From positions 139,380,361-139,444,360 of the forward strand of contig NC_079492.1 in NCBI RefSeq assembly GCF_020520425.1: a DNA stretch of 64,000 bases, given 5' to 3'. How positions within the stretch are numbered: position 1 is the stretch's first letter; each line of letters starts with the position of its first letter. Below are positions 1 through 64,000 of this stretch, in pieces. The notes beneath the pieces are model-generated. The model did not search any database, had not been told where the DNA came from, and worked only from the letters and a program-made list of their open reading frames with translations. The DNA comes from Spinacia oleracea. Lineage: Eukaryota; Streptophyta; Magnoliopsida; Caryophyllales; Amaranthaceae. A program made the translations under genes and the position numbers.

Positions 1-1525
1 TTTTTCAGCTAGATGTCAATAATGCTTTCCTACATGGGGATCTCAAAGAAGAAGTGTATATGCAGATGCCTGAAGGGGTAGACAATCCAACTAACAAAGT
101 TTGCAGATTGGTTAAATCCATCTATGGTTTAAAACAAGCCTCAAGACAATGGCATGAGAAGTTGTTGACTGCTTTAGAGACACAAGGTTTCATACAATCC
201 AAGCATGACTACAGTTTGTTCATCAACAAACAAAATGGCCACATCAACATTGCAGCAGTTTATGTAGATGACATCATTTTGACAGGCACAGATGTTGCTA
301 CACTGAAAGCATTAAAGGCATATCTCCACCAAGAGTTCAGTATTAAGGACCTAGGCAGGTTAAACTATTTCCTTGGTATGGAGGTGGGTTATACTACAGA
401 TGGGATTATTCTGAGTCAGAAAAAAGTTCACTGGAGAACTTATTGAATTTTGTGGTTTTGATACCACTAAGAGAGCAATCACTCCTTTGCCCATGAATGT
501 TAAATTATCAAACACAGAAGGAGAGTTCTATTCTGATACTGAGAAATATAGGTCTCTAGTAGGAAAACTCAATTTCCTAACCCACACAAGACCTGATCTT
601 TCTTATGCTGTCCAAACTCTCAGTCAGTTTCTCCAGAATCCTAGAGAACACCATGTGGCAGCTCTGCATCACACTCTAAGATATCTAGCATACACTGAAG
701 GTCAAGGGATATTGTTGAAAGCATCAGATGTTGTTAGTTTACAAGCATTTTCTGACTCAGATTGGGCATCTTGTCCAGATACTAGAAGGTCAGTCACATG
801 GTACATTTTATTGCTTGGTGGATCACCAGTCTCATGGAAGTCTAAGAAGCAAGGGACAGTTTCCAAATCTTCTGCAGAAGCTGAATATAGAGCAATGGCA
901 GCAGCTGCCTCAGAAGTAACTTGGATTGTCAACCTGTTAGAGGATTTGGGAGTTCATCATTTGAAGCCAATCACCTTACACTGTGATAATCAGTCAGCTC
1001 TCCACATTGCTAAAAATCCAGTGTTTCATGAACGCACTAAACACATAGAGATTGACTGTCATTTCACCAGAGATAAGGTTTTGGAAGGGCTACTGCATCT
1101 AAATTACTTGCCTACTAAGCAACAATTAGCAGATATCTTCACTAAGCCATTGTGTTCTGCACAATTTCAGACACTTCTTTCCAAGATTGGAGCTTGTGAT
1201 GCTCCATCTTGAGGGGGGATGTTGATTATAGCATCATCATTTCATGCATACTAGTAGTTTAGTGTTGTTGCTTTCCTAATGCTGTTGTTTTACTGCTGAT
1301 GCTGCTTTGTCAGCACACAATCAGCAAGTTAGTTATAAGTTTGTTATAACAAACTTTAGAAGAATCTAGATCCCTAAGCTGTACTATATATACTTCATTG
1401 CTGTAATAATTATTGGATCATCAAATACAGAAAATCAGAAACCAAATTCTGCTTTCTTCTTCTTCTCTCAATCAATACTTTTCTATTCTGTTTCGTTTTT
1501 CTTCTGAGACATAAAATATTTCACA
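1..1525 (+). mobile_element. Ty1/copia retrotransposon, 3' part (fossil)
   Basis: This is the 3' end of a Ty1/copia LTR element; its 5' part lies outside the window. The left part encodes reverse transcriptase, with SIYGLKQASRQW and the catalytic YVDDI motif. It is followed by the copia RNase H domain (about 750-1150), with SKSSAEAEYRAMA and the typical end ADIFTKPL. A purine tract lies just before the 3' LTR, which begins TGTTGATTATAG at 1220. The element is broken, with at least one break in the visible part. It cannot be dated because the 5' LTR is not visible. Its right edge abuts the interior of an old MITE, so it probably inserted into that MITE. Confidence 0.93.
1220..1525 (+). repeat. 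3' LTR of the copia element
   Basis: The LTR starts with TG directly after the purine tract GAGGGGGGA and ends near TTTCACA. A TATA-like stretch (tatatatac, near 1385) and a T-rich, C-rich 3' part fit a promoter and R/U5 layout. The right boundary is set by where similarity to the neighbouring MITE begins, so it may be off by a few bases. Confidence 0.7.
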
Positions 1526-2042
1526 CCTTTTCAATGTTATATTTTAGATAAAAGTGAAAAAATTATCAATAAACGTAATTTATACTCCTTCCGTCTCTTT
1601 TTGTTCTTTACGTTTTTCTTTTTGGGTATTTCAAAATGTTCTTTACATTTTCTTTTATATTATCACATAAATGACTTAGTATTCTATCAAAATTTGAGTC
1701 CAATTATTATTTTAACCAATTAAATTCATTGGGTCATTTAATCTCTCACATTTTTCCATTGGGACATTAAAATTTTCTCATTTTCCAATATTACAATTTT
1801 GATAAAAGTGAAAAGATTATAAATAAACGTAACTTATCTTGTTTAAATAGAAAAATTGAGTAATCTCAATGCAAATTAATTAATCGTTAAAACGCGTGAA
1901 AAATATCAAACGTAAAGAACAAAAAGAGACGGATGGAGTATTATTTAAATAAAAAAGGGAGGAACTTTATCAACATTAATTAGTTATAAATCGTGTACAT
2001 GATATCAAACGTAACGAATAAAAAGGAAGGGGGGGAGAGTAT
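1526..2042. mobile_element. Older MITE copy, split by a younger copy of itself
   Basis: The flanks 1526-1582 and 1941-2042 together match the interior and right end of the MITE lying between them. The left flank word gataaaagtgaaaaaattat (1548) matches 1801, and the right flank word gatatcaaacgtaacgaata matches the inner right arm. The junctions line up at a TA, the target of Stowaway/mariner elements. The left half of this older copy is missing, with the copia LTR in its place. Order inferred: old MITE first, then separate insertions by copia and by the younger MITE. Confidence 0.65.
1583..1940. mobile_element. Stowaway-type MITE, complete
   Basis: About 358 bp with terminal inverted repeats of roughly 30 bp. 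The left end reads tactccttccgtctcttttt and the right end is its near-perfect reverse complement ending ggatggagta. The ends include the TA duplication. It has no coding capacity. Terminal words and TA target place it with Tc1/mariner-derived Stowaway MITEs. Confidence 0.85.
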
Positions 2043-2607
2043 CTTTTACAATAATTTACATTCTATAATAAAATTATTTACGTAGTATTAAATGTTGGAG
2101 ATGATGATCTTCAATGACTAATGGTTGTTTATTTATTAGTAGGTTTATGCGACCCAAAGAAAGATGCATGGGCCATGATATGAGTCCATGACTAAGCAAT
2201 CACTTTCTGTTGCATAAATATAACACGTTTTATCACGTATACTCCAAGCAACATATGTTAGAAATTCACTACACTAATATGTTATTGCAAATGAGAGTAA
2301 CTTTTGCAGTTTCATGAGATCATAAACCATAATTTTCTAAAATTTGTATCCAATGGAATTGCTACATTCTGTAAGCCTCGATCATTTATTAAATTTGTAT
2401 CCAATGGAATTGCTACATATAGTAATCTTGGTTTATGAATCATGAGATCACCCTCATCATTTATTAATACATGCTTCATCAAATAATTTTGGTTTTCAGC
2501 ATCCTAAAGATTTCGAGCTTCCACACATAGGATTAACTAAGTAAGGCTTGAGTATTTGACTCACTTGGTAAGAGTCGTATCTTAGATTAGAGGTTTATGG
2601 ATCTATT
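2043..2607. other. Intergenic, one short duplication
   Basis: No gene is visible. The word aatttgtatccaatggaatt occurs at 2341 and again at 2392, forming a roughly 50-bp tandem duplication. Confidence 0.5.
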
Positions 2608-3007
2608 TGTTATAACCAAACGCGTGCCACGAACGATTGGGAACAAACCCCGCGAATACAATATAGAACAAATAGCAAAAACAATAATAAAAGACACAAG
2701 TGTTTATGAGGAAATTTAGATTTCCTCCCCTCAAATATTATCGTTGATGATTCCTCTCACCAATGTATTTTCCCCTCTTATTTTCTAGCTAGGCCTAAAC
2801 CCCCTTTTATAGGCTAAACTAGAAACCCAAGTCTACTAGAATTATACTTGCTCCCCAAGTCTAAATAATTCTAGAGATTGTTACCTACCAAAATATATCT
2901 ACTTTCCTAATTACAATTCTAATTAAACTAGGAAAACAAGATATTAAATCAAACAAGTCCGTTTCGTATTTTTGTCAACTTAATTAAGTTGTGTTTATTT
3001 CCTAACA
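2608..3007 (-). mobile_element. Solo LTR with perfect 5-bp target duplication
   Basis: A 400-bp unit bounded by TGTTATAACC and TTTCCTAACA, flanked on both sides by ctatt (2603-2607 and 3008-3012). Read on the minus strand it starts TGTTAGGAAATAAAC and has a clear TATA-like box (cctataaaag), so transcription would run leftward. No internal region or second LTR is present, which fits loss by recombination between the two LTRs. The intact duplication suggests that this loss happened within one insertion. The terminal sequence resembles copia-type LTRs, but the superfamily is inferred. Confidence 0.85.
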
Positions 3008-3597
3008 CTATTCCTGGCTTGCTGCTAAGGTGTTTTAGGTTTCTCTTACTTTTTCCCTACTCTAAGTACTTCACACACAAATAATAATCTAAAAAAATCG
3101 TGGGGGTTGAGTCTAATGTCGTCTGTTGAGGTTGTTAGTCTTATTACTATAAGTTGTCAAATCGTGATGTCATTGATTATAAATCGGCTCTAATTAGTTT
3201 AAGTCTTGTTAGAAAATGATTTACTTATGATGAGCGTTAGATCGGGTTAGTTTTTAACATAGTCACGTAGTATGATCGATTGAGGATGAGAAGACGGGTT
3301 GCAAAGAGCACAAAAGCTTTAGAAGGCTTTCGGCAACGGGTGGAATAGTCAAAGGTTGCATTTGCTTTGACAGGAAACTAAAGAGACTTTGGTAGGCCCA
3401 AAATTCTGCTAGAAGGAGACAAAATGAATCACCAACGTTTAATCAAATATTCAAAGGAAATTTTTGATGGAGAGTTGATTACTATAGCTACCCGTACCAG
3501 TTCACTACTTGTATACTTTGTAAATTAATTAAGAGAAGCTAATTTTTTTGTTAACTTCTTAAGAAATTTATTTGGTTATCACTTTGACGTTTATATT
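3008..3597. other. Intergenic, nothing recognised
   Basis: AT-rich sequence with stops in all frames. I see no conserved element here. Confidence 0.5.
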
Positions 3598-3687
3598 CAT
3601 GTAAATGGTGATTAACCGAGGAAAGATTATCTCGTAGAATATCATGTAAACGGTAATTAATCAAGGAAAGATAATCTCGTAGAATAT
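3598..3687. repeat. Two-copy 45-bp tandem repeat
   Basis: Two adjacent 45-bp units begin catgtaaatggtgattaacc and catgtaaacggtaattaatc and differ at only a few bases. Confidence 0.75.
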
Positions 3688-3727
3688 CAGATAAGCCACT
3701 TTTCATGCTCTATGGGAATTTCAACGT

Positions 3728-4438
3728 ACCAAGGAAGTTTTAGAGCACGTACATTGGTTGGCTCTTCAAAAGACCTCTTGGAGGGCTTTCCACTCTCTCT
3801 CTACCATTATCTCTCTACAAGATACACTCAAGAATTCATTCCTAAAAACACCCCAACATTGGTGGGTTCTTCAAATGAGCTCTCCAATATTTTTTTTTTA
3901 CCATTTGGTGGTCCCATGTCAATTCTTCATTTATTTTATATATATCAAACAATGTTAATACTCCGTATTTATTGGTAATAACTAATAAGTTAAGTAATTA
4001 TGACAGAAAATTTTAGGTTACTGCAATATTAATAATAATTAGATTTTATTTTCAACCAATGGATTAAAAAGAAGAAGACAAAATAATTTTAGTTGCAAAT
4101 AAATAGCCCAATATTAGACTTGTTAAATACAATAGGGAAGGAAAAAAGAAAAAGTAACAATTATTGTAGATTTTCCGTAAAAAAATATTAAACATATTGG
4201 TTTTTCATTTTATTGAATCATAAATATTAACTTAATTGTATTTTTATCCAAAGTTACTATCTACTTAAAAAAAAGTTACTCCTCAATTTTCAACAAGAAC
4301 CAACTCTTGGAGGGCTCTTGGGCAAGAGCTATCTTGAAGTAGCTCGAGCTACTCAAGGAGCCCCTCAAGAACCACTCAAGAGCCTCAATGTTGGCCAAGA
4401 GCTAGTTCTTATTGGAGAGCTACTCCAAGAGCCCCGAC
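3728..4438. repeat. Possible non-autonomous DNA transposon with inverted ends
   Basis: The left part (3728-3870) and right part (4290-4438) share inverted words built on 'ggctcttgg/ccaagagcc' and 'acattggt/caatgttgg'. The right part also holds repeated pairs of ctcttgg and ccaagag that could fold back. The interior is AT-rich and non-coding. I could not find a clean target duplication or exact ends, so the class is unassigned. Similar 'gagccaacattgg' repeats are often Harbinger- or hAT-derived in plants, but that is only a suggestion. Confidence 0.35.
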
Positions 4439-4822
4439 ATACATGCTAAGAACTTGTCATTTCTCCTATCATATTCACCAAACAACTTGTCACAATATGC
4501 GCTCCATAGGAACTCAACCCCAACCAAGTACCAACCCCTGTTTTGCTTGCAACCAAAAAGTATTCCTTCGTTTTTAAAAGTTGTTCATTTTTCACGATTT
4601 GCATAGTTTCCATTATTACACATTTAAGCATTACACCGTACTCTGTACTCTGTAGTATCTTACCCCGCAGTACGAATCACGACTTTACTGCTCATCAGAG
4701 AAGAACAACTTCCACTTGCATGAGTTTAGGCCTTGATCAATCTAAAACCATCAATAAACTACGCCCATTTTAGTACCATCCGAAAAAAAACCATCTCAAA
4801 CAAACCCACCATGGTTAATTGG

Positions 4823-5457
4823 TAGGGGTGCAAATGAGCCGAGTCGGTCAATAAACTACTAGGGATCGGGCTCGTTTAAAGCTCGTTCATGTTCGTTCAT
4901 TTATTAATCGAGCCGAGCTTGAACAACGTTTGAAGCTCGCTTAATAAACGAGCTTGAACATGAACATAGGTATTCTCGTTCATTTATGTTCATGAACAAG
5001 TTCGTCTAGTTATGTTATGTATCATATTTTACCATATATACGTTTTTCAAATATAAAATAAGAATCATGTTTTTGACTTTTGAGATCTACTACTATAATA
5101 GAATAAAAATATTTTGAAATAAAATTTTAATTGCTAAATTGTGCTCTTTGACTCTTTCTAAATTATTAGTTTGTTTATCAAATAAAGTAATGTACTTTAA
5201 TCTTTATTATTAGATATGATTATAATTTGTTAGACTTTCAAGTGGTTATAATCTAAAGCTCGTTTAAGAAAACTCGTTCATGAAAAAATCTCGTTTATAA
5301 ACTCGGCTCGAATAATAAATGAGTCGTCCGCGAACACAAAATATTTTAAACGAACCGAGCTTGAACAAAATTTTGAGCTCGGTTAAAAGCTGGGGCTGGA
5401 GCTCGCATAAGTTAAATGAACATGAACAGGGTAAAACTCGGCTCGTTTGCACCCCTA
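4823..5457. mobile_element. hAT-family non-autonomous element with perfect 8-bp duplication
   Basis: The ends are taggggtgcaaatgagccga on the left and its inverted match ending gtttgcacccctA on the right. The 8-bp word ttaattgg flanks both ends exactly (4815-4822 and 5458-5465), diagnostic of hAT insertion. The 635-bp interior is made of degenerate 'gctcgttcatg' words and AT-rich DNA with no transposase. The exact flanks suggest a fairly young insertion. Confidence 0.93.
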
Positions 5458-6124
5458 TTAATTGGCTATCATCTGGCAATGAGGTTTTGGCTTATTGATT
5501 AACATTGATTGTGTGCATATGGTATACCATCGGTCTCAACTTTGAATCCTTGTCTATCATCCCCTCATTTGTAATTTATATTACGCTTGTAACTCTTTCA
5601 CACCAAAAAGAGAAAAAAATAAAATAAAAACATGGCACCACCAATATTATCGTAACCTTTTACCATCATTAACTAATTACAAATAAAAATGACACCTAAT
5701 ATAAGAGGCTCATTTAAAACAACCTCCAACCCCCTAACTCAACCTTATATGACAATCAATCAATGTAACTCACATAAAAAGAACCATAGGGTTGATTCAA
5801 TAGCACATACATTGGGAATAAAAACCAAGCATATGATACAAAACCATAGTCTAGTCGCTAACCCTTTTCAGTAAAAAAAGGAACTACCATTACCATTTTT
5901 GAGAGCTACCTTCCCTATTTTCATAGATAGAGACCATTCTACTCTTATATTCATACTCTTTACTTTTGACAAAACATACGGAGATTCGTATATTTTTACC
6001 CATTTTACACGGAAAGATGCTCTCATTCCATTTCTTTTACCTTCTTTTACAGTGCTACGCTACTTTTTTACTGACCTCTGTTCACCCTATTAATTTACAA
6101 TACTACCCCTATTATCTTTCCTAA
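5458..6124. other. Intergenic, downstream side of the MAKR gene
   Basis: No open frame with coding character. The last 100-200 bases before 6125 are likely the 3' untranslated region and terminator of the minus-strand MAKR gene. Confidence 0.5.
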
Positions 6125-7379
6125 CTAGGCTGCAATACCACCGTCTCCTTCATCCGCCGCCGCCTCTTCCGCAGCCGAGTCACTCAGTAACACCGATCTC
6201 GCTGTTTCACCGTCTAAGAAATCTAGAAAATAAAAGACAAAAGCTTAAAACGATGTCGTTTATGAAAATCATGCAAATAAAAAGATTTAGTTAAAAAAGA
6301 AATAAAAATAATTTACCTTTGGAAGAATTGAAGGAGCGTTTACAGTGTAAAATGGCACTCTGAATACCATCTTGTTGCTGCAAGAGTGAATCATCTCTCT
6401 TATTAGACGACGTCGTATTCTGCACCATTGAGTGAACTACCGCCGATTTGCTCTTAACTAAATGCTTCTTCGCTATCACCTTTAAATTCAAACCTTGCTT
6501 TTGCGACACTTTCTCTTTCTTCTCCTCCGTCGTTTGATTCTTTTTCGACACTTTGATTTTCACCATTTTTAGGTATTTTTGCACTACCTCTTTTTTGTTC
6601 TTTTTCTCGTCTCCGGAAGATTCCGTTTGAGACGCCGATGAACTGTCTGATTTCTGGTGTTGCAGCTGCTTCTCTTCCTCGTTTGTGGATGTTGTTGCGG
6701 CGACGGTGGTGGTGGTGGTTGTGTTTACCTTGGAATTTGAGGAAGCGCGAGTGAGGAGAGAGAAAATCGGAACTTCCTCCACTTTAAATTTAACGGTAAA
6801 GAACTTCTTGTTGCTATTGTTATGGTGGTTGTTCGGCTGATTTTGCGGCGGACATTGCTTTGACTCAGACTTTGACCGCTTTAACCCTAACAAAAAGACG
6901 CGAAACTTCGTCGCCGATTTAGCGAGCGACACCGGAATCGGAAACTGCACTCCCTTGTTACCGGCGTTTATCATCTCCTCTGAGCCGTCGATTCGTAGTA
7001 TCCTTCCTTTGAAAAACAAGTCATCCGACGGTGAGAAAGTGAGGTTAGGCTCCAACTCCCTCTCCTCCTCCACCTCTTCATCGTCAACCTCCTCCTCATT
7101 TTCATCAATCTCGTTTTCTCTCTCCTCTTCATCTCCTTCATCTTCCTCGTCAACATCGTCTTCGTCATCTTCATCCTCCACAGGTACGCCGAATTCCAAG
7201 TCAAAGAATGGACCGTCGTCGTCGGCAGCAGTAGTATCAGAATCATGGTCACTGACAGCAGAGACAATGGTGGTTGTAGCGGTGGCGGAGTTAACACCGG
7301 TAGAAATTGATGAAAAATGAGGTGGGCCACCACTACCAGCAGCGGCTTTCCAGTACTTGAGTAAACTAAAAGCTTCCAT
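6125..7379 (-). CDS. Probable membrane-associated kinase regulator (MAKR family)
   Basis: MAKR proteins are plant relatives of BKI1 that bind acidic membranes and modulate receptor-like kinases such as brassinosteroid receptors. Exon 1 is 7379-6317 and exon 2 is 6222-6125, joined by a GT-AG intron of 94 bp, giving 386 aa. The start is the MEAFSLLKYW motif typical of the family. Seen in order: FFDLEFGVP (residues 58-66), a long Asp/Glu tract (about 68-110), LTFSPSDDLFFKGRIL (113-128), a Lys-rich region (about 258-312) that could bind membrane, and the BKI1-like C-terminal block DDSLLQQQDGIQSAILHCKR (329-348). Exon 2 adds a short Ala/Glu-rich tail ending GGIAA. The acidic tract is longer than I expect for the family. 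The gene stands alone. Which MAKR number it corresponds to is not determined. Confidence 0.92.
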
Positions 7380-7733
7380 TGTTGGGAGAGCCAGACTAAG
7401 TTCAGGTACAAGCTTTTCAGCTTTTGCTTTCCTTATTTTTCTCCTTACAATTTATTTTTCTTAAAAAATATTTTAGAAATGATGAGCTATGGAGTAAATG
7501 GAGAAAGAGATATGAATGGAAAGAAGGGGAAATTTTGCAGGGGTGGGGGAGCTTGAGTTACACGGGAGATGGCAGAAAAGTCATGTGAGAAAGGCAGTAA
7601 ACCATCAGAGTGAGTCTCTCTCCTCTCCTTCTCAGTTTGTCAGACCAGGTTTTTATGAGGAAGAAGGGAAAATATGGAAAATGACTATTGAGGCACTACA
7701 GGTTTTCCAGATTTTTATATATTTTTCAATAAG
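7380..7733. other. Upstream region of the MAKR gene
   Basis: Presumed promoter and 5' untranslated region on the minus strand. It includes a CT/TC-rich stretch near 7420-7460. No specific element can be called. Confidence 0.4.
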
Positions 7734-8047
7734 GGGTCGTTTGTTACGTGGGAATGGAAATTTATGAAATATAGTGTGAGATTACGATATTGACTATTGA
7801 GGGGTTTTTTTTGATAGCGAAGTAGGGATGCGAAATATACTGGGAAATGGGAATACGTTTTACAATTACGCAAGCACCCTTATAATACAACTCATCTTCT
7901 TTATTTATCAGTGGCATTTATGACATTTTTCATTCCCAAACTCAAGTTCATTTACCATTCTCACTCCACAAATACTAAAATTGGACCGAGTTGAAAAATA
8001 AGTTTCCATTTAGTTTATATCTACATTTCCCACTAACCGAACAACTC
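7734..8047. mobile_element. Degenerate hAT-like MITE
   Basis: The left end ggggtcgtttgttacgtggg and the inverse of the right end, ttgttcggttagtgggaaat, are imperfect inverted repeats. The left part resembles a stretch at 39726-39765 inside another MITE-like repeat. No target duplication was found, so the limits are approximate. Confidence 0.35.
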
Positions 8048-9017
8048 AAAAGATTTTGTTATACGTAACCTCATGGAGTATAACAAAATGTCAAAATCAC
8101 ACGTTAATCAGTGTTTTTAGAATAATTAACGTAGAAGTAGCTTTCTAGAATAGGAGAACAAGAAAGGTTTGGCTAGTGGCTACACATAGGCTTAAGGTTA
8201 TCGTAAAATAACACAAGTTAATCGGTGTTGTTAATGCGAGTTTAGTGTTTAATAATGGGTAGGTGTTTGGAGTATGTTTAGGAGAACAAGAAGGACAGGG
8301 ATGATTGGATGAATATAAAAATGTGATAATTCAAAACTTTAAGGATAGTGTTGAATATGAAATTCAATTCCACGACCAAGAACAGAACTATGACCGATTG
8401 ACCGTTTTATTATACTCTTAAATCTGAATTAATTTTCCAAGATAAGTGTGTTATTCCTCATGAAGGTTGGACGGAGTAAAAGAGAACTGACACTAGTAGT
8501 AATTTAATTGAGTTTATAGGAATTAGTTTTTGTTTTTAACCCCCCACAATAATCACTTTCTAATTAAGGAGATTAATTAATTAGAGTAGAGACTGGAGAG
8601 CATAATCTAGATGTTTACTTACCTAATCGCTCTTCCCTTTTCTTTTTTCTTCTCTTTTCAAATGTTTTTTTTTTGGGTTTTGAATTCTAAGCTTCTTATG
8701 CAAGTCGTACTTTTACTGTTAAAATTTCTTGTAAACCACGCATTTAAGCTAAACTTATTAGTATTTTAATTGATCAAATTTGTCTTTAGTTTTTAAGCCT
8801 TGTTCTCTTTACTCTGATCTGGTCTGATTTTTTTAGTTTTTAGTCTAGTCCGATCTTATTTGATCTGGTATGGTATGAATGTTTTCTGTGAGAAATTTTT
8901 ATGTTTTCTGATATGATCTGATATAAGTATTTGAGTTCCAACACTTCCAAGTTTCTAATATGTTTCGGCGTTTGGCTATTGGCAACAGTAAAATTACTAA
9001 CAACACAAGGGATTAAA
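8048..9017. other. Intergenic, nothing firm
   Basis: AT-rich with no coding pattern. A patch with repeated 'tctgatctggtctgat' words (8815-8935) may be a decayed MITE. Confidence 0.4.
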
Positions 9018-9165
9018 GGGGTGTTTGGACGAGCACCGTCAACTTAACCACGAGAACACAACACCGCCGTTGTTGAGAGTGTTGACTCTACCTTGGAGGC
9101 TTGGACCCAAACTACCGTGGTTAACTACAACTACAAAATTAAGTTGACGGCGGGTGTGCCTTTTA
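9018..9165. repeat. Short fold-back repeat
   Basis: The word caccgtcaacttaa near the left end is inverted as ttaagttgacggcg near the right end, and 'taaccacg' is mirrored by 'gtggttaa'. The unit is about 150 bp and could form a hairpin. It may be a small MITE, but no target duplication was found. Confidence 0.45.
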
Positions 9166-10254
9166 ATTTCCACTAATGAAAACATAACAATCTTCATAGA
9201 TTGCATTAATTTACAAAGATAATGTGATATAAAACATGAAGTAATATCCTTGATTTAGAGAGTCTGAGAGTGTCACGTAATGAAATTTTAGATTATGTGG
9301 TTACAATGGAACTCATACTAGTTCAAATTAATTTGTTTTAAACTACTTTTAATTAGTTAGACAATCACCAACCAAATATTACGTGTATCTATTAGACAAC
9401 TAACCCACTAGTTACGTGTCGTACATATCAAGCCGTGCCGAAAATTTCAAAAGGGCGATTCGAGAACCATCAAATCCCCTGTATGACTGTGTTGTGCTAA
9501 AGTAATGTTAATCAATTTAGTGTTGTGATGGTTAATTTATGGTGTCGCACTTTAATGCCTTTTTATGTCGGCCTGCGTTGCCGAATGCCATCTTTACAAG
9601 TACAACTCCTACTAGACTACTATTCCATCCCTAAGATAGCTCAAATATGGTAACCCACATGTTTCCATTAGTAACACCAATACACCATACTTTTACAACC
9701 TTACGCTTCATTCTTCAAGGTGTCATCGTGCCATCATGCATATGTTGATTTTGTAGACATTGTATTGAATTGCGCTGTATTTCATTTCATATATGTAACG
9801 TGATGGCGTGATGCAATAAATTAAAAGTCATGAGCCCCTAAATTGTTTGGCTTGTTTAGGATGTGGACTGATTCAACTTCCTAGCTTGTCTTTAACTATC
9901 AATTGATGTGGACTCATTTTTTCTGTTTAGGATGGAGATGGACCCAAACTCATCAGTACTCCAAATTGCTCCATCAATCCTTTTTGTTCTTTTTCTTTCA
10001 TTCTTGTTGAATAATGCATACCTATATTTAAAGATGTAGGACAAAATAAGAATAGCATGATCATATCTATTGGTAATGGTTTCACCTTAATTGTGATATC
10101 AAAATTTACATGGGACCAAATCCTTTAGCGGTTCTTTATAGACGCGAATCCCGTTCCACTTATTCATTAGTGTCAATGCGTAACTTAACAACTTAATTAC
10201 GTATGTTAAATTGTGAAAGGTACCCCTCGGTGTGGTCTACATTACCTATAAATG
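9166..10254. other. Intergenic, nothing recognised
   Basis: AT-rich, with stops in every frame and no repeats that I can name. Confidence 0.45.
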
Positions 10255-10362
10255 TACTTCCTCCGATTTTTAATATATACTCGCACTTCTTATACGTTTA
10301 AATTAGAAATGAACGTTACGTGAAATGACAAACGTTGCGAGTAAAAATGAACGGAGGAAGTA
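10255..10362. mobile_element. Short Stowaway-type MITE
   Basis: A 108-bp unit starting tacttcctccgatttttaat and ending gaacggaggaagta, with TA at both ends. An internal word (ctcgcacttcttatacgt, 10288) recurs just outside at about 10368, suggesting a neighbouring fragment of the same family. Confidence 0.7.
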
Positions 10363-12063
10363 TATTACTAGCACTTCTTATACGTACAAATTAGAAAAGG
10401 GGGCATGGTTCGATATCATTCAAATACTACTATATGTCAATTAGCTAAATACTTAGACCAAATCCCCTTACCTTAGCTTAGCTTAGCTTAGACCCTACTA
10501 CAAGTTAGAAAAATAAATAAACTTTCATCTTAAATATTAAGATTGATTTAGAAATGCATGTCAAAATCACATGTAAGTCAGTGTAATATTAATGTTTAAC
10601 ACTTTGTATAAACTTCTTATATGTGATCTTAAAGTTGTATATATCGTTTTCCGGCCTAATATATCTTGCGAACAAGACAAAAGACTTCAACAAAAATAAG
10701 TAAATAACCTATTACAATTTACAAGTATACTCTTTAGTGAGCATTGACCATCTCTCACATCCCATACCCAAAATGATAATGACCATTAAATTGACATCCA
10801 CTGCGGTTTGATGTGGATTAGTTTGGTCCATTTGGTGTAAAGACTGTTTTGATTTCACTATTTATAGCTCCATCTCACATCTTTTAGCTATTTAATCTTT
10901 TATTCAATTTTAATGATATTAATTAAGTACTTTACACTGCACAATTAATTGTGAAGAATGTCCACTGACATATATTTGCATAACTTATACGATACTCAAA
11001 AACTTGGAGGTTTCGTTAGAGCCCAATAACATTTCTCATAATTCAAAAATGATGTAAAAAAATGTCCAAAATTAAAGATAGTATATACGTGTCATTCATG
11101 TTAAGTAATGTATGTCTTTTAAATATTGTCTCATATTATACAACTAGCAATTTAAGAGTTTGTCTACTCAAAAATTAGATGTAAAGGCTCTGTAATATAA
11201 TTATGTACGAGTATTAATTTAATTATTGACCATATATGTCCATGAACATGGCCATATTTAGAAGAAAAGGTGCCTCGTCTTAAGATGAACACCCTATGTG
11301 GAACGTGGTATTTTTTACCTCTTGTTCCACAATCCACATTACATAAGTCAAGAATGTACGAAGTAGTTGTCAAAGTGGAATTAACAAAGCACATGAATTG
11401 TTTAGCTACGACCCTAGGGCACAACATATGTGCTCATTTGTCTCCGTAAGATTGTTCTACTGTATTTTTCAGCAAAAAAGTTAAATCAAGAAAAATTACT
11501 ACGTGTAATCATTAAGTGCATCGCTTGACTCGTACAGAGTACTACGTAGAACGTAACGATGAGGTATGTTTCTCCAGAAGCCTCAAATGATTTTGTGCGT
11601 TGCTATAGTCAAATAATCCTTCGTAATGCAGTCTCGTAGGGATGGAGGGATAGTGTGTTCATAGATAGTTAAGTGTGAATGCAAATTGATAGTGAGTTGA
11701 CTCTTTTCTTTTCGTGTCTTATAGCTCCATACATGATGATAATTAAGATAACCCAATTGTCTATTTTTAACAAAATTAACTTAATTTAAATAAATAAAAA
11801 GCTCAATCCAAATGATTGTAAACATCAAGTTGGTCCATTATATCAACACTGAATTTGGTTACGAAGGACAAAGGCATGGGAAGTTGGCAATAAGGCACTA
11901 AATGAGATTTTCCAAAATGGCGGGTGATTAGACACTAAAGCAAACTAAAAGTAAAAAAAGAAAACAAAAGAAACCATGACTAACACAGTAAAAAGAACTG
12001 GTAACTTTGCTTAACCCACTTTTTTTTTAATATAAATCTATGTTTTCTTTTGCATATTTTAGT
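10363..12063. other. Intergenic, nothing firm
   Basis: Contains a MITE-derived fragment at 10368-10400 and a short 'agctt' repeat near 10475. The remainder shows no coding pattern. Confidence 0.45.
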
Positions 12064-12326
12064 TACTCCCTCCGTCCCTTAATACTCGCACCGTTTCTAC
12101 TTGACACGCTTGCCAATGCACAACCTTGACCATCAATATATTTAACTACATATTATAAAAACTTGTAAAAAATTAATATTTTGAAAATATATATTAAGAT
12201 GAAGCCAACAATATATTATATACTAACATTTATTTTCATATACTAGAAATAAAATAGGGTCAAAGTGAATTATGTGAATAATGAGAAAAGTCAAAACGGT
12301 GCGAGTATTAAGGGACAGAGGGAGTA
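12064..12326. mobile_element. Stowaway MITE, complete
   Basis: 263 bp with strongly matching inverted ends of about 32 bp: tactccctccgtcccttaat on the left and ttaagggacagagggagta on the right, including TA. The interior is AT-rich and non-coding. Confidence 0.92.
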
Positions 12327-12600
12327 TCAATTAACTTCACAGGAAAATTAATTATGTTTACCGAGAAGCAAAGGACATTAAATTTTGACATATAAAAAAT
12401 AAACCATTTTATAAATATGGAGTAGCTCGTAAATATTTCTTATTTTCTTTGTTTTGATAAGTTTGATCACAATGTTAAGAGAAGATGTTATTAGCTTTAA
12501 TATATAGTGTACCTTTTCAAATTAAAAAATATATACAGATAAAAGAATTTGTATTGTATGGCTAATTTCTACAGTCTACACTCTTATTGTCTATAGCAGG

Positions 12601-13065
12601 TAGACCTGTCAAACGAGTCGTTCGAGTCGGTTGTAAAAATTTATTTTCAAGTTCGGGTTAAATCAGGTCGGTCACTTTAGGGTTCGGGTTTACAGATGCT
12701 TGTTCAAGACCCAGAACTTTCGGGTTCGAGTCTACCCAACGGGTTGAGAGATTTTAAAACAGGCATCATATTTTCGTTAATTTAGGTGATAAATAAACTA
12801 AATATGGGCACAAATTAACAAATTTTCCTACACGGCGTGATTATTATGCTTAAATTTTCTCAAAATCTCATTTGTTACTATAAATACGATGATTTTCAAT
12901 CGGTCGGGTCCAAAACGGGTTCAGTCGGATTTTAACCCATTACATTTCGAATTGCTCAAGTTCAGATAAAATCAGGTTACGGGTCACAAACTCTTGTTCG
13001 GGACACATTATTTTCGGGTCGAATTCGTATCCGTTTTTGAATCGGATCGATTTTTAACAGGTCTA
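12601..13065. mobile_element. hAT-family non-autonomous element with perfect 8-bp duplication
   Basis: The ends are tagacctgtcaaacgagtcg and (inverted) ttagacctgttaaaaatcga. The flanks carry the exact duplication atagcagg (12593-12600 and 13066-13073). The 465-bp interior has 'cgggttcgggt' words and no transposase. Confidence 0.93.
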
Positions 13066-13553
13066 ATAGCAGGCCCTTAAGTGTAGGGTAGGGCATCGTA
13101 TAATTTGGGTACGTTGTACGTAAGGTGCACCCCAAAGGTCCCAAAATTGGGTCACGTGGCGTACATGCAAGCAATTGAAAGGACCCATCAAAAATAAATT
13201 GCTTGTTTTGCTTTGGTTGGCAGTTATTGAACTCTAAATGATCGCAATTCGCAAAGTTTGATGGTTAAAGGTAATCGAGTACAAATAACAAATTAGGGAA
13301 GTGCAAAATTTCATGATTTTAGATCGGAATTGAATGTTGTGTTCAATTATAGTATGCCATGTCTTACTTCAGTTTGGTAACCTGTCAATAGTGATGACAC
13401 CATTCATCATTTCATCTACACTCGTCTCTTTTTCTTTCTCCAACTTAAATATCCGATCCATTCTAAAAAAAGGAATCGTAAGCCGGATCACGGATTAGGT
13501 TCTTTTGTCCACCCCTATGTAACTGCACCGTCTATTTTTACGTAGTATTGTAG
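13066..13553. other. Intergenic with a possible hAT end
   Basis: The stretch ending ttttgtccacccctatgt (about 13500-13520) looks like the right end of a further hAT element (taggggtggacaaaag inverted). No left partner was found. Confidence 0.35.
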
Positions 13554-13892
13554 TACTCTCTCTGTTCCTAAATACGTGTCCTGTTTCTAAAAATAGCGTT
13601 CTTATAAGTGTCATGTTTCTATTTTAGAACATATATTTTTTTCACTTTTCCATACAATTTTCTCATTTTTCCATAAATTATGATTACTTTTTATTACACA
13701 TTATACACTTTTCTCACTTTTCAATTACCACATCTATTTTTATTTGTACTTTATCAACAAATAATTATCCACTTTATCCTTTTCTCAAAAAAAACACTAA
13801 GAATAATTGTTTTTCTTATAGTATATTTCTCATTTTTCTCAAACACCGCACATTCATCTAAATATGGCACATATATAAAAACGGATGGAGTG
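13554..13892. mobile_element. Mariner-type MITE related to the large element at 51182-59014
   Basis: The left end tactctctctgttcctaaat and the right end ending aaaacggatggagtgc are degenerate inverted repeats. The right half, inverted, aligns with about 150 bp of the right terminal repeat of the mariner-like element near 59 kb. Shared words include 'atgtgcc', 'aaaaatgagaaat' and 'aaggataaagt'. It is probably a deletion derivative of that family. Confidence 0.65.
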
Positions 13893-14126
13893 CTAAAATG
13901 TGGTCAAAGTATGTACTCCGTATATAATCTGTGTAAAACGTCAAAATGGTGCATGTATTATGAAAGAGAGAAAATGTTGGATTATATTCTTCAATGTCAT
14001 GTCGGAAGAAGATGTTTTTGATAGCTTTATATATCTACTTGTGCTTTGGTTAAGTAATGGAGTTAGCCTAATATTTGGGGTTGAACTTGGACTTGAGGCA
14101 ATGCTAGAGCAATAGTGTATGGATTG

Positions 14127-14186
14127 ATATCTGTTTGAATACCCATTTTACGATTTAAATAGTAAAATGGGTATTCAAACAGATAT
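14127..14186. repeat. Perfect 25-bp inverted repeat with 10-base loop
   Basis: The arms 14127-14151 and 14162-14186 are exact reverse complements (left arm begins atatctgtttgaataccc), separated by gatttaaata. A hairpin this long and exact stands out from the surrounding DNA. Nearby, caccctcta at about 14220 looks like a hAT-type end, so the hairpin may lie inside a decayed hAT element. Confidence 0.9.
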
Positions 14187-15812
14187 ATGATTATCGGTTC
14201 AGGTACCCAAACCATGTTCACCCTCTAGTTAGGGGGACGGCAGTGGGCAGGGGTTCACGAGTTCATGACTGATTGTGTAAAATTCAATCAGGAGTACACA
14301 AGGACACCTTCTGATAAGTTTTTTGGAGCCACTCATACTGAAATTGTAATCTTGCAACGTTTAATCTGGAACTAAACTTTTATTTTTGTTGGGTGGAGGG
14401 GGCCCGAAGGGGGGTTGGGGTCTGGGGGTAAGACATTTTATGTTTACAGTGTTGCAGTCTTTAATTCATTGAGAACATGCTGAACGCACGTACTAATCCC
14501 ACTTTCTAATGCATTGATTTGGATGTCAACTCGATTGGGTTTTATTGGAGGTGCTATATAAGTATTAGTACCCTGAATCAATTTTTTTTTATTTTTTTTT
14601 AATAAGTAAGAAGAAAGGACCTATTGAACCAATCAGCATCTACCACAGGTTAACCATTACAGTTATGCAGGTCATCGCTTGAGTCACTCCCAAACATTTT
14701 CCAGCTGATGGAGCTCCATCACGTGACTTTCAAGTCAAAATGTGAACTCCCCACCAACTCCACCTACTTATGTTGGTTCCCTGTATCATTAGTTTATTTC
14801 GAATTCTTATAATATGGAGTACGGAGTATAAAGTTAACCACCGTGAAGTATCAAATTACGTAATCAGATACATAAATGGAGTATGTTCAAGGTTTACAAA
14901 ACTTGATTTTGGGCCAGGCATCTGAAAACGGGCCCCATGAAAACGGTAATGGGCATAATAATGCCTTGACAGAAGAATCATCAGAAAAACCCCATTCTTG
15001 CAGACTTGCAGTCTTGCAACGTCTATAAAATTAGGGTCAATAATGCACTAATGAAGTAGGCCCAACTAGGCTGTAATTTAAAGAACCCACAGACAAGTTT
15101 CAGCTGCCAAACATTGCCCAAACAAGCCCAACTGGGCTTTCCTTTTCTGGGGGTATAAAGTAGTGTATAAAGAATATAAAACTAACAATTTCATCACCCA
15201 TCAAAAGTATGATACCAGATTTTGCTTTAACCTTGTAAAATTGAATTTTCTACTCCGCATAAGCTTTTAAAACTACTAACATTACCAAGAATGGATCACT
15301 TTGTTCCCTGAAGCAAAAATGATCATAACTTGCTTTGAAAAGATTATGAAGTGCCAAAATCTTCAAAGGTTAGCCGATAAATCAAGAATTAAAGCTTACA
15401 TATGAAACTCATCAGGGCCTCAGTGTGAAGCATTAAATTTCGGAAATTACATAAACCCATGCATAATGGAGAACTTCGTATTATTCACTGAACGACGAAG
15501 CTGTTAGTTATACATATGAAAGACATTCTTCAAGCATGAACCTAAACTCAGGATCAAAATCTGAGGCATGATTTGTACCCTAAAAAACTGATCAAAGTGA
15601 AAAAATCTATTTCGATTCAGAACCTTCTATCATCCCATATTCCCATGCGCCCAAATTCACAGAGATAAAAAGCACCATATGCCCTTGTTTAGGTCATTCA
15701 TATAGGCATTATGTAGGACAAAAATAACTCCCTACCAAGATCATATTGATGAAAAAAAATCACAATTTGAAGCTTCATGTATCTTGTATTCTTGGTAACT
15801 CGAATGAAATGC
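14187..15812. other. Intergenic, downstream side of the bL25 gene
   Basis: No coding pattern. The last few hundred bases before 15813 are likely 3' untranslated region of the minus-strand bL25 gene. A G-rich patch lies at about 14390-14425. Confidence 0.45.
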
Positions 15813-18800
15813 CTACTTGGCTTTCTTTACTTCAGAAACTCTAGCACCCATAATCTTTAGAATTGGCTCATCTTTTGACTGAAGCAGCTTCAGTGCCGGA
15901 TGAACATTAAGGTCCCCCATTACCAACTTTTCACCAGCATCCATCTCACTTAAATCCACATCAATATAGGGAGGGATTATGTCCGCAGGGCAAAGATATT
16001 TAACTGTCTTTTTAATGATATTCAGATACGCACCTGCATGATTGATGAACAATAAAGTTAAAATGACACACGAAAATGAAAATTCACAACATTTTCTCTG
16101 AAAAATGTAGTATCATGGTTAGTAGGGTAAGTGACAGATAGGTATAGTAGTAAAAGATCCAATGCATCAGACTTTGAAAAAAAACAACGAGAGACAAGTT
16201 TTTGAATTGTAGGTTAGACATTTATTTTTCGTAAACCTTCTATTCCATGAAAAGAGCCTAAATTTGATTTTATTAAATAAACTATAACCATGAGATTTAT
16301 TCTTATGGACTAGCACAGTAGCACGTATTCTAAACAAATCAATATTTTAACTTACTCGAGAATCAAATATGGCCTATTAGTTTCACATGGAGGTAGTATT
16401 TGATTGGATACCTTTTCTTAATCCAGGTGATACATCTTCTCCTCTAAATACAAGGGGAACTTCGACCTTCAATAAGGCATCAGAGGGAGCTCTAATGAAA
16501 GTAACATTAAGTATAGCTTCGGTGGCTGCATTCATATGGATCTGTTCAGCACAGAGGAAATCATTTCAGAAAATAAGCCCTCAAACTAGAACATCTATGG
16601 TACATTAAACTATTGATGGAAGAACCAAGAAAGTGAGTTATTCATGATAATTACATTTTTCAGCAACAAAAGCAAGATAAACAAAATGCTTCATACCCCA
16701 TGTTAATTCATATTTCTTCACTCTCAGAGAAGAGAAAACAAAGAAATATTCCAAAATCATCGTTACATTTAACTGAAGGTTGATTGTGTACTACCAAGAC
16801 AAAGAAATATTCCAACATCGTCATTTAACTGTAGGTCTGACTATGTTTACCATGAACTAGACATGTCTATGTTCTAGGAACACCAATATAGAGTCTATGA
16901 TGGTACAACAACCTTCACTCTAGGTCTCTAATGGACATTCCACTAATGAACACCAGAAAATAAAGTAGAGCTGATCTTGGCAAGGAATTAAAGGGCATCT
17001 TATCCATCTTCATCATTCACTACTACAAAACGTCACTTGTGCCACGAATTATATTTGCATCTTGCCACGGGAAAATGAACTTTCACCTTAAACTAAAAAT
17101 TACATACAAAATTTATGCCACGGGTAGGAAATATTTGTGGCTATCAAGCACTTGCGCCACGGCCCGCGGATTTTTCCATGGTTAAGTTCTGTTCGTCGCA
17201 AAGAAATTTTAATTTTGGAATGAAAGAGATGAGGGAAGCGGTTTTTTTTCCCTTAAATTCCCAAAATACTTTGATTGAAATCTCCCCTAAAACCCAAATA
17301 TCGCAATCACTCTCCTAACCTAATACCGATTAAGGGTCCCTCGTCGGATTGTCGTCGGCCCCCTAGAACCATCAACGTCGCCTTAAAGTTTTATGTTCTT
17401 GACGCTGATTGTGCTGCCTCCCATGAGCACCGCCGTTTCCAACATCAGCAACCACTTTTTAATTCTCTGGCGCCACCATCTTTCCGTTGGTTTTAAACTT
17501 ACGAATTTATTTTATAAATGAATAAAAGTTTTGATTTTTTCTCTTATTAAAGTACCTCAATTCCTGAATTGTGTTTTAGATTATTCATTTAGTTAAGTTT
17601 CGCTCTAGCAACATCAGTTAATTACTTCGAATGACGGATTAACTAAAATGTATTTGTTGTGCATCCGAGTTAGAAGATCTGATAAGTATTTTGATTTTTT
17701 CTATATTAGCTTTGTTTGGATCCCTTTTGGAGTGAATTTCAGCAATGTGAATTTATGTTTTATTGCTAATTGAATATTTTCTGATGTAATTGATAGGAGA
17801 ATATTTGGACTAATTTTTCTGAAATTGCTAATTAAACCATGTCTGGTCATTTCTAGAAAAAAAAGAAACAATATAATCGAAGCAAGCATTTAGAAACATA
17901 TTAATCTGTTAGGTTCAATGTACCATGATGATCAACCAACAAGGATATGGAAATGAAAGAAAGAAATAAAATCAATCATCCTTTGGGGTATATATAAATG
18001 CATGACAACAGGCACCCAAAGTTTTGTCTAACTATAAATAAATGTGGCATGAGTCAGGGGGTAAATACCAGAAAAACCAACAGAAATTCAGTTATTATTG
18101 ACAAACGAAGCAAACCAAAATATCTCTGCCGATTACTAAGATAATTAGTGTATCAATATGCATTTATGTAGCTTGAAAATTGACAAACAGGTGGTTTGGT
18201 CACCTTCAAGATATTCTCAAGTTTTGAATGTGTTTTTACATGTACTCTGACATAATTTTAAGATTCCAATTACTTTGCAGTTTCAAAGGTACGACATGGG
18301 TGCATTGACTGTGTAGCTCTAATGGTGAGTGTGGAATGGAAAGCTCCAAAACAACAAGTGGTTCCACTAAGAATTCATGCACCTAGATAGGTGGTTAAGA
18401 TTATAACCTAGTTTGGGGCCTTTTAAAAAAAACTGAATTTGAATTTCACTCTTTTGGCTGTGTTCTTTTACAGCCTTATGGAGCACTTACCTCAGGAAGC
18501 TAAGCTATGTCCTCAAATAAGAATTCATGCACCTAGATAGGTGGTTAATATAATTATCTAGTTTCGGGCCTTTTAAAATTATTTTGATATTTGAATTTCA
18601 TTCTTTTGGTTGTGTTCTTTTACAGCCTTCTGGAGCACTTACCTCAGGAAGCTAAGCTATGTCCTCGAAATTGGTTGAAGATGCTGCACACGAGGTTTTC
18701 ATATCCAACTCATTCTGCTTGTGCATGGATATTGTTTTCATTAGCACTTACCAACAATTACCAGAATCTGTAAAAAAAATAAAAAAATAAAAGAATTTGC

Positions 18801-21482
18801 AAAGAAGACTCTTCCATGTCTATTCTTTTGACTTTGGTGTGCTTGTTCGCCTGATGGTATAGTTTATCCTCTTTATAGTTTATTTTTCCCTCTTTTATAG
18901 GAAAGGGGTAAAGTTTTTTCCTTGATAATCTTGGTAATCACTCTATGAATAAAGCTCACAAAGGATGCAGAGTTTTATTTTTATGTTATAATGGTCCCTA
19001 AACAGACACTATAAAAACGACATACTAGTCTAGGACGAGATATAAAATTTAAAGTGTGAAGAGAAACTAACGTTATTTTTCTTCATGCCCCTGTCTACTA
19101 CTAGTGATTTTATGTTGTTACTATTCAATTAAGTCATTTTTAGGCTTCTGCTTCACTTCTTAACCTCTATAGAGTGTACATGTATTTCTTGGAACAATTT
19201 TTTTTCTTGCCTTCATGTTTTCTCTCTGGAAGTTGGTTTTATTAACCCTTACGGTTGATGGAAAATCTGCAAATAGGTTTCTTTTATAGGGAATATATGG
19301 AACACTTGAAAGCAAACTGATATACCCTTTAAATCATACAGTTACCGTTGAATATTAGTGTATGCTAGCAGACTGTTCAACTTGTAATGTAACTTATACA
19401 TTACCTGCATTTATTCTAGTTCTTTTTACAGGAACTTTTGTTTTCAATTTTGCTTCATTAAGAACTAGTTTGACTTTGTTTTTCCCTCTGGTGGTGGAAC
19501 TACTTCATTGAAACTAAATCTTGTATTGATTTGATGTACATGAATGAATTGCAGGGGCCAGACTGGTGGCATCTCTTATGGCCAGTGACGATGCGGTGAT
19601 CAAAAATATTCCAGGGACATTACTTGAGGCAAGATCTATTTTTTTACATGTATCTATTTCTGTCCTTCATCCTAGTTAGGTCAAGTATGCCAAAAAAACT
19701 GCTTGTTTGCTTGCCATCATAATAGAAAATTTCCTTGTTGTTGTGCCTATCAAGTTCCTTTTCAGAAGTTTTTTCTTATGCAGACTTTAAGTATTTTGAT
19801 GTGGAGCTTATTCTATAGTTCAACTAGTTATTCTTGAGTATCTACAGTTTATATTAATTTGATAGAACGTATTTATCATTCTTTTGTGAAATATAAGTAT
19901 AAGGTTTCTTAAAGGGTGACAGATACATTGGTTTGTTGTGCTGGAGAGTGGAGACTGATGGTATTTTCCCATTTTCAATGATTGATGGTATTGTACATTG
20001 ATAAACCCACTTATAGTTTACCATTTACACATCCTAGTACAGGCTGTACAGCAGACACATACTTCACAGACTCTATGATGTTATGACCTACTTATAGAGT
20101 GTCTTTACTTTATCCAAGCCCTTAAATAAGAATGAATATCATCTACGATTCTCATACTCCATAGTAATTCACCTAGTTTTAAGGATTAAAACTAAGTCTA
20201 ATATTTGCCTAAAATATTCGAACATATTCATAGAACCTTAGGTGCAATTCTAGTTAATTAAATCTAAGGCGGATCCGAATTTTGCAAGCCGTTTAATTAA
20301 GGACAACTATCATCTACGCTTCACTCTTTACCAAATTTTACAAATCCAGCAATTACGAAGTACTCTATGTCTCTGTGCACGCCACTTGAATTTAGATGAA
20401 TTTCATCTACGCATCTCAAACTTTTGACACCATTCCAATTTATATGTCCAGCAATTACATACACAATGACGCTTGAAACAATAAAACTTATATGTGCTAA
20501 ACCCAAACAGGCTAAGTTCCTCGATTTATTTAACTCTATACATCCTAGAAACACTCTTCTATCTTTGTGAAGCTCTTCGCTACCCTTCAATGTTCTCAGT
20601 TTCTCACTTGTCATAATCAACTAATTATCTTCGCTACCCTTCAATGTTCTCACTTGTCATAATCAACTAATTATCTTCGCTACCCTTCAATGTTCTCACT
20701 TCTCATAATCAACCCCCCTCCCCTTCCCTCCCCTCCCATTCCTATCCTATGAACAATTATCATCTCTAAACTCAGTACAGGAAGTTACTGTAAGAATAAC
20801 AAAACAAAAAAGCTACCTAGTATTAGTGTATATTACGATAGGTTATTGCAAGTCTATTTCATACTTGTATCTACACATTTTTGCACGTTTATATCATTCT
20901 ATCAATTCTACCCCAGTCTCCTTACACAAATCCCCAATTTATTAGAAATGCCATTCCTTTGAAAGGGGCCAAACTGTTGTTTTATGATCAATCAATCAAT
21001 CCAAACCCCAAGTTAAAAATTCAAAAACCCACAACAAAACAGCAGAAAAATTGTACCTTCCTGGGAAGAACGCGGACATTTTCGACAATGTCATCAGAAT
21101 CAAAAGTAGGTTTGACATGGAGATCAAAAAGGCGAGACAAGAAGAAAGAGGAACCCATTTGAGCAACAAGTTTCTTGATCTGTTTAGTTTGAACTGAGAT
21201 CAACCTCTTATTCCCACCATGTTGCCCATCTTTCTGCTCAAAAACAATGCTGGGTACCCGGCCCGCTTTCCTTTCATGTGCGCATATCTTCTTGCCGGAT
21301 TCAGAGCGAGGTATGGCAGTGATTGTCTCAGACGGGTCGGGTTTTGGGAACTCGGGGAGGTAAGTGAGTGGAGCTTCTGGGTCGTAAGGGAGGACTAGGG
21401 CGGCGGCGGATTGACTGAAGTAGCGGAGGTGGCGGTGGAGGAGGAGGTGGGTTTTGCCCAGTAGTGGGCGGTGGAGAACCAT
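15813..21482 (-). CDS. Organellar ribosomal protein bL25 family (L25/Gln-tRNA synthetase anticodon-binding fold)
   Basis: Predicted mitochondrial large-subunit protein of the bL25 family, which binds 5S rRNA in bacteria. Exon 1 is 21482-21057, exon 2 is 16541-16412 and exon 3 is 16033-15813, all with GT-AG junctions, giving 258 aa. The N-terminus (MVLHRPLLGKTHLLLHRHLR) is basic and lacks acidic residues, as expected of a mitochondrial targeting peptide. Core motifs: KKICAHERKAGRVPSIVF, then QTKQIKKLV and FFLSRLFDL in exon 1; LNVTFIRAPSDALLKVEVPL and VFRGEDVSPGLRKG in exon 2; KKTVKYLCPADIIPPYIDVD and VHPALKLLQSKDEP in exon 3. It resembles the Arabidopsis protein encoded by At5g66860 in order and length (from memory). 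Intron 1 is about 4.5 kb and holds a CACTA end and gene-like fragments. Confidence 0.93.
17018..17175 (+). mobile_element. CACTA (En/Spm) transposon terminus
   Basis: The sequence cactactacaaaacgtcact has the classic CACTA end. It is followed by repeated GCCACG words (17040, 17064, 17117, 17156), like the subterminal binding sites of this superfamily. No matching inverted end (ttttgtagtagtg) was found downstream, so only one end is supported. It lies in intron 1 of the bL25 gene. Confidence 0.7.
18280..19635 (+). pseudogene. Unidentified exon-like fragments inside the bL25 intron
   Basis: On the strand opposite the host gene there are acceptor-like sites followed by short open stretches. One is ttttacag before a segment containing MSSKLVEDAAHE (about 18660-18695). 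Another is ttgcag at 19550-19555 before a segment reading ARLVASLMASDDAV and IKNIPGTLLE. Around 18369-18665 a roughly 150-bp unit containing the first acceptor is tandemly duplicated. I do not recognise the source gene. The pieces could be captured by the CACTA element upstream or be a decayed gene. Confidence 0.3.
18369..18665. repeat. Two-copy tandem duplication of about 150 bp
   Basis: Both copies begin aagaattcatgcacctagat and end gaagctaagctatgtcctc. They differ by scattered substitutions and small indels. Confidence 0.85.
20575..20713. repeat. Three-copy 46-bp tandem repeat
   Basis: Three units begin cttcgctacccttcaatgtt. Copies two and three are nearly identical; the first has an extra 'gtttctca'. 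Located in intron 1 of the bL25 gene. Confidence 0.85.
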
Positions 21483-21679
21483 TTTTGGGAGGAGAGAGAA
21501 AGGGTGGGTGTGGACTGTGGACTGTGGAGGGGTTTGCGAGGGTTTTTTGGAGGAGGAGAGTGAGTTTGACTCAGTGAGTTGGTGGGGATTTCAAACTCGT
21601 TTTCAGGGTTTGGATGTTGGGCTTGGAGTAAGATAAAGGAGTTTTTTGTTTTGGGCTGTCTGTCTCAAAGCATAGCCCA

Positions 21680-22952
21680 AATAAAACCGTTAATGACCCG
21701 ATTTATTTCAACCCGAACCGTTTCAATCTAGGAAAAACCCGTTTACAGCCCGAACTGTTTCAACCCGAACCATTTACAACCCAAACTGTTACAACTCGGA
21801 TCGTTTACAACCCGCACTGTTTCAACCCGAACCGTTTACAACCCGTAACTCGGATAGTTATGTGGACTTTTAGTTTAAACTAATTATGATCATCAATTCG
21901 TCAGTTATTAGCTTATTAGAGTAATAAAATGTAGAAGGTTATATTCCTTACTTCTTGGCAATGTTATAAAAGTATAAAACTCATGAATTTGTATTGTTTT
22001 ATTAGCCTTGCACTCTTTTATTGACTCGTATTCAACTGACTAATCGTCGAATCGATCATTAAACTAAATTGATCTAATTCAATTCCTTATAACCTAAGAA
22101 CTAATCGAAAAACTACGTTGTTTTAATTGAATTGACCTAATTCATTAAAATTGAAATTGTTTGTCTCGTTTCGTTGTTGAACATGTTAGTCTCGTTGCTG
22201 TTTAAACTAATATGAATATATGACAAACTTCTATTTACAAATTTTACAAAATCATTACGTATTAATTCATCATTATCGATTATTAATTACTACGTTATTA
22301 CTCCGTAGTATTTATTTCATCAATACATGTTTTGTAATACTCTGCCATGGTGGGGGGAGGGCATAGATGATTTTGATTCCATTTGAATAATATGATTGGT
22401 AAATATTACATGACATAATAAAAGACATTGACTGACTTAATTTTCTTAATTAAGTTTATGAAATTAATTTGATATTGAACATTACTACATTAGTTGTTTG
22501 TCAAAAAAGAAAATAACATTAGTTATAAATCACGTAATCAAATTATACGGCGGCCTCTTTTACCTTTCATTTTGCTTTAATAATGTAGATATTATAATAT
22601 AAACGTATTGAAAATTGTGACTTTAGTAATAACTCAACATTGTTTGTAGTTTGTATCCGAATTGATCTGACTAAATACGAACCCAACCCGATTACAATCC
22701 GGCTAAACCCGCTAACAAAACGAACCGAATTGACACGACCCAATTATAACCCGAACCGATATGAACCTGACTTAACCCGTTTATGACCCGACCTGATATG
22801 AACCCGATCCGATATGAACCCGATCCGACATGAACCCGCACCACATAACCTGAACCCGAACCAAACCGTTAATTTTTCAACCCGACCCGACCCGATAGCA
22901 AAATGAACCGGTTTCAACCCGAACCGAACCGATAACCCGACTTGACACCCTA
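21680..22952 (-). mobile_element. hAT-type element, left end not found, relative of 48614-50684
   Basis: The right end is cttgacaccctaga (22941-22954), a hAT-like end. Both flanks are built from 'aacccgaaccgtt' words. The interior at 22195-22310 (gtttaaactaatatgaatat and onward) matches the inverted interior of the element at 48614-50684. It therefore belongs to the same family in opposite orientation, with its other end lost or unclear. No transposase is visible. Confidence 0.65.
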
Positions 22953-24785
22953 GACATGTCACATGACCAACACCAATTAGGCCCTACTGTAAGTGGACCA
23001 CGATACGGAGTAGTTAATAGTTTTATACTCGCAAAGTCAGGATTATAGATATTGTTGAATTGAAAGAGTATAAGTGCTTAAGTCCTAATTTATCAATTAC
23101 ATGACAAATTATCCCACAAAAGGAAATGCTCTAAACCATAAAACCTCAAGTTAACAACGTGAAATGGCCGAAGACGGTGAAATTGCAAGTTACAAACATA
23201 CAATTTAAAATAAAGTCACACAAAATTGTGATAAAAAAGACTGAGACGTGTAAATATGACATATTCTTTTATTTTTAAATAAAACAATATGAATGTATTT
23301 TGGAGAGTAATATGTGCATCATGTTATTATGTTTTGCTTTTTCATCTTCGTTACCACGACTTCATCGATTGAAATAACAAAACTATCAAATGGGGCATTC
23401 AAATTGTTAACAGAACTTTAATCATTCTGATGCTAAAAATGATTAAAAATTAGCAGTTTTTTGAAACTTTGGTAAAACATATTCCAGTACATAATACTCC
23501 ATATGAAACATCCCAAACATAGTAGTAAGAAACATCCCATTTCAATGAAGACCTCACACTAGTCACTAGAATATGTTCCATGGAAGAAAATTTAACTTAA
23601 CCAACAAGTTACTAGATTGTCAAAAGTCTTAGGTCATTAATTTGTACCAAATAATACAAATATTATGTAGTAGCATTAGCATATCATGGCTATAATCCAT
23701 CCAGATGTCACACATTGAAGATAATAGGATTAATTAATGATGAGAGTGGTTCAACTGCTTTTTCACATTGAAAGATTCAACCGTTTGTATAATAATACAA
23801 GAAAGAATTAAGATTAGTAAATACAAATTGTGGTTGCATCTTATTGATTATTGTCCCACCAAGTGTTGGAAGGTGACTGACATGCTTGCTTTCACGTTCT
23901 TTTACAATTGGCCTTCACGTAGTCTCTAGAAGCTCCTTATTTCATTACCCTCTTTCAGACCATTATGGCTTTGTTTCTTATTCTTCAACTTATTAAGTCA
24001 TCTCAAATTGACATTGACCTCTTTCATTACTTCGTCACCAAGGCCTAAAGCAAGGACGTCTTTCCATCTATGCAATTACTAGCTAGACCTGATTATTTGA
24101 CAGAGTTATCCAATAAATTTAGGGTTAGTACTTAAAAGTACTTTTATTGGACAAAGTTTTTAAAAGATATTACCATCATTAAAAGCGCGCAGTCAATAAG
24201 GGTGTGTTATCTTCACTTAAATTTCATTTAAATTTCACAGAGTTATTGGCACTGAATTATCTTATCTTATTACCCTTATTATACTCTGTATTACGTATCC
24301 TCATCTTAAATAGTCTTATTGAAAGTTATTTGAAGTTATTGACCTTTATCTTATTTTATTTTATCTTATACTTGGTATTATCTTATTTAAATTTATCTTA
24401 TATAAAATGTTATCTTATACTCCGTATACAGTAATTTTGAAAATTTAAGTACTCCTGTATAATAGAAAAATACTTTGTATTGAGAATTATTTTTAGTTAT
24501 ATTAAAACTTACTTTCTTCGATTCAAAATAGTTGCAACAATTTGTTTTTTGCACTAGTCTCATAATCTACTTTGTTTATTTTATGATCTATACTTTAGGA
24601 AAACCATATTCATATTCATATACTTTAGGATCTTGTTATATTCGTCTTATGTATTCGAAAACGTGAAAAACAATGTTGCCACTACGGAGTAAAAAAGAAT
24701 GGGAGAAAGTATTTTTTTACTGATTAATGAAGAGTAGTAGAGTACTGCCCAAATGGGCACCCGATTTTCTTTGGTAGTAGAATTT
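22953..24785. other. Intergenic, nothing firm
   Basis: AT-rich. A patch of repeated 'ttatcttat' words (24255-24420) may be MITE-derived. No gene is supported. Confidence 0.45.
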
Positions 24786-24996
24786 GAAATCTACGCTTTC
24801 CTTTCGGTAGTTCTTCTATCTTTCAAAAAAAAAAAGAGTAGTAGAGTACTGTCCCTCTATGATTTTCTTTCGGTTGTTCTTCTTATCTTTCAAAAAGAAA
24901 AAAAGAGTAGTAGAGTACTGTCCCTCTATAATTTTCTTTCCGTTGTTCTTCTCATCTTTGAAAAAAAAAGGAGCAGTAGAGTACTGTCCCTCAATT
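24786..24996. repeat. Three-copy tandem repeat of about 70 bp upstream of the reticulon gene
   Basis: Each unit has ctttcggttgttcttct, then a run of A, then agtagtagagtactgtccct. A fourth partial unit lies just upstream (about 24730). The array ends about 300 bp before the reticulon start codon, so it lies in the promoter region. Confidence 0.8.
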
Positions 24997-25301
24997 TTTC
25001 CGGGTTAAACCGAAAACGCCAGTACTGATTTTTTTTTTTTTTCTTCTTTTGCTTTTACGGAGAAAAATAGGTCCGGGTTAGGTCGGGTCGGGTCAGATCG
25101 TCAGTGTGAGTAGAAACGGCTGACATAATTAACGCAATACTCCGTAACACACACAGGTCACAGGTGCCATTTCTACGGAATAAAAGCCGAGCTACGCCCA
25201 ACAACTACCAAATTACAAATCACACAGAAAGAAAACATTTTCCGGTGAAATTTACAGAGAAAGAGAAAGAGAAAAGCGAACTTTTCTAGGGTTTAACAGC
25301 C

Positions 25302-27145
25302 ATGGCGGACCACGAAGAAAAGCCGAAGCCTGAGTCACTCATGGAGAAGATCGCCGATAAAATCCACCACCATGATTCTTCATCGTCCGATTCCGATGAC
25401 GAAAAACCCGCACCTTCTTCTTTGAAAACCAAGATTTATCGTCTTTTTGGCCGAGATAAGCCTGTTCATAAGGTTCTTGGCGGTGGTAAACGTACGATTT
25501 TTCAATTTTTTCCCGTAATTGTTTCTAGAAATGTTGTTTGAATTTCCATAATTTGCTTGTTTCCCGTACATTTGTGTGAACAGATGATTACATTTGTCTT
25601 GGTTGATGTTAATTGATGAAGATCGGGAGTGATTTCGTTTGTTGTATCGATCTTTTTGAATGATTTGTGACTAGTTTTGACAGAAGTTGGGGATTTGATC
25701 ATAATTGATTGATAAATGTTGGCGTTGCTGAAATACAAAGAATGAATCTGACGTAGATCTGGTTTATGTTTAACATTCGAAATTATAAATTATGTGATCG
25801 TAACTGTTGAATGTTAGGTTTAGCGAGGAACTTGATGGGATTAGGTATGATAATGTAAGATGTAACTACCTTTCTATGAACTGTTAAAGAGTAATGAAAA
25901 ATAATGCTTTTTGAAGGAAGAAGAAAAGTTGGTGTTTCTTGATTGTTAAAAAAAGCTTATTTCCTCTCTCAGGTCACAGCTTCTTTGAGCTGGGTGTTGA
26001 TTGTTGTTATACAACTCTAGTCAAAAACGGTTTATGTGATGGTGTGAAAGTTTTAAAGTGCTTGATCGCTTTATTGCATTGCGTAGCTAAGGATGATGAA
26101 GAAAGTTTCATTTTAGGGAATTAAACTAAGCTAAAGTTTGGAAGTTATTTGAATATGAATCTTCTTAAATCATAATTTGATTCTCCCTTCCCCTTTTCGG
26201 CTGGCTTGCAATAAAGTGGAGGATGTGTTGAAGAATTGGTTATAAATACAAGTCTCATGTTAATAACATTTTTCACCTTGCTTACATTTGTGATTCTAAT
26301 TCCTTATGGATACAGCTGCTGATGTTTTCCTATGGAGGGACAAGAAAATCTCGGCGATAGTTCTTGGAACTGTCACTGCCGTATGGGCTCTGTTTGAAGT
26401 ATTTGAGTACCATTTGCTCACCCTAGTATGCCATCTCTTAATGCTGACTGTTACCGTGCTATTTTTGTGGTCAAATGCTTCAACTTTCATGAGCAAGTAA
26501 GCTGTGGATATTGTCATTGCTATGTCCTGTAGCTGAAGTTATCGCTCCTACTTTTTTTTAACGCATTTGGTCTCTTTACAGGGCTCCCCCTAAAATTCCT
26601 GATGCAATGATCCCAGAGGGCCCTATCCTAGAATTTGCATCTGCCTTGAGATATGAGATCAATCGTGGCCTTGCATCTCTTCGAGAGATTGCTTCAGGAA
26701 GAGACCTGAAAAAGTTTCTCATTGTATGTTACCGTGTGACCCTAACTGCTTATACAAAACTGTTGCAGCTCTGAAACTTACTTTACTTTCATTTCTCTTG
26801 ATTAGGTGATTGCTGGCTTGTGGATTTTCTCAATCTTGGGCAGTTGCTGCAACTTCTTGACTCTGTTTTACATATGTAATGTCCACTTATTCTCAATCCC
26901 CCTTAATACTTCCTCATTTTTGTTTACAAAATAAACAGTTGGGCTTATTTTCATTTGTTTGGTTTTCGTAAATAGGCTTTGTTCTTCTTCACACGTTGCC
27001 TGTGGTGTACGAGAAATACGAGGATCAAGTAGACGCTTTTGGTGAGAAGGCCATGATTGAGTTAAAGAAGCAATATGCAGTCTTTGATGAAAAAGTATTG
27101 AGCAAAATACCAAGGGGTCCATTGAAAGACAAGAAGACAGCTTGA
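25302..27145 (+). CDS. Reticulon-like protein B (RTNLB)
   Basis: Reticulons insert wedge-like hairpins into the ER membrane and shape its tubules. Exons: 25302-25491, 26316-26496, 26582-26723, 26806-26875 and 26976-27145, all GT-AG, giving 250 aa. The start ATG (gccATGGCGG) begins [20 protein letters not shown], an acidic, Ser/Asp-rich N-terminus typical of plant members. The reticulon domain starts at [11 protein letters not shown] (about residue 64). It has a first long hydrophobic hairpin (about 73-118), a hydrophilic loop with [20 protein letters not shown], a second hairpin (about 169-205) and the conserved tail [16 protein letters not shown]. The C-terminus ends KDKKTA, a Lys-rich end that may aid ER retention. 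Length matches RTNLB family members of about 250-275 aa. The gene looks intact; exact paralogue not assigned. Confidence 0.95.
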
Positions 27146-28038
27146 TACATGGTTTTTGTGGCAGTATATGTGGTAGGTGTGTAATTCAGTGAATTATATT
27201 ACTTGGATAGAATTACTTGCTGGATCTTGTAAGAACTTGGGATTTACAGTGAGAACGAATATGGATATTTCATACGTACTAAACATGGGAAGATGGCAGC
27301 TTTATTTGTAATCTGCACATTCTGAGATTATAAAATGATTTTATTCTTCAAGAATGGTTGTTTGATCACTGATCATTGTGTTACTCTAGATTTTAGATTG
27401 TTTTACTGCTGGTGTAGTATCAATCAGGTAGATCAATTCTTGTTTGAAAATGAATGTCCTGATTTAACAATTTTCTCGATGCATATAATGCGTTGCTTCT
27501 CCAAAATGTAATCTATTGGCTGTTCATATTTTTTCTTATCTTGAAGTGTGGTTAAAAACCGAAAGGGTGTTGTGCTTGCTGAGCTATTTATGCTCAAAAG
27601 ATGGCAGTAGAATGATTATTTTCAGATCCTGATGTATAGATGGCAGTCGGCAGCTTGATGTGTTCTTAGAGTTTCTTGGCTCATTCTGCATTAAGAACTA
27701 TCTATACATGGGAATTGTTCATTTAAATTGGTGTAAATAATACTTTCATGAATTCTTGATGTTGATTGTGTTGGTATCAATTGATGATCTTTTCTTATCA
27801 TGATGTGCCTTTTCGTGATAGTCATTGTTTACTTGGAAGAATGATGTGTTATGCACTTATTTGTTGAGGAGAAACTGATCCAATTCGGCTTTAGCGACTT
27901 GTTCATGCCATTCATCTGTGGAAGTGCAATTACCATAATATGGTCATCCGGTCGTTTTTCTGACTATTTTGTGATTTTTGTATCCATAGTCCTGAGTTGG
28001 AACACAAACCATTTTCAAGACTTGAAAATTTATGAAAC
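27146..28038. other. 3' region of the reticulon gene and intergenic DNA
   Basis: The first 200-250 bases are probably 3' untranslated region. The remainder shows no gene or repeat. Confidence 0.45.
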
Positions 28039-28182
28039 TGTTATAAAAGTAGGGAGAAAGGGAGAGAGATGAAGAGAGAAACAAGCGGTTATGTTCTTAT
28101 TTCCATCTAGATAATATGTACATATATAGGATAATGATGTCAGGGGTATAATGGACATCCACAATACAATATATTTATAACA
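28039..28182 (-). repeat. Short LTR of the copia relic
   Basis: Bounded by TGTTATAAA and TTTATAACA (inverted TGTTATAA ends), 144 bp. It sits directly after the purine tract when read on the minus strand. The partner LTR was not found. Confidence 0.7.
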
Positions 28183-30995
28183 CTCCCTCTTGGATGTCCA
28201 TTATCTAAAACAATACAATGGCCCTGTAATGTACATGAGATGATGTCTCATTAAAAACCTTACTAGAAAAACTTTGTGGGATAAAAACTTAGTGAAGGAA
28301 AAAAGAGTACAACACTCATCATAATACGCTTGGGATGTTGCCTCATTAAAAACCTTACCATGAAAACCCAATGGGACAAAACCATGGTTAAGGGAAAAAG
28401 AGTGCAACGCGTATTTTCTCCCCCTGATTAATACATCACTTGAGATCTCCAAGTGCAATGAATATAATATTGTTGATAACTTTTCAAATGTATCAACATG
28501 TAGCTCCTTGAAATTTGATTCTCCACCATTTGACTTGAATTTTCAAATCTTCACTTGTATGCACTAGGTGAGTATTTATATCACCAAACTTTTGAAAATA
28601 ATACCTGAAATAATATACTTTCTTCTATATAATGTTACAAAATATATCCTTTCACATTGGACATATATATAACCTTCTTCTGGAGGTTAGAAATAGTAGT
28701 AATCATCAATGTTGATTAAAATTTCTCTAGTCATACTTTCATGACAATAAATGATAAATAATAATATCATTGTCCAACTTAGGGTATAATGTAATTTATG
28801 GTTCTTCTGGACCATAAAATAAAACTCAATGTAAGGACATTACATACTTTTATCTTAAAATTTTGAATCAACTCATATTTCTATAAGAATTCTTCCGTGA
28901 ATAAACTAATATGTATATTTCATAACTCTCAAGTACTCAAACTACTGGTTGGGAACTTGACATGACATTTCAAAAATACTCTTTTAGAATTTTTATAATA
29001 TCTCATCAATGTTGTGACATTCATATGCAAAACTTAAAGGGGTAGATGCTAAGAACATCATAACGCTATTAAATCGATGTTGCATATAAACTTTTGTCAC
29101 AAATATTAGCCCAATGGAGTAAGAATCTCCTCTTATAAATTTGAATAAAGTTGCAAATTTGTCTTACCATTCTTTGGATGCATATTCATATACGACATCA
29201 TAATAGTTTTGAAACATATATAACTGGATAAATGAACATCATATCATGATAAAACATAAAAAACAAACTAAATGTATGATGAATGATGCATTTACCTATT
29301 AACTACACATGTATATGAATGTAAGACTCAAATGCAAAACACTGTACAGTGTGGATATTTCAAATCCATAGCTTGTTGGACTTCAGGTCCATGAGCTCAT
29401 TTGATCATTATAATGATGTCTACATCGAAATAGACATAGATTTACAATCCCCTATTCAATCCATTATTTCTCGCATATGCATTATATTTCGGTTCCATCA
29501 TCTACCGGTATCATCAAAATTCTTCAACATATACTTTGCATGCTTTTAATCAATGATATCTGAATACTTATTCAATAGGTACCATTCATTTTTTCTCACA
29601 GGCCATCTATTATTGTTCAGATATCTATACCACTTCAAGGGTATTTCATGCACTATATAATTAATAGTGTTTTCTTTATTTTCAAAAATATCATTAACTG
29701 CATTATCTTGCCATCCTTTTCATATAAATAAATCTATATCTCATCATTGTGTTGGAACCGTATATATAATTTACACTTCAGTTGCAGAGATTTAAATAAA
29801 TATTGGCAAGATCATTTAGTAACATCGAGCACTATGACCATTATACCCATTTATGCATATGAACATGTAATAATTTAACATAATCAAGTCATAGATATTT
29901 ATGTCCAAACATACTTCGAGGACATACAGTTGGCATTTACACTTACTCATATGGGGATCAATATATTATCTTAATTTCAATTTTGCCAACTTATTCTAAC
30001 TCGTCTACCCCTAAGTTGGGAAAATATTTTCAATATATTATGGGGCATAAAATTCTTCACCAACTAATAATACACTTTTCAGCGTGTATTTTAATAAATG
30101 TTTCATATTTTCATTCTCTTCTGGAGATCAACATTAATCACGGGGAGTAGATGCACTGTGCAGTTGTATTTCTTCATATTTTTTCATTTCTTGCCGACGT
30201 ATGATCGCCCCAATCAAGAGACTTACAATACTTAAATCAATCACAAAATACTTGTAAACTTCTTGGTGAACTTCAAGTCACCAACTAACATTATGGCGAA
30301 CTTCAGGTCACCTAGTATCATGGTGAATTTCAATTCACTTATCATATCATTATACAAGTTTTCAAAGTAATTAATATCTCTTGTATTTATTTTCTCAATC
30401 GATTCATAATTACTATTCGATTGAAATACAACTCAAACTCATCATTATGTCTTGCCTTTGAATATATACAACATATGAGGGAATGTCAACACTTAATTAA
30501 ACTTTTATTTGACAAGAATATTCAAATTCTCATGACGGGTGTTCTTAAACCCGGATGGCCTGAATTATCACATCGTACGTACATAATATCATATAAAATA
30601 TTTCATTCGATAACTGCTGGTTATCTTCCCAAAGTGATCACTGGAATTATAAAATACTATAATTTGAACATATTGTGATGTGATATAACGACACAAAATG
30701 GTATCTCATTTGTGATAGCAAGACAATTTAACAAAACTTATGGAAAGATAGCTTACACTCTTCTGGAGTATTCATTGTAATTGTGGTACATATTAATTTC
30801 AATAAATATATTCATCTTTCTTCATCTTCAGGATGGTATAATAATATCATAAACTTGTACTCGTATTCATAAAAAGAATTAATGAAATATGAACAACACG
30901 TGTACCACTGTTACCATCATTGTATATTTTTGATCTATATACCACTATTTTGTAAACTTAAAAGTTATCTCCCCCTTTTCTTTGCATATATTTTA
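28039..30995 (-). mobile_element. Ty1/copia relic, 3' side (fossil)
   Basis: On the minus strand a short LTR (28039-28182) is preceded by a purine tract (caggggga) and by a region resembling the C-terminal end of a copia pol gene. The words 'cctcattaaaaaccttacc' and 'aaacccaatgggacaaaa' are typical of the 3' part of Tork-like copia elements. The rest, up to the Helitron junction at 30996, is heavily decayed. The relic is broken in many places. It appears to continue beyond the Helitron at 35233. Confidence 0.65.
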
Positions 30996-31244
30996 CTAGT
31001 CTTATATGCACGCAATGCGTGCGAAATTATATAAAAAAGCTTAAAAATTTATTATTACAACTAATCACAACAAATATTGGGCAAGAAAATATTCGCAAAG
31101 TTCATATTTAAAAACGTTAATACTATAAGTCAATTTCGCGATGTAAGTTCATATTTAACTAAACACAACAATTGCATCAATCAAAAAATCTATGTACGTA
31201 AGAAATGTAAATAATAATACAAAGTAATAAACATTTTACATTAG

Positions 31245-31385
31245 TCATTGAAACTGAATTTTGGCAGATTGATCCTCGAAGAAAACGTGTATGCATCCCG
31301 AATTATCCAATCGAAAGTTGATCTCCTTGACGGAGTCTCCCCTGGAGGTTGTAGGCAGAAGCTAGCCTGCAGCATTGGCTTCATG
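31245..31385 (-). pseudogene. Captured GT47 exostosin-type glycosyltransferase fragment
   Basis: The frame reads MLQASFCLQPPGETPSRRST then FDW, and after a frame change SGCIHVFFEDQSAKIQF. This matches the exostosin/GT47 signature (FCLQPPGDTPTRRS and AGCIPVFF) of xyloglucan galactosyltransferase (MUR3-like) proteins. Only about 45 residues remain, with at least one frameshift. It sits near the 3' end of the Helitron. Confidence 0.75.
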
Positions 31386-33168
31386 TACCTGATCAAATCA
31401 ATTAAGTATCATTCATCACTAATGACCATATCTAAATTGCCACAAATATTTATTTTCAGAGACTGATTATGGCCATTTTGAAAGAATCAGATATCCTTTT
31501 TTTTCCTGTTTCTCTGCTAGCACCAAATGCATCTAATATACCCGAAAAAACAGAAAAAAATATAGATAGTGTGCACTTAGCTACCTAGTAAATGAATGAG
31601 GAATTCAAGTATATATTCTATGTTGTGCTCAAATTTTCAACAAACCCTTTGTGCTCTTCATGTATCGGACTTCTTAAACACAAATTCAATGGCTGCAATG
31701 TAAGTAATTTTGTATGCAAAGGATTGTAGCAAGATACAGAGTAGAAAAGCTCGAGTTTTGTAGCACAGTCAAGTCACAACTACTCAAACCCAAGCTCATA
31801 CCAAGCATATAATCTTTCGAGTTCAAAACTTTCCAAGTTTTCTCAGTTAGCTTGTTGCAGGAATCAACACATTTTTTCTCCTTGTTTTTTGGTGTATTGT
31901 TGATCACCCTATCTAGATTGCTAGTTTGGAAAGTTCACACAAAATGTATTCTTTCGTGCATCTAACAAAGATTATTAAATAGATTATTTTCTTGTTCCAT
32001 TCTTAGGTTAATACTATCACAAAAACATGAACCTCGTACCTAAACTTGGAAACTATTATTGTTAAGTAACACAATTAACATTATAAAAATGAAAACACAT
32101 AAATAAATAGGTTCTGAAAACACATGGCTATTCATAAACACATTCCCACTATACATTTGATCATACTGAACCTCCCTAAACCAGTTGTATGTTCATGTTC
32201 AATGGTAGCATTCAACTTCTTTTCGCTAGTTTTACCCCAAAAATCCTAAATTCTCCCCAAATTTGTTACGCATCTCTGCGGAAAGATTAATTTCATGATT
32301 TCAGTAATTGTTTGATTAATTATGTGAATTGTGTAACGACAATTAGGGTTAATTAGGGGAATGAATTCGCAATTCAGGGTTAAGTTTTAGGGGTTTTGAT
32401 TAAATTGAAAAATTAACTATAAATAAGGACCAATCAAATTCAAATTCCTTGATTGTGGCCTCTTTTTCCTGGTGTGACTTTAGTCTTTCAGCTGCATATG
32501 TCGCTTTCTAGATACTCGGTCTAAGCCTCTAATTTGAATTTTAATGAGCAGGAAGTCTCTTGCATTGGCTAGAAGATAATAAGGCTGTTTGGTCTAAAGT
32601 AATAGCATTTCTTGCTGTTAGCCATGGGTAGGATACAGTGATACACCTTATCAGTGTTAAGATTTAGGAAGAGTGCGAACAGTAGCAATAGCTTTAATAT
32701 GAGTTGGACCTAAATTAATTATGATATATGTCTAAGTATGGATATTGTATGATGAATTTAGAACTTATAAATTGACAGCCTCACAATAATTCCTTATTGA
32801 TCATTTGATGCAGACAATATTAAATTTGTTGATGACCTATGGTTATTGTGGATATTGATTTCAGTGGCACACACTTGGTACTTATATTGAGAGAAGGTCA
32901 AACGTTAAACACACTATTGAGAGAAGCTACAAATTATATTTGACTCTCACTATTCTTCACAATTCTTTCAGAAAGTATAAGAATAACATTATTCTTTACA
33001 ATAATCGCTATTCCATTTATCCAAAATTCTCTACAATAATGTCAAATTCTTAACAAAGGTTTGCACAATTCTAGATTATAACCCATCGCACAATTATGAA
33101 CCCTATAAAAACTCCAAAAAGATAAAGAAAAAATAAAGGAAAAATAAGAGAGAAAGATCGTTATATAC

Positions 33169-33322
33169 CTTGAAGACAGTCACAATTCTCAGCCTCCTTA
33201 CGAAGTCAATAAGCTCGGCACCTTCAGTATATTAATCTTCTGCCCAGTTATTACCTGCCCGAAGACACTTTTATCAGGTCGGAAAATCTGACTGTAAGGT
33301 CCAGACCGGACACTATCCATGG
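33169..33322 (-). pseudogene. Captured beta-tubulin exon fragment
   Basis: The minus strand reads [20 protein letters not shown] then VFGQ. With frame changes it continues [13 protein letters not shown] and KEAENCDCLQ, directly followed by a splice donor (caag|gtatat). This corresponds to about residues 95-131 of beta-tubulin. As I recall, the first intron of plant beta-tubulin genes lies right after this CLQ. So the fragment keeps the exon 1 end and the start of an intron. Several indels make it non-coding. Confidence 0.85.
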
Positions 33323-33628
33323 TTCCCGTTCACTCCCCTCTATAATTCAGAAATGTAAACGAAAGAGTTATTTGCAATGAAGACTATAAGACGCATTTGA
33401 TTAAAAAAAAAAAAAAATATAGGTCGTTGACTATGAAAATGAAAACAGAGGCAGTGTATCTCCTTGAGAATTTGCATTCTCCTGGGCACATTGAAAATAA
33501 AGTTGCACATGCTAAATAAAGCTCAAGCAGAAAGATAGATGCGTTTTAGAAATTATGACAAACTGTTTTAAAGCAGAGAAGAAATTAGGCTTTAATAATT
33601 GAAATGGAATGAAAGAATTAGAACTCAC

Positions 33629-33838
33629 CTAATTATTTAATTTAAAATCAATATGGGGGATGTGTTTAATCTTGTACCAGTCCTCCCCATTTGGTTCTTT
33701 GTATTTTTGTTCTAGGTATTGATGAAGCCCTCGACATACACTGATCTCAAGTGTCTGAAGTGATGTGAGGTTCCACATTGATTCAAGAAGCGATGTCAGG
33801 GAACCACAATCTGTGAATACAATCGCATCAAATTCATC
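33629..33838 (-). pseudogene. Captured NLR leucine-rich-repeat C-terminus
   Basis: One open frame reads FTDCGSLTSLLESMWNLTSL, QTLEISVCRGLHQYLEQKYK, then EPNGEDWYKIKHIPHIDFK and a stop. This is the standard C-terminal end of CC-NBS-LRR resistance proteins (CxxL...GEDWxKIxHIPxI). It has no break in this stretch, but the rest of the gene is absent. A ttcacag just upstream could be the original acceptor or a capture edge. Confidence 0.8.
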
Positions 33839-34377
33839 TGTAACAGGCTATCAGCTCTATTCTGAACTCTGTATATGTATATGAACTGCTGCTACAGACT
33901 TTAGTGTTAAGGGATAGAGAATATAGTGTACCTCTATTGTTTGGAAGCAACGGGTAGCGCTGTATCAGCAGTCAGCAGATCACCAATATGATTGGTCTAG
34001 CTTCTGTTGATTAAGACCCAGAATTTCAATCACCAATATGAGAAATTGATCAAGGAAAATATAGAAACAAAAACCCCATAAAAAACAATCAAAACCCACA
34101 ACAATTTAGATCAAAATTGAAGTAAAAAACTGAAAAAGGGCATACTTTTTGCGGGCTTTGCCGACTTGAAAACTGAAAAGCCATCCAAAAATTCAAGAAG
34201 CAATAGAAAACCAGCACTAAAACAACATAGCCATATTGTTTTGCAAGACCAGCAATGAACTTTTAGCAAAAATCAGCACCCAATTCTAAATTTTGACGAT
34301 AAACAAAAACCCAATTTCCCACAAATTCAACAAAACCCAAAACCCATTTCAGAATCACGTCAAGAATCAGAATTTAG

Positions 34378-34645
34378 CAAATTCAAAATCAAAAGGGAGG
34401 GAAGAAAAACCCTAATTCAACAAATTCGAAATCAAAGGGGAGGGCAAAAAAATCCTACTTCAACAATTTCGAAATCAAAAGGGATCGAGGGCAAAAAACC
34501 CTAATTCAACAAATTCGAAATCAAAAGGGAGTGCAAAAAAACCCCTAATTCAACAAATTTGAAATCAGAAGGGAGGGTCAAAAAACCCTAATTCAACAAA
34601 TACGAAATCAAAAGGGAGGGCAAGAAAAACCCTAATTCAAAACCC
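34378..34645. repeat. Tandem array of about six 40-45-bp units
   Basis: Each unit has ccctaattcaacaaattcg and aaatcaaaagggagggc with small changes. It lies within the Helitron, toward its 5' side. Confidence 0.85.
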
Positions 34646-34850
34646 AATAAATTGTACTGCAATAGTGAAGAATTAGAAGAATTACGCCTAAACAAATTGG
34701 ATAATACATATTACAACAAATACTATCATTACATGAAAATAATAAAGGAAATGAGGGAAGGTTTTACCTTCAGATCTGAACTTCTGATGGAAATAGAAAA
34801 GCGAATACGGTGGTTGCGCTAAGGAAGCGGCGGAGAATACGGTGGCCGGC

Positions 34851-34935
34851 GACTTCGTTGTCATCCTCGTCGATCTCCTCTGCGACTTCGTTGTCATCCT
34901 CGTCGATCTCCTCTGCGACTTCGTTCTCGGCCTCG
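34851..34935. repeat. 33-bp tandem repeat, about 2.5 copies
   Basis: The unit starts gacttcgttgtcatcctcgt. On the minus strand it would encode repeated acidic residues (EEIDEDDNEVA). It lies near the Helitron 5' end, in a short open frame of unknown meaning. Confidence 0.75.
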
Positions 34936-35232
34936 TCGTCGTCGCAAGATGCGCCTAGCTCCACCGCTTTGCTAGTGGCGGTGTTTCATCTCCGGAGAAC
35001 AAAAGTTCAAAATGTGAGAGATCTGAGGAGCAGAAATTTCAAAAAATTAAAATGCGAGAGGAGAGAGAAAGGGAGAGATGAAGAAAGGCAATGGAGTCAA
35101 AGAGGGAGAGAGAGCTCGTCGAAGGAGGGCTGGGGTTTAATTCAAAGGTGGGGGTATTTCTGTAAATTTTCTAGGGGACACGAAAAGTTATTTTACTATT
35201 ATGCCCTCAGCTGTTCCTTTATATAATAGAGA

Positions 35233-35620
35233 TTCTTAGCTATTGTGGGAGCAATTAAACATAGTTGTATTTCAAACTATAATACCTTTGATTATAATTA
35301 TCTTCAAGTAAGAGCAAGACCAATGGTCTTTTCCTCCATAGCGGTAACATACATTGGTCCCATTCTCATTGAGAGAACCACCTCAGCCTCGACCTCGACC
35401 ATATCCGTATCCTTGCCCACGTCTTCGACCACTATCATGGTATAATGGGTATAACAGAAACAAACTTCGTAATAACAATATATCATTACTTCGCTAAAGA
35501 CTATTTTAGTAACCAAATACTCTGATATATCTTGGTACGGTAAATATGCAACATGAACAGTTGATACAATACCAATTCACAACCGTATGTATAATGCGGA
35601 GTAAGATAGAAACTAAAGTC
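35233..35620 (-). mobile_element. Ty1/copia relic, gag side (fossil)
   Basis: The minus strand around 35445-35290 encodes a Gly/Arg-rich stretch followed by a degenerate gag zinc-knuckle region (GTNVCYRYGGKDHW). This fits the nucleocapsid end of copia gag. Strand and position fit the other side of the relic at 28039-30995, with the Helitron between. It is broken, and the right limit is approximate. Confidence 0.6.
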
Positions 35621-35979
35621 AGAAGTTGTCTTTCTCAAAGTCACCCCCTAGTGAAGTCCAATTTGAAGATACATGCCCAATAAAATTCTTGTTTATACGG
35701 AAATGTTTACTGGTCTTACCAAATGATTTATCTTTAATCTGTTTTTGGTTCAAGTCGAATATAATCTGCAACATCAAATGAAAATTTTGTTCACAGGGAA
35801 AACCAAAAACGTCTAAATTGGCAGTATAAACTATAAAGTAGTGTATATCCAACAAATTCCCAATCACTAAAACTAAAAATAAAACAACTGTTAACGAGAG
35901 ATCTTGTTTCATTGAATGATCCTGATCCTGATCCTGCTAAGAGTACTAACACAAATTTGAAAATTTGTATTGAAAAGAT
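35621..35979. other. Downstream region of the DUF1218 gene
   Basis: Likely contains the 3' untranslated region of the minus-strand gene next to it. Nothing else is recognised. Confidence 0.4.
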
Positions 35980-37000
35980 CTAAACTCGGGACGCTTCCTC
36001 GAAGTAATCCTCTCGTGCATTGTTAGCCAACATAAGGCATACCAACCAGATGAGGGCTGAGTTGAGAGACATAAATGCGCCACCTCCTATGAGCCCCGTT
36101 TTAGCATTGGGGCAAGCGTAGTCTGGGATGTGATGTACTGTGTTACTCAAGTGAAGATGCTGAGTGATTATTGGCCATAATAGCAGTGTAGCTGCTAAAG
36201 CTGCTGTTACCCTGTTTCAACCCCAAAAACATCAACATAAATTACCAGAATGCACACGTACAACTTGAAAAGTAATATACAAAGTAGATGAGGGTTGATG
36301 AAAATTTACATACCAAGCAATGGTGAAGAAGACGGTCATGGTAGTGCTACCGAAAATTGCATTTTTGGGAACAGCCTTCTTTTCATAGGGAAAAAATACA
36401 GACTTGTGGCCAAGAACAACAGATATTAGCAGAGTAGCTAAAGATATGTATCCCAGAGGTAAGGTTGGATCAGAGGGATACTTGCAGATTACCACACCCT
36501 TTCCTGCTATAGGTGTTCCTGCTATAGGTGTTCCTGCTATAGGTGTTCCTGCTGCAGGCTGCAAAACATGACAAACAGACTTATTAGATGCGTCTACATT
36601 ACTACTTCCGATACCCCATTGTGCATTAAGAATCTGTGCAATTAGACCATACTAATTTCTTTCAAACCAATTTTATGTATTCCTATCCGAACCAAATAAC
36701 ACCAAAAAACATTAAATTCAAAGCACATCAACCAAAACCATGTACAATTCGAGCAACAACGAAATAGCTTTAATCCAACAAAGCACAATAAAATAGCCTT
36801 CAAATCATCTCAAATACCGACAACTCGAAAATTATGTGCTAAACAAACACACTTGATGAATGATTCAAAACAAAACATGAAAATATACATAAAGAAAGTG
36901 ATCAAAATACCTTGTAATTTTCCGCAACAACACCAAATATGAAGGAGATTACGCCAAATAAGCTAATTAAAAGAGCCATATGTTTCATGCTTAACCTCAT
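35980..37000 (-). CDS. DUF1218 family membrane protein (MWL/VCC-like)
   Basis: DUF1218 proteins are small plant membrane proteins. Known members act in lignin content (MODIFYING WALL LIGNIN) and vein or leaf patterning (VCC/DESIGUAL). Exons: 37000-36911, 36558-36314 and 36211-35980, all GT-AG, giving 188 aa. The start MRLSMKHMALLISLFGVISF opens a first membrane segment (about 8-26). Later segments follow around YISLATLLISVVLGH, MTVFFTIAW and AALAATLLLW, and near SALIWLVCLMLANNA. KGVVICKYPSD and CPNAKTGLMGGGAFMSLNSA are conserved-looking blocks; the tail is REDYFEEASRV. An 18-bp unit repeated three times in exon 2 adds GTPIAG repeats just after the first intron. It looks intact. The particular subfamily is an inference. 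Confidence 0.9.
36502..36558. repeat. In-frame 18-bp coding repeat in the DUF1218 gene
   Basis: The unit cctgctataggtgtt(c) repeats three times with a fourth variant copy (cctgctgcagg). It encodes GTPIAG on the minus strand and sits directly at the exon 2 acceptor. Copy number may vary between alleles. Confidence 0.85.
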
Positions 37001-38400
37001 CTTTAATTTTGAAACCAAAATTTGCCTCTCAATTCAGCCTGTACAGCGCACTCTAGCCCTAGCGATTAAATTGAGTTTAGAAGAAAAAACGGATTATGAT
37101 AAATAAATAATATTATAACTTAATGATAATACTTATCTGATTCTAGAGTTGGAATTGGATTAGGAATCTGAATCTGAATCTGAATCTAGGTAATTATTAG
37201 TACTAGTCAGAGATATATTTTCAACTAACTTTTTGAGTCATGGCTAACTGAAAACTCCAGTAAGTTTTTTTGGATAGCTTTGAGATAGAATTTGAGTTTT
37301 TACACGTAAAAATCTCTTGTAAATAACATGTACTTATTAAAAAAAAATATATATAAATCTAACTTTACGAATACTCATTTTAGGTGATTTGTGTTTCTAT
37401 TCAACGCCCGCTCTTACTTAAAAGCTAAATTTCCCTCTTACTACCCACCTCGTGAACCTTCACCCCTGTCCCACTGAGCCAGTGAGCCGCCACCGCCACC
37501 ACCGCCACCACCACCACCTAGAATAACATTAATGATAATAATAATTTCAATAACATAATCTAATTTCAGAAATTTTAAACTAATTATTACATTAATAATC
37601 AAATTTACAAAATCATAAATGAAGTAAAAAAAATTAGTACACGACTCTAACCAAATCAACATTAATAGACTGGATCAATGTTGAATTGGTAAAAAAAAAA
37701 AAATTCCCCGAAAAATCAACAAGATTGAGCTGAAATCCGACATGACCTAAACTGAATCGTGGTGAATACCAACTTCTCACCTCGTCCAAATCGGGAACCC
37801 TGCTCGATTCTGCCGGCCAAATCGAGATCTCAACTCGATTCCACACGCAATTATTTTTTTTATTTTTTTGGAATCGAGTTGGGATCCTGATTTGTCCTAG
37901 GTTAGGAAGAGAGTACCTTGCTCAACTCCACCTAGCCCAAGTGAAGGATAGTGGAGAGTTGGGACTTGGGACGCTACTGATTGAGCGCTTTCAACATTAT
38001 CTTTATTAATCAATGTTTTCATAGAAAAACGAGTTAACAAAAGAGGTTGGTGTTGGAAATCCTGGTGAGAATACAAAAGAAAAATCCAGGTAAATTGTTC
38101 CAATTATATATTTAGCTAACAGTTGGGTATTCAACAAAACAAAGCCCCTACAGGGCTAATGCACAGTTAGTTTCTTACAATTATATGTCCACACTCCACA
38201 GACAACTTTGGCCGGAGTTGCAATTCAAAACGACTTGACAAACTCGAAACAGCTCAACAAGAAGAGTGGTCTACAAAGACTGCATCCAAATTTTGAGCAA
38301 GCAAAGCTTAAAACGATCTGAATTCTCTGACAGCTAAAACAATTTCCCTGATCTTTCCACCATTTATCCTTGTTACCATAGAGGAAGTACCTTTCCCAGA
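37001..38400. other. Intergenic between the DUF1218 and AAA ATPase genes
   Basis: The left end is the presumed DUF1218 promoter, with a small 'ctgaat' repeat near 37160. A CCACCG/CCACCA microsatellite lies at about 37485-37518. From roughly 38100 to 38400 is probable 3' untranslated region of the AAA ATPase gene. Between them (37630-38110) I see only low-complexity DNA. Confidence 0.45.
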
Positions 38401-41400
38401 TCATAAGAAGTATGTAAGCTGCTCCTTTTTCCTCGACCCTCCTTCCCCATAAAGCTCATTCCACTGCTTCAGCTCGCTCATTATTGCTCCTGCGGATGAA
38501 AAGCTAGCAGCAACCTGCAAACCAACAGGGTAGTCAATGAAACAGCTAGCTTCTATAATCACCAACTTCTGGAAAGAATAAGTTGCTATCATATAACTGT
38601 ACTAAAAGAATGAGGATACTTTGGATTGGAGCACCAACGTACCTAAGGTATAACTAACTAAATTAACTACCAAATTATATAGACTCAACTACTATAATCA
38701 ACCACATATGGCATCTGAACCAGCATTGAGTAACAGTGATAAGGATGAAAAAGCACAAGGACGAGTAAGGGATGGCGAAAGCTACTAAAATGGTTTCTCC
38801 CTCCATTTTATTGGGGGGTTTTTACATTATCGGAGCACATGGTGTGTATTTGGAGATGTTATGAACAACGGAGTACTAGCACGTATTCAAGGAGTGCCGA
38901 GTACAACATGAACAAGCAGTAGCTCCCTGTAAAAAGTTATATTTTCATTAAGAAATGAGAAATCCAGGTGTTGAAGCAGAAAACCTACCTGGTTCTTAGC
39001 CTGCTTAAAATCTTCCAGGTTTAAAGGCCTCAAGGAAATTACTCTCTCCTTAACGCCTTCCTTCTTCTGTGAACCATTCGAACTTTGGTTTTGTTCTGAT
39101 TCCTGTTTTTCCTCCTGGGAATGAATATTATATTAGCAGGAAGAAGCATAAACACAACAGAGAAAAACCCTTCCAATGGATTGTGAACTTACCATATCTT
39201 TCACTCTCTCTTGCTGTATTAACTCCCTAACAGGTCGATAAGCAGCAGTGGTACAGAGATTCTACCAAATAGTAATGTTTGTCACAATCCACAACCAAAA
39301 TTCAGAGAGTTAATTCTTCAGTTTTTAGTCACAAATCATAAGAATAAAATGGACAACACCTAACAAACTTAAAACTCCACGAGAACTTACCTTGAGATCA
39401 CTACCGCTATATCCTTCTGTCATAATTGCAATCTCCTTGAAATCTAGTCCTTCTTGAACCTTCTCTTTAGACAAAAAAGTTCTCAAGATATTCTCTCTGT
39501 TCTCTGCTGATGGGAGTCCCACCATTATCCTGGAAACGATAAATGATGAACTACATGAGTCAAGTCCTGTCAGAACGCACTCTAACATTGCGGAGATCAT
39601 TTCAAAACTTTGTTCAACAAGAGCATAATACACTGACAACCCGTTTGGTAGCAGGCCATAAATGATGTCAATGAGAATGAATTTGTACGTAATTTCCCAT
39701 GATAATGCTATTACCATCCATTACCATTTGGGGAGTCGTATTAGATGGGAATGCAAATTTATGAAGAAAAAAACCAAGTTTGAGACAAGATTTCATTACC
39801 ATGGACATCACGATGTTATTTTCTTCTTAAATAACACTTAGATTTATTCCAATTCCCACCATTTATTACCGGCTACCAAACAGGCCGTAAAAGAAAATTT
39901 TATTATGCAAATCATTTAAGAAAGACTCGAAGCTGCATAATACTCGAATTACCTTCGTTCAAAACGCCGTATAATAGCTTCATCAAGGTCAAATGGCCTA
40001 TTGGTTGCAGCAAGAACAAGGATTTTCTCACCTTGTTTGGTAGCAAGCCCATCCCAATGTGTCATAAACTCGTTCTTTATCTTTCTCATAGCTTCATGCT
40101 CACCAACCCTGGTCCTTTGTCCAAGCATACTATCAACTTCATCTACAAATATAATTGTTGGGGAAACTTTAGCTGCAAGGCTGAACAACGCCCTAACATT
40201 CTTTTCATCTTCTCCAAACCATTTCGACGTGATGGTAGACATAGATACGTTAATAAAACTTGCTCCGGCTTCTTTGGCTATAGCCTTAGCCAGCATGGTC
40301 TTGCCAGTACCAGGAGGCCCAAAAAGCAAAATTCCTCGACAAGGTTTCAGAAGTCCTCCCTTAAACAAATCTGGTCTACGTAGTGGGAGCATCACTAGTT
40401 CCTGCAGTGACTCCTTTGTTTCATCTAGAGCGCCGATATCAGCAAATGACACGGAAATCTCACTAGCAAGAATGACTTCTGGCCTTATCCGCCTCTCGAA
40501 CTCATTGTCTGGTAGTACTTCCTGTTCGGCACAATGAAGTGCGTCAGACTAAACCATTCACTTTGAAGGTGATGATTGAATACCCTAGTCTGGCATTTGG
40601 TTGGGCACAAAAATACTAATTCAAGCTTATTTCCTCTCCATCAAAGCATTAGAAAATGCATTGAAATGATATCAATCACGGCAAAATCATTGAGGCTCCG
40701 TTCTATTTGACTTATTTTGACTGAACATATATTATCTGAACTATCTGTGAACTAAACTGAACTTGTTTTATCTAAAATAAACTTATTTTGTCTGAAATAA
40801 ACTTATTTGTGTGTGAAAATGTCTAAAAAATAACTTATTTTTCTGAACTTAAATCATCTAAACTATCTGAACTTAACTGAACTTATTTTGTCTAAAATAA
40901 GTTAAAATAAGTCGAACAGAACGGATAACAACAATTCAATGTACTTACAGGGATCTTTGGACTTGCAGCCTCGTTATCTGCATCCTTTGACATTGGCACA
41001 GAAGCTTCTTCACTACCTTTCTTTTCTGGAGCTGCATCTTCAGCTTTAGTTTCTGGCTTAACATCTCCACGTGCTCCCTATAATTACAGCATGATGCACT
41101 TAGCTAGTGTTAGAAAATGACTCCTTAGCTTGCACATATTACTCCAATCTGATTTAAAACGTACCTTAGAAGACCCGGCACGTGATTCCAGCTTTGATGT
41201 ATCTTTACCAAATGATTTACGTTCCTGAAACACGTTCAGTCCATGGGACAAACTGTTCAACAGCCCAAAGCAAAGAAGAGAGAGTTGGTTAGGACAAAAG
41301 TCATGAAAATAGGACGGACACATTAAACAGAGAAAATAGAAGACCTCTGGGATGAAATCAGGAGTTTCCCGTTCCTATATTCATGCTTATTATTCATCAG

Positions 41401-44400
41401 ATGGTAAGATATTGCTGATACTACAATTTCTTCAATGTATTTGCTGATAACCAAGGCATCTTCCACATTTATGGAACCGAGATCATCACATTCAACATCG
41501 TTTGCAGCTAGAACTTCATTTATGTGGTTTCTGTTATCCTGACCCTGAATCATCTTCAAGTCAACCTCCAATTGAGACTTCCAACTGACTAGACGGGTTT
41601 CATCTTCAGGTGGCTTGATTTCAATGTTATAAGGAAATACATCGATTAGCATTTCATCAATCTCATTGTCATTGCTGTCTGGATGTGTTATCCGTGAACC
41701 TAGTATGAGTACCGGTCCTGAAAGTTTCTGTAACATTTTCTGAAACAGTCTATATAGCTTTTGAGATCTGAACAATAGCATGTCAACATCTCTCAAATAC
41801 AAAATGATTGGATAAGTTCGAGATACAGAGACCATGACCTGTCCATAAAATAACACAAAGGTTATACCCTTGACAACTTTCAGAAATATAAAAAAAGAGC
41901 ATAGCAAGCAGAATAACAAGAATAAAAGGCACCTCACCTTGTAAAGTGATTGGATGAGTAGCTTTTCATCAACAGACCAGCTACTTGTCCGCTTAAGGGG
42001 AGCTGAAGATGAACAAAAATATTAATAAAGACTAGAAAAAAGCAAGACATATACGGTGGCATCATACTCACCATTAGTAATAACTTGCATTCCAGATAAT
42101 AAGCCCAAACATTAATAAAGCAACTACAGTCCTCAAGGGAAATTGAAGTGAACCGTGATTATGTCAGGGAATTCAGAACAATATGCAAACTTTGAAATTA
42201 ATTGCAATAGACATGAATCATCTTCCAATAAGAACATAAGATATCAACTTTGAAAAGATGCCAAGAACATTTTACCATATTCAAACCTCTAATTCCATGA
42301 TAGCATAATTAACAGACATAAAACACCGAAAATAGCAGGTCAGCATGAGGGAAGACATCAACCATGCAGCGTGAGGTCCGTGACAAACCAAAATTTAGCA
42401 AGTCTGATTAAGAAAAGGAAAAAAGACCTGAATTTGTAGGAGAGCCTTGCAAAGGTAAATCATTAATATTGGCAGAGGCAGAAGCATTCCTGCGAAGCTT
42501 AGGAGCATTAGAAAAGCCATCCATATTCCTGGGAACATAAACAGATGGTATTAGTGATGCATAGTCTGAATAAGACTCCAGTAGATACTGAAACGGGTCT
42601 CGTTACATGGCCAGAAGTTATATTACCTCAGATTGTCCACCCCGCTTCCCTGACGACGCAAGGTACCTGTAGAAAATCAGAGAAATGAACATGAAACACT
42701 AATCATGCAGGAAGGCCAGGAAACAGAACAAACTGGATGGTTACTTCTTAATATCAATTTTGTTTGAAAATATTACATCTAAAATCGTAACCATCCCTAA
42801 TTACTCTACTCCCTCTTCCCGGATACTTGCAACATGTTGACTGACACATTTGCCGAGGCACTAGTTTAACCGTAATTATACGCAATTACATATTACTAAA
42901 AGCTTTAAAAAGTTGATATTTGAAAAATATATATTAAGACTTATCCAACAACATATTAAACAATGACATTTGATTTTATATACTTCCTCCGATCTGGAAA
43001 TATCGCACCATTTGTTTTTTACACTATTCACAATACGACTTTGACCATTTTTTGTGATTTGTACGTAAAGAAATTTTAGTCGTATGGGGTCATGTTAGAT
43101 TCGTATAGAATTATAATTTTTACTTGCACATGATTTGAGATATTAAGAGTCAAAGTAATAGTTAGAGGAGTAAAAGTCAACCATGACGCGATATTTCCGG
43201 AATGGAGAAAGTATTAGAAACAAAATTTGTCAAAGTTAATGTATGAATAGTACAAAAGTCAAAGTGTTGTGAGTATTATGTAACGGAGGGACTACATAAC
43301 TCCAGTTACGTTTGAAAAACACAAGATTCTATAGCACATGAACAAGTTACCTTTGGGCTCTTCCTTTGCTGGCAGTATAGAAAAAGACCCAAGTAGACCT
43401 GAAAGGCGCTCCAATGTAGTCTCCGAGGTGGACCTTTTGAAGGACTAAAAGGAAACAATGGATAAGATGATTTGCAGAGTATAATATTTGGCATCATGAT
43501 GCAGCAATTAATTCTCTTCATGCACTGATGCACACAATTATAGGGCTTGGAAAACAAGCACAATCACCATGTAAACAGAACAAAAGGAAACACCAAAACA
43601 GTAAAAAAAAAAAAAAAAAAACTTACAGATTCATTATTGACACCAAATTTGCTTTGAATCTGCAAAGAAAAGCAGTTGAAATCTAATAAGTAAGAGAGTA
43701 TCAAGCTAAATTTTCTTTTGGAAAAGTACTCATTTTTTATGTTTTGACAGAAACATTTCTTCTGCAGTTGCTAACCTTCAGTACAAAGTCAGTGACATCC
43801 AATAACAGTAACTTTGCCTCAAAAAAATGTGCTAGAGCCTTTGCAAGCATTTGCTGATAAATTTCTACATAATATAAAACACAGCCTCTTCTTTAGTCTT
43901 AAATCCATAATAGATTAGCCAACAAAAAAAGGAAGGATAATTACTAGTCGTAGAAGACTAACCAGCAGGGCCTGAGAGTAAAATAGCCCGGCTTGCTGGA
44001 GACAGATTTCGAGTATACTTTGAAAAGTCACCTTTCCTCAGATAGAAACAAGCAGCACTTGTTAACAGAACCCTTGTTTGCTCACTGTCAACAAGCAAAT
44101 CAGATTAAGACATCCAAGATTACTTGTGAAACACGACTTAAAAATTGCAATTTACAAAGACAAAGCACAAACTAACTTGAATCCTATATTATCATACAAC
44201 TTTATACTTGCAATTTTTCCTTTCATTTACACCGCAACCTCAACATTCATTCAAGTAAATAGACAATCCTACTAACGACCAGCAAGTCTTGACACAATCA
44301 TAGCACGTATAATAACTATTTACACACAAAGATAGATACATATATCATTGCCCCCCAAAAAAGTCACATTGACCCCAATACTGGTTTGTTCTCTGTAATC

Positions 44401-46032
44401 AGATTATCCTTATCATCTCATCAACTGATAATTCACGGTGCAGGCGTGCAGTCAGTTATCAATGAAAAATAACAACAGAACAGGCCACAGCTACTAAAAT
44501 TCAGCAGGTAAAATTTTGCAGACAACAGTGCTTCAAGCACAATAGTTAAAAATTTGGGGACCATATAAAATACACATTTAAGCATGTTCAAACATATCTC
44601 TTCCAACACTGACATTATTGAATTGGAGTCACCTTATCCAAAATCATTAGTCACTACTCTCTGGTAATAAATAAAATATATAAACAAAGAGAAGAAATCA
44701 ATAAAATAGTCCATCACAAACTACCACACAGAATTTCTCGAGGGAATCGTAATAAATCTCGTGTTACTCACTCTAAATCATCATACACAAACAAAATTTA
44801 ATAAACAAATCGGTTTTTGTTACAATAATGCTACTGTATTCTGTATATAAAACGAACAGCATGTAGTTAATACTAAAAAAAAGAACATGGAGGTATAAAT
44901 GAAAAGAACATTAATCGGGAGCATAATGCACATCATACTTTCGCGTAAAAAATCTACTGAGTAACAATTTTCCCAGTCTGACTTTGCAGAATTTGACCAT
45001 CATTTTACTGATTTTTTTGGTGCAAATGATGAGGGGCAAGGCTCGAACAGCAAAAAGACTAATTACCGTGTCAGTACAAACTAAACGTGACATAACTCTA
45101 ATACAGGACATTGCAGTGTTGTAATCTTGCTCGTACAATACCTTGTCTAGTTAGCCGATCCGCTGATCAATTAACTTTAGAGTAACTATACTTGCTAGTG
45201 CCTAGTTGCTACACACTAGAGATCTTTCCCAAGGCATACCATAATTAAGTACATGCCACAGTTTTTAGCTCAATAACAAATGACTACTTGCTCCACTATA
45301 AATCTTACCTAAGGGTATTCTATAATTAAGCACATGTCACAATTTTACTTATACGATGCGTTATAATTTATTCTAGGTGTGGAGCCACAAAGGACAAGGC
45401 AATTGATGCAGAAGGGATTCGATCCCAGATCTTGGTACCATCATCACGACTTTACCAACCAAGCTAGCTGACATCACGTACAATGCGTTATAATAGTTAT
45501 ATTGTTTGGTTGACAAGGAAAAGTGGAAATTCATGGGAATTCAGCTGGTAATTGTTTGGCCGACATGAAAAAGTTAAAAATGGGGAATGTTGGAATTCAT
45601 GGGAATTTAGCCTTCATACAAAACAAGGAAAGTAGGTTACCAAGCTTCCCTAGTTCAATCAAAATTCTATGGGAATTAGAAATTCTCATGTTGTCAATCA
45701 AACCTACAGAAATTCTAGAAAGTTAACAAGTATAACTTGTATGTCAACCATGTAAATCAAGTCAAAAACCATACTAAAAATATGAAATGTTGAGGAAAAA
45801 AAAGGAGGGAGTACCTAAGATAGTAAGGGAACTCATCAAAAGTGACCTTAGCATCCCTTCCATCGATCACCATCCTTAGCAATTCCTGCTCCATTCTCTC
45901 CGCTGTTATCGTATTCGACGGCGACGAGCCTCCCGTCCATTTGCTCATCGTCTGCCCGGACGCAAGCCCGAGCCCGACGCCCACTCCAATTCCTACCCCT
46001 ACCGCTGACATCAGTAGCTGCTTCTGATCCAT
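38401..46032 (-). CDS. AAA ATPase, spastin/katanin/MSP1 (meiotic clade) type
   Basis: An 829-aa plant AAA ATPase related to the Arabidopsis DAA1/At1g64110 group. Sixteen exons: 46032-45815, 44084-43963, 43864-43776, 43659-43627, 43444-43351, 42666-42627, 42528-42428, 42002-41938, 41838-41345, 41252-41165, 41077-40949, 40521-39953, 39529-39391, 39261-39193, 39114-38989, 38514-38401. Every joint is GT-AG and keeps frame. The N-terminus (MDQKQLLMSAVGVGIGVGVG) is a Gly/Val hydrophobic segment, a likely membrane anchor. A charged linker (KPETKAEDAAPEKKGSEEA) precedes the ATPase core: SFADIGALDE, Walker A GPPGTGKT (559-566), Walker B IIFVDEVD (614-621), sensor AATN (662-665) and RRFERR with likely arginine fingers (676-681). 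The tail ends KKEQLTYFL. All catalytic residues are present. Related MSP1/spastin proteins remodel or extract proteins; the substrate is unknown. Introns hold several MITEs and a SINE. Confidence 0.95.
39640..39885. mobile_element. hAT-like MITE in AAA ATPase intron 12
   Basis: The left end cccgtttggtagcaggccat and the inverse of the right end ggcctgtttggtagccggta are imperfect inverted repeats, a common hAT MITE pattern. No clean 8-bp duplication was found. Part of its interior resembles the repeat at 7734. Confidence 0.55.
40694..40926. mobile_element. MITE in AAA ATPase intron 11
   Basis: The ends ggctccgttctatttgactt and (inverted) tccgttctgttcgacttatt match. The inside is a string of 'tgaacttattttgtctgaaa' variants. 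A decayed copy of the same family lies at 47912-48045. The superfamily is not certain because target duplications are unclear. Confidence 0.65.
42808..43294. mobile_element. Stowaway MITE (outer) in AAA ATPase intron 5
   Basis: The left end is tactccctcttcccggatac and the right end is ttatgtaacggagggacta. The interior word tccaacaacatatta recurs near 59030, showing another copy there. It is interrupted by the younger MITE at 42981-43213. Confidence 0.75.
42981..43213. mobile_element. Stowaway MITE nested in another Stowaway
   Basis: 233 bp with ends tacttcctccgatctggaaa and ttccggaatggagaaagta plus TA. It interrupts the outer MITE, whose halves match other family copies across the junction. 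Confidence 0.85.
45368..45478 (-). mobile_element. tRNA-derived SINE in AAA ATPase intron 1
   Basis: On the minus strand it has an A-box-like agctagcttggttggtaa and a B-box-like gggatcgaatccc, the RNA polymerase III promoter pattern of tRNA-derived SINEs, and a short AT-rich tail. It is flanked by the 16-bp direct repeat tac(g/a)atgcgttataat (45352-45367 and 45479-45494), one mismatch apart. At 111 bp it is short for a plant SINE and may be truncated. Confidence 0.8.
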
Positions 46033-46730
46033 TTCTTAATAAAAAAAAATGAAAACAAACTTTCTCTCAATTTTAAACTTCAAAATAAACTGCCAAAACT
46101 CTTTTACTCAAATTATAAGAAATTTTGAAGATCTTTCAAGCTTTCAAAGTTTTTTTTGGTGTGTATCAAAATTTTAAACGAAAATGACAAAAAAGAAAAG
46201 AAAAACAGAGACACAAAATTAGGAAGTGGTGAATTTGGCAAAAAAAATCAGGTCTTGTAGCAAAATTTTATTTTCTATCTAAATGACACAAAAGCTGAAC
46301 ATATGTTGATTAAATTCGTGGGGATTTTTCTTTTTTGGTTGTTAAAGTTAATTTTTTTAATCAAAACTTCATTTCTGCTATATATATTTTTTTTCTAATT
46401 TTCTCAAACTCTTGAGAAATTGAAGTGAGAAAGAAGGAAAATTGGATAATTTTTTGACAGAAATGGATTATTTGTGAAGATATATAGAGTATGGAGAGAG
46501 TGAAAAAGAAAAAGAGCGGTGAGTGAGAGAGGAAAGGCGGTTGCTGCTATTTGTAGAGAGGGGCGGTTTTGGACTTTGGTAAGGATGATGGGCTCTCAAT
46601 TTAAACTATGTTTAACTACTTTTTTTGTATTTAGGGAAATGTTTTATTGGGATTTGGGATTGATATAGACGATGTTTAGGTTTGAGGGATTGTTATGTGT
46701 GTCTCGAATCTTCTTTGGAGGATGTTAGGG
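46033..46730. other. Upstream region of the AAA ATPase gene
   Basis: Presumed promoter and 5' untranslated region on the minus strand. It is T-rich, with a GA-rich patch near 46490-46560. No specific site is called. Confidence 0.4.
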
Positions 46731-47587
46731 TGTTATAGTAGAAGGTCTGACTTCAAATGGACATATCTCATGATCTACTCATTAGATTGAGTTGATTCAA
46801 GTTGGAGGTGAAAGCTTGGCTCAATAGCTTTTCAACGCCTGGTCATAAGCTCATTTTGGATGAGAAATGAGGGAGTTATGACTGTTTTACGAGAAGCTGT
46901 CATGCAGCAGGGGAAGTTCGGCCGAACCTGCTGGAGGTTCGGCTGAACCTGCTGGAGGTTCGGCTGAACTATTAGGTGGTTCGGCCGTACCTGAAGTCAG
47001 TAGCTGTGATTTTGGAGGTTCGCCCGAACTTTGGGTAAGTTCGGCCGAACCTACTGGAAGTTCGGCCGAACTCTTAGAATGTTCGGCCGAACCTGAAGAG
47101 AATCAGGAACTATGTTTTTGGAGGTTCGTCCGTACTTTTTGGTAAGTTCGGCCGAACCTGACTTTGGTTCGGCCGAACCCTTTGAAGGTTCGACCGAACT
47201 CTGCGGGTAATCTGTTTTCTTCTCCACAAGGTACAATTGACGTGGTCTTTTCTTGTCCCTTAGATTGGTTTGATGTCTAACACTATAAATACCAAATGTA
47301 ATGAGATTTTCAGAATTAAGAGAGAGAAACACAAGTGAGGTTGAAACCCTAGATCTAAGAATTCTCTCTTCTTCACCTTTGAGAATTCCTCTTTGTAATC
47401 CTTTCTCCATTGAAGAGTAATACAAGCTCCAAACCCTCCCCCATGGTGGATGTAGCTCATTGAAGAGTGAACCACCTTAAATTTTTGTGTGTGTTTTTAA
47501 TTTCTTTAATTATTTCTTCTCATTATTCAAACATCAAATTGTCATACAAATCAACATTCAAGCCTAAAAGGTCCTTCATTTATAACA
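46731..47587 (+). mobile_element. Probable solo LTR (copia type) with palindrome array
   Basis: Bounded by TGTTATAGTAG and ATTTATAACA, giving inverted TGTTATA ends. It has a TATA-like box (cactataaatacc, about 47281) and a typical R/U5 region (aaaccctagatctaag..., 'ccatggtggatgtagctcat'). The U3 part carries the GTTCGGCCGAAC array. No internal region is adjacent. The immediate flanks (taggg and gggac) do not form a 5-bp duplication, so the ends could be off or the flanks altered. Confidence 0.7.
46917..47205. repeat. Degenerate array of the palindrome GTTCGGCCGAAC
   Basis: About a dozen copies of gttcggccgaac or variants (ggctgaac, gcccgaac, gtccgtac, gaccgaac) are spaced about 15-50 bases apart, between 'gaagttcggccgaacctgct' at the left and 'gttcgaccgaactc' at the right. 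The consensus is a 12-base perfect palindrome with CpG. It lies in U3 of the solo LTR, upstream of the TATA-like box. Confidence 0.92.
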
Positions 47588-47911
47588 GGGACCATATAGA
47601 ACTGGTTGTGGAAATGACTAGTGAGGATGATTAGGGAATCCTTACTTCTATAGAGTTGTAGCTATCTGTAAACAAAAATAAAAAAAAATGTAGTGATGTT
47701 TGATCTCTTGATCTCGTAGTGAATAGGGTATGAAGTCCAACATTTATTATTAGGCAAAGCCTTGTTTGGATTTAAGAGTTTCTCCGTACTATTGAATGTT
47801 GATGGGTAATCACTTGTACGGTTGTACGTGTTGTTGTGTGCGTTTTACTGGTAGATCGGGTGATACAAAAATCAAGATTACCCACCGTAATATAAAAGCC
47901 TAAGCATCGTT
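47588..47911. other. Intergenic, nothing recognised
   Basis: AT-rich sequence without a coding pattern. Confidence 0.4.
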
Positions 47912-48045
47912 TTATTCAACCTATATTGTTTAAGCTTATCTAGGAAAAATAAACTTATTTCGTCTGAAATAAACTTTGTTGGTGTGTGAAAATAAATGAA
48001 AACACTTTTTGTCTTCTAAATTTATCAGTAAGTCGAACAGTAAAT
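47912..48045. mobile_element. Decayed copy of the MITE at 40694
   Basis: The stretch aaataaacttatttcgtctg and 'tgtgtgaaaat' closely match the interior at 40694-40926, and the right end 'taagtcgaacag' is shared. Its limits are approximate. Confidence 0.55.
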
Positions 48046-48613
48046 AGTCTTAAGAAGTTAAAATACAGAGTAGTCGATATTTTAAACAATTATTTAAAAG
48101 CCAAAAATGTACTCCAGAATCCACAACATAGCAACTAGCAAGTTGAATAGGGGTTAGCAATTACTGTAGTAGTCGAACTAAAACAATAATGAATGTTTTG
48201 CGGTGTTTTCTTCTTCCCTGAAAGTCAGGTAGGTACCAACTACAGTACAGAGTACTTTATACATGATTCGAAAGTAACAGTAAGCTAGGTGTATCGACAA
48301 TACTAGTCCGTAGCATATTAGCGTATCCAAAATGTGCAGATCTCGTGCTTAACTGCATGTCATACGCAACATGCCAAGTTGCCAACACTGCTTTCTGAAC
48401 GTCTTGCTATTCGCAATGCTTACAAAGCATACACCAAACACCGTAGCTATTAGGCTATTAGCTCCTCATACTTAAGTCATAAGTTCATTGTTACATAATG
48501 TGAAACTCTGTAAATTGGAGTGGGTTACAATATTATTTCTAACTATATGGGTAAATTTAATGCGACTAAAAGTTTAGTGTACATAAAATATCCTAGGAGA
48601 ATTCTATCTCTAT
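48046..48613. other. Intergenic, nothing recognised
   Basis: No gene or clear repeat was found. Confidence 0.4.
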
Positions 48614-50684
48614 TAGAGGAGTCAATTCTGACAAACGTATCGGGTTCGGGTCGGGTTCATCGGTTCGGTTTGAAAAGGGTTCATTTAGCTATCGGGTCGG
48701 GCCAGGTTGAAAATTTAACGGCTCGGTTCGGGTTGATTGATACGAGTTCATATCGGGTCGGGTTAATATCAATTCGGGTTCATCGGGTCAGCTCAGATTG
48801 GGTCGGGTTGTAAACGGGTTTAATCGGGTTGGATTCATGTCGGGTCGGTTTATAATCGGGTCAGGTCATATCGGATCGGATATAGTCGGGTCAGCCCAGG
48901 TCGGTTCAAGTTGAAACATGCCGGGTTGTAACAAGTTCATATCATATCGGGTCGGGTTCATGTCTAATCAAGTCAACTCGGATACAAATTATAAACAATA
49001 TCGAGTTATTACTAAAATCATAATTTTCAATACATTTATATTATAATATGGAGTAAAATTTTAAGACTAGTAGAATTAGTGAGTATATAGTATATGACTT
49101 AGTTTTATCATAGACTAGATTAGGTCATGTGCACGCACGAATATTTGAAAATTATTATTTGACCATCTTTTTTATAGAATTTTTAATTGAATTATTTATT
49201 CCTTAAATCTATTGCGTAATTAATAATCTCGAATGTACTCATTTTATTATCATATAATATACAATTTTAACCTACTACGTATTATATATTTTATATGTTT
49301 TAAATGATGATCTAACTAAAATATTTAATATATTTAATATGCTAATTTGATCAAAATATTGAGTAAAAATATTTTCTATTATTGATATGACAGTTTAACT
49401 AAAATATTACCAAAATTTTCTAATAATGGCATATTCCATAATCCTATATTTTTTTCCATATATAAACATTTATACAAAAGGATAGAAAATAAAAAAAAAG
49501 AATAAAATAGACATGTCTTTTTAGGAAAGAGTTTTTGGCGGGAAAATTTTTCAACAGGAAGTGACACGTGTCATTCCTGGTGTCTCTTTTAGTATATAGT
49601 AATAGATAATGATGAACTAATGAATAATAAAATTTATAGATCACTTCGTATTCATGAAACATTTTATTGATCAACTAATAACTAATAACTAATAACGTAG
49701 TAATTAATCATTAATAATGATGAACTAATTAATATGTAATAAGTATGTAAAGATTGTAAATACAAGTTTATCATATATTCATATTAGTTTAAACAGCTTT
49801 GTTTGATGATTAAAATAAAATGCCATTAATATCGAAAACAATGGCAAATTAATTAAACTCTCTCTTTTTCTTTTGGGGTTTGTTTGCGGTTTATCTACAA
49901 TATCGCCATGGATAAACTATTACAAGCAAAATATAGTTTACTTCCTCCAAGGGTTGGGTTTATACTTTATAGGACATGATAACTTATTGCTTAGATGGAT
50001 GATATGGGTTACAAATGTTTGTTTTGCTACTTATGAAATATTATGACCGTATCAGTAATTATAGATTTATAGTTTATTACGGAGTATTTTTTATGTAAAC
50101 TATTAGCCTACTTATTAATTTATTATATTTCTTATCTTGACATTAATTTATAAAAACATTTTAGTACATAGTACAACTTTTAATTTGGATCAAATAAAAC
50201 ATGTTAAAATTGTCTTGTAGTTCGGGGGAGACGGGTTATAAATGGTTTGGATTAAACGGGATATAAACGGTTCAGGTTGAAACAGTTCGTGTAATAAACT
50301 GTCCGGGTTGAAACAGTACGGGTTGTAAATGGTCTGGGTTGAAACAGTTTGGGTTGTAAACGGTCCTGATTGAAACAGTTCAGGTTGTATACGATCCAAA
50401 TTTAACGGGATTTTCACGGGTTAAAACGGTTCGGATTGAAACAAATTGGGTCATTAACGATTTCCGTGTCCATTCGGTTCGGGTAGAAACGGTTCGGGTT
50501 GTCGCATGACGCTTTGTTATCGACAACGGATCTTAATCAGGTTAATATTTTTGAGATAGTTCGGGTTTGTGTTGAATATTATCGGATCAGATCGGATTCC
50601 GGTTCCAACTCACTGGTAAGTAACGGTTCACGATCGGATTAACCCGACGGATTCTACGGTTCAAATTGAGAATTGGCAGCTCTA
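48614..50684. mobile_element. 2.1-kb hAT-type element with perfect 8-bp duplication
   Basis: The ends tagaggagtcaattctga and (inverted) tagagctgccaattctca are imperfect inverted repeats. The exact duplication atctctat flanks both sides (48606-48613 and 50685-50692). Both arms are made of degenerate 'cgggttcgggt' and 'aaacggttcgggttg' words. The AT-rich centre has no transposase frame. A mini-Helitron is nested at 49115-49606. The element at 21680-22952 is a relative. Confidence 0.88.
49115..49606 (-). mobile_element. Mini-Helitron nested in the hAT element
   Basis: On the minus strand it starts TCTATTACTATATACTAAAA after an A. It ends CTAG before a T, with a short palindrome (gtgcacgcac region) about a dozen bases before the end. 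It is 492 bp and non-coding, and similar along much of its length to 50826-51181. Confidence 0.75.
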
Positions 50685-50825
50685 ATCTCTATCATTCATA
50701 ACCCATGACATGCTCCAACCAACTTAATTGGTGTAAAACACTATCTAGTACCAAGTAGTACTTCCCTTTGTTTCTTTATAGACACATCTTAATATTATTT
50801 GCAATACTAAAATTTTGATTATAAA

Positions 50826-51181
50826 CTAGATTAGATCTCGTGCATGCACGAATATTCTAAAATTATTTAGCTGAAATGTTCTTAACTTAAAGTTACTGTA
50901 TAATTATTAAATCTTGAACATACTCATTTATATCACATAATACGAATGATTTGACTAAAATATTACCAACATTTATATTTAGCTAATTATTATTATGTAA
51001 CATATGTTATTTCATAATCTACAAACATATTTTTTTTCCCATACATAAACAGTAAATATAAAAGGATAGAAAATAAAATAAAAATAAAGTAGAGATCTTT
51101 TAGGAAAAAACTTTAGGCGGAAAAATTTTGCACCAGAAAGTTACACGTGTTACTCATTCAGTCTGTTTTAGTATAATGTGA
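50826..51181 (-). mobile_element. Second mini-Helitron of the same family
   Basis: On the minus strand it starts TCACATTATACTAAAACAG after an A and ends CTAG before a T. A 12-base palindrome cgtgcatgcacg lies near the 3' end. The interior is shared with 49115-49606 (for example the tttaggcgg...cacgtgt region). It directly abuts the mariner-like element. Confidence 0.75.
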
Positions 51182-51452
51182 TACTCCCTCCGTTCCTAAA
51201 CATGTGTCGCTTTTGAAGCTTTGCATGGTAATTAATAAAAATGAGAAGTGCATAAGAGTTAATGATTGGGAATGATTTTTTTTTTTTTTAAAAGAAAAAA
51301 GTAGATAATTGTTTAATTAGGAAAAGTACAAAAAGAAAAGAGAGAGAAATCAGAAAATCAAACTCATTGTCATGTCATCAATCCACTACCAACAAAATCA
51401 ACCAATCAAATTACACCAAAAATACCAGGGATCATCAAAGCAAAGTAACTCA

Positions 51453-51469
51453 CCCCCCCCCCCCCCCCC
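51453..51469. repeat. Poly-C tract
   Basis: An uninterrupted run of 17 C near the inner edge of the left mariner inverted repeat. Confidence 0.9.
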
Positions 51470-51487
51470 ACACAAGGACCTCAACAC

Positions 51488-52145
51488 TAAGGGTGTTCAT
51501 GGGTGGTTAACCGTCCCGAAACAAGCGAAAATTCCGGTTCGGCATTTTCATGAATCGTAACCGTATCGGTTAGCGGTTAAACGGTTAACCGTGGTTTCGG
51601 TACGATTACCCGGTTAACCATAAACGCCTATTCCAATTTTTATTTTTGTTTTGAATCGCATTTATCGTATTATTTTTTTACTAATAATAACATTTTAAAT
51701 AGAAGATCGTGTCAAACAAAAAAAGTCCAAGCAACGTCTAAAATTACACAAGTTCATCAAGTTCAAACAAAATTACGAAGTCACGTACTCTTGTTTCAAG
51801 AATGGACTGATGAGCGAAGAGCCTAAGAAGTAATTACACTAATTGGGCTAGTAATACACAAACAAACATTTATTTTTACTAAAATACTTTAACTACAATT
51901 TTGTGATTTTGTCACCTCCAACAAAATTATATTGAATATCTTTTTTTAAAAATAAATTTCTATTTTTTCGGTTAACCGTTTTGTCAAAAATTGTAACTGT
52001 AACCGACCCGTTTAACCGTTAGTTTTGCCGGTTCGGTTACCGTAACCGTTTATGTTAATTTTTCGGTTCGATTTCCCACCCGTTTAGTCCGATTTTTTCG
52101 GTTTTCGGTACGATTTGCGGTTACGGGTTTTTATGAACACCCCTA
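51488..52145. mobile_element. hAT-type element nested in the mariner-like element
   Basis: The ends taagggtgttcatgggtgg and (inverted) taggggtgttcataaaaacc are flanked by the exact 8-bp duplication ctcaacac (51480-51487 and 52146-52153). It is 658 bp and non-coding, with 'ggttaaccgt' words in both arms. It must be younger than the mariner element it interrupts. Confidence 0.92.
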
Positions 52146-52153
52146 CTCAACAC

Positions 52154-53243
52154 TGCCCCCTTCCCCTAAACACGACCCTCCTCAATGCCGGCGCCGACGT
52201 GCCACCGTTCTCACTCCTTCAACGCCGACCATAACGCAACCAGAAAAATCATCCAAAAATTACGAACCAAATCATCAAACCAAAATTTTATCAAACCCAG
52301 AAATTATCAAAAATAATCATCAAAAATCACAAAAAATTATCAAATCCAGAAAATTCACCAATCCCAGAAATTATCAAAAAATAAAATAAAAAAATTCGAA
52401 CAAAACTAGGATTAGTTATCAAAAAAGTTCGAACAAAACTAAAATCATCAAAAAATCCGAACATGAAAAAATCATCAAAAAAGTTCAACTAAAATTCGAA
52501 TGAAACTATCAAAAAGCTAAAATTAACCCTAAATTCATAAAACCCAGACAAAAAAATCCATAAAATCACAAGAAATCATCAACCAACCCACAATCATAAA
52601 AAAAAATCATCAACAAACCCAATAATTCGTCATTAAACCAAAATAAACTAAAAAAAAATATCAAAAAAATTCAACATACCTAGCATCCAAAGCCAAAATC
52701 GAGGTTTAAAAGGTCAAATTTGACCATGAAAACTTCAGATCTGGAATTTTCATGGTCAAATTTCACCATTTAAAACAAAATCTTGAATTTTGTGGGTGAA
52801 ATAGGAGAGGGACGAACAAAAATGAAGGGGAGAGAGTCTCTTAATTAGAGTTTGTAATTAAAACTCTTATTTGAACAAGATAAATGAATCTGATAATTTA
52901 TAAACTTATTATATAAAATGTATAATCTGAATTCTATATTTAAATTGTCAAAACTATAAAGTTAAATCATGAAAACATTAATTAAATTATTAAAAGATAA
53001 ATAATACATTAAGTAATTTAAAGGGTGAAGAAATAACCAAGAAGAGAGAGAGAGGGGAAACGCCGACATGAGGAGCAGCGACGACGCCACGATGCTGCAG
53101 GTGATCGGCGGGCGACGACGTGGCAAAGGGTGGTCGGTGGTGGGAAGCTGTGGCCGATGTGAGAGGAGGAAAGAAAAGAAAGAAAGAAAAAGAAAGAGGG
53201 AAGGAGAAAAGAAGAGAGTGTCGTGAGTTTTGAGAGTGCATCA
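52154..53243. other. Mariner element interior, low-complexity
   Basis: A-rich stretch (52230-52680) of 'aaaaatcatcaaa' words, then AT-rich DNA, then a GC-richer part (53050-53180) with 'gcgacgacg' words. No coding gene is supported. Confidence 0.45.
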
Positions 53244-53464
53244 ACAAGTGCATCAAATAACTAAACAGGGGCATAGAATCAAATAAAATCAACACGTAAG
53301 GGACATATCATCGTGAATAAATAAACATGGGCATATTTCATGATAAAACCTTCCAAACTCCACATGCAACAACAAATCCTCCTTCAACAACAACAAATCC
53401 AACCCTTACCAGCAATAGATCACACTTGTCGGCCTGCAAATCCAGCTAATTAAGGGGAAAGTCA

Positions 53465-53467
<3 letters not shown>

Positions 53468-53503
<36 letters not shown>
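53468..53503. repeat. GA microsatellite
   Basis: About 18 uninterrupted GA dinucleotide units, likely length-polymorphic. Confidence 0.95.
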
Positions 53504-53507
<4 letters not shown>

Positions 53508-53640
53508 CCCCTTTGTAGACATGCAACACTGACAAAGTTAGGACCTCGAACATGCACCCTCAGATTTTTCACCACCGTCATCGAGACCTTCGTTCACCAC
53601 CATTGATTGCGGTGGTTGCCTAGAAATTTGGGTTTCAGAA

Positions 53641-53664
53641 CCCCCCCCCCCCCCCCCCCCCCCC
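53641..53664. repeat. Poly-C tract, 24 bases
   Basis: An uninterrupted C run, the second in this element. Its length is likely uncertain in any assembly. Confidence 0.9.
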
Positions 53665-54184
53665 ATGCACACCTTCAGAACAACCACCAGGGGACTTTGG
53701 TGGTGTAATCCCCCGTAAATTTATAAATTTTATTAATATATTTTAACATATAGTTATTTATATATGAATAAAATTTATGAATTCTATTAGTATATATTTT
53801 AATGTATAGTTAATTTTATTTAAATATATTCTAAGTATTTTAATGATTTATGCAAGTCAAATATTTATTAGAATCATGCTTTGAAAAGGATTTGAAATAT
53901 GGAAATACTTTTTAGATTTGGAAAATATTTCTAAATGGGTTTGAGGAACTCAAACACTCTCAAATTGGGATAAGGAATCCTAATCTTAGCCCAATTATTT
54001 TTCCTAAGCCTATAAAATACATAAGCTCCATAAACCCCATAAACTCCAAATTTTATTGTTGTTGCATGTGGAATTTGGCCCTGTTTTATCATGAAATATG
54101 CCCTGTTTAGTTATTGATGATGATATGTCCCTTGCATATTGATTTTATTTGATTCCATGCCCATTTTCAGTTATTTGATCATAT

Positions 54185-54330
54185 GATTTTTACTTGATGG
54201 AATGACCATGTTTTGTTGATTTGTACTTGGTGAAAGGTCCCTTTTCCGATTGATTTTTACTTGATGAAATGTCCAGTTTGTGATAATATTTACTAGATGA
54301 AATGTCCCTATTTGTGTTGAATGTTTTAAA
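54185..54330. repeat. Tandem array with 'acttgatgaaatgtcc' core
   Basis: Four degenerate units of about 34 bp carry acttgatgaaatgtcc or a variant (acttgatggaatgacc, acttggtgaaaggtcc, actagatgaaatgtcc). Confidence 0.75.
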
Positions 54331-54599
54331 AAATAAACATATTTGCATGTCCCTTTGATCTTCCCCTGAGTATTGTCCATGTTTCTTAAATATGTGTCAT
54401 GTTTTGTCTCTGTTGTGTTGATATGTGATGAGCCTTTCACTTTGCACGTTGAGAATTTATCTTCGTTTTGTAAACCATAATGCGCCATTAGCATCAAGTC
54501 GTTAGTTGTTTGAGGCTTTTGTGTGTTAAGTGTTTGTGAACATGGTGTTCTTCAATGAAGCTTGAGGAAATTTGGGATCCCAAAAATATGGTTTATTTT

Positions 54600-56370
54600 G
54601 GCTTTACGATCTTTTGTCAGTTTTAATGTGTTAGGAAACAAATTGATTTCTTTACATATAAACTGGCATTAGATCGTGAAGGCAATTCATGTCTTGTTTG
54701 TTGAGTTGTTAGTTGTCCCCTTAAGTAGCTTTATTGTGTGTGATCAATGATGAATCTTTCATATGCTGAGAAACAAATCCAATAAACTACAACCGCTCAT
54801 GATGTCATTAGTATCAATGATATGTTTTTCAGGCCTAAGTGTTTGTAGTTTGAATTTCTGACAATGAAGCTTGGGGACATTCTGAGAACCTTTTGATTGA
54901 TCAATATTGTTGTTTAGGTGGTTCTTCTAAGGGAATTGAGTGATTGTTTACTATTCAATTTTATGCAATTTCTGAATTCCCTTCGAAAGAACCACCAAAA
55001 TATTATGTTTGATCAATGATGATTCCTAATTGTCCCCTTTATGTGCTTCAAATGTGTTAATGTGGTGTTAGTGATATTCAATGATGTCACTGTTGATCTT
55101 CTGAGATTATTCCTTCTTAAAATGTCCTTTAACTTCTTTTTTCGAACGGAGTGAATGTCATTTCACATGATCAAATGTGAATATCAATATAGTAACTCTG
55201 TTCGGCAGAAAAATGTTAAAGTTACGATAATATTGAAACAAAATGATCAATGATGTAAATAACAAATCTGAGTTTGAACCCCTACATTACTCTTATGATG
55301 TTTGATCTTGTGAGATCCTTTAATGTAGTGTTAGTGATATTCAATGATGCTTGGGAACATGCTGAAATCCTTTAACGTGGTGTCAGTGGTATTCAATTAT
55401 GCTTTTGTTGATAATTTGAGATTATTGTTTCTTAAAATGTCCTTTAACTCCTTTTGTCAAACGGAGTGAATGATATTCACATGACCCAATGTGAATATCA
55501 GTTATTCCATTAGGCAAAAGGATGTTAAAATTTTGATAAATAGAGAAACAAAATGATCAATGATGTATGCCAACTAATCTGAGATTGAAACCCTACATTC
55601 ATTCATTCAAGCGTTCAAAAGGTAACTTTGCTTAAAAAACATGATTTGTGCAGCCTTTTCGATCTTTTGCCAGTTTTAATGTGTTAGGAAACAAATAGAT
55701 TCTTTCACATATAAATTGACATTAGATTGTGAAGGCAATTCATATCTTGTTTGTTGAGTAGTTAGCTGTCCCCTTTAGTACCTTTATTGCGTGTGATCAA
55801 TGATGAGTCTTTCATATGTTGAGAAGCAAAACCAATAAACTACAAACACTAATGCTGCCATTAGTATCAATGATGATGCTTTTCCGACACTAGGTGTTTG
55901 TAGTTTGGATTTGTGATTGTGATGCTTGGGGACATTCTGAGATCATTGGATTGTTATCAACATTGTTGTTTTGACTTAATTAATGACAAGGTGGTTCTTC
56001 GAAATGGATTAAGAAATTTTTTGTTGTCCAATTGTACACAATTTCTCAATCCCCTTCGAGAGAACCACCACATTGCAACATTTGTTTATGTATGATCAAT
56101 GATGATTCCTAACTATCCCCTTTATGTGCTTCAAATGTGTTAATGTGGTGTTAGTGATATTCAATGATATCATTGTTGATAATCTGAGATTATTGTTTCT
56201 TAAAATATCTTTTAACTTCTTTTGTCTAATGGAGTGAATGATATTCACATGACTCAATGTGAATATCAATTATTGCGTTGGGCAAAAGAATGTTAATGTT
56301 TGGATAAATAGAGAAACAGAATGGTCAATGATGTATGTCAACTAATCCGAGATTGAAACCCTACATTTCT
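54600..56370. repeat. Large direct duplication with internal hairpins
   Basis: Copy A (about 54605-55290) and copy B (about 55660-56365) align over nearly 700 bp. Matching starts are gatcttttgtcagttttaat and gatcttttgccagttttaat, offset about 1.06 kb. A third, partial copy (about 55305-55605) repeats the right part. Each full copy holds one hairpin closed by ggtggttctt/aagaaccacc (54917-54996; 55990-56069, the latter with agaaccacc). Another hairpin is closed by 'taactt' and 'gttaaa' around 'ttcacat...atgtgaa'. The copies are non-coding. Confidence 0.85.
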
Positions 56371-56769
56371 ATATTGACTTGTGATGTTTGATCTTGTTAT
56401 GTTTGATTTGTGATGAGTCTATCATTGATGTCATCGTTGTTTATCTGAGATTTTAATTGACCATTAGTATCTGCTTTCTAATGGAGTTAATTTCCTTTCG
56501 CATTTTAGTTTGTGAAAGTCCTTCACTTCATTAGGAAACAGGATATTGATGTCATTGTCCATGATGAAAAATAACCTATCTGAGATAAGATTTAAACATT
56601 TCATTCATTCAAGCTTTCAAAATGTTACTTTGTTTACAAAATATTTTGCATACATGTATTGCTTACACTCAAGCTTCCAAAAGTGACTAATTGTCCCCAA
56701 AAAATACATGTCCCCAAAACATACAAGTCGTTTCAACCCAAATCCTTAGTCCCCTAGATGCTCTTTTTG

Positions 56770-56955
56770 TGTCTGGTATATCTGGCATGTCTTCCCATTA
56801 TTGACTTTTTTTGTGCATTTGAGCTCTCTAGTATGTCTGTCCATGCTTGACTTGCTCTGTTTGCTTGTGCATTTGAGCTTTCTGGTATGTCTTTCCATGC
56901 ATGACTTGCTTTGTTTTCTTGTGTATATGAGCTCTCTGGTATGTCTTCCCTTGTT
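56770..56955. repeat. 54-bp tandem repeat, about three units
   Basis: Units contain ttgtgcatttgagctctct and 'gtatgtctttccatgcatga'. It sits just past the 3' end of the transposase frame. Confidence 0.75.
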
Positions 56956-57046
56956 GCACGAGTTGTGTTTATTTGTGATTTGGGCTCTCTGCCATGTATT
57001 GTAAATTTTCAGTTTCATGTCTATTTTGTGTACCATAAAAGAACTC

Positions 57047-58525
57047 TCATCCATCATGTACATCCCACATTGGTGTTATGACTTGAACTGGTAGTCTTCC
57101 CTGACTTAAAAGTCTTGCCTTGTTCACATGTGGTACATCATAGTCATCGGAACCCTTGGCCATCACATATTGGTATGATAATAAAACATTCCCAAGTGTT
57201 CTTGCATCTAACTCATAGGATGCTTGGTTTATTGCATCCATCATATCATATCATCAACATCCTTTGCCATTTTCTTGTGCATTAAAGATTGAATACTTCT
57301 GAAAAAACCCAAGTCTAAAATGTTTAGGTCTGGACTGTTTGGTGGTTGTAGAACAAGAATGATTGTTAAGTCTCCTTGTTGATGCACTTGTTGCCACTTT
57401 GGATAAGATTGAGTCTCGTTGCATGATTATTGTTTTTGGACCTTCATCGTGTGGCCATTTCTGCATGATTGCTGGTAAATGTAATTGATGAGCATGTCCC
57501 TTGTTTCTTTTTGTTTGACTGATTCAACCACCTCAGTGACCATTGTCCCCTTGTCTCTGTTTTTTATTTCCTCTTTTTTGCTTCTTGATAAGTAAATGGA
57601 AAGATCCCCAATTTCCCATCAAATGTGAATTCATCTTGAGTATTGAATCTTGGTCTTGCAACTGCTATTGTGAACATTACCTTTGGTATGAACTTGCTTG
57701 ACTTTCCTGATATGTATTTGCCCCTTTCGCTCCTCCCTAAGTATGCCCTTTGTGCTTTTTGCACAAGTTGAACCACTTCTCATCAATATGCACAAAGTCA
57801 TACATAGTTTGGTACTCCCTCTTATTTTGTGGATTGTCCCCTGCAAGTAAATCTAGAACCCACTTGACCCTTTGTAGCATGTTTGGTCTTGAAAACCAGG
57901 ATGTAGAGGGTTTGTGTGCGGTCTAACAACACTCTTTTTTTTTTTTTATCATTCTCCAAAGGGTTGTTGATCCAATATGTCGTATCATTGCCAATGCATG
58001 TTCTGTCACCCATGCTTAGTTGTGTAATGTTGTCTTGTTCCACTTGGATTCTTTTCCTGCCTACATTTTGTGCCTTTGTTGCCATCTTTTTGCGCTTTTG
58101 CTTGCCTCCATATCCGGTTGACTTTTCTTGGATGAACATTGTAGATTCGAGCAATAACTTTAATGGCTCCATGGTATGGTTTGTTCTTGTCCCCTTTGTA
58201 GTGGTTGTTCAACAACCACATGAGGATTTACAACCTTGTGTCACAGTTAAGCCTTGGCTTCTTCTTGATTTGATGACCCCTTGTCCCTACAATTTGTTGT
58301 TGCTGCAAGTGGCTTTGATGATGCTCCAAAGATGCTGGTTCATTCAGGTCAAATGGAAACACAACATGTTCCATGTCCCATGTTTCTTCTGCTGCGTCAT
58401 TCAAATCAAAATAAATCCCCTCATCATCAATGTTGTCACCATCTTCATCTGATTATGGTATCCAACCATCTTTGATGTTCCACGCATCATCTTGGCCGGC
58501 ATTGTGCTTCATCATTTGCCTCCAT
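57047..58525 (-). pseudogene. Plant mariner (MLE) transposase, inactivated
   Basis: Cut-and-paste DDD transposase of plant mariner-like elements. Reading the minus strand across several frames: a likely start near 58525 (MEANDEAQ), an acidic/Asn-rich N-terminal part (YFDLNDAAEETWDMEHVVFP), the helix-turn-helix region (IARIYNVHPRKVNRIWRQAK, about 58150-58090), VHIDEKWF with the first catalytic Asp (about 57780-57805), KVMFTIAVARPRF, KTIIMQRDS with the second, and PPNSPDLNILDLGFF with the third (about 57325-57360), then VPHVNKARLLSQGRLPVQV near the C-terminus. All three Asp motifs are visible. An in-frame stop precedes the HTH (about 58236) and at least two or three frameshifts follow, so it cannot make a full protein. 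Confidence 0.88.
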
Positions 58526-59043
58526 TTAAGTCTGAGCAGAAGAAGCCAAAGCAAGGAAGCTCCAGCACCTGCTTTGATTTTTTTTTCTATATGTTTTCCT
58601 TTAGTTTTTGGTTCTCAACTTTCTGAAATTTTTCTCTCTCCTGATATGTATGAAAAAAGGGAGACAAAAGTCCCATTTTGCCAAAAAAAATTCCCTCTAA
58701 AAATAAATTTTCCCCACTTTCACATGTGATCCGTGTAATTTTGTTCCTGCAATTCTATTTGTTGATGGATTTTATTGTTGTAATTCCATTGGTTACTTTT
58801 TGAGTTAATGGATTGGTGACATGGCAGACATGGCAGTCCCCTTACTTTTCTGATTTCCCTCCTCTTTTTTCTCCCACTTTATACATTAAACAATAATCTA
58901 CTTTATCCTTTAAAAAAAACACACTCTCAATCATTACCTCTTACACATTTCTCATTTTTATTATGCACCGCGCAAACTTTCAAATAGGACACATATTTAA
59001 GAACGGAGGGAGTACTAAAAACTTTAAGAATAATCCAACAACA

Positions 59044-59320
59044 TACCCCCTCCGTATTTTAAAAAGAGATACATTTTGACCGACACGTAGTTTTAGGAGA
59101 GTGAGTTGAATTTATTAAAATAAGATGAAGGTGGGATAGTGGGTGAATTATTTATTATAGTAAAAGGATGATGTGAGTAAGTGTAAGGACCACAAGAAAG
59201 AGAGAAATATTAATATTATTGGAATTGGGACCAAAACATGTCAGAAAAGGAAAATGTATCTCTTTTTAAAATACGACCTTTTAAGAAAAGTGTATCTCTT
59301 TTTAAGACACGGAGGGAGTA
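59044..59320. mobile_element. Stowaway MITE with duplicated right end
   Basis: The left end is taccccctccgtattttaaa and the right end is taagacacggagggagta. The right arm holds two copies of 'tgtatctctttttaa', as if the terminus were tandemly duplicated. It interrupts an older MITE whose halves (59015-59043 and 59321-59400) match the Stowaway at 42808. Confidence 0.8.
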
Positions 59321-60107
59321 TTACATAATAACATTTAATTTTTATATAGTAGTAAAAAAAAATTGGTCAAAGTTAATGTTTGAATTGTGAAAAAGTCAAT
59401 ATGTGAGTTAACCCCATGATTGGGGTCTAAATGTTACAAAAAATCACTAATTGAGACTTTACCTATTTTTTGTCAATAATTGGGACCTCGTCTTACTTTT
59501 CTAGCCAAAGTTAACTATGGTGGTTAAAGAAATATTAAGTACCCGAGTTAAGAAATATAATAACATTTTATTTTTGCAAAAGTACAAAAATAGTTAATTA
59601 TTTATTATTCTTACTCCACCAATTCCCCCTCTTGAATAGACATCATTGAAAACTATCAACACCACATTAATTTTTATTTCCTTTATTAATGGAGATCGTC
59701 CATTGTAGTTCACAATTCAACGATAATTTGAACAAAAAATGTTAAGTAACTAATTTCTAATATTCACATAATTTAATATAAAGCAAAATGTTTGTTGAAT
59801 GTTTTAACATAGACCTATAAAATGGGTCATGTTAAGGGAGGGTCGGGCCCAAACTTAAATGGGTATGTTGGTTCAGGTCATAACACAAGTCATATTCAGT
59901 CAGGTCGGCTCATAGTCCATTTAGCATAACCCAACCCGCTCCGAACCCTTTTTTTTCTTTTTTCCAGAAAATGAGTATATGAGTCACAACCTAAAAGTAC
60001 TTTGTACTCTGTATCAATCTATCATACTTTCCATTGCATGTAACCCCTTTAAAAAACATCTTTATTCGAACACATCTTTATCATGTAAAATTTGCTCTCC
60101 TTATGTT
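59321..60107. other. Intergenic, MITE and hAT remnants
   Basis: 59321-59400 is the right half of an older Stowaway MITE (ttggtcaaagttaatgtttg shared with 43228-43250). 59840-59950 has 'gggtcgggcc' and 'aacccaacccg' words like the hAT arms elsewhere. No gene is seen. Confidence 0.5.
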
Positions 60108-63025
60108 TTTTTTTTTTTTTGACATAAGCTTAAACAAGCAATTAAGGTAAATTACAAAACGACAAACATAAAGTAGAAGCTGCCTTTGCAAGCTTGTGCG
60201 CCTGATGAACTCTCTGCCTATCAACCTTGTTAATACAACACCATAGAAAGGTCTTTCCAATTCTTTGGATTTCCGCAAGCGTCCAGATGAGGTTGATATC
60301 CGTAATCTCCATCGATCTCAGTAAATCGACCAAACGTAGAGAATCAGTAAAAATTGTGACTCTATCAAACCCGGCTTGAGACGCCCACCGCAGACTTAAT
60401 AAACAAGCTAAAACCTCAGAGTGGAGAGCAGAACTTGTCAAACCTGGCTGCGCACCCCCTAAAATTCGATCACTTGGAACCTGTTGCCTATCCAAATACC
60501 AGCCCATACCAGCAATCTTTGAGCTTTTAAACCAAGACCCATCAGACACAATTATAGTAGTGGGATTTCCATCTTCAATCCCTGATAAGATAATCCTAGA
60601 AAAGCACGGAGGAACGATCGGATCCACTTCAGGAGGATGGAAAAACCTTAAATAAGGTGACGGATGCTGGTGCAATATTGAAATTTGATCCAAACCTGAC
60701 TTGATACAATTATGCATTGCCGAAGAAGAAGTAGATTGACCTCTAAAAACACGATTATTCCTAACCAACCATAAACTCCAAAGAGTACTCATAAAGTACA
60801 AACACCTCGGACTATTCTTACCATCCTGACTTTGAAATCGTCGGATATAAAACATAAACCATTCTTGGAAAGACATGGCTTCATTGAAATTTGAATGGAT
60901 AGCGAGTGAACCACTCCTCCAAACATCCTGAGCAAACTTGCAAAACCGAAAAAGATGCTGAAGATCCTCATCTCCTGCATTACACTCGTCACACACCGTT
61001 GACAGCTGAACACCCCTCCTCCCTAAATTAGCCTTAGTAGCAATCCCATTATGAAGGAGCTTACAAATGAACATTTTCCATTTAGGAAGAATCTTCATAG
61101 ACCATAAGGATTTATAGAAAACGGACTCTGAATTCAACCCATAGTCACTAGAATCTCCTAAAACTAGTATGGCATACGCAGACTTAACAGAAAGCTTACC
61201 TGATATATGGTATTTCCAATAAAGTAAATCCTCAGCATTAGAAGAAGGAAGTTCCATACTCAAAATTCTCCGAGCATCCGAGAATTCAAAACTAGAATTG
61301 ATCTCTGCTAAATTCCAGCCTTCCCCAGAAGGAAGCAAGAAATGGTGTACTTTCCAATCCTTAGCTTGCCTAAGAGTGACATTAGAACTGAAAACTGGAG
61401 TACCTCCGTTCACCCACTTATCCCTCCCTGCAACAATTGACTTTCCGTTACCCACTTTCCAATTACACCCTTCAAGAACCAGGTTGGAAGCTCTACCCAA
61501 CCCTCTCATACCCCAAGAAAGACGCCTACCAATAAGAGAAGCTTTAATCCCGGTCCTTAGAAGTTTCAAAAATTTCCTATCCACCACTCCAGCTAACAAC
61601 GAGAGAGGGTTATTATTAAGTCTCCAGACCTGCCTCATAAGTAAAGCCTTATTCAAGAAAGAAGCATTCCGTATTCCCAAACCACCAAGACCTCGAGGAA
61701 GCTACAAAGTTCTCCTATTAACCCAATGAAAACCTGAACCTGCTCTCCCAGCCCAGAAGAATCTAGCAATAATAGAATCTAACTTTGACGATATTAACAA
61801 TGGAACCTCCATGCAGCTGAAGACGTGAGAAGCCATAGCAAGAAGAACAGAGTTAATCAAAACTAATTTCTGAGATTGAGAAAGGTTGCAAGAGTTCCAA
61901 GCTGAGATCTTAACTGCAACCTTATCCACAATAAATTGAAAATTGGAATGTTTCTTTCCCACCAAGTCAATTGGAACTCCCAAATGTGTTCCTATATTCT
62001 GAACCAGTTCCATCTTTAAAATACCTTTGAAACGAAGCCGACTTTCCTCAGGAGTATTCGGACTTACTTTAAAAAGAGATTTCTGCAAGTTAAGTTGTTG
62101 ACCTGAGATTCCACAAAACCTCTGAAGAATGTTCGAGACTGCACAACAACTTTCATTTGTAGCATTGAAGAAAAGAAGAGCGTCATCCGCAAAGAAAAGA
62201 TGAGTCATTTGCGGGCTTCCTCTAGTCAATTTAATCCCCGTAAACTGCTTAAGATCATTCCCTAACTGCAACATTCTAGATAAAATATCCATGCAGAAAA
62301 GAAACAAAAAAGGAGATAACGGATCACCTTGTCGAATTCCGCAACGAGGCCTAAAATTTTCCGATGTGTGGCCATTAATTAGCACTTTGTAGGAGACTGT
62401 CGAAATACATTGATGAACCAATCGGATCCAATGCTGAGGAAAACCATAACCCCTTAAAACTTGAATAAGAAAGCCCCAATGAACTCTATCATAGGCCTTG
62501 CTCATGTCTATTTTCAACGAAGCAAGATAACTTCTCCCCCTATGATGATAATTTAATTTATCAATAGCTTCATGACTCAAGAGGATATTGTCAGCCATGA
62601 AACGACCAGAAATAAAGGCATGCTGAGACGGTGAAATAATGCTTGGAATAAGAGCCTTCAATCTCACCACCAAACACTTAGAAGCGCATTTATACACCGT
62701 ATTACACAAACTTATAGGTCTAAGATGACTCGTATCCTCTGGAAAGTCTCTCTTTGGTATCATAACCAATATCGAATGATTCCATTCTTTAAGAAGGTAG
62801 CCTGAAGAGAAAAAACTCCGAACTGCTTCACAAACCGACAATCCTACCTTGATCCAATGCTTTTTGAAAAAGGCCGCAGTGAAACCATCAGGCCCCGGAG
62901 ATTTAGAATCTCCCATTGAAAACATAGCATCTCTAATTTCGATATCCGAAAAACCTCTTTCTAGAAAAGAAACTTGATTAGCTGAGATTTGTGGCAAGCC
63001 CAACTCTCTTATTACCATTTCCACA
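60108..63025 (-). mobile_element. LINE (L1-type, RNase H-bearing), 5'-truncated
   Basis: Non-LTR retrotransposon, 2.9 kb. One frame runs from 63024 to 60142 on the minus strand, interrupted by a single in-frame TAG at 61702-61704. Order: reverse transcriptase (SPGPDGFTAAFFKKHW, LRPISLCNTVYK, GIRQGDPLSPFLF, catalytic FADDALLF), a zinc-binding RVT domain (ILPKWKMFICKLLHNGIATK, then CDECNAGDEDLQHLFRFC), and a C-terminal RNase H (VSDGSWFK, HSEVLACLLSL, FTDSL) as in plant L1 lineages. A poly(A) tail (T-run at about 60105-60120) follows a very short 3' tail. The element is flanked by a perfect 15-bp direct repeat tgctctccttatgtt (60093-60107 and 63026-63040). ORF1 and the endonuclease are missing through 5' truncation. 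The near-intact frame suggests a recent insertion. Confidence 0.95.
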
Positions 63026-63040
63026 TGCTCTCCTTATGTT

Positions 63041-63846
63041 ATTAACGTATAAACATCACAAAGTAAACATTAAAAAAAAAAAAATCAAACATCCATAACA
63101 AATTGATGAAGAAAAACACAAAACAAAAAAAAATTAGCACCATCAATATCATACAAAATCACTAAATTAACCAATTTCAATCATAATCTCACAAAAAATC
63201 ACTAAATTAACACGTACCTATTAACTCAAATCTAAAGACGAACAAAATAAACCCAATAAATCCCCAAAAACATTGACAAATTAATATTACTTATTAACTC
63301 ATAAGTCATAACTTTTATAATTTTTTTTGATTTATTTTATTAGTTTGAATAATCAACTTTGAGTTAAAGGTGAGTTAAACTACCACACATCTAACCTTTG
63401 AGATCAAAAAAATGAGATCCAATTGTTGATTTTTTGTAAAACTTAAATCTCCGATCATAAGCTTAACTTGTTAATATGTTGTAAGTACACAAGAATAGAG
63501 GGAGTATTATTTTGTCTAATCTACATAAATAGTGTAGTCGTTGTAAGTTAAAGGCCAAGAAACTAATCAATTTTATTCCACGGTTGACAAATTAAGAATT
63601 TAAAATGTTAATAAAATAAATAAATAGAACCATGCAAGAATTTTATACATGTATTATTTAATTTAAAAAAAATATTAAATTAGAATTTCGAGGTTGAAAC
63701 AATTAATACCCAATAAAAATTCAATCGAACGGACGGGAAAGATGCGAGGAGCCGAGGAATACAAATTGAGCAGCAGCAGTATATATTGCAAGATAATTGT
63801 TACTCTGTATATTTATATAATAAATTTGGCTAATAATAACATCAAA
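63041..63846. other. Intergenic before the tRNA gene
   Basis: AT-rich. A Stowaway-like end (atagagggagta, about 63494) stands without a partner. No gene. Confidence 0.45.
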
Positions 63847-63930
63847 GTCAGGATGGCCGAGTGGTCTAAGGCGCCAGACTCAAGTTCTGGTCTTCGTAAG
63901 AGGGCGTGGGTTCAAATCCCACTTCTGACA
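63847..63930 (+). tRNA. tRNA-Leu (anticodon CAA)
   Basis: An 84-nt intronless leucine tRNA. The acceptor stem pairs GTCAGGA with TTCTGAC (one G-T pair), discriminator base A. The D arm includes the A-box TGGCCGAGTGG, the anticodon loop reads CTCAAGT with anticodon CAA, a long variable arm (TCTTCGTAAGAGG region) marks a class II tRNA, and the T arm holds the B-box GGTTCAAATCC. A run of T right after (from 63932) is the RNA polymerase III terminator. It decodes UUG. CCA is not encoded, as usual in eukaryotes. Confidence 0.97.
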
Positions 63931-64000
63931 ATTTTTTTTTTCCCAAAATTTTGAAGCTTAAATCACATATATAATACTCGTTTATTTAAGTTCACGAACA

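Follow-up and report, generated by a model that had tools for sequence, protein, structure and literature searches.

A spinach Helitron carrying pieces of about five ordinary plant genes

Structure and ends of the element

The window, a stretch of 64,000 nucleotides of Spinacia oleracea DNA, contains a young rolling-circle Helitron with pieces of about five ordinary plant genes. The element occupies positions 30996-35232 (4,237 bp, coordinates base-exact) and lies on the minus strand; a plus-strand orientation was rejected. Its minus-strand sequence is TCTCTATTATATAAAGG...GCACGCATTGCGTGCATATAAGACTAG, with an A preceding it and a T following. The 5′ TC at 35232 and the 3′ CTAG at 30996 conform to the 5′ TC / 3′ CTRR ends of Helitrons, as do those of all three full copies. 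A GC-rich hairpin of the Helitron type, GCACGC-ATT-GCGTGC (6-bp stem, 3-nt loop), lies 12 nt before the 3′ end. Its calculated DNA fold of -7.4 kcal/mol compares with -3.7 ± 1.56 for shuffled sequences (z -2.37) and was equalled in 5 of 200 shuffles. A first, sequence-only reading of the locus had proposed a Helitron with 5′ TC after A, 3′ CTAG before T and a terminal hairpin, all of which we confirm; the minus-strand position of the element had gone unstated.

Features of the element, from its 5′ to its 3′ end:
30996-35232, minus strand: complete non-autonomous Helitron; three full-length copies with the same ends, A^T flanks, empty sites at two of three places
35203-35232, minus strand: 5′ terminus TCTCTATTATATAAAGGAACAGCTGAGGGC; first 22 bases at 422 places (≤1 mismatch), 28 of 30 bases common to a Rep-bearing element
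33977-35232, minus strand: family backbone, 5′ region; common in whole or in part to loci L004, L006, L007 and L008
33381-33976, minus strand: segment containing an NLR gene's 3′ end, with an LRR-type frame at 33629-33847; found on its own in the 2.1-kb element L004, where the other pieces are absent
32957-33332, minus strand: beta-tubulin exon 1 piece (codons ~70-127) and intron start; 82% to the beta-tubulin gene at C6:140100200, the match spanning the exon-intron boundary
32444-32908, plus strand: probable prolyl-oligopeptidase piece, part exon and intron, antisense to the Helitron; 89-91% to C3:136444368
32111-32451, minus strand: piece matching the region just upstream of a 361-codon frame, probable 5′ leader with intron; 85% to C4:188.87 Mb
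31246-32094, minus strand: GT47 (exostosin family) piece, most of an intron and ~143 bp of the next exon; 83% to a two-exon GT47 gene (L066, C6:151060014-151063226)
30996-31245, minus strand: 3′ tail of ~250 bp ending in CTAG; exact extent (query 1-250) of 12 of the 53 genome matches listed, and nearly so of 6 more
31008-31022, minus strand: 3′ subterminal hairpin, defined by sequence, fold and a terminal 29-mer found at 770 places

The terminal motifs are not chance occurrences, since reversed controls of the 5′ 22-mer and the 3′ 29-mer were found at 0 places genome-wide, against 422 and 770, and neither 30-nt end has, away from its own position, a match in the window better than 19/30. The backbone contains tandem repeats, with a 43-bp unit at 34371-34640 and a 33-bp repeat at 34849-34938. 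The longest stop-to-stop frame in the unit has 148 codons and runs on the strand opposite to the element. No match inside the unit appeared among those listed in a Rep-domain search of the genome. The element itself encodes no Rep-helicase and is not autonomous.

Host-gene pieces in the cargo

The cargo amounts to ~2.7 kb from five genes, and four of the five pieces are in sense on the Helitron strand. Three same-strand pieces had originally been described, from an NLR, a beta-tubulin and a GT47 gene; their identity and common strand hold, all three being on the minus strand, whereas the count does not, as there are five pieces with one on the opposite strand. Donor loci were located, elsewhere in the genome, for the GT47, beta-tubulin, oligopeptidase and leader pieces, as in a gene-capture Helitron. 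The pieces retain introns, and they were therefore captured from DNA.

The NLR piece gave no match in Pfam and weak matches in the PDB (best Roq1, E 0.016). A protein search with this piece found open frames of NLR length (1,173, 1,011 and 775 codons) at C4:172.64 Mb (50-56%). In the genome search for its donor, the closest sequence apart from the full copies and partial relatives reached 77-82%, in broken or repeated copies. In the C2 copy of the element the piece is interrupted by a stop codon. The early description of a resistance-gene piece within a gene-shuffling Helitron stands as regards the piece, which spans only ~70 codons of the gene's 3′ end; an NBS-LRR gene is already listed among those captured by rice Helitrons (Table 2 of PMC2575219). 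The spinach case differs from this entry in species and in the joining of the NLR piece to four other gene pieces.

The beta-tubulin exon piece has two internal deletions. It gave no match in Pfam and matched PDB tubulins at E 3.3e-8. The GT47 piece matched Pfam Exostosin_GT47 at E 1.1e-6 with 28.6 bits, short of the 33.4 required by the family cut-off, and its identity is supported by the donor gene; no PDB match was obtained at E up to 1. The captured oligopeptidase exon had no Pfam match, and the donor locus has Peptidase_S9_N in an adjacent frame. The 361-codon frame behind the leader piece matched nothing in Pfam or the PDB. It presumably resembles plant 2-oxoglutarate oxygenase-like proteins, a resemblance we take as a lead only. 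The coding pieces are short, several of them broken, and most likely have no function as proteins. At the junction between the oligopeptidase and leader pieces we observed an 8-bp overlap, suggestive of repair-type filling though not in itself a test of that mechanism.

Copies, insertion sites and a Rep-bearing relative

Two further full copies are present in the same 894-Mb genome (99.8% and 98.7% identity at aligned bases), which answers the call of the sequence-only reading for other copies with identical ends. The three copies lie at different places, share the same ends and are all flanked by A and T. Identity begins and ends at TC and CTAG at each place. Their 1.5-kb flanks have nothing colinear, the sole match being a dispersed 127-bp stretch (77%, inverted).

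Empty A-T sites had also been anticipated, at orthologous positions. Such sites were found, in paralogous copies of the invaded repeats and not at orthologous positions, for two of the three insertion sites. The window junction is uninterrupted in 37 of the 38 non-self loci listed (40 of 406 candidates scored), and the C2 junction in 38 of 38 (40 of 720 candidates scored). One empty locus was read for each site; in both cases A^T is intact and there is no target duplication.

Among 30 fetched 5′ ends of the family, 28 have A before TC and two do not. On C1, pairing was analysed for 29 of the 38 exact 5′ ends listed, namely those within reach of listed 3′ ends. A family 3′ end was found on the correct side within 15 kb for 13/29, delimiting units of 2.6-7.7 kb, and in the wrong arrangement for 0/29.

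A candidate partner is represented by two A^T-flanked copies of 12,523 and 12,740 bp (the C1/C4 pair), whose mutual homology begins at the 5′ TC and ends at CTAG-T. Its terminal bases agree with those of the Helitron at 28/30 positions at the 5′ end and at only 25/30 at the 3′ end. Both copies enclose an open 1,024-codon frame with a Helitron Rep domain; these two bounded copies were read on either side of the middle 4.5 kb. The scan for PIF1 was confined to a third copy of the frame, which has both Rep and PIF1 helicase domains. A Rep element of 12.5-12.7 kb with both ends in common is therefore a plausible mobilising partner, and may be what moves the Helitron. On C1 up to 111.5 Mb, none of the 17 listed Rep matches is followed within 10 kb by the exact 29-mer among the 3′ ends listed. 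Three other Rep frames (L087, L088 and L089) have no family 3′ end in the 3 kb that follow them. As partner we rejected a Rep-helicase locus at C3:34.89 Mb in favour of the C1/C4 pair. The family 5′ end near that locus belongs to a separate 3.6-kb element, because a family 3′ end follows it at L084:3351, and the hairpin after the helicase (L072:1955) is without a clean CTAG.

Formation of the element and relation to known Helitrons

We regard it as almost certain that this is a non-autonomous plant Helitron whose lineage took up host-gene DNA and whose finished unit spread as a block. Recognition of the 5′ TC and the 3′ hairpin-CTAG probably falls to the Rep-helicase of an autonomous relative whose ends are similar. 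The enzyme would copy one strand, presumably in a rolling-circle step, and insert it at an A^T site with no duplication of the target. At an earlier stage the lineage captured, as DNA, parts of five or more host genes; we infer the manner of each uptake. Uptake was probably sequential, since subsets of these pieces are found in relatives. The completed unit subsequently moved as one block and reached three or more places.

A segmental duplication, or three decayed local genes merely resembling a mobile element, would fit with the position of the beta-tubulin donor, ~0.69 Mb away on the same chromosome. However, identity stops at TC/CTAG in three places, and the remaining located donors map to C3, C4 and a far-off region of C6. 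Decayed local genes, which the sequence-only reading had named as the case against it, fail because the located donors are elsewhere and the whole assembly recurs at three places without colinear flanks. Empty sites and flanks together rule out both versions, whose probability we place close to nil. The cargo itself could also belong to another gene-carrying transposon. CACTA elements likewise carry host-gene pieces. The same is described for Pack-MULEs in the relevant part of PMC13317346. We consider such an origin extremely improbable: neither of the two sites examined shows target duplication, the ends are non-inverted with a 3′ hairpin and CTAG, and they match those of a Rep-bearing element.

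The Helitron cargo could be used by the host, as a chimeric transcript or as small RNAs against the donor genes. Four of the five pieces are in sense, donor splice sites are kept (for example the GT47 acceptor CAG|GTACATG and the tubulin intron start), and maize Helitrons are described as able to make chimeric transcripts (in part of PMC4528327) and as siRNA reservoirs against donors (in part of PMC13317346). However, no minus-strand frame in the element exceeds 88 codons, the tubulin exon carries its two deletions, the C2 copy has a stop in the NLR piece and the oligopeptidase piece is antisense. Judged from the sequence, host use is very unlikely. Slightly less likely still is the specific form in which the five-gene mosaic would be transcribed and spliced, with the GT47 acceptor, the tubulin donor and the leader as start, or would be a small-RNA source reaching the donor genes. 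If true, a recent Helitron would couple an NLR group, a tubulin and a cell-wall glycosyltransferase in their regulation.

The Helitron is an ordinary, if well-documented, case of the gene scavenging already known from maize and other plants, and it leaves current understanding unchanged. It provides a cleanly documented case outside the grasses, with ends, empty sites, copies, four of five donors and a candidate enzyme source in one genome. Its relatives with cargo subsets make it useful for testing Helitron gene uptake, for example via junctions. A survey of spinach transposable elements reports 1,297 Helitrons found by HelitronScanner, and the sections of it drawn on here do not describe this element or its cargo (PMC6337768). 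Non-autonomous maize Helitrons are credited, in the part of PMC4528327 cited here, with "thousands of gene pieces" and with chimeric fusion of different genes. The spinach element likewise holds host-gene pieces; unlike the maize elements so described, it carries other genes, apparently belongs to another end family, has one coding piece in antisense and has four donor loci located. Stepwise acquisition, with relatives carrying subsets of the captured segments, is described for Sfru_Hel1A of Spodoptera in the corresponding section of PMC6544945. The spinach relatives also hold such subsets, and here losses occurred alongside the gains. A further parallel is the rice Mothra family. The passages used of PMC4683698 give it TC/CTAG ends with a hairpin 13 bp before the terminus, tandem repeats, one gene piece in reverse orientation and, as a separate sister family, RepHel elements whose ends are similar. 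The spinach element resembles Mothra in its ends, hairpin, tandem repeats, reverse gene piece and Rep relative with similar ends. It differs in the size and five-gene origin of its cargo and in the widely varying contents of its family, the 30 fetched 5′ ends forming 22-25 groups depending on the threshold.

Ends, copies and insertion sites

The element occupies window 30996-35232, to the base the interval proposed in the sequence-only reading, and runs on the minus strand, a strand which that reading had left unstated. It starts with TCTCTATTATATAAAGG and ends with GCACGCATTGCGTGCATATAAGACTAG, flanked by A before and T after. The TC after A, the CTAG before T and the terminal hairpin that had been described are all confirmed in the sequence, the hairpin scoring z -2.37 against shuffles (5 of 200 shuffles folded equally well).

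A whole-unit search of the genome (894,210,420 bases, 242 contigs; best 40 of 1,458 candidates) identified three full-length copies: that of the window, C2:106175937-106180174 and C4:109871023-109875263. The window itself corresponds to C6:139380361-139444360 in this genome. Copies with identical ends, sought on the strength of the sequence-only reading, are thus represented by two more loci, and A|TC and CTAG|T are kept in all three. Partial relatives are many, and their counts among these best 40 of 1,458 candidates are lower bounds. The 1.5-kb flanks of the full copies have nothing colinear in common; their sole match is a 127-bp inverted stretch (77%) between the left flanks of the C2 and C4 copies. 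Pairwise, the copies differ at 10 of 4,237, 57 of 4,235 and 59 of 4,235 aligned bases. At 7e-9 substitutions per site and year, the Arabidopsis rate, these values would roughly place their common origins 0.2 and 1 million years ago. In locus L003 (C4:109869523-109876763), which contains the C4 copy, a second related Helitron lies in the left flank: its 5' end, TCTATTATATAAGGG..., directly adjoins the 3' CTAG of the C4 copy, which has inserted into the A^T at the terminus of that element. A similar 3'-to-5' abutment is observed at locus L007.

Empty sites were searched for in the genome with 300 bases from either side of a copy, joined. For the window site, 37 of 38 non-self loci matched through the junction (best 40 of 406 candidates), extending only 12-27 bases past it, presumably because the invaded repeat stops at that point. 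At the C2 site, all 38 non-self loci listed did so (best 40 of 720 candidates), in most cases over the full 300 bases beyond it. The one empty site read for each, ...CCA|TTCTTA... (window) and ...CTTA|TACATC... (C2), is undisturbed, which indicates an A^T target without target duplication at both. For the window and C2 insertions, the empty A-T sites are paralogous copies of the invaded repeats and not the orthologous sites whose comparison had been proposed.

Gene pieces carried by the element

Segments of the element (coordinates on the minus strand; element coordinate x is window 35233-x)
1-1256: backbone, including tandem repeats
1257-1852: segment with NLR 3' end (72-codon frame at 1386-1604)
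1901-2276: beta-tubulin piece
2325-2789: oligopeptidase piece, reading on the window plus strand
2782-3122: leader piece
3139-3987: GT47 piece
3988-4237: 3' tail

In the backbone, window 34371-34640 is a tandem repeat of 6.2 copies of a 43-bp unit.

The GT47 donor (L066, C6:151060014-151063226) has two frames with an intron between them (Exostosin_GT47, E 1.9e-36 and 1e-17), its 5' end lying outside the stretch read. The captured piece, 83% identical to it, takes in the intron, less the first 25 bases after the splice site, and some 143 bases of the exon that follows. Eleven loci match this piece: the three full copies, the donor gene itself, six loci (L062-L065, L067 and L068) where it adjoins the Helitron 3' tail, whole or in part, and L069, 7 kb from L064, with a short GT47 piece only. 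The beta-tubulin donor is C6:140100200; over the 351 bases read, its frame (22 letters not shown, then CDCLQG) has no stop before GTATAT, where the intron begins. At 82% across exon and intron, the element is closer to this gene than to other beta-tubulin-like frames (143-194 codons). Its exon is interrupted by gaps of 10 and 16 bases. In a relative, L083, the exon is still in frame (Pfam Tubulin, E 6e-10), and the damage to the element's piece therefore came after capture.

The NLR piece has no Pfam match. It gives weak PDB matches to NLR proteins (best E 0.016); around C4:172.64 Mb it matches, at 50-56%, three open frames of 1,173, 1,011 and 775 codons. We conclude with fair confidence that it is of NLR origin; the closest DNA outside the element's relatives, at 77-82%, lies in broken or repeated copies and pins down no donor. 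Similar NLR 3'-end pieces, 77-80% to the element, occur at C5:46503131, C2:40900573, C5:78369633, C2:91574571, C3:136891768, C1:81585976 and C1:63964776, with one TGA stop in six of the seven (C2:91574571 was not among the matches listed). It looks as if another repeat also took up and spread an NLR piece.

The oligopeptidase piece matches C3:136444368 at 89-91% (window plus strand: element ...VIVDIDFSGTHLVLILREGQTL, donor ...VIVDVDFSDTHLVLILREGQTL). A Peptidase_S9_N frame (E 8e-7) lies on the opposite strand of this locus. Two further frames there, the captured one included, have no Pfam match, so that the captured exon is only probably a piece of an oligopeptidase gene. The adjoining piece matches C4:188872585-188872898 at 85% and is probably a 5' leader: some 150 bases further on, that locus has a frame of 361 codons with no Pfam or PDB match. 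Of the three fragments in the sequence-only reading, GT47 and beta-tubulin thus have located donors and the NLR piece stands with fair confidence, all on one strand as claimed; that reading had missed the probable oligopeptidase piece, on the other strand, and the putative leader.

Subsets of this cargo are found elsewhere. L004 (about 2.1 kb) consists of backbone, NLR piece, 3' end and about 280 unmatched bases. C2:85.07 Mb carries the NLR through leader pieces, with no GT47 match in the following 1.5 kb. In L063 the leader and GT47 pieces stand beside the 3' tail, and L083 combines the NLR and tubulin pieces with part of the oligopeptidase. These subsets fit serial uptake and loss of gene pieces, in no settled order. 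Where the oligopeptidase and leader pieces meet, their matches share 8 bases, an overlap compatible with repair-type filling, for which a study of an insect Helitron has argued (PMC6544945). No minus-strand frame within the element exceeds 88 codons, and the C2 copy has a stop in the NLR frame; protein function of the cargo is unlikely.

Capture of gene pieces by plant Helitrons is long known (PMC4528327, PMC13317346), NBS-LRR capture is listed for rice (PMC2575219) and spinach Helitrons have been counted (PMC6337768). Among the papers listed on spinach Helitrons and on NLR capture by Helitrons, no title or abstract opening describes this element, which is no proof that it is unpublished.

The family of ends and a candidate enzyme source

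Genome-wide, the 5' 22-mer (at most one mismatch) occurs at 422 places (201 + 221) and the 3' 29-mer (one free base) at 770 (380 + 390); reversed controls gave 0 for both. Pairing used the first 100 places of each. Among these, C1 has 38 exact 5' ends, 29 of them within reach of listed 3' ends: 13 of the 29 are followed by a correctly placed 3' end no more than 15 kb away, giving units of 2.6-7.7 kb, and in none is a 3' end misplaced in side or strand. The base before TC in 30 fetched 5' ends is A in 28, T in one and C in one. Past the first 150 bases these loci sort into 22, 24 or 25 groups, depending on threshold, which indicates one common set of ends with very varied contents. For the Mothra family of rice, a RepHel sister family distinct from it but with ends much like its own has been described (PMC4683698).

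The Helitron Rep domain has at least 154 genome matches (best 150 of 353 candidates). Two copies of a Rep group with a 1,024-codon frame could be bounded, C1:101203824-101216346 (12,523 bp) and C4:5059288-5072027 (12,740 bp). Compared over their outer parts, on either side of the middle 4.5 kb that holds the frame, their mutual homology begins at the 5' TC and ends at CTAG-T, with 99.96% identity over the last 2.5 kb. Both have the family hairpin, then CTAG before T, and agree with the element at 28 of the first 30 bases of the 5' end and at 25 of the last 30 of the 3' end. The exact 3' 29-mer is absent within 10 kb downstream of all 17 Rep matches listed (C1 up to 111.5 Mb); the 3' end of the candidate partner is therefore similar, not identical. 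Nor was a family 3' end present in the 3 kb read downstream of three other Rep frames. A third locus with the 1,024-codon frame, C3:34.89 Mb, encodes Rep (Helitron_like_N) and PIF1 helicase domains; it was dropped as a partner, the nearby 5' end belonging to another element.

Other features of the window

Three further features lie on the minus strand of the window.
21024-21590: frame of the Ribosomal_L25p family (E 1.4e-7), probably a host gene
39325-42021: frames that probably belong to an AAA-type ATPase gene (Pfam AAA, E 6.7e-40, at 39952-40548, the sole frame scanned)
60142-63033: two neighbouring frames with RVT_1 (reverse transcriptase), then zf-RVT and RVT_3, resembling a non-LTR retrotransposon
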